NCBI GenBank assembly: GCA_015484575.1
Contig: WFND01000110.1
Location: 1-33,509, forward strand
Direction: 5' to 3'
DNA from: Helicobacteraceae bacterium
Lineage (GTDB): Bacteria; Campylobacterota; Campylobacteria; Campylobacterales; Sulfurimonadaceae
Length of the DNA: 33,509 nt
The stretch's first letter is position 1, and each line of letters opens with the position of its first letter. Of the stretch, positions 1 to 33,509 are shown piece by piece. Both the position numbers and the translations under genes were made by a program. The notes under the pieces were generated by a model, which saw nothing but the letters and a program-made list of their open reading frames with translations, did no database searches and was not told the DNA's origin.

Positions 1-43
1 CTACATCATAATGTAGCATTATTTTGCAACAAGTCTAATATAT

Positions 44-57
44 TTGATAAGTATCAA
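44..57. promoter_or_regulatory. FNR/CRP-family binding box TTGATAAGTATCAA
   Basis: Perfect TTGAT-N4-ATCAA palindrome upstream of the first gene. A TACAAT (80-85) could be the -10, putting a start site near 92 and the box centre near -41.5. Confidence 0.65.
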
Positions 58-115
58 TATAAATCAAGCTAAAAGTGATTACAATTCTCAAAATTAGATA
101 TAAAGATTATAGTTA

Positions 116-1123
116 ATGAAACAAGAGATACTTTCGAGAATACAGAAAAAATTTCCCTTAGTTGCAAAGCCTTTTAAAGCTATTGCGGATGAACTTGATA
201 TAAGTGAAGAGGAGGTGCTTAGTATTTTGCAAGAGCAGAAGAGTAAAAATATTATTCGTCAGACATCTGCCATATTTGATACTAAGCGTTTAGGGTATAA
301 ATCATCTTTAGTTGCCTTTAAAATTGATAAAGAAGATATAAGTGATGCAGTAAAAATCATAAATTCACATCCGGGTATCTCGCATAATTATGAGAGAAAT
401 CATGATTTTAATATCTGGTTCACTCTAGCGGTTGCACCGGATTCAAAACTTGGGCTTGAAAAGACGTTGGAGATATTGGCAAAGCTTACCAATGCCAAAG
501 AGTATATAATGCTGCCGACTCTAAAACTTTTTAAAATCTCTGTAAAGTTAAATACTACGGGAAAAGATGATAAAAAAGAGAAAGTTAAAAAAGTTGTCCA
601 TAGTGATATTGAACTAAGTGAACTTCATCATGCTGTTATCAGAAAAGCCCAATATGATATAGAGATAGTAAGTGAACCTTTTAAAAAAATAGTAGAAGAA
701 CTTGACATCAGTTATGATAAATTTTTCTCTATTTTGATACAATTGCAAGAGGCAGGGATAATGCGTAGATTTGCCTCTATTTTAAATCACAGAAAAGCTG
801 GATTTAATGCAAATGCGATGGTTGTTTGGGATGTTGATGAAGCAAATGGTGAAGCTATCGGTGAGAAAGCAGCTGCTTTTTCTGCCGTTAGCCACTGTTA
901 TCTTCGTCCAAAATATGAAAATTGGCCATACAATCTCTTTACAATGGTTCACGGTAAAACTACGCAAGAGACAAATGCCATAATTGATGATATGTCAAAA
1001 GAGATAGAGTCTGCATCGCATATGCCTCTATACTCATCTCGTGAGTTTAAAAAAGTACGTATCGAATACTTCACTCCTGAGTTTGAATCTTGGGAAAATA
1101 AATATATTGCACAGGAGAGTTAA
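116..1123 (+). CDS. Fused two-domain siroheme decarboxylase (AhbA/AhbB, NirD/L/G/H-like, AsnC/Lrp fold)
   Basis: Two homologous HTH+AsnC-like halves. Second half has MRRFASILNHRKAGF, SHCYLRP and NWPYNLFTMVHG, typical of the family. Confidence 0.85.
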   Translation: MKQEILSRIQKKFPLVAKPFKAIADELDISEEEVLSILQEQKSKNIIRQTSAIFDTKRLGYKSSLVAFKIDKEDISDAVKIINSHPGISHNYERNHDFNIWFTLAVAPDSKLGLEKTLEILAKLTNAKEYIMLPTLKLFKISVKLNTTGKDDKKEKVKKVVHSDIELSELHHAVIRKAQYDIEIVSEPFKKIVEELDISYDKFFSILIQLQEAGIMRRFASILNHRKAGFNANAMVVWDVDEANGEAIGEKAAAFSAVSHCYLRPKYENWPYNLFTMVHGKTTQETNAIIDDMSKEIESASHMPLYSSREFKKVRIEYFTPEFESWENKYIAQES

Positions 1124-1536
1124 TGGGACTTTTTTTTGAATTAGAGATACCATATATAGCTATAGGTATCTTTTTCTTGATAATAACAGCGTATGTGACT
1201 ACACATTCTACACTTCCAAAGAGTTCGTTTAAGTATGGAATGATTGGTGTCATTTCAATATTTGGTGGAATGATTATGGCTCACTACTTTACGACTGTGG
1301 CTAGAATGAATGGTGTTAAAAAGCTATTTAATGATGGAGAGACGATTATCTGTGAAAATAAGATGCACAGAACAATTTCACAATCAGTTCTTGTATCTAA
1401 AGCACTAGAGTGGAGGTTAGAAGGAGATAAGTTTGTATCGGACAATCATGTACGAGCTTTTCATACTGCTCGTTGTGTTGATTACGCCTCTATTGATCCT
1501 AAGAAAAAAGATTCTAAAAAGGTAACTAGTAAATGA
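1123..1536 (+). CDS. Small membrane-anchored protein, unknown function
   Basis: ORF overlapping the preceding stop (ATG/TAA); two hydrophobic segments at N-terminus; translationally coupled to the flanking genes. Confidence 0.7.
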   Translation: MGLFFELEIPYIAIGIFFLIITAYVTTHSTLPKSSFKYGMIGVISIFGGMIMAHYFTTVARMNGVKKLFNDGETIICENKMHRTISQSVLVSKALEWRLEGDKFVSDNHVRAFHTARCVDYASIDPKKKDSKKVTSK

Positions 1537-2696
1537 AACTGATACTATTTTTTTTATTTTCAATAAGTCTATTTGGTGCTATAAAAGATACTGAACCTAG
1601 CTCTACATGTAAGACTTGTCACCCTATTATATATACTGAATATCATGACTCTATGCACAGAAAAGCATCTATATATAATGATAAGATACACAGAGCTGTA
1701 TGGAATAAACACCCGCTGAGTAAAAAAAAGAAGTATGTATGTGCAGTCTGTCATACACCGACAGATAAAAGAGTATTAAAATCACTTAAAGAGGCTAAGC
1801 CCGCACTGCCTGAAAAAGATGCCATACAGACTCAAGATGCCGTTACATGTATATACTGCCATAAGATAAAAGATGTACAAATTCATGCAAAACGTAATAT
1901 CAATATTATGTCAAAAAAGACAAAAGTTCTCTATTCTGCAAGAGAGAGCCAAAAAGACAATAGTGATGTAAGCTATAAGATACAGACAAACTTTTTAGGT
2001 TTAGTGACAAAAAAAAGCGGTTCACCGTTTCATGATATAGATTTTACAAACAAAAATTTCTATAATGGTAAAATGTGTATAGGTTGTCATTCACACAAAC
2101 AAAATTCACATGAGTTTACAGTATGTAAGATGGATATGGACAAAAAAATTAAGAGCAAGGATAACTGTATAAGCTGTCATATGCCTATGGTTCAGGGTAG
2201 CTTTACAACCGCAGTTGATTCTAAGACTCATCGCTATCATGGATTTGCGGGAACTATTCATAAGCCTCAAATGTTAGCAAAATATGTTGATATATCTCTT
2301 GATAAAACTGATAGCGGTTTTGATATTGAGATAAAAAACAGAGCTACTCATCAGCTTTTACTGCATCCTCTTCGTGTCGGTGAGCTTAGGGTTGATATTA
2401 TACGTTCTGGCAAAACAACAGCTCTTAAAAGTGCTAAATTTATGCGTATCATAGGCAAAGATAAAAAGCCTAGTATGCCTTGGGTGGCTGATAGTGTTTT
2501 AAAAGATAACCATATAAAAGCCAATGAGACTAGAAAAATTCATTTTAATAAAAAGTTGCAAAAAGATGATGTTGTAGAAGTTAGATTGGGTCATCATATA
2601 CTTAATCCAAAAGCTGGAAAAAAATTGGGTATAAAAGATTCTGCTTTAACAGGTTTTACGCTCTTAAAAAAAGAGCGATTTAAGATAAAAGAGTAG
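1533..2696 (+). CDS. Periplasmic pentaheme c-type cytochrome (cytochrome c554-like)
   Basis: Signal peptide MKLILFFLFSISLFGA; five CXXCH motifs (CKTCH, CAVCH, CIYCH, CIGCH, CISCH). Confidence 0.85.
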   Translation: MKLILFFLFSISLFGAIKDTEPSSTCKTCHPIIYTEYHDSMHRKASIYNDKIHRAVWNKHPLSKKKKYVCAVCHTPTDKRVLKSLKEAKPALPEKDAIQTQDAVTCIYCHKIKDVQIHAKRNINIMSKKTKVLYSARESQKDNSDVSYKIQTNFLGLVTKKSGSPFHDIDFTNKNFYNGKMCIGCHSHKQNSHEFTVCKMDMDKKIKSKDNCISCHMPMVQGSFTTAVDSKTHRYHGFAGTIHKPQMLAKYVDISLDKTDSGFDIEIKNRATHQLLLHPLRVGELRVDIIRSGKTTALKSAKFMRIIGKDKKPSMPWVADSVLKDNHIKANETRKIHFNKKLQKDDVVEVRLGHHILNPKAGKKLGIKDSALTGFTLLKKERFKIKE

Positions 2697-2698
2697 TT

Positions 2699-2866
2699 GT
2701 GAAAGAGATTATAAAGCGTTATTCGATGGCATTGGTATTTTTGGCTTTAGTTGTTATATTGATGCTCATTGGAACTATGGGTGTAACTATGTTTGGTGAG
2801 AAGATGATAGAAGATACAAATACAGATACACATATGAAACCAAGAGGTGAAAAGGTAAATCTATGA
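2699..2866 (+). CDS. Small single-TM protein (55 aa), absent from the ORF track
   Basis: GTG start; MKEIIKRYSMALVFLALVVILMLIGTMGVTMFGEKMIEDTNTDTHMKPRGEKVNL; stop overlaps the next ATG (ATGA). Confidence 0.65.
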   Translation: MKEIIKRYSMALVFLALVVILMLIGTMGVTMFGEKMIEDTNTDTHMKPRGEKVNL

Positions 2867-3165
2867 ATATATATACTGTTTTAATTGGTGCAATAATTTT
2901 AAGTATCGCACTGCATTTTATAGGTGTATATGTAAATGCAAAAAAGAGTGTCTGGCTTACGATTGTGCTGTTTTGGGCGGCCGGTATAAATATTGCGATG
3001 AGCGAAGTTAAGCCAAATGCCTATGATAAAATAGATAAGATAAAAGGTCAATATAAAAGTGTTGATGAAGAGATACAAAAAGCTCTTCCTAAAATATCCG
3101 TTTATGAGATGATAGGTATTATGAAAGCATACACACAGGCAAAAGAGGCTTCATCTGAAAATTAG
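2863..3165 (+). CDS. Small membrane protein, unknown function
   Basis: ORF with two hydrophobic segments, ATGA coupling to the upstream ORF. Confidence 0.65.
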   Translation: MNIYTVLIGAIILSIALHFIGVYVNAKKSVWLTIVLFWAAGINIAMSEVKPNAYDKIDKIKGQYKSVDEEIQKALPKISVYEMIGIMKAYTQAKEASSEN

Positions 3166-3865
3166 TATTATTGGATGTGGTTGGCTTGGAAAGTCACTAT
3201 ATGATAGTCTATACAGATACAGACCAAAGTGTTACACTCGAAAAAAAGAGCAAGAAAATCTAAAAAATCACTACTATATACCAGATTTAAATAGTGATTT
3301 TTTTGATTGTGATTATCTTATAATATCTATATCTACAAAAGATAACTACTTAAAAACTTTAAATGATATAGCTTTACATGTAAGGAAGAAAACAGCTGTT
3401 ATATTTATGAGCAGTATCTCTGTTTATCGTGAGTTTGATTGCAAAGTGGATGAAGATACTCATATAAGCAAGAACTCATTGCAGTATGAAGCTGAAATTT
3501 TGATGAGAGAGATGACAGATAAGCTTGTTATATTAAGACTTGCAGGTCTTATGGGAAGCGATAGAGTGTCAGGGCGTTGGAGCAAGGTTAAAAGTTTTAG
3601 TGACGGATATGTCAACTATATTCACAAAGATGACGTTATCGGTGTTGTAGATAAGATTATAGCCTCTAACATTAAAAATGAAGTTTTTAATGTAGTTGCT
3701 CCAAAACATCCGCTACGCTCACAAGTACATCAGAAAAATTCTAAGCATTTTGGTTTTACTTTGGGTACGTTTGAGGGTATGAGTAAGAGAATAGTTAGTT
3801 CAAGTAAACTTTCACGTAAGTTAAATTATAAGTTTACTTATCCAAATCCACTAGAATTTTGGTAA
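3155..3865 (+). CDS. NAD(P)-binding Rossmann / SDR-epimerase-like protein, probably with a CTG start
   Basis: The frame is open upstream of the listed ATG at 3407 and encodes KISIIGCGWLGKSLYDSL, a dinucleotide-binding N-terminus. No ATG/GTG/TTG lies between the in-frame stop at 3122 and this motif. CTG at 3155 has AGAGG six nt upstream. Confidence 0.7.
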   Translation: MKISIIGCGWLGKSLYDSLYRYRPKCYTRKKEQENLKNHYYIPDLNSDFFDCDYLIISISTKDNYLKTLNDIALHVRKKTAVIFMSSISVYREFDCKVDEDTHISKNSLQYEAEILMREMTDKLVILRLAGLMGSDRVSGRWSKVKSFSDGYVNYIHKDDVIGVVDKIIASNIKNEVFNVVAPKHPLRSQVHQKNSKHFGFTLGTFEGMSKRIVSSSKLSRKLNYKFTYPNPLEFW

Positions 3866-3914
3866 CTGTTAATTACAATTGGATATATTTTTAAAAAAAT
3901 TAGATAGGAGAATT

Positions 3915-6900
3915 ATGCAAAAGAGGATAATATCAATTTTAGGTTCTATGAAAACGATGGCATTTTTAATGCTGGTGTTTGCCATAGCTATAGGTGCTGC
4001 AACCTTTATCGAAAATGATTTTGGTACACAAACAGCAAAAGCTGAGGTATATAATGCTAGATGGTTTGAGTTTCTTTTGGCTCTTCTTAGTGTTAATTTG
4101 GCTATCAATATCTTCAATTTTAAGATGTATCGTAAAGAGAAAGCTCTTGTTTTAATGTTTCATATCTCATTTTTTGTTATTTTAATTGGTGCTGCTATTA
4201 CTAGATATGTCGGTTTTGAGGGTAGTATGCATATCCGCGAAGGTGCTACAAAAGACACTATGCTTAGTGCCAAAACATTTTTAGATTTTAAATTTGATGA
4301 TAATGGCAAGATATTTGAGTACTCAAAACCTATATATCTGTCAAAAATATCAAAAAATGATATTAGCTACAGTATAGATGTAGCAGATAAACATGTAGAT
4401 GCTCAAATTATAGATTATATACCAGATGCTGCTTATACCTTAAAACCTGCAAAAGATGGAGAGCCGATTGCAAATATGATGGTGACAGGCTCAGCGTCAC
4501 AGCCACAACAGCTTAGACTTAAAAAGGGTGAGTATTATGTGGCTTCTGATTTTGTTTTGGATTTTGACTCAGGAAAGTCGTTTGACAAACCGGTTATAAA
4601 GCTTTTTATAGACGGTAACTCTCTTAAGATGTCACATCCAATGAGCATGACATATCTAAATATGAATGATAGAAGTAGTGGAGAGTTAAATGCAAGTAAA
4701 ACAGATGTGTTGCAAAAACGCCGTCTTCATACAGTAAAAAACAGTAGTTTTGTACTTCGTGACTTTTACCCAAAGGCAGAAGAAGTTTTAGTCAGTCGTA
4801 GTTCACTTAGTGGTCCTAGGATGAATAGCGGTGAGCTTGACGCAATAGTTCTTCGCTTAAGTTCAAACGGCAAAAGCAGAGATGTTACTCTTAGAGGTAC
4901 TCGCGGTCTTGTAGGAGATAAAACATCTCTAAGTTTAAATGGCATAAAGATAGATGTCAGTTACGGCTCTAAACTTATAAAACTACCTTTTGCATTAAAA
5001 TTGAAAAAATTTGATTTAACACGCTATCCGGGTTCAAACTCTCCATCTTCTTATGCTAGTGATGTTGTCTTGATAGATAAAGAAAAAGGGATAAATATGC
5101 CGTTTCGTATATATATGAATCATGTGCTTGACCACCGTAATTATAGATTTTTTCAATCCTCTTATGATAGAGATGAGAAAGGAACTGTTTTATCTGTAAA
5201 TCATGACCCGGGAACACTGCCTACATATCTTGGTTATCTACTTATGGGTATAGGTATGTTTGGTTCACTGTTTCTAAAAAATGGGCGTTTTGCAAAACTA
5301 TCTAAAAAAGCAAAAAATGCAGCGGCAAAAGTAGAGACGTTTGCTGCAATTATGCTTCTTGTCGCAGTTATGATTCAGCCTCAAGCAAAAGCAGATGAGT
5401 TAAACCCCGTCATAAAGAGAGTTCTATCATTTGACAAGGAACATGCAGATAAGTTCTCTCGCTTGTTAGTTCAGACAAAACAGGGTCGCATGAAGCCTAT
5501 GGATACACTTGCAACTGAGATTTTGGCAAAGGTAAGTCGTAAGTCATCTCTGCTTGGTATGACGCCAAATCAAGTTGTTTTAGGGATGATGTTGGCTCCT
5601 GACTCTTGGCGTGAGATAAATATGATTCATACGGCTGATAAAGCGGTAAATAAAGTCATTGGAGTTGATGAAAATACGAAAGATACCTCTTTTTCTCAAT
5701 TTTTTGAATTTCCTAGTGAGATGAACGGCTATAAACTCTCCAAATATGTGGATGAAGCAGTAAGAAAAGCTCCGGGTAAACGAAATAAATTTGATAAGGC
5801 AGTCTTAAAAATTGATGAGAGAGTCAATGTCTGTTTCATGGTCTATACAGGAGAGCTAATCTCTATCTGGCCATCTATGACAGACAATAACAATAAATGG
5901 TTTCCTACTATAACGGCAATTCAAAAATTTGATGCAAAAAATTCTGAAATTGTGCGTATATTGGCTCTAAATTGGTTCAATAAAATAGAAGAGGGAATAA
6001 AAACAGGTGACTGGAGTGGGGCAGACAAAGCATTAGCCGCAGTAAAAAAATATCAGCGTAGTGTCGGTAAAGATGTATATATCAGTGATAATAAAATAGA
6101 AGCTGAAATCTTATATAACAGACTCAATATCTTTGAAAAATTGTGGCCTTTTTTCTTTCTGATAGGTTTTGTACTGCTAATTCTCTCATTTACAAAAATA
6201 ATACGTCCGAAATTTAAGCTTGGAATTTATACTAAAGTGACAATGGCTGTTTTAATAATATTTTTTATAGCTTTAACATTTGGACTTATTATGCGTTGGT
6301 ATATATCTGGACATGCTCCTTGGTCTGACGGGTATGAGTCTATGATATATATCTCTTGGGCAACGATGTTGGCGGGATTTATATTTTCTAAAAATTCGCC
6401 TATCACTCTGGCGGCAACTGGAATTTTAACAGGTCTTATCCTTTTTGTGGCACACCTTAACTGGATGGACCCGCAAGTGACAAATCTTGTTCCTGTTCTT
6501 AACTCTTACTGGTTAAGCATACATGTATCTATGATTACGGCTAGTTATGGATTTTTAGGTCTTGGTGCTCTGCTTGGGTTTATCACTCTTATCTTGTTTG
6601 TGATTAAAAATGATAAAAACTCAGCACAGATAAGTAACTCAATTCGTGAACTAAATGCTATCAATGAGATGAGTCTGATGATAGGTCTGGCTATGCTTAG
6701 TGTCGGTAACTTTTTAGGAGGTGTCTGGGCAAATGAGAGCTGGGGACGTTACTGGGGCTGGGATCCAAAAGAGACATGGGCTTTGGTAACTATCTTAATC
6801 TATGCGGTTGTTGTGCATTTACGCTTTATAAAAGCTATCTATACGGACTTCTCATATACTGTTATATCTCTGTTGGCATTTACGTCTGTTATCATGACAT

Positions 6901-7043
6901 ATTTTGGAGTAAACTACTATCTTGCAGGAATGCACTCATACGCAAAAGGTGATCCTGTTCCTATTCCAGATTTTGTACCTGTAAGTTACGCTATTGTATT
7001 TATTATCATCGCTTTAGCTTATAGAAATCGAAAACTAACTTAG
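3915..7043 (+). CDS. ccsBA: Fused cytochrome c biogenesis protein CcsBA (ResB + CcsA/CcmF-like)
   Basis: N-terminal ResB-like region; C-terminal WGRYWGWDPKETWALVT heme-handling motif; TAGGAG SD before ATG 3915 (track start 3879 is probably too far upstream). Confidence 0.9.
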   Translation: MQKRIISILGSMKTMAFLMLVFAIAIGAATFIENDFGTQTAKAEVYNARWFEFLLALLSVNLAINIFNFKMYRKEKALVLMFHISFFVILIGAAITRYVGFEGSMHIREGATKDTMLSAKTFLDFKFDDNGKIFEYSKPIYLSKISKNDISYSIDVADKHVDAQIIDYIPDAAYTLKPAKDGEPIANMMVTGSASQPQQLRLKKGEYYVASDFVLDFDSGKSFDKPVIKLFIDGNSLKMSHPMSMTYLNMNDRSSGELNASKTDVLQKRRLHTVKNSSFVLRDFYPKAEEVLVSRSSLSGPRMNSGELDAIVLRLSSNGKSRDVTLRGTRGLVGDKTSLSLNGIKIDVSYGSKLIKLPFALKLKKFDLTRYPGSNSPSSYASDVVLIDKEKGINMPFRIYMNHVLDHRNYRFFQSSYDRDEKGTVLSVNHDPGTLPTYLGYLLMGIGMFGSLFLKNGRFAKLSKKAKNAAAKVETFAAIMLLVAVMIQPQAKADELNPVIKRVLSFDKEHADKFSRLLVQTKQGRMKPMDTLATEILAKVSRKSSLLGMTPNQVVLGMMLAPDSWREINMIHTADKAVNKVIGVDENTKDTSFSQFFEFPSEMNGYKLSKYVDEAVRKAPGKRNKFDKAVLKIDERVNVCFMVYTGELISIWPSMTDNNNKWFPTITAIQKFDAKNSEIVRILALNWFNKIEEGIKTGDWSGADKALAAVKKYQRSVGKDVYISDNKIEAEILYNRLNIFEKLWPFFFLIGFVLLILSFTKIIRPKFKLGIYTKVTMAVLIIFFIALTFGLIMRWYISGHAPWSDGYESMIYISWATMLAGFIFSKNSPITLAATGILTGLILFVAHLNWMDPQVTNLVPVLNSYWLSIHVSMITASYGFLGLGALLGFITLILFVIKNDKNSAQISNSIRELNAINEMSLMIGLAMLSVGNFLGGVWANESWGRYWGWDPKETWALVTILIYAVVVHLRFIKAIYTDFSYTVISLLAFTSVIMTYFGVNYYLAGMHSYAKGDPVPIPDFVPVSYAIVFIIIALAYRNRKLT

Positions 7044-7060
7044 ACTTTTTAAAGTCTAAG
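7039..7060. terminator. Bidirectional intrinsic terminator between convergent genes
   Basis: Perfect inverted repeat CTTAGACTTT-TT-AAAGTCTAAG overlapping both stop codons. Confidence 0.6.
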
Positions 7061-8909
7061 CCTCTTTACTTTCATCTTCATCGTTATAGCTAAACATATC
7101 TTCTGTAAATCTAACTACTCTGTTTCTGCCTGTATTTTTAGCTTCATATAGAGCTGTATCAGCATACTTGATAACCTTCCAGATAGAATCTGCATCATTT
7201 GGAAATTCTGCAACACCTATACTTATTGTTTTTTGAATAGTCTCATTTGCTACATTAAATTTAGTATTGTTAAAATCATCTTGTATCTTTTTAGCAATCT
7301 CACAAGCACTCTCCGGGGTGCTGTTGTGTAGTAGTATTGTAAACTCTTCACCACCGTATCGTATAGCTAAATCAGAAGCTCTTATATTTGCTTTTAGTAT
7401 GTCTGATAGACCTTTTATTACAATATCTCCTGCATCATGACCGTAGTTGTCATTTACTAGTTTAAAATAATCAATATCGAGCATTAAAACAGAGTAACTA
7501 ATGCCTTCTCTTAGAGTCTGTTGCATGATTTTGTCTATAAATTCTTCTAAAAATCTACGATTATATAGACCTGTCATTCCATCACGCAGAGATGAATCTC
7601 TTAGCCTGTCCATCAAGATTCTACTCTCAATAACAGGCTTAGCAGCTTCTATATAATTTTCTATGCTGTTTATCTTTTCATGATGCTTCTCTAAAGTGTT
7701 CTGATCTTTTGCATATATACTTAATGTAAGTGATACATCATCATTGATAACAAAAGGCATACACAGATACTCCTCTTTGGATGCACTGCAGTATGTACAA
7801 AGATTTGGGAAATCAGATGATATTACATTGCTGTTTGTGCGGTATGCACGACACTCATAAGGGTCATCCATCGGTACTACACAAGCTTTTGAAACATTCT
7901 CGCTATGGATTAGTGTGCGTATTTTCGACTCTTTATGTATCTCCGATAGGATAAAACTGTCTATATTAAATTTTTTATTTATAATATATACTAAACGTCT
8001 GTATATAGCATCTTTTGACTCATCAAGCTCTATAGTTTTTTTAAATTTATAGACATCTGAGAGCTCTTTTATAATAATTTGAGCTTCTAGCAGAGGATCA
8101 TCACATGCTAATTTTGACTGTGTTAAAAAAGCGCTTAGGTTGTGCTTTATCTCTCCAAAAGTCTCTTGCATCTTTCTAAAGAGATGGTTTATTCGTTCAG
8201 TAACTTCTGCACCTTCTCCTTTTAAAGTAGTGTTAAATTCAAAACTAAAATCTCCATAATATGCACGGTCAATTCCCTCTTTTAGATTTTCAAAATGCTG
8301 TATAAAAGGTTTAAGGTAGCGATTTGTCACAACTATGGCTATGATGATAAATATAATGTTTATTAAAAATATTTTCACTAGAGTAATTGTTCCTGCCGAG
8401 CGTATATCGCTGATATTAAACTCCATGCTGATTGCACCCAAAACGGTATTTTTTGCGACATTGTGACACTTTAGGCAGTTTGGCTTCTCATCTACTGATG
8501 CTATATAAGGGATGGTTATACGAAGGAGAGCATTTTCAGGTGTCTCTTTTATAACCTTTATCATCTTACCGGTTTTAAGGACTTTTTTATCAATATCATC
8601 ACGTACATACTCTGTTAAAAAACCCTTTTTAAACTGCTTATCAACAATAGGTGCTCTAACGATCCAGAGTTTTTCAACCTGATCTTGAGCCATTATCTGC
8701 TCAAGAAAAAGTTCTCTTTTGTCCATTATGCCATTTACCATATGTGCCGTAAGCCCATCTCTTACGATGGAAGCGGTCATTTTAGCTTTATCGGTTGCAC
8801 TTTTAATCGCATGAGATCTGAAGTTGATAGCCACATTAATTAGGGTAGCTATAAGTAGAGATGTGAGCATAACTACTAAAATAAGAGTAAACTTGTGATT
8901 TGTTTTCAT
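7056..8909 (-). CDS. Membrane diguanylate cyclase with periplasmic c-type heme sensor domain (Tll0287/DUF3365-like) and Cys-rich GAF-like region
   Basis: TM-periplasmic-TM N-terminus with CLKCH (CXXCH); C-terminal GGEEF with RASD I-site five residues upstream. Confidence 0.85.
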   Translation of the reverse strand: MKTNHKFTLILVVMLTSLLIATLINVAINFRSHAIKSATDKAKMTASIVRDGLTAHMVNGIMDKRELFLEQIMAQDQVEKLWIVRAPIVDKQFKKGFLTEYVRDDIDKKVLKTGKMIKVIKETPENALLRITIPYIASVDEKPNCLKCHNVAKNTVLGAISMEFNISDIRSAGTITLVKIFLINIIFIIIAIVVTNRYLKPFIQHFENLKEGIDRAYYGDFSFEFNTTLKGEGAEVTERINHLFRKMQETFGEIKHNLSAFLTQSKLACDDPLLEAQIIIKELSDVYKFKKTIELDESKDAIYRRLVYIINKKFNIDSFILSEIHKESKIRTLIHSENVSKACVVPMDDPYECRAYRTNSNVISSDFPNLCTYCSASKEEYLCMPFVINDDVSLTLSIYAKDQNTLEKHHEKINSIENYIEAAKPVIESRILMDRLRDSSLRDGMTGLYNRRFLEEFIDKIMQQTLREGISYSVLMLDIDYFKLVNDNYGHDAGDIVIKGLSDILKANIRASDLAIRYGGEEFTILLHNSTPESACEIAKKIQDDFNNTKFNVANETIQKTISIGVAEFPNDADSIWKVIKYADTALYEAKNTGRNRVVRFTEDMFSYNDEDESKEA

Positions 8910-8983
8910 TGAATTACTTTTTTTGGTACAGTTTTGTTGTATTTGAGTTATTTTACTATTTTAAAACAAAATTTTATATTAAT

Positions 8984-9022
8984 GCTAGTGCAAAATATTA
9001 AAATAAAAATTTTTGCACTAGC
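8984..9022 (-). terminator. Hairpin at the end of dnaJ
   Basis: 12-bp perfect inverted repeat GCTAGTGCAAAA ... TTTTGCACTAGC with 15-nt loop, overlapping the dnaJ stop. Confidence 0.5.
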
Positions 9023-10148
9023 TAAACCAACTCTTTACCTTCTCAAATGCAGACTCAAAACTGCTCTCATGTGGTTTTGACTCTATTCCAAAAGATTCTT
9101 GAAGTCTGCTCAGCATCTCTTTTTGCTCATCACTTAATTTTTTTGGATATGTTATGTTTATCTGTGCGATCAGATTTCCTCTGCCGTGTCCATGTACATT
9201 TTCTATTCCCTCACCTCTAAAGACGTACTGCTGTTTGTCTTTTGTTCCTATATCCAATTTTAGTTCCAATTCACCGGTTAGTGACGGTATGCTTATAGTC
9301 TCTCCCGCAACTGCTTGAGTAAAAAATACCGGCACTTCAAGATATACATCATCTCCGTTTCTTGTGAAATCTTCATCATTTTGCACATAAAAAGTTACAT
9401 ACAGGTCGCCACGAGTTCCGTTTTTGCCTATATTTCCTTTTCCAGATACTCTTAATCTGTTATCTGAGTCTATTCCTGCCGGAACTTTTATTGTAACTGT
9501 TTCTGAAACTTCTTTGAAACCTTTGCCGTTACAATCTGAACACTTTTCAGCAGGCATAGTACCTTCACCATGACATGCAGGACATGTTTGAGAAAAAGTC
9601 ATAAAACCTTGACGTACATATACCTGACCTTTACCGTCACACTGATTACAGCTAGTCTGCTTGGCATCTTTAGCACCTGTGCCTTTACAGCTTTTACAGG
9701 CAGATTTGTATCTAAATTTAACATCCTTATCACAGCCGAATATAGCTTCATGAAAACCGATAGAGAGTTCAACACCTAAATCGAGTGGGTACTTATCTGT
9801 ATCTCTGCGAGAACGGCGAGAATGACCACCTCCCATGCCTCCGCCAAACATCTCTTCAAAAATACTACCCAAATCATCAAAACCACCGCTAAATCCACTA
9901 GATGAGCGACCACCGCCCATACCTTGAAGACCCTCTTTACCGTATCTGTCATATATTGAGCGTTGCTGATCATCGCTTAGTATCTGATACGCCTCATTGC
10001 ACAGTTTAAACTTATGCTCTGCATCTTTATCATCAGGATTTTTATCAGGATGATATTTTTTAGCCATTTTTCTATAGGCTTTTTTAATTGTACTCTTATC
10101 AGCACTTTGCGAAACTTCTAAAATCTCATAATAGCTTAATTCTTCCAT
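9018..10148 (-). CDS. dnaJ: Chaperone protein DnaJ
   Basis: J domain with HPDKNP; G/F-rich region; four CxxCxGxG-type zinc motifs. Confidence 0.96.
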
Positions 10149-10203
10149 TTTAAATACCTATAATTTTTTTTGGAATTATAGCAAAAAGAACGTATAATCG
10201 TAT

Positions 10204-11280
10204 ATGATAAAAATTTTTATAACAATAATTTTGCTTTTTCTACTTTTTGGCTGCTTTAAAGACAAAAGCGTGAGATTTGATTTTATGCCAAATACAGAGT
10301 TGTTACCTGTAAAAACTCCCACTTTAGATAGTGATTTTGAAGCTGCTTTAAGACATTTTAATACAAACTGTAAGAGTAAGAAAATGTTAAAGATATATGA
10401 GGATTTATGTGATAAGTCTTTACATGTAAGCAGTGCTAAAGAGTTTTTTTTAAACAACTTTAACTATTATGAAGTCAAAAATAATCAAGAGGATGAGAAG
10501 GCTCTCTTGACAGGTTATTATGAACCTCTGCTATACGGCTCTCGCACATATAAAAAACCGTATATCTATCCTCTGTATAGACCTCCTGCAGACCTCTTAC
10601 ATGTAAACCTGAGTGATTCACACAAAGAGCTTAAAAATATGCGTCTTAGGGGTAAACTTGTTGATGGTAAAGTGATTTCGTATGATGATAGAGAGAGTAT
10701 AAATTCAAAAGAGAGTAATCTAAGTGTTATATGTTATGTAGATGATAGAATATCAAGGTTTTTTTTGGAAGTTCAAGGTTCCGGAAGAGTTAGACTTGAT
10801 AATGGAGATACGATTTTTGTAGGTTATGCCGATCAAAATGGACACGCTTATACCTCTATTGGAAAAGTGTTGGTAGAGAAAAAAGAGATAAAAAAGAGTG
10901 ATATATCTCTGCAGAGTATTAGACTATGGCTTGAGCAACATCGTAAATCTATGGATAAAATATTAAATAAAAATCGCTCTTTTGTGTTTTTCAAAGAGCG
11001 TTCTTATAGTGCTACGGGAGCTTTGGGTGTAGAGCTTACTTCCAAAGAATCTGTTGCGGTTGATAGCAGATATATACCACTTGGTTCTCTGCTTAGTATT
11101 GATAGTGAAAGTTATAAGAGAGTGGTTTTCGCTGAAGATACGGGAGGTGCAATAAGAGGAAGTGTGAGAGCAGACCTGTTTTTGGGTTTTGGTAAAAAGG
11201 CTCTAAAGAGAGCGGGAACTTTAAAAGAGAGAGTCAAATTATATATTTGGCTTCCAAAGAATAGACTTGTTGCAAAATAA
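10204..11280 (+). CDS. mltA: Membrane-bound lytic murein transglycosylase A (MltA) lipoprotein
   Basis: Lipobox-like LLFGC; TGYYEPLLYGS; C-terminal 3D-like AEDTGGAIRGSVRADLFLGFG. Confidence 0.88.
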   Translation: MIKIFITIILLFLLFGCFKDKSVRFDFMPNTELLPVKTPTLDSDFEAALRHFNTNCKSKKMLKIYEDLCDKSLHVSSAKEFFLNNFNYYEVKNNQEDEKALLTGYYEPLLYGSRTYKKPYIYPLYRPPADLLHVNLSDSHKELKNMRLRGKLVDGKVISYDDRESINSKESNLSVICYVDDRISRFFLEVQGSGRVRLDNGDTIFVGYADQNGHAYTSIGKVLVEKKEIKKSDISLQSIRLWLEQHRKSMDKILNKNRSFVFFKERSYSATGALGVELTSKESVAVDSRYIPLGSLLSIDSESYKRVVFAEDTGGAIRGSVRADLFLGFGKKALKRAGTLKERVKLYIWLPKNRLVAK

Positions 11281-11296
11281 AAGGTATGATTTCATC

Positions 11297-11863
11297 ATGA
11301 GAGAACTTGAAAAATTTAATAATCTTGTCCAAGCTTTAGAGACACTTCCGACAATAGGTAAAAAATCAGCAACACGTCTGGCTTATCATATGATTATGAG
11401 TGATAGCTTTAATGCTCTAAAGATAGCACATGCTATAGAAAATGCACTAGGTTATATCAAAAAATGTTCACAATGTGGCGGTATGAGTGAAGATGAATTA
11501 TGTTATATATGTTCAGATGAGAGACGTAATGAGTCAGTTTTGTGTATTGTTGAGAGTGCAAAAGATATTTTAATGTTTGAAGAGAATGGACTCTTTGATG
11601 GAAACTATTTTGTTTTGGAATCTTTAGATACTATAGATATTTCTCATCTTCGTTCACGCATAGGTAATGGAGTAAAAGAGATTGTATTTGCTATGACACC
11701 ATCTATAGCAAATGATGCTGTTATCTTATTTATAGAAGATAAACTTCAAGATTTTGATATACGTTTTTCTCGTATTGCACAAGGTGTTCCAACCGGTGTT
11801 AGTTTGGAAAATATAGATATATTGTCGCTCTCAAGAGCATTACAAGATAGAGTAAAGGTTTAA
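11297..11863 (+). CDS. recR: Recombination protein RecR
   Basis: LPTIGKKSATRLAYH; zinc motif CSQCGGMSEDELCYIC; Toprim domain. Start likely MRELEKF at 11297 rather than 11267. Confidence 0.93.
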   Translation: MRELEKFNNLVQALETLPTIGKKSATRLAYHMIMSDSFNALKIAHAIENALGYIKKCSQCGGMSEDELCYICSDERRNESVLCIVESAKDILMFEENGLFDGNYFVLESLDTIDISHLRSRIGNGVKEIVFAMTPSIANDAVILFIEDKLQDFDIRFSRIAQGVPTGVSLENIDILSLSRALQDRVKV

Positions 11864-11864
11864 A

Positions 11865-12113
11865 ATGAGAAGTTTAGTTCTCTCTTTGGCAGTTGTATTT
11901 AGTGGATGTATGGCAACTGTGCCGGTAGAAAAAAAAGATAAAAAGATAGATTTACGTTGTCAGCAAAAGCCAAATCCCGGTAGATGCAGAGCATATATGC
12001 CTAGGTACTATTTTGATAATAAAAGCTTTACATGTAAAGAGTTTATCTGGGGAGGTTGTGGAGGCGTAGTGCCTTTTGAGAGTATGAAAGAGTGTAAAGA
12101 GAGCTGTCTTTAA
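11865..12113 (+). CDS. Lipoprotein with Kunitz/BPTI-type serine protease inhibitor domain
   Basis: VVFSGC lipobox, then CQQKPNPGRCRAYMPRYYFDNKSFTCKEFIWGGCGGVVPFESMKECKESC: six Cys in Kunitz spacing (8-15-7-11-3) and the GGCGG signature. Confidence 0.88.
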   Translation: MRSLVLSLAVVFSGCMATVPVEKKDKKIDLRCQQKPNPGRCRAYMPRYYFDNKSFTCKEFIWGGCGGVVPFESMKECKESCL

Positions 12114-12122
12114 AGCTCTTTC
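12098..12122. terminator. Possible bidirectional terminator stem-loop
   Basis: AGAGCT-N8-AGCTCT inverted repeat in AAAGAGAGCTGTCTTTAAAGCTCTTT between convergent ORFs. Confidence 0.4.
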
Positions 12123-12188
12123 CTATCCAGCTGCATTAACAACTTTTGTTGTGCGTCTTTTTCTATGATTGTTTACTTTTTTTCGCAT
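12123..12188 (-). CDS. Putative 21-aa basic small protein
   Basis: MRKKVNNHRKRRTTKVVNAAG; SD AAGGAG five nt before ATG; TATAAT in the upstream region. Below the ORF-track size cutoff. Confidence 0.5.
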   Translation of the reverse strand: MRKKVNNHRKRRTTKVVNAAG

Positions 12189-12246
12189 AAATTCTCCTTC
12201 TTAACAATTATTAGCGGATATTATACCAAAATATTAACAATACTTA

Positions 12247-13908
12247 TCAAGATTTGAAATATTCAAGTTTCTTATGCAGTATTTCAGAAGAGTTATATAT
12301 ATCATCCGCAATATTTGAGAGTGTCTGAATATTATTTTTATTCTCATGAGATATTTTATTTATATTACTGATTTTTTCTACCATATCGTTTGTATGAGTT
12401 GCTATTTCATGAGAGCTTTTTGCACTATGTTGTGCTAAAATATTGGTCTGATTCATAGTTGAAACTGTTATATTGATATTCTCTTCCACAACTCCTGATG
12501 CTTCTGATAATTTTTCAATATTTTGTGCATTTACTACCATCTGTTTACTTGCTTCATTAACAGAATCTACTATGATATTTATAGTGGCATTAATCTCAGT
12601 TAAACTTTTTTGCGTCTTCTCTGCAAGTTCTCTGACTTCATCTGCAACTACCGCAAAACCACGCCCATGTTCACCTGCACGAGCTGCTTCTATGGCTGCA
12701 TTAAGAGCTAGTAGGTTGGTCTGGTCTGCAATATCATTGATAACATCTAAAACAGACTTAATCTCTTGAGTTTGAACTGCTAACTCTTTAAGTTTTTCAT
12801 TCATACTAAACTCTAACTTGGCACTGCTATCTACATTTGCAACAAGTTTATCTATCTCATCTTTTGCACTGTTTAAGAGAGTGTTTGCCTCATTCATATT
12901 CTCTTGTGTTTTCTCAAAATTCTCCTCTGATTCTTTCACCAATGTCTGAATAGAAGAGGCTTGTTTAATACTCTCATTTGCAAGTTCAGACTCTTGTTGT
13001 ACTTTTATCTGTGTCTCTTTGGTTATATCTTTCATGGTGAGGGAGTGTTCTTTGTTTACAACTGAAGCTTTTTTTGTATCGTTAATGGTATCTTTTAAAT
13101 CATGAATAAACATATTGATAGATAGAGCCATCACTCCTGTTTCATCACGAGAATCTATCTGAATAACTTTCGTTAAGTCACTGTGATTACTAGAGACACT
13201 CTGTGTGATTGTTGTGACAGAATTTTTTATCTGTTTTACTAAAAGGTAGATATTGAGTGATGAGATACTTAAACTAATAAATGCAATTATCATATTTTCA
13301 AATAACAGTTGCGAGAGTGTTGTGTCTGTGTCACTGAAAAATATGGCTAAATTAAAGATAGCTATAAGTAGAACATTTCCTACAAGCGTGTTAAATATTA
13401 CAGCTAATATCTTTTTGCTAAAAGACATAAACGGATATTTACTAGAGAGAGGAAGCCCTTTTGTCCATGTTTCAAGTGTTGTTACAAAAGAGATAAATGC
13501 CGGAATAGTAAACAAAAGCACAAGTGGCAACGTAAAAGCCTGTGCAAGTAAAAACTGCTCATGAGATACAAAATCCAGACTGCTTAAGACAACAAAAGGA
13601 CCAAAAGAGGTGTAAAGAAGCTGAATTATAACAAACGTAGCAGGTAGCCTAGAGAGGATTTTGTCAGTAGTGTCATTTGAGATTTTGTTTTGTAAAGATC
13701 TGCTTACATGTAAAAGCTTACCTCTAAAAAACAGAATCCCCAATGTTGTAATAACTACTATATATGCAATCATCTGCATAGAAAGTACAACAGATACAAG
13801 TTCATCAAAAGTAAATATTTTTGTATAAAATACAATAGCAATCCACACAATAGGTGGAATCATAAAGCCGCTTAAAACATATAATAAAAGTTTTGACATA
13901 AAAGACAT
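12247..13908 (-). CDS. Methyl-accepting chemotaxis protein with polytopic N-terminal membrane domain
   Basis: Signalling hairpin [42 protein letters not shown]; about six hydrophobic segments in the N-terminal part. Confidence 0.93.
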
Positions 13909-13962
13909 ATACAGACCTTTGCGATTATATGCCTATATTATATCAAAAAAATTTGATAAAAT

Positions 13963-14754
13963 TTAAAAAGAGAAGCTCTCTCTCATAAAAAATTCAATCT
14001 TTTTCTTATCAAGAGTATGTTGAGTGAAAAGTTCTTTTGCTAAAACTCCTTGCCCTATGAGCATGTCTGTTCCATCTTTACATGTAAGATTTAACTCATG
14101 AGCAAGTCTTAAAAACGGCGTAAGTTTTCCATAGATTGCATCGGCACTGTATCTTGTCTTTTCTAGCAGAGGCTTTAGTATCTCTAGCGGAGCAGGGTAG
14201 TTTTCATCTTTTAGACCGGCTGATGTTGTGTTTACGATAAGGTCATACGGCTCTATGAGCATATCATCCCAGCTTTTACATGTAAGAGATAATTTTTCAA
14301 AATATTTAAGCCTATCTTTTGAGCGGTTTAATATATTTACATGTAAACCATCATCTAAAAATCTATTTGCCAAAGCTTTTGCAGTCCCTCCTGCTCCGAT
14401 AATCAATATATTTTCTATATTTTCAAACTCAGAGATAGCGTACATAAAACCGTCAGCATCCGTGTTATATCCTATAAGACGACCATCTTCATTTATTAAC
14501 GTATTTACTACACCTATCTTCTTTGCAAAACCTCTAACTTCATCACAGGCTTTAAATGCTGACTCTTTGTGTGGTACGGTAACATTTGCACCGGAGAGTT
14601 TTAGAGAGAAAAAGGTCTCTTTGAGTTTTGAGCCATCTTTTAGATGAACTCTTGTGTATTTTGCATCTACATGTAAAGAGTTAAAAACATGATTATGCAT
14701 AAGTGGAGAGCGTGAATGCTCTACGGGATTACCAAATATAGCAAACAGTTTCAT
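13963..14754 (-). CDS. aroE: Shikimate dehydrogenase
   Basis: FGNPVEHSRSPLMHN; GANVTVPHKE; NTDADGF; IIGAGGTAKA; NTTSAG. Confidence 0.95.
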   Translation of the reverse strand: MKLFAIFGNPVEHSRSPLMHNHVFNSLHVDAKYTRVHLKDGSKLKETFFSLKLSGANVTVPHKESAFKACDEVRGFAKKIGVVNTLINEDGRLIGYNTDADGFMYAISEFENIENILIIGAGGTAKALANRFLDDGLHVNILNRSKDRLKYFEKLSLTCKSWDDMLIEPYDLIVNTTSAGLKDENYPAPLEILKPLLEKTRYSADAIYGKLTPFLRLAHELNLTCKDGTDMLIGQGVLAKELFTQHTLDKKKIEFFMRESFSF

Positions 14755-16154
14755 TATAATTTTAAGTCATCTAGTGAACTCATTAAAGCACCTAGCTTGT
14801 TGTGTACTTCAAGATACTCAAGCTCATGAACCGAATCTGCTACTATTCCCGCACCGGCTTGTAAGATAACTTTGTCCGGCTTGACTAATGATGTACGTAT
14901 TGTTATAGCTGTGTCCATATTGCCGTCAAAACCAAAATATCCTATAGAGCCGCTATAAAATCCACGTTTTAAACCTTCAAATTCAGAGATAAGTTCCATA
15001 GCTCTAATCTTTGGTGCACCTGTCATCGTTCCAGCAGTAAAAGTTGCCCCAAACAGGTCAAACATATCTTTATCATCACGAAGTTTAGCCACAACATCGG
15101 TGACTATGTGCATAACGTGAGAGTATCTCTCTATGTGCATCATATCCAAAACCTGTACAGTTGCTGTTTTTGCAACACGACTGACATCATTTCGACCTAA
15201 ATCTATGAGCATTAAATGTTCGGCACACTCTTTTGGATCATCTAACAGCTCTTGTTCTAGCTCTTTGTCACGCTCTTTTGTATCTCCACGTTTTCTAGTT
15301 CCAGCTATCGGGCGAAGAAGCAGTTCGCCATCTTGCAGACGTACCATAACTTCAGGAGAGCTTCCTACAATACTAAAATCTTCATACTCCATCAAGTACA
15401 TGTAAGGAGAAGGATTTTTGGTTCTTAAGATTCTGTAAAAGCTAAAAGGATCAACTTTTACGTTTCGGCTAAAGCGGTTTGTCATCAGTATCTGAAAGAC
15501 ATCACCGCTTCTTATCATCTCTTTTGACTTATCTACCATATCAAAAAATTTCTCTTTTGAAAATGCGAAACTACCCTCATCATCTCCCTCTAACGGTACC
15601 AATGGCGTGTAGCTGTAATCTGATTTTAAGAGAGCCTCTATCTTGTCAAATTGTGAAGTATCTATAGCACTCATAAGTGTAATTTTATGGTCTTTATGAG
15701 AGTAAACAAGGACATTTTTTGGTAATATAAGATCCATATCCGGAGTATTCATCTCATCTTCAAGATTGCTCATATAACTCTGCAGTACAGGTTCAAATAC
15801 TTTTACCATATCATAACCTATAAAGCCGATGAAACCGTCAATATAGCCTACACCAAGCTCTTTTGAGCGTTTTTTATAGGCTTTTGTATCCAATTTTGCA
15901 TAATACTTTTTTAAAAAATCAAAAGGAGACTCATCTATAGTTATCTCTGTGTTAGAGCTGTCTGTGTAGTATGTGGTATCATCTTTATATATCAGGCGTT
16001 CTCTAGCACCTAGCAAGATGATAGAGTAGTTACCTTCAGAGTTTCCGGCACTCTCAAAGAGAAAAGTCACCTCATTTTTATAGAGTGATTTTAATTTTTG
16101 ATAGACTGCAATAGGTGCAAATTGGTCAAGTGTAAACTGTCTAGCTTCAATCAC
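14754..16154 (-). CDS. trpE: Anthranilate synthase component I (chorismate-binding family; PabB not excluded)
   Basis: LLRPIAGTRKRG; TAGTMTGAPKIRAMELI; GSIGYFGFDGNMDTAITIRT. Confidence 0.85.
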   Translation of the reverse strand: MIEARQFTLDQFAPIAVYQKLKSLYKNEVTFLFESAGNSEGNYSIILLGARERLIYKDDTTYYTDSSNTEITIDESPFDFLKKYYAKLDTKAYKKRSKELGVGYIDGFIGFIGYDMVKVFEPVLQSYMSNLEDEMNTPDMDLILPKNVLVYSHKDHKITLMSAIDTSQFDKIEALLKSDYSYTPLVPLEGDDEGSFAFSKEKFFDMVDKSKEMIRSGDVFQILMTNRFSRNVKVDPFSFYRILRTKNPSPYMYLMEYEDFSIVGSSPEVMVRLQDGELLLRPIAGTRKRGDTKERDKELEQELLDDPKECAEHLMLIDLGRNDVSRVAKTATVQVLDMMHIERYSHVMHIVTDVVAKLRDDKDMFDLFGATFTAGTMTGAPKIRAMELISEFEGLKRGFYSGSIGYFGFDGNMDTAITIRTSLVKPDKVILQAGAGIVADSVHELEYLEVHNKLGALMSSLDDLKL

Positions 16155-16155
16155 G

Positions 16156-16866
16156 TTATATCTTTATAGTAAAAGCACCGGGTTCGATAGTGCTACGGAT
16201 TTTTTTACGTGCTTTATTAGCTTCTGTTTTACTCTTAAATGGTCCTATTAAAACTTTATTTATATCGCGACCGTTAATATTTACTTTGTGATAAGTATAT
16301 GAAAAACCTTCTGCTTTTATTTTTCCAATAAAGGTAGCCGATGGCTTAAACTTGGTAAAAGAGCCTACTTGAACATAAAATCTACCTTTTGTTATAGATT
16401 TTGCTTCATTATATGCAGGTTTTGGTTTTGTTGCTTGAGTATATTTAACAGGTTTGGCTTTTGGCTTAGCTTTAAGAGTTTTGCTTGGAGGTGTTAACGG
16501 TTTTGGTTCAACAACTACAACCTCTTCATCAGTAATAACTTCAGGTTTATCCTCGTTTAAACTCTCTTTTTTAAGTTTTTGAGCTATCTCATTTAGGTGT
16601 AAATCTTCGCTATTATCCTCTTCAACAACTTCAACCGGCTCAAATAGAGGATCATCTTTTAAAGTGTCACTTTGAGCAACTGGTTCAGGTGGTAAAACAG
16701 CTTGTGGAAGATTATCGGTACCCTCGGATTTTAGTGAATTCATTATAACAACAACAATAATAAGAAAAATAGCCAATGTAGCAACGGCTAGTAGAAGCTT
16801 TTTATTGTTGGAGTTGTGAGTTGACTTATTTAAAATAATGTCATTAAGTTCATTTTTTTCTTCCAT
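16156..16866 (-). CDS. SPOR-domain membrane protein
   Basis: N-terminal TM; Pro/Lys/acidic linker; C-terminal GRFYVQVGSFTKF...VLIGPFKSKTEANKARKKI SPOR domain. Confidence 0.85.
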   Translation of the reverse strand: MEEKNELNDIILNKSTHNSNNKKLLLAVATLAIFLIIVVVIMNSLKSEGTDNLPQAVLPPEPVAQSDTLKDDPLFEPVEVVEEDNSEDLHLNEIAQKLKKESLNEDKPEVITDEEVVVVEPKPLTPPSKTLKAKPKAKPVKYTQATKPKPAYNEAKSITKGRFYVQVGSFTKFKPSATFIGKIKAEGFSYTYHKVNINGRDINKVLIGPFKSKTEANKARKKIRSTIEPGAFTIKI

Positions 16867-16881
16867 AAATAATCCTTTAAA

Positions 16882-17430
16882 TTACATGTGCTTAGCAAAT
16901 GCAGAGCCACGCTCTTTGGCGTAAACCTCATAAGGTACATTTAAAATGTTATACTCAAGAGGCAACTCTTGTGTAGGAAACATTCTCCACTGTTTTGGCT
17001 GTTTTGCAGCTAGTTTCATAGATAACATCTTACCCAATTGGTAAGCCTCTTGCAAAGTTGTGTGTCCTTTATGAATATATACATGTAAGTGACCCTCTGT
17101 CTTTGTCTTAAAAGCCGTAAAATTCAGGTATCCCTCTTCTCTAAGCAAAAGCTGTGCCTTATGGTAAAAACGTTCCGGATCTCTACCGTTATAGTCTATG
17201 ACTATATTTTCAACTTTATCATGTTTGTTGATTAGTGAGTGTGCAACCGTTATATCACCTTTTAAGTGCTGATTAATAATAGACTGTGTCAATGTCTTAT
17301 CAACTCTTTCATACTTATTGTAAAAAGTACGACCTTTGTAGCTAATCTTATTTGTAACGCTACTACTTTTTTGCCAATAGTGATCCGTAATCATCTTGAT
17401 AAGTTTTAAATCCATTGAACTTACAGCCAT
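16882..17430 (-). CDS. DUF1882-type Campylobacterota conserved protein
   Basis: Position between glyA and the SPOR gene and overall sequence match the conserved Campylobacterota gene at this locus. Confidence 0.65.
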
Positions 17431-17443
17431 CTTAATCTCCTTC

Positions 17444-18691
17444 TTAATATGTTGCTTGTCTGTATATCACAAAATTTTGAGCTAACTCTTTTAGCTCTTG
17501 TTTTATCTGTGCTTGTGCATCTTCATTGTTAATATCATCTAAAACATCAGCAATTTTATTTGCTATTATCTCAAATTCTCTCTCTTTCATACCGCGAGAT
17601 GTCAGAGCAGGTGAACCTATACGAATACCTGAAGTGACAAAAGGTGAGCGTGTTTCACCCGGAACTGTATTTTTATTTACCGTTATACCGGCACGTCCTA
17701 ATGCTGCGTCAGCATCTTTACCGCTAAAGTCTCTGTTTAAAAATGATACTAAAACAAGGTGGTTATCCGTACCGTTACTGACAACATCATATCCACGCTT
17801 AATAAGAACATCGGCCAATACGGAAGCGTTTGCTTTTACCTGTGCGGCATAAACTTTCCACTCATCTGAAAGGTTGTGCTTGAAACCCACCGCTTTTGCC
17901 GCTATTACATGTACTAACGGTCCACCTTGAAGACCCGGGAAGATTGCAGAGTTTATCTTTTTAGCAATATCTTCATCATTTGTCATAATCATACCGCCAC
18001 GAGGACCCGCGAGAGTTTTGTGTGTAGTGGTTGTTACGACATCTGCATACGGAAAAGGGCTAGGATGCTCACCGGCACACACCAAACCTGCTATATGAGC
18101 AATATCGGCAAATAAGATAGCTCCGACAGCGTCAGCAATTTCACGAAATCTCTTAAAATCTATCTCTCTAGCATAGGCAGATGCACCACATACGATAATT
18201 TTTGGTTGAGTTATTTTGGCAATATCCATAACCCTGTCATAATTAATTCGACCATCTAGCTCAACACCATAAGTAAAACTGTGGTAGTTTTTACCGGAAA
18301 AACTGGGTTTAGAGCCGTGTGTCAAGTGACCTCCGTGACTTAAGTCCATACCCAAAATTTTATCACCGGCTTTGATAAGTGCCGCATATACGGCACCGTT
18401 TGCTTGAGAACCAGAGTGTGGCTGAACGTTTGCAAAGTTACATCCAAAAAGTTCACAAGCACGGTCAATAGCCAACTGCTCAACACCATCAGCATACTCA
18501 CAACCACCATAATAACGCTTATAAGGGTATCCTTCGGCATATTTGTTTGTAAATATAGAACCCATAGCTTCCATAACTGCAGGAATTGTGAAGTTTTCTG
18601 AAGCAATCATCTCTAAGTGGTCACTTTGACGCTCTAACTCCTGTTCACACAACTCATATATTTCACTATCATACTCTTTTAAAAAACTCAT
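17444..18691 (-). CDS. glyA: Serine hydroxymethyltransferase
   Basis: [31 protein letters not shown]-lysine site; start likely MSFLKEYD at 18691. Confidence 0.96.
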
Positions 18692-18692
18692 A

Positions 18693-20207
18693 TTATTCCT
18701 CTTCTTCTGTTTTGATTTCACTGTTTAGCGGCTTCATTGCCGGAAATAGCAATACATCTCTAATGGAGTGTTCATTTGTAAGCAGCATTACTAACCTGTC
18801 TATTCCTATACCTTGTCCCGCCGTTGGAGCCATACCGTAGCTAAGTGCAGTTACAAAGTCCTCATCCATCTCATGAGCCTCATCATCACCGCTCTGTTTT
18901 GCCTCTAACTGCCCTTCAAAGCGAGAGAGTTGATCTAGTGGATCATTTAACTCACTAAAAGCGTTTGCTATCTCTCTTCCTGCGATAAACAGCTCAAATC
19001 TTTCGGTTATAGCTGGATTATCATCGCTTCTACGTGCCAAAGGTGAGATCTCTACCGGATACTCTGTTATAAATGTCGGATTAATCAGTTTTGCTTCAAC
19101 AAACTCATCAAAAAGTTCACCTTGAAGTTGTCCTAAGCTCATATTTTCATTTGCTTCTAGGTTGTTATCTTTTAAAAATTTCAAAATAGCATCTTTATCA
19201 TTTACGATATTCTCATCAACTCCGCCTATTACATGTAAAGATGTAACTAAGCCAATCTCTGTGAAATCCGTGAAATCTACCTCTAAGTCTCCATAAGGAA
19301 GCGTAGAAGGCAGTTGTAAATGCTCAAAAAGATAGGCAAAATACTCTTTTGTTATCTCTATTAGGTCTTTGTATGTTTTATATGCCCAATAAAACTCTAT
19401 TGAGGTAAACTCAGGATTGTGAGTTGCATCCATTCCCTCATTTCTAAAGTTTCTATTTATCTCAAAAACTGCCTCAAATCCGCCAACGATAAGACGTTTA
19501 AGGTATAACTCCGGGGCAATACGCAAATATCTGTCAACCCCTAAAGAGTTATGATGTGTTACAAAAGGTTTGGCATTTGCTCCACCTGCAATGGGGTGCA
19601 TCATCGGTGTCTCTACTTCTAAAAAGCCTTTATCTTCAAAGAAGCGACGTGTAAGAGAGATGATTTTGCTGCGTGTTTTAAATGTTTTTCGTACATCGGC
19701 ATTCATTATGAGATCTAAATATCTTTGACGATAGCGTATCTCTTTGTCTGTTACGCCGTGAAACTTTTCAGGAAGAGGAGAGATGGCTTTTGTAAGTATA
19801 TGCAGATCGCTTACATGTAAAGAGAGTTCACCTTTGTTTGTTACAAACGGGTAGCCCGTAACCTCTATAATATCACCGACTTCAATATCTTTTTTAAAGA
19901 TATTGTTATAAAAACCTTCAGCTAAATTATCACGTGCAACATATATCTGAAGCATTCCGCTCTCATCTTCTATCTTTAAAAAACTGGCTTTTCCCATAAG
20001 ACGGAAAAATTTAATACGCCCTGCAACTGTGTATATACGTTTATCATCACGTCTATCTTCTAAAGAGGCAATATCACTATTTACATTTATATATTTTGCA
20101 ATGCTCGTGTTACGTCTGCTCTGGTTTGAGTATGGATTAATTCCCGCATTTTTAAGTCTATCTGCCTTTTCAATGCGTTGTTGTATGTAGGGGTTGTCAA
20201 ATATCAA
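18693..20207 (-). CDS. lysS: Lysyl-tRNA synthetase, class II
   Basis: OB-fold N-terminus; [43 protein letters not shown]. Confidence 0.96.
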
Positions 20208-20226
20208 TAAATTTTCCTTTTAGTTT

Positions 20227-20697
20227 TTAGTTTTGACAGTTTTTACAGATACCGTAAATCTGCATAGAGTGTTCTTGCATCTTAAATCCAAACTCTTTGG
20301 CGATTATATGTTGTCTGTGTTCAATCTCTTCATCTACAAATTCTGTGATATTTCCACATACGGTACATATCATATGGTCATGATGCTCTTTTGCTCCAAG
20401 CTCATATTTTTTTCCTTGTGAGCCAAAAGAGAGAGATGTTACCATATCTGAATCTTCTAGCAGTGATAGAGTACGATAAACTGTTGCTATTCCTGTTTTT
20501 AGTTCAGGGAACTTCTCTTTTATCAGTTGATGAAGAGCTTCTGGTGTTAAATGCTCATCACTTTTGTAGAGCGTCTCTAAAATGACCTCTCTTTGAATAG
20601 TGTATTTGTAGCCGTTTTTTTTCAGTAACTCTTTAAAACGCTCAAGCAGTATCTCATACTCGACCGTACGGTGTGTAAATGTATTATTTGAATTCAT
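20227..20697 (-). CDS. fur: Ferric uptake regulator, Fur family
   Basis: [38 protein letters not shown]-terminal CKNC. Confidence 0.92.
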
Positions 20698-20706
20698 AGG
20701 TGTCTC

Positions 20707-21327
20707 TTACTTGTCTGTCTGCATGTTTTTTTTGACATCATCAACCATTTTTTTCGCTTTTTCACCTATCTCTTTATCTGCCATATCTTTTATCTTATCT
20801 GCACCGTTATCTATTGACTTGCTAATATCTGAAGATACTTGCGTAGGGTCAATATGCATAATAATATCACCCGTCTGTATCAAGATAGGATATAAGATAC
20901 TCTCTTTCATAAGTGGCTGTAGATTTGTTTTGATAGCTTTTATATTGTTTAGTGCAAAAAATATGACAGAAGCTATAAGGAAAAACTTACCGCTTCCTAC
21001 TATAAAGCCAAAAAGTTTATCTATAAAACCCAGACCACTTGCACTGCTCATCGTTTTAAAGCCGTAACCTATAAAAATCATAGCTATCCAAAAAGATGCT
21101 AGTGTAACCATAAATCCCGTAAGTGTTACTGCTGATTGATTATCAAAATGAAATACAGCACCATTTAATATATCTCCTACCTGTACACCATAACGTGAAG
21201 CAACGTATATGCCGCCAATTATTCCTATAAGACCAAAAAGCTCTTTAAAAAATCCATTTATTATACCTTTAAGCCCTAGTAGCAGTACAATGCTACCTAC
21301 CACAATATCAAAATAGTGAATTTGCAT
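20707..21327 (-). CDS. cvpA: CvpA family membrane protein
   Basis: Four hydrophobic segments; YFDIVVGSIVLLLGLKGIINGFFKELFGLIGIIGGIYVASRYG. Confidence 0.85.
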   Translation of the reverse strand: MQIHYFDIVVGSIVLLLGLKGIINGFFKELFGLIGIIGGIYVASRYGVQVGDILNGAVFHFDNQSAVTLTGFMVTLASFWIAMIFIGYGFKTMSSASGLGFIDKLFGFIVGSGKFFLIASVIFFALNNIKAIKTNLQPLMKESILYPILIQTGDIIMHIDPTQVSSDISKSIDNGADKIKDMADKEIGEKAKKMVDDVKKNMQTDK

Positions 21328-21330
21328 CTT

Positions 21331-22257
21331 TTAACCTTTTGCGATTTTTAGTTGATTTTTACCCATATGCTTTGCTTCATAGAGTGCTTTATCCGCACGT
21401 TCTATGATACTCATAGGTGTGTCGTCTATACTGCAGTGTGCTAGTCCTATGCTTAGTGTTATAGACATCTGCTCATTTTGAAATAGCAGTTTGTTTTGTC
21501 GAACTAACTCTAAGATACGCTCTGCCACCTGAATAGCACCCTCTCTGTTTGTACGGCTGAGAACTATTACAAACTCTTCACCGCCGTAACGAAAAACAGG
21601 GTCCCCGTCACGAAGCGTTTTTTTGAAAATATTTGCTAAAAATATGAGTACCTTGTCACCTGCAATATGACCAAATGTGTCATTTACCTCTTTAAAATCA
21701 TCTATATCCAATATGAGTAGATGAAAATTATCTGCATGAGGGTTTTTACTGCATCTGTTTTGCATGAAGTCATTCATAGCCTGACGATTAAAAGTTTTTG
21801 TTAAAGCATCAATTTTTGATTTTTTCTCTAGGTCGCGTAGTTGTGAGTGCAGTTGTGAAATTGTTTTGTTTGCTTTTGTGATTTCACTGTCCATACTTAT
21901 CTGTATATCTTTAAACTGTTTGGTGATTTTTTCAGAGTTAAACAGTTTCTCTTGTGAAAGCTCACTCTGATATATGGTATCATCTTGCTGTTTTTTTATG
22001 GATTCAATTGCACTGTTGGTGTTTTGATATGAGAGAATACTGGATTTTGCCAATGATTTATACTCTTCATCAAAAGTGAGCTGTTGTGAATGTAAATCAA
22101 GAGGAAGATGAAATGAACTAGCAAATAATCTCTGTGCTATATCATGCAAAAAATCTATAATCTCACTCTCATCTATATCTTCATCACGCTCTTTGATATG
22201 TAGCATGATTTCGTCATAAACTTCATTTAATATATCTATAGCAACACTGCTTTTCAT
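21331..22257 (-). CDS. Cytoplasmic GGDEF diguanylate cyclase
   Basis: RDGDPVFRYGGEEFVIVL: RxxD I-site plus GGEEF active site; coiled-coil N-terminal region. Confidence 0.88.
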   Translation of the reverse strand: MKSSVAIDILNEVYDEIMLHIKERDEDIDESEIIDFLHDIAQRLFASSFHLPLDLHSQQLTFDEEYKSLAKSSILSYQNTNSAIESIKKQQDDTIYQSELSQEKLFNSEKITKQFKDIQISMDSEITKANKTISQLHSQLRDLEKKSKIDALTKTFNRQAMNDFMQNRCSKNPHADNFHLLILDIDDFKEVNDTFGHIAGDKVLIFLANIFKKTLRDGDPVFRYGGEEFVIVLSRTNREGAIQVAERILELVRQNKLLFQNEQMSITLSIGLAHCSIDDTPMSIIERADKALYEAKHMGKNQLKIAKG

Positions 22258-22425
22258 TATCTCTACTTTTAGTATTTTGAATATATGAGAATTATAGCAA
22301 TAATAATTGAAAAATCTATTAAATTTTGATTATCTCTATCAAAATATTTTATTATCATTCCATATTTTAGGTTATTGTGCTAAAATCCCACTCTAAAATA
22401 ACATACAATAGACGAGGTTACACTA

Positions 22426-23775
22426 ATGAGCAGTTGGAGTCCACAAAGCTGGAGAAATTTTCCTATTTTACAGCAACCAGAATATACAGACAAAAAGCAT
22501 CTAAACAAGATAGAACAAGAGCTTAAAAATTACCCGCCGTTAGTATTTGCCGGTGAAGCACGTAATCTAAAAAAGCAACTTGCAGAAGTTGGAAATGGAG
22601 ATGCTTTTTTACTTCAAGGTGGAGATTGTGCCGAAAGTTTCAGCGAATTTAATGCTACAAATATCCGTGACACCTTTAAGGTTATGCTCCAGATGGCGGT
22701 TGTTATGAGTTTTGCAGGTGGTGTTCCTGTTGTTAAAATCGGACGCATGGGAGGACAATTTGCAAAACCTCGCTCATCCGATTTTGAGACTATTGATGGA
22801 GTATCTCTTCCTAGTTATCGTGGAGATATTGTAAATGGTGTGGAGTTTACCAAAGAGGCTCGTGTTCCAGATCCTGAACGTCTTTTAAAAGCTTATAATC
22901 AGTCATCAGCAACACTGAATCTTGTACGTGCTTTCGCTTCTGGCGGTTTGGCTGACTTGCATCAGGTTCACAGATGGAACTTGGGCTTTGCAAAGCAGAA
23001 TAAGATGAGCGGTAAGTATGAGACACTGGCTCAAAATATAGAAGACTCACTACGTTTTATGGAAGCTTGTGGAGTTACATCTAAAACATATAGAACTCTA
23101 AGAGAGACGGATTTTTACACTTCTCATGAGGCACTTTTACTCAATTATGAAGAGGCGTTTACTCGTCAGGACTCATTAACCGGTGAGTGGTACGATACAT
23201 CTGCTCATATGCTCTGGATAGGTGACAGAACTCGTCAGATTGATGGTGCACACATTGAGTATATGCGTGGTATAAATAATCCTGTCGGTGTCAAGTGTGG
23301 ACCTAGTATGTCAAATGATGATCTTTTAAAAATATGTGAACGCCTTAATCCTGAAAATGAGATGGGACGCTTAAATCTTATCGTTCGTATGGGTGCAAAT
23401 AAAGTTCTCGATGATATGCCTCGTCTTGTTCAAGCCGTTAAAGCAGAAGGCTTTAATGTTGTCTGGTCTTGTGACCCGATGCATGGCAATGTATATAAAA
23501 CTGCAAATGGATTTAAATCTCGACCTGTTGAGGGAATATTGACAGAGATGAAAGAGTTTTTTCAGGTTCATAAAGCAGAAGGCACTGTTGCCGGTGGTGT
23601 TCACTTGGAGATGACAGGTCAAAACGTGACTGAATGTACGGGCGGAACTTTTGAAGTTAGCGAAGAGGACCTCTCTAGTCGCTACCATACTCACTGTGAT
23701 CCTCGTTTAAATGCTGATCAATCTTTGGAGTTGGCATTTATGATAGCCGACACTTTAAAAGAGGCTAGAAAATAA
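22426..23775 (+). CDS. aroG: Class II (plant-type) DAHP synthase
   Basis: [48 protein letters not shown]. Confidence 0.93.
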
Positions 23776-23782
23776 AATAGTG

Positions 23783-23810
23783 TTTACATGTAAATACCTT
23801 TACATGTAAA
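23783..23810. terminator. Hairpin from two adjacent TTTACATGTAAA palindromes (loop TACC), candidate bidirectional terminator
   Basis: TTTACATGTAAA-TACC-TTTACATGTAAA gives a 12-bp perfect stem in the 41-bp gap between convergent aroG and pilT. Confidence 0.55.
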
Positions 23811-23816
23811 ACTCTG

Positions 23817-24890
23817 CTACATTATATCTTGTATCTGTCTCATTAATTCATCTGGTCTGTTAGCATACTGCATAGCACTCTCTTTTGTGATAATCTTCTT
23901 TCTTAGATAATCTTCTAGCTCTTGTGTCTGAGTAATCATTCCTGTTCCGGCTTGATTTAACTGCATTTGAGAGTATAGTTGGTGTACTTTGTCCTCACGT
24001 ATAAGGTTTGCAATAGCCGGGTTGGTGTTAAATATCTCTTGTGCTGCTATACGTCCACCGCCGACTTTTGGTAAAAGTGCTTGAGATATGACCGAAATCA
24101 GTGAGGTAGATAGCTGTGCACGAACTTGAGGCTGTTCATCCCCCGAGAAGACATCTATAATACGATTTATAGTCTGTGGAGCAGAGTTTGTGTGAAGTGT
24201 TCCAAAGACCAAGTGACCTGTTTCTGCAGCGGTCAAGGCAGCTTCTATAGTCTCTTTATCACGCATCTCCCCGATAAGTATAATATCGGGGTCTTCACGC
24301 ATAGCAAACTTTAGTGCTTGAGCAAAACTGCCTGTATCTGTTCCTATATTACGATGAGAGAAGAGACATTTTTTATTTTGGTGGATAAATTCCACAGGAT
24401 CTTCAACAGTGATAACATGCTTGTTTTCTGTCATATTTATCTCATTTAACATAGCTGCTAAAGTGGTAGATTTACCACTACCTGTAGGACCTGTAACTAA
24501 GATAAGACCTTTTTCACGTTTGATAATCTCTTTGAAGATAGGTTTTGCACCTAGTTGGTCTAGTGATGGAATCTCAATAGGAATAATACGAAATGCACAG
24601 GCAATATCACCTAGTGTTCTATAGTAGTTGGCACGAAAACGACCGACATCTGGAATAACAATAGAAAAATCAAGCTCCCAATTCTCTTCAAAAGCTTTTT
24701 TCTGTTTTTCTGTTAGAAGAGTGTAAGACATATCTTCAATATCTTCCCCTTCTAGCACAGGTAGATTTAACGGAACTAATTTTCCATCTATACGAACTTG
24801 AGGTTCAGAACGTGATACAAGGTGTAAATCGGATGCTTTGTAGGCAACAACACTTTTTAGTAATTTTTGAATATCTAAAACTTGACTCAT
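23817..24890 (-). CDS. pilT: Type IV pilus retraction ATPase PilT
   Basis: GPTGSGKSTTLAAM Walker A; DPDIILIGEMRDKETIEAALTAAETGHLVFGTLHT; AQEIF. Confidence 0.94.
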   Translation of the reverse strand: MSQVLDIQKLLKSVVAYKASDLHLVSRSEPQVRIDGKLVPLNLPVLEGEDIEDMSYTLLTEKQKKAFEENWELDFSIVIPDVGRFRANYYRTLGDIACAFRIIPIEIPSLDQLGAKPIFKEIIKREKGLILVTGPTGSGKSTTLAAMLNEINMTENKHVITVEDPVEFIHQNKKCLFSHRNIGTDTGSFAQALKFAMREDPDIILIGEMRDKETIEAALTAAETGHLVFGTLHTNSAPQTINRIIDVFSGDEQPQVRAQLSTSLISVISQALLPKVGGGRIAAQEIFNTNPAIANLIREDKVHQLYSQMQLNQAGTGMITQTQELEDYLRKKIITKESAMQYANRPDELMRQIQDIM

Positions 24891-25228
24891 AAAAAGACTC
24901 CTTCATAATTTGAGAGATTAAAACCGACAATAATTTGGTCGTTGTATTCGATTACAGGACGTTTTATAAGTAAATTATGTTTACATAGATACTCTTTTTT
25001 TGTGCTGTCATCGGGATTTAGTTCTTTTAACTTTAGATTTCGGTATGTTGTCGAACGTGAATTAAAGAGTGTTTTCATCTCAACACTTTTAAGCCAGAGA
25101 GTAATTTTATCACAATTTACACTTTTATCTTTAAAATCGTAAAAATTATACTCAATATCATGCTCTTTAAAAAATTTAATAGCTTTTTTTACACTATCGC
25201 AACTTTTTATGCCATATATGTCTATCAC
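24887..25228 (-). CDS. ArsC/Spx family protein
   Basis: MIDIYGIKSCDSVKKA; C-terminal LLIKRPVIEYNDQIIVGF. Confidence 0.8.
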   Translation of the reverse strand: MIDIYGIKSCDSVKKAIKFFKEHDIEYNFYDFKDKSVNCDKITLWLKSVEMKTLFNSRSTTYRNLKLKELNPDDSTKKEYLCKHNLLIKRPVIEYNDQIIVGFNLSNYEGVFL

Positions 25229-25515
25229 TCTATAATCTTTGGAACGATAAAAAAGTGTTCATCGGTATTTGGAGCGTGAGCTAAAATATCATCACTTATC
25301 TGAGGGTTGCATTTAGGTACATCTTGGCGAAGTGTAGTGCTTTTATCCGTCATTGAAAAGTTATCACTGATACCGTCTGTATCTAGTTGAGAAAGATTAT
25401 TAACAAAAGCTATCATCTCATCTAGTTGTGTAATTATCTCATCACGCTTATCTTCGGAAACTTTTAGATAAGAGAGCTTTTCTAATTTGCTTAAAAGAGT
25501 GTTGTCAACTTGCAT
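25225..25515 (-). CDS. gatC: Asp/Glu-tRNA amidotransferase subunit C
   Basis: Length, LSYLKVSEDKRDEI...LDEMIAFVNNLSQLDTDG, C-terminal FFIVPKIIE. Confidence 0.9.
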   Translation of the reverse strand: MQVDNTLLSKLEKLSYLKVSEDKRDEIITQLDEMIAFVNNLSQLDTDGISDNFSMTDKSTTLRQDVPKCNPQISDDILAHAPNTDEHFFIVPKIIE

Positions 25516-25564
25516 TTTCTACCTTAATATTTTTTTAGAGGTGCTTTTTAATTGTTTTATTGTA

Positions 25565-26302
25565 TCAAACTTTTGATAACTTATACCCTAAACCATATAG
25601 ATTGGATATGATATCTGATGGAAGCTTTCTTCTTAATCTTGACATAAGATTTCTAATGCTTTCATGGTTCATACTTATACCTTTGTTATTATAAAAATAT
25701 TCTATTATCGTGTCAATACGACATATATACTCTATATTTTTAATAAGAAGTTCCATAACCAACAGCTCATTTTTTGTAAGTTTAATCTCAACATTATCAC
25801 TGCTTAATCTATTTAGCTTTTTGTTCCATACTATGGAGTCGCTTAGATGTATCTCATCTGTGTTTGTACTTTCAACATCTACTCTTTGTATATTTTTTGT
25901 TATCTTGTTCAATACCTCAAGAAGCTTTTCGGATTCAATAGGTTTTGTAACAAACTGTGCAATTCCAAGATTTATAAATTCTAATAGATAACTACTCTCT
26001 TGATGAGCAGAAAGCACAATAATAATCTGATTTTTATCTATTTTTAGAATATCTTTTGTTAATGAAAGACCATCTTTAACCGGCATTCTGATATCTGTGA
26101 TTATTATATCGTAAGTTTTTTGATGTACTTCGTTAAATTTGATGTATTTTGCAAGAGCATCTTCGCCGTTATTTGCTGTAACGATTGTGTTGAAAAACTC
26201 TTTTAGTATCTCAACCAATTTCTCCTGCAAAGGGAGATAATCCTCTACAAAAAGAACACTCAAATCCTTGCATTGTCGATATAGAGTTTCATAATCTATC
26301 AT
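25565..26302 (-). CDS. OmpR/PhoB-type response regulator
   Basis: Receiver domain VLFVEDY / DIIITDIRMPVKDG / VLSAH / TKP; C-terminal winged-helix LTKNELLVMELL. Confidence 0.88.
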   Translation of the reverse strand: MIDYETLYRQCKDLSVLFVEDYLPLQEKLVEILKEFFNTIVTANNGEDALAKYIKFNEVHQKTYDIIITDIRMPVKDGLSLTKDILKIDKNQIIIVLSAHQESSYLLEFINLGIAQFVTKPIESEKLLEVLNKITKNIQRVDVESTNTDEIHLSDSIVWNKKLNRLSSDNVEIKLTKNELLVMELLIKNIEYICRIDTIIEYFYNNKGISMNHESIRNLMSRLRRKLPSDIISNLYGLGYKLSKV

Positions 26303-26442
26303 ATATACTTATCCTTAGACATCAAATGTACGTTGTTATAGTATATAAAAAGCTATATGAATTGTCTTAAAATCTATCTTCTTAGTTGCATTTAACATCA
26401 CATCTGCTATTATTTGCCACTTTAAAATATATAGGAGCTGTT

Positions 26443-27039
26443 TTGAGTCTTAAAGAGAATGTCGAGATGGTTAAAGAAGAGTTGAATTCTGAAGAGAAAT
26501 TTTTTGAGAGTGCTGTAAAAGCCGAACATTTTGTAAAAAAATACAAAACAGCACTTATATCGGCTGTAGTCGTAATAGTTCTTGGAGTAGGTGCAAAAGC
26601 AGGATATGATATGAATGTCCAAGCTACCATAGAAAAAGCAAATAAGGCTTTAAGTACTTTGCAAAAAGATGCAACGGATAAAAAGGCACAGAGTGAACTG
26701 AAAAAATTAAACCCTGAGCTTTTTGATGCGTGGAGTCTTTCTGTAGCTTTAAAAAATAGTGATAATAAAAGACTCTCTTCATTGAGTAGTTCAAAAGCTA
26801 TCGCCGTTGCAGATATTGCACAGTATCAAAGAGCGGTAAATACAAAAGATATAGAGGCTCTTGAAGCTTACAGCATGAAGCCAAAAGCTATATACAGAGA
26901 TATGGCACTTTTTGAACTTGCTGTTTTACTTTTACAAGAAGATAAGATAGATGATGCACATGCAAAGCTTCAAGCTATAGCAAAAGAGTCTCCGCTTTAT
27001 CGTTATGCACAGCCTTTAATGCACTATGGTGTTAAATAG
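26443..27039 (+). CDS. Single-TM TPR-like protein, YfgM-like
   Basis: TTG start with AGGAG SD (26433); one TM (TALISAVVVIVLGVGAKAGY); helical repeat region; lies directly before a BamB-like gene. Confidence 0.6.
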   Translation: MSLKENVEMVKEELNSEEKFFESAVKAEHFVKKYKTALISAVVVIVLGVGAKAGYDMNVQATIEKANKALSTLQKDATDKKAQSELKKLNPELFDAWSLSVALKNSDNKRLSSLSSSKAIAVADIAQYQRAVNTKDIEALEAYSMKPKAIYRDMALFELAVLLLQEDKIDDAHAKLQAIAKESPLYRYAQPLMHYGVK

Positions 27040-27047
27040 GAGAGCAG

Positions 27048-28043
27048 TTGAGAAATATTGTACTTAGTGCAACTTTTGTATTAGTAATTTTTAGCGGTTG
27101 CAGTACAAAAGAGTATTATGAGCCAAAAGTTCAAACTACACAGTGGGAGATAAGCGGTCAGTTAGAGAGTCCTATTGTCGATAGAAATTATGATGGTGCT
27201 GTTTTACAAGATGGAGAGATTATAACAAAAGATGGAGTCTCTAAGGTTAAGTTACCGGAGGGCTACCGTTTTGTCTCTAAAAGTGGTGGTTGGATTATAG
27301 CTGCAAAAATCGATGGAACTCTTCTTCTTATAGATGAAAAAACTCCAAAATTACAGAAAAAATTTGAGCTTAAAAAAACCGTTGCGGCGGCAAGTGTTCA
27401 AGATGATACATTGGCTGTCTTATTTGCAAATAATGAAAAAGCACTCTACTCGATAAAATCAAAAGAGCTGATTTTAAAAGAGCAGGGCAATGCTCCTAGT
27501 GCTGTTGATTCAAATATCGTAAACCCTTACTTTTTAAATGATTTGGTGCTTTTTTTAACGCTTGACGGTAAGATAGATATTATAAATACTAAGAGTAAAA
27601 AACTTTTACGCTCTATGATAGTAAGCTCTGAAGATAATTTTAACAATATTATCTATTTTAATGTTATAGACAATAATATGTTTGCAGCTACAAGCTATAG
27701 ATTACTCTCTTTGGGTGAGAAAGAGATGCGTCAATCATACGAACTTCGTGATATTGTTTTTGATAAAGACGGTGTCTGGCTTAGTACAAAACAAGGAGAG
27801 GTATATTCTCTCACTCCATCTCTGCAGCTTAAGGCAAAAAAGAAGTTTCCTTTTGCCCACTTTTTAGGAATGATTGTGGCTAAGGATAAGATATATCTTC
27901 TTGAGAAAGAGGGCTATCTTATAGAGATAGATAAAGATCTTAAAAACTATAAGGTTTATGATGTTGATATTCAAGACGGTTATGTCTTTGTATCGGATAA
28001 ATCTTTCTATTTTGCTGATGAATATATAGATGTTATAAAGTAA
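27048..28043 (+). CDS. Beta-propeller lipoprotein, BamB-like
   Basis: TTG start; lipobox VIFSGC; repeated beta-blade pattern; order after a YfgM-like gene. Confidence 0.6.
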   Translation: MRNIVLSATFVLVIFSGCSTKEYYEPKVQTTQWEISGQLESPIVDRNYDGAVLQDGEIITKDGVSKVKLPEGYRFVSKSGGWIIAAKIDGTLLLIDEKTPKLQKKFELKKTVAAASVQDDTLAVLFANNEKALYSIKSKELILKEQGNAPSAVDSNIVNPYFLNDLVLFLTLDGKIDIINTKSKKLLRSMIVSSEDNFNNIIYFNVIDNNMFAATSYRLLSLGEKEMRQSYELRDIVFDKDGVWLSTKQGEVYSLTPSLQLKAKKKFPFAHFLGMIVAKDKIYLLEKEGYLIEIDKDLKNYKVYDVDIQDGYVFVSDKSFYFADEYIDVIK

Positions 28044-28870
28044 TGTCTGGAACGCTTGAAGCTTTTATAGAGTATATAACCGTAACAAAAGCTTTGAGCA
28101 AATCCAGCATACAAGCTTATACAAGTGATCTAAGCTCCATAGAAATCATAGCAAAAAAAGAGCTGATTGAACTTGACTCTATGCAGGTTTTAAAACTTCT
28201 TAGAGGTATTGAAAATCGTCACACTCTCAACAGAAAATTATCTGCATTAAACTCTTTTTTTGAATTTTGCTATAAGAGTCATTTTTTAAAAACTCAGATA
28301 AATTTTCAACTCTCAAAATTACCTAAAAAATTACCTAAATTTCTATCTTTAGAGCAGGTAAACAGAGGTTTGGCTCTTATAGATACATCATCTTGGATTG
28401 GGCTGAGAGACAGGGCTTTGATACTTTTTTTATACGCTTCGGGTCTTCGAGTCAGTGAACTGCTTTATATGAAAAAAGATGATTTAGAAGATAACTGGTT
28501 ACATGTAAGACACGCTAAAGGTGAAAAAGAGCGTCTTGTTCCCATAGCCAAGGTTGCATTGGAAGCTATGTATGAGTATATAAAATCTTCACCTTTTGAA
28601 CATGAAGCGATATGGTTAAACTATCAAGGTAAAACATTGAGTCGTATATCTGCTTTTAAAATCACACAGAAATATCTAACGGTCTCTCCTCATGTACTTA
28701 GACACTCTTATGCAACATCTTTGATTATTGGAGGTGCTGATTTGAGGGTGGTTCAGGAACTCTTAGGACACTCATCTTTAAACACGACACAGGTTTATAC
28801 GCATATTCAAAAACAAAATCTTAAAGAGACGGTTCAGACATGTCACCCTATAGCAAGTGAGGAGATTTAA
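28043..28870 (+). CDS. Tyrosine recombinase, Xer family
   Basis: LYASGLRVSELL; HVLRHSYATSLIIGGADLRVVQELLGHSSLNTTQVYTHI contains the catalytic R/H/R/H/Y set. Confidence 0.92.
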   Translation: MSGTLEAFIEYITVTKALSKSSIQAYTSDLSSIEIIAKKELIELDSMQVLKLLRGIENRHTLNRKLSALNSFFEFCYKSHFLKTQINFQLSKLPKKLPKFLSLEQVNRGLALIDTSSWIGLRDRALILFLYASGLRVSELLYMKKDDLEDNWLHVRHAKGEKERLVPIAKVALEAMYEYIKSSPFEHEAIWLNYQGKTLSRISAFKITQKYLTVSPHVLRHSYATSLIIGGADLRVVQELLGHSSLNTTQVYTHIQKQNLKETVQTCHPIASEEI

Positions 28871-29488
28871 GTGCTGTTGTGTGATATTGGAAACAGCTCA
28901 TATCATTTTTATAATGAGAGAGAAGAGTATCGTGAAGATGTAGAGAGTTTTAATCCTCTTACATGTAAAGAGAGAGTTTTTTTTATTAATGTAAATACTA
29001 AAGTGGCTCCAATATTAGAAAAACTAGATAATTGGATAGATCTCTCCTTACATGTAAAAAAAGAGAATTACTACGAGACTATGGGGATTGATAGAGTAGT
29101 GGCTTGTGAGGCTGTGGAAAATTCACTTATTATAGATGCAGGAAGTGCGATTACTGTAGATATTGTAAAAGATGGAGTATTTGAGGGTGGTTTTATTATG
29201 CCCGGGATTAAAAAAATGAGAGAAACATACTTTAGATTGTCCAATAGATTGGATTACTCATTTAACTTTGATATTGATTTGGATAAAATGCCGAAAAATT
29301 CTCAAGATGCAATCACTTACGGATTTTTAGCTACCTTAAAAGCTGAAGTAAATCGTCATAATATGCCGATAATCATAACAGGTGGAGATGCACAAAAGCT
29401 GCATAAAATATTTCCAGAGGCTAAGATAGATAGACTTCTTCTTTTTAGTGGAATGCAGACAATTATTAAAAAAGGCGGACTATGCTGA
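28871..29488 (+). CDS. coaX: Type III pantothenate kinase
   Basis: GTG start; LLCDIGNSSYHFY; GIDRVVA; LIIDAGSAITVDIV; GGFIMPGI. Confidence 0.92.
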   Translation: MLLCDIGNSSYHFYNEREEYREDVESFNPLTCKERVFFINVNTKVAPILEKLDNWIDLSLHVKKENYYETMGIDRVVACEAVENSLIIDAGSAITVDIVKDGVFEGGFIMPGIKKMRETYFRLSNRLDYSFNFDIDLDKMPKNSQDAITYGFLATLKAEVNRHNMPIIITGGDAQKLHKIFPEAKIDRLLLFSGMQTIIKKGGLC

Positions 29489-30096
29489 CAGTAGCACTAC
29501 CAAAGGGGCGTATAGCCGAAGACACTTTGGCAATTTTTGAGACAATCTTTGGAGAAAGTTTTAAATTTGACGATAGAAAACTTATCTTGGAGACTCCAAA
29601 TTTTAAGTTTCTTTTAGTACGTAATCAAGATGTTGCAACATACGTCTATCATCAAGCAGCAGATATAGGTGTTGTAGGACTAGATACTATTGAAGAGCAG
29701 GGTCTGGATGTTATACGTCTGTTAAATCTTCAGCGTGGAAGATGTCAAGTAGCTATTGGAATGAGAAAGGGTGAAAAACTTGATTTCTCCAAAGCAGAGA
29801 TAAAAGTTGCTACAAAGATGGTAAATATCACAAAACGATATTTTGCAGAGCGTGCTGTTTCTGCAGATATAATAAAGTTATACGGCTCTATAGAGTTAGC
29901 ACCTTTAGTCGGTCTTGCTGATATGATTGTAGATATTGTCGAGACAGGTACTACAATGAAACAAAATGGACTTGAGGTTGTAGAGCATATAATGGAATCT
30001 ACAACATATCTAATAGCAAATAAAAATAGTTTTTTTGAGAAAAAAGGCGAGGTATTAGATATTTATGAGAAGATAAATGAAGTAATCAGCACTTAG
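29482..30096 (+). CDS. hisG: ATP phosphoribosyltransferase, short (HisG_S) form
   Basis: LTVALPKGRIAEDT; ADIGVVGLDTIEE; LADMIVDIVETGTTMKQNGL. Confidence 0.94.
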   Translation: MLTVALPKGRIAEDTLAIFETIFGESFKFDDRKLILETPNFKFLLVRNQDVATYVYHQAADIGVVGLDTIEEQGLDVIRLLNLQRGRCQVAIGMRKGEKLDFSKAEIKVATKMVNITKRYFAERAVSADIIKLYGSIELAPLVGLADMIVDIVETGTTMKQNGLEVVEHIMESTTYLIANKNSFFEKKGEVLDIYEKINEVIST

Positions 30097-30101
30097 TGCT
30101 G
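30087..30101. terminator. Small bidirectional terminator-like hairpin
   Basis: CAGCAC-TTA-GTGCTG overlapping both convergent stop codons, followed by a T-rich run on the + strand (TCTTCTTTTTT). Confidence 0.45.
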
Positions 30102-31406
30102 AGTATCTTCTTTTTTATTTTCTTGTTCTTGCTCAATTTCTTGAGCTTTTTCTTCTTCTAAATTTTCTTCGTGATGCTCATGAGTCTCTTCGCTCTGCAA
30201 ATTTTCTTCGTGTTGTAAATTTTCTTCGTGTTGTTCTTCGTGTTGTAAATCTTCTTCGGTGTGTTCATGACTCTCTTCGTGATGTTGTTCGTTTTCATCA
30301 TGCTCATGACGACTCTCTTCATGTTCTATGTTCTCTTCGTGATGATGTTCATTTTCATCATGCTCAAGACTCTCTTCATGTTCTATGCTCTCTTCGTGTT
30401 CATCATTATGTTTGATTTGAACTTCTTCATAACTCAGCTCTCCATCATAGTTTTCAAGTTCACCATGCTTAATAGCTTCTAGGTAGTGCTTAGCAAGAGC
30501 TAGTTCATGATGACTTTCAGGATTTACCTCTGCCCCTACTGTTATGATATTTGTGTGCATAACTTTTTGCATTGTATTGTAAAGTATTACACCTGTTTGA
30601 ATTTTTTGGCGTGAAAGCTCACAGTAGTTATTGTAGTCATCACCTTCTACATGTAAGATACGTTTCATGACTGCACAGTACTCTTCAAGATATACATTTA
30701 AAGAGTTAACACTATTGTCTATGTTATGTGTATATTCGCATAGAGTCAATATTTTACTGTTTTGAATATCTTTTTCAGCTTTATGCTCTTGAGCTGCTTC
30801 AAGTGTCTTTTTAGCCGCATGAAGATTTCTGTTTGAGACTCCGTGATAACGTATCATTGCAAAAAGCAGTGCGATAATAAAACTGACACCTGCCATAGCA
30901 CCTAAACCGATTAGAGGCACTGGATTTGCCGGATATATGAGATTGGAATAATAGCTAAAAATAGGCTCATACATAGCAAAAGTCGGAACAGCATCTAAAT
31001 AGACCATGTGTCCTGATTTTGCCACACCTATTGCAATGAGTATAGCCATGGTTATGACAAAATATATAATCCCAATAATAAAAGATGAAAAACCGCCTGT
31101 ACTTACATGAGCAACGGTTAAAGGCTCTATTTTTGGGCTTTGGGCATAAAAATGCTCTTTTATATCCTCAAGATTTTCACCCGTATGGGTTATCTCTGCT
31201 CCTTCAAATGAACAGTTTTTAATCTCTTGGTATGTATCGTAAAAATCTTTTATACTTTTTTCTACGATCTGCTCTCTTAATTGCACATATTTTGCAATAT
31301 TTTCACATACTCTAGCGTCATTTTTATTTAGCTCATTATCTGCTTGATAAATTAACTCATGTGACTCTGATATGAGTGATATTGCTTCTTGATTATTTGC
31401 TTTCAT
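30093..31406 (-). CDS. Two-TM membrane protein with His/Glu-rich low-complexity C-terminal tail
   Basis: TM segments SSFIIGIIYFVITMAILIAIGV and VPLIGLGAMAGVSFIIALLFAMI; tail of HEES/HEEN/HDENEHHHEE repeats. Confidence 0.8.
   Translation of the reverse strand: MKANNQEAISLISESHELIYQADNELNKNDARVCENIAKYVQLREQIVEKSIKDFYDTYQEIKNCSFEGAEITHTGENLEDIKEHFYAQSPKIEPLTVAHVSTGGFSSFIIGIIYFVITMAILIAIGVAKSGHMVYLDAVPTFAMYEPIFSYYSNLIYPANPVPLIGLGAMAGVSFIIALLFAMIRYHGVSNRNLHAAKKTLEAAQEHKAEKDIQNSKILTLCEYTHNIDNSVNSLNVYLEEYCAVMKRILHVEGDDYNNYCELSRQKIQTGVILYNTMQKVMHTNIITVGAEVNPESHHELALAKHYLEAIKHGELENYDGELSYEEVQIKHNDEHEESIEHEESLEHDENEHHHEENIEHEESRHEHDENEQHHEESHEHTEEDLQHEEQHEENLQHEENLQSEETHEHHEENLEEEKAQEIEQEQENKKEDTQH
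30150..30415. repeat. Imperfect coding tandem repeats (HEEN/HEES modules)
   Basis: Repeated TCTTCGTG, TTTTCATCATGCTCA and CTCTTCATGTTCTATG; two copies of a roughly 60-bp unit at about 30282-30401. Confidence 0.75.
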
Positions 31407-31516
31407 TAATATCTCCTCTATTTAAAATTTAGGGGTGACCCTTTACTTATAATATTAAAATTTTGCTTTATTTTTAATTGTTTTGTGTAAAATATTGAAA
31501 AAGACGAGGAGATTAT

Positions 31517-32197
31517 ATGGGTTTAAATCTTTATGCAAAGGTTCAACATCTCTTAGGTATAGAAGAAGCTACAGAAAATTTGCATCAAATATACATAGAC
31601 CTGCTAAATAACTATAGTGTTACAAATTTACTCGATGTCGGTTGTGGAGACGGTGCTTTGATAGAGAAGTTATCGCATCTTACATGTAAAGGTATAGACC
31701 TTAGCTCTTCAATGGTACAAGAAGCGACAAGCAGAGGTCTTGATGTTACATGTAGAGATATTGCCGATGTAGATGAGAGTTTTGATGCCATTTTAGCTGT
31801 TTTTGATGTACTCAATTTTTTAGATAGTGAAAACTTGGATAAGTTTTTATCTGATATTGCATCTTCTTTAAATAGTGATGGTATATTTATGGCAGATATA
31901 AACACACTGCATGGTTTTGCTGATGTTGCGGAGGGTGTGATGGTTGCTCAAGATGAGAATCTTTTTTTAAGCGTAGATGCTCTCTTTGAATCTTCGATGC
32001 TACACACAGAACTTACACTTTTTGAGCGTGAAAGTGATGATACGTTTAAAAAAGAGAGTGAGATAATTACACAATATTTTCATCCGCTATCTGTTTTTAA
32101 AAAGAACAGACATCTAAAACTCATTGAAAAACGAAAATTATCGCTTTATGATAAAGATGATAAGATGTTGTTAATCTTTAAGAAGGTCATCAATTGA
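31517..32197 (+). CDS. SAM-dependent class I methyltransferase
   Basis: LLDVGCGDGALIEKL motif I; GIDLSSSMVQEA; AILAVFDVLNFL. Confidence 0.85.
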   Translation: MGLNLYAKVQHLLGIEEATENLHQIYIDLLNNYSVTNLLDVGCGDGALIEKLSHLTCKGIDLSSSMVQEATSRGLDVTCRDIADVDESFDAILAVFDVLNFLDSENLDKFLSDIASSLNSDGIFMADINTLHGFADVAEGVMVAQDENLFLSVDALFESSMLHTELTLFERESDDTFKKESEIITQYFHPLSVFKKNRHLKLIEKRKLSLYDKDDKMLLIFKKVIN

Positions 32198-33282
32198 TGA
32201 AAATATTTTTTCTGCTTATTTTTGTAATATCTGTTTACGCAGATGATAGTGCAAGTAAAAATGATACAAATGAGAGCAATCAAACTCAAAAGCTCTACAT
32301 AGACCATGTTATTGAGGGTATTGATAATGTGCATAAGTATGTTACGCATAAGGTAAAAGTAGTTTCTAGTAATGCTGATGAGCAGGTTACGGATTGGGCA
32401 TTGGCTATAAAAGACGATAACACCACTAAAAGTAAAAAGAGAGTCAAAGAGAATAACGCTTCGGCATCAATGTCTGATTATTTTAGTAATTTTTTCAAAG
32501 ATGAGACCTTCTTAAATGCAAACAATCAGAGTTATTTACGTGTTCGTATAGGACCTGAATTTAATATGAGAGAGACTCATAAGTTTAAAGCAGCCGTTAG
32601 TTTCAATATAAATCTTCCACATACGGAAGACTCCTTAAAACTTTTTATCGGAGAGGAGGCAGACGCCGATGTAAATGATAAGGTTCCAGATCCTCAAGCA
32701 AAAGATGCGAGTGTCGGATTGAAATATTTTATACCGGAATTTTTAGATGGTTTTAAGACAGACTTTACTGCCGGTATTACGGGTATAAACCCTTTTGTAC
32801 GTGCCAGATTTCAATATCCATTTGATTTTTATGACTGGAGATTGCGTCCGATACAGGAGATTCAGTACTCTATAGAAGATGAGATAGAAGAAGAGACAAG
32901 AATGTATTTTGATAGACGTATCTCATCTACCGAGATGGTTCGTATTTTGCTTAAACGTGAAAGTGAAACGCAAAAAGAGGGGCAACGTTACTCTGCACAG
33001 TTAGCATACTTTAATACCTTGCAGTATCAAGAGGGTTTTAACGGCTATATCGCAGTTTCGGGAGATAGTCAATATTTTGTTAATCATCCAGATTATGTAC
33101 CCGATGGATATGAACACAGCGGTATAGACAACTACCGCTTGGGTATGGTCTATAAAGAGCAGTTTTTTCGTGAATGGCTCTTTTATGAAGTTGAACCTAT
33201 CGTAGAGTGGGATCGCAAATATTACTATAAAGAGAACTATATTTTTAAAGCGACACTAGAACTTTGGTTTGGTAAAATTTAA
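32194..33282 (+). CDS. Secreted, probably outer-membrane beta-barrel protein, unknown function
   Basis: Signal peptide MMKIFFLLIFVISVYA; amphipathic beta-strand pattern; aromatic C-terminal end (ELWFGKI). Confidence 0.6.
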   Translation: MMKIFFLLIFVISVYADDSASKNDTNESNQTQKLYIDHVIEGIDNVHKYVTHKVKVVSSNADEQVTDWALAIKDDNTTKSKKRVKENNASASMSDYFSNFFKDETFLNANNQSYLRVRIGPEFNMRETHKFKAAVSFNINLPHTEDSLKLFIGEEADADVNDKVPDPQAKDASVGLKYFIPEFLDGFKTDFTAGITGINPFVRARFQYPFDFYDWRLRPIQEIQYSIEDEIEEETRMYFDRRISSTEMVRILLKRESETQKEGQRYSAQLAYFNTLQYQEGFNGYIAVSGDSQYFVNHPDYVPDGYEHSGIDNYRLGMVYKEQFFREWLFYEVEPIVEWDRKYYYKENYIFKATLELWFGKI

Positions 33283-33509
33283 AGCTCTATAGGTAGTTTG
33301 AACATATCCTCTTTTATACCGTTTTTTAAATTTTTGTGATTAATCAGAGCTGCTTCAAATGAAGCCAAAACAATTTTTGCACTTTTTTGTTGTGCTGCAG
33401 CAGAGCCTTGTATCTGCTCTTTCATGATGTTTAAAGTCTCTTTTGAATTTTTTAAAGTATCTCCTTTAACCATTTCAGAAAACATTGAAGCCAAAGTGAT
33501 GGCATCTTC
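33279..33509 (-). CDS. C-terminal part of a truncated CDS of unknown function running past the window edge
   Basis: Frame stays open to 33509 (...EDAITLASMFSEM...), so the track start at 33494 is unlikely to be the true one. Confidence 0.5.
   Translation of the reverse strand, partial: EDAITLASMFSEMVKGDTLKNSKETLNIMKEQIQGSAAAQQKSAKIVLASFEAALINHKNLKNGIKEDMFKLPIEL

Follow-up and report, generated by a model that had tools for sequence, protein, structure and literature searches.

Why should a free-living-type bacterium encode a Kunitz domain, the textbook inhibitor and venom scaffold of animals, and did it obtain the gene from one? The question is raised by a small gene (82 codons plus stop; 11865..12113, + strand) on a stretch of Campylobacterota DNA of 33,509 nucleotides, referred to here in its entirety as 'the window'. 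The gene begins one base after the stop codon of recR (11297..11863, +), and a probable ribosome-binding site, AAAGG (11854..11858, +), inferred from the sequence, lies within the 3' end of recR, 6 nt upstream of the start codon. The product, MRSLVLSLAVVFSGC followed by MATVPVEKKDKKIDLRCQQKPNPGRCRAYMPRYYFDNKSFTCKEFIWGGCGGVVPFESMKECKESCL, is the only match to the Kunitz/BPTI profile, PF00014, in its genome, and a search of NCBIfam returned no family for it. GC content is 0.378 for the gene and 0.349 for the window, figures that are not diagnostic of transfer. Elsewhere in the window, positions 30093-31406 specify a predicted membrane protein with a long, repetitive, His/Glu-rich C-terminal tail.

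The gene is native to its genome. An ortholog occurs in the second genome of the genus, that of a sister species (G001), likewise directly 3' of recR, and the linkage extends to three other genera of the family; the same order is found at loci L004, L012, L014, L015, L017, L018 and L019. G415, for example, a member of another genus, carries recR and then a canonical Kunitz lipoprotein with Arg at the P1 position. Between the window and the sister species, synonymous sites are saturated (dS) while dN is 0.146 for the Kunitz domain and 0.103 for recR, and for this reason we regard the Kunitz gene as being under purifying selection.

The protein begins as bacterial lipoproteins do. The preliminary description of this DNA had named a lipobox Cys, and the signal peptide and lipobox (MRSLVLSLAVVFSG-C15; 11865..11909, +) do fit the PROKAR_LIPOPROTEIN pattern, with VFSGC as the lipobox and Cys15 (codon 11907-11909) as the predicted site of lipidation; orthologs have FLSGC, LFSAC, ALTGC and similar sequences. 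A short linker (residues 16-30; 11910..11954, +), identified from the translation and modelled by AlphaFold with low confidence, joins the lipid anchor to the Kunitz domain. The '+2' rule of lipoprotein sorting is known from E. coli only. Here the +2 residue is Met, not Asp, and this, together with the predicted lipidation, suggests that the protein is anchored at the outer membrane. An inhibitor anchored in this way may serve to protect the envelope of its own cell.

What the anchor carries is a single Kunitz domain (11955..12107, +). PF00014 matches residues 31-81 with an E-value of 4.2e-14 and 52.9 bits, far above the gathering cut-off of 21, and the match spans positions 1-52 of the 53 in the profile. 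The six cysteines (32, 41, 57, 65, 77 and 81) are spaced 8-15-7-11-3, exactly the pattern claimed earlier for this reading frame, and a GGC secondary loop is present. Among PDB sequences it most resembles TFPI, SmCI (a carboxypeptidase inhibitor) and boophilin, with E-values from 2e-19 to 2.5e-15; the phmmer match to TFPI (E 2e-19) is well past chance. An AlphaFold2 model, based on an alignment of only four sequences, has a mean pLDDT of about 88-95 over the domain (residues 31-82) and low values in the leader. It comprises a beta hairpin (strands 45-51 and 56-62) and a C-terminal helix (74-81), and Foldseek places it within 1.2-1.6 Å rmsd of TFPI KD1, ShPI-1, APPI and BPTI, among matches many of which were solved in complex with trypsin-like proteases. 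Profile and model both bear out the Kunitz assignment, and the preliminary description was correct throughout, as far as sequence can test it. In seven related sequences Cys14 and Cys38 (BPTI numbering) are lost jointly, and because they disappear together in these degenerate relatives, their pairing in the canonical members is supported.

The reactive loop, P4 to P4', is G-R-C-R-A-Y-M-P (11979..12002, +; translation and alignment). P1, the residue after the second cysteine of the domain, is Arg42 (codon 11988-11990) and P1' is Ala43 (C41-R42-A43); the Arg had been noted before, and is compatible with trypsin-like targets. Alignment reveals that the determinants of an inhibitory loop have all been kept: Cys14, Gly12, Ala/Gly16, Gly36-Gly37 and Cys38. 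Counting raw copies irrespective of relatedness, P1 is Lys or Arg in 10 of 10 canonical copies from Campylobacterota; in the other two phyla this holds for only 6 of 24 distinct copies, and Glu, Asp, Met, Leu and Asn make up the rest. A basic P1 in an intact loop fits the prediction of a canonical inhibitor of trypsin-like proteases.

Starting from what is established—the identity of the domain and its predicted fold, the lipobox, the P1 residue and its conservation, the conserved locus and the purifying selection—we consider it probable, on the strength of sequence and model, that the protein is a lipid-anchored, single-domain Kunitz inhibitor of trypsin-like serine proteases, most likely foreign ones. 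It would leave the cytoplasm, receive its lipid at Cys15 and stay attached to one of the membranes, probably the outer; its three disulfides (expected at 5-55, 14-38 and 30-51) would form in the oxidizing environment of the envelope; and the loop would dock like a substrate, with Arg42 entering the S1 pocket of S1A proteases that have Asp189, in the canonical manner. The targets would most likely come from animals or neighbouring microbes, and the role would be an ecotin-like protection of envelope proteins.

Kunitz folds also have non-inhibitory roles, in channel blocking and in binding, and the protein might instead be an envelope lipoprotein that uses the fold as a stable scaffold for binding or for structure. 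Relatives at the very same locus lend this some substance. In the g73 and g78 genomes (L014, L015, L017, L018 and L019), the gene right after recR specifies a longer protein that ends in a Kunitz domain and, in most cases, has a recognizable lipobox. The Kunitz domains of this set (L013-L019, placed directly after recR wherever the contig extends far enough) are without Cys14 and Cys38, and have gained an N-terminal part of ~80 residues; they are apparently remodelled, non-inhibitory relatives. Acidic P1 residues (Asp or Glu), moreover, are common among the copies from Fidelibacterota. The window protein, in contrast, retains every canonical determinant, and with the basic P1 uniform among its canonical Campylobacterota counterparts, we judge a purely structural or binding role unlikely. 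At one of the remodelled loci (L018:1495-2178, - strand) a fourfold in-frame repeat of the EAMFQAKPHQNFNLGC type lies between recR and the start of the Kunitz lipoprotein.

If the protein is an inhibitor, as we favour, whose protease does it inhibit? The genome of the window, 92% complete, contains one detected trypsin-fold protease, an HtrA-like protein of 480 aa in which residue 189 is Ala, and HtrA is disfavoured as a target on that account. In the sister species no trypsin-fold protease was detected. Strong matches to S1A trypsins occur in 9 of the 228 genomes of the family and Kunitz genes in 12; the two coincide in one genome only, G415, against about 0.5 expected by chance, and the 228 genomes showed no linkage between Kunitz genes and those for true trypsins. 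Such trypsins (L045, L057 and L065-L076) are unusual in the family, beside the usual HtrA, and are confined to a few genomes. The preliminary description had listed 'self proteases' among the possible targets, and these observations disfavour them. An inhibitor of a protease of its own lineage, acting as envelope immunity or as a regulatory partner (e.g. of secreted trypsins or of HtrA), would find its best case in G415, which has a recR-linked Kunitz gene with P1 Arg as well as two Asp189 S1A trypsins (L045 and L057, with TAAHC and GDSGGP); and a self protease could have been missed in the incomplete genome of the window. Against this, neither that genome nor its sister has a detectable S1A trypsin, the HtrA-like protein has the wrong residue at 189, the overlap in G415 is close to chance, and the window gene shows no linkage to any protease gene, all of which makes a partner from the same lineage distinctly unlikely. 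We regard a foreign target as likelier than a self target because no Asp189 trypsin of its own was detected and because trypsins and Kunitz genes are not co-distributed, an argument from absence.

The domain was also described beforehand as chiefly metazoan and of possible horizontal origin. That reading misleads: the gene belongs to a patchy bacterial subfamily found in at least three phyla, between which movement is likely. The hallmark of this subfamily, GGCGGVVPFE in the window (12051..12080, +), combines a one-residue deletion, such that Cys38 and Cys51 (BPTI numbering) are separated by 11 residues and not 12, with the motif GG-x-[VIA]PF. Nearly all bacterial copies have both, apart from two divergent sequences from Bacteroidota and a single match that is truncated; in a small sample of animal Kunitz domains, the deletion and [VIA]PF were present in 0 of 10. 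In that alignment the BPTI row is the textbook sequence, and the other nine animal rows come from searches or were confirmed by them. The sequences nearest to the window domain are bacterial Kunitz lipoproteins (65-75% identity over the domain). In a tree, a branch (92/88) sets the animals apart and the window domain groups with bacterial L004 and L012 (98/90), the next nearest being L002 from Fidelibacterota and L003 from Bacteroidota. The 52 columns of the alignment are too few to root the tree or to settle the origin; of the four groupings open to AU testing none was rejected, including a clade of the window domain plus animals (p-AU 0.375). It is the shared deletion and the synteny that carry the argument. 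A recent transfer from animals is improbable because the subfamily has its own deletion and motif, and because its recR-adjacent locus is conserved across genera; a bacterial subfamily spanning at least three phyla appears the likelier source.

Eukaryotic contamination, or recent acquisition from an animal, would appeal to animals being the best-known source of Kunitz domains, and to the survival of the animal grouping in the AU test. The contig, however, is bacterial throughout, with the gene a single base behind recR; the same linkage recurs in several genera, whose genomes were assembled independently; and the lipobox, the nearest relatives and the hallmark missing from all 10 animal domains are those of bacteria. 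Contamination is ruled out by the recR synteny and the bacterial lipobox, and the two explanations together are highly implausible.

Within bacteria, the domain is sparsely scattered. PF00014 was matched in 7 of 397 genomes sampled from the window's phylum, in 6 of 396 from Bacteroidota (the phylum of Chryseosolibacter), in 17 of 149 from that of the Marinimicrobia/Fidelibacterota relative, and in none of 14 control genomes. A second Campylobacterota family has, in four genomes, a similar short Kunitz lipoprotein at a different locus, adjoining a conserved gene whose product resembles a membrane protein. This patchiness suggests loss together with transfer among bacteria, and the gene has likely moved between phyla; tblastn searches of plasmid, phage and viral contig collections found no Kunitz relative, and so no sign of carriage by mobile elements. 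At the recR locus itself, L004 and L018 have aroE next after the Kunitz gene, and in L080 and L092, from further genomes of the family, aroE adjoins recR with no Kunitz gene in between. One explanation is that the gene was acquired once, between recR and aroE, and was later lost or remodelled; independent insertions at the same site may be another. That canonical and remodelled forms make up one clade is neither supported nor rejected by the 52-residue tree (p-AU 0.453).

Other arrangements of the domain were also encountered. In L005:922-1848, L006:1408-2217 and L011:922-1830, a Kunitz domain with P1 Lys is fused to a domain that starts KPAIYLYP and has no Pfam match. In L038-L041, from the Marinimicrobia phylum, it forms the C-terminus of large proteins (one, L038, with a dockerin match), has P1 Asp, and contains two additional cysteines, close to positions 18 and 37 (BPTI numbering). 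Chryseosolibacter has two tandem Kunitz lipoprotein genes (L003:4887-5477), one with P1 Met and the other P1 Asp, a difference that suggests diversification of specificity. Broader still, and in our estimation possible though on the doubtful side, is a history in which a bacterial Kunitz subfamily of long standing diversified on its own and was passed from phylum to phylum; it would hold anchored trypsin inhibitors, forms with Asp or Glu at P1, and forms without the reactive-loop disulfide. Such a history would not run simply from animal to bacterium, and might even run the opposite way.

That Kunitz domains occur in bacteria is already known, from the reach of the Pfam model and from at least one experimental report, on Acinetobacter baumannii (PMC11511053); in the literature we searched, we found no account of a lipid-anchored subfamily, of the deletion signature, or of recR-locus relatives without Cys14-Cys38. 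A conserved, anchored subfamily with its own structural signature makes it tractable to ask what need free-living-type bacteria have of trypsin inhibitors, and at the recR locus one can follow how an inhibitor is remodelled and its reactive-loop disulfide lost. Bacterial genes of this kind should not be taken for contamination or for fresh transfers from animals.

How does the window protein compare with known systems? With BPTI, TFPI, APPI and ShPI-1 (PF00014; MEROPS I2) it shares the fold, the six cysteines, a canonical loop with a basic P1, and the GG-C38 secondary loop. It differs from animal domains in its shorter Cys38-Cys51 segment, in [VIA]PF where animals have xNxF, in Trp at position 35, in its lipoprotein anchor, and in being one isolated domain. 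Ecotin (MEROPS I11), an envelope inhibitor of foreign trypsin-fold proteases, resembles it in proposed role; its fold is unrelated, and it is a periplasmic dimer without a lipid anchor. Conkunitzin-S1 is a Kunitz protein that lacks Cys14-Cys38, the disulfide also lost from the g73 and g78 relatives and kept in the window protein; unlike conkunitzin-S1, these relatives are bacterial lipoproteins, mostly with a lipobox, and have an added N-terminal part. A bacterial precedent is the secreted, 303-aa F6W77 protein of A. baumannii, whose five Kunitz domains are termed KABP1-5 (PMC11511053). KABP1 is reported to inhibit two trypsin-like coagulation proteases, FXIa with a Ki of 12.4 nM and FXa with one of 7.1 nM, an activity linked to its P1 Arg; the kinetics are described as mixed rather than purely competitive (PMC11511053). 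The KABP1-5 protein differs from that of the window in having five domains and no described lipid anchor, and it is bacterial by a single record only. The KABP1 loop, GLCRGYFP, is nonetheless identical to GRCRAYMP at P4, P2, P1, P2' and P4', both with Arg at P1, a likeness that we count, by analogy, as support for the inhibitory role predicted for the window protein.
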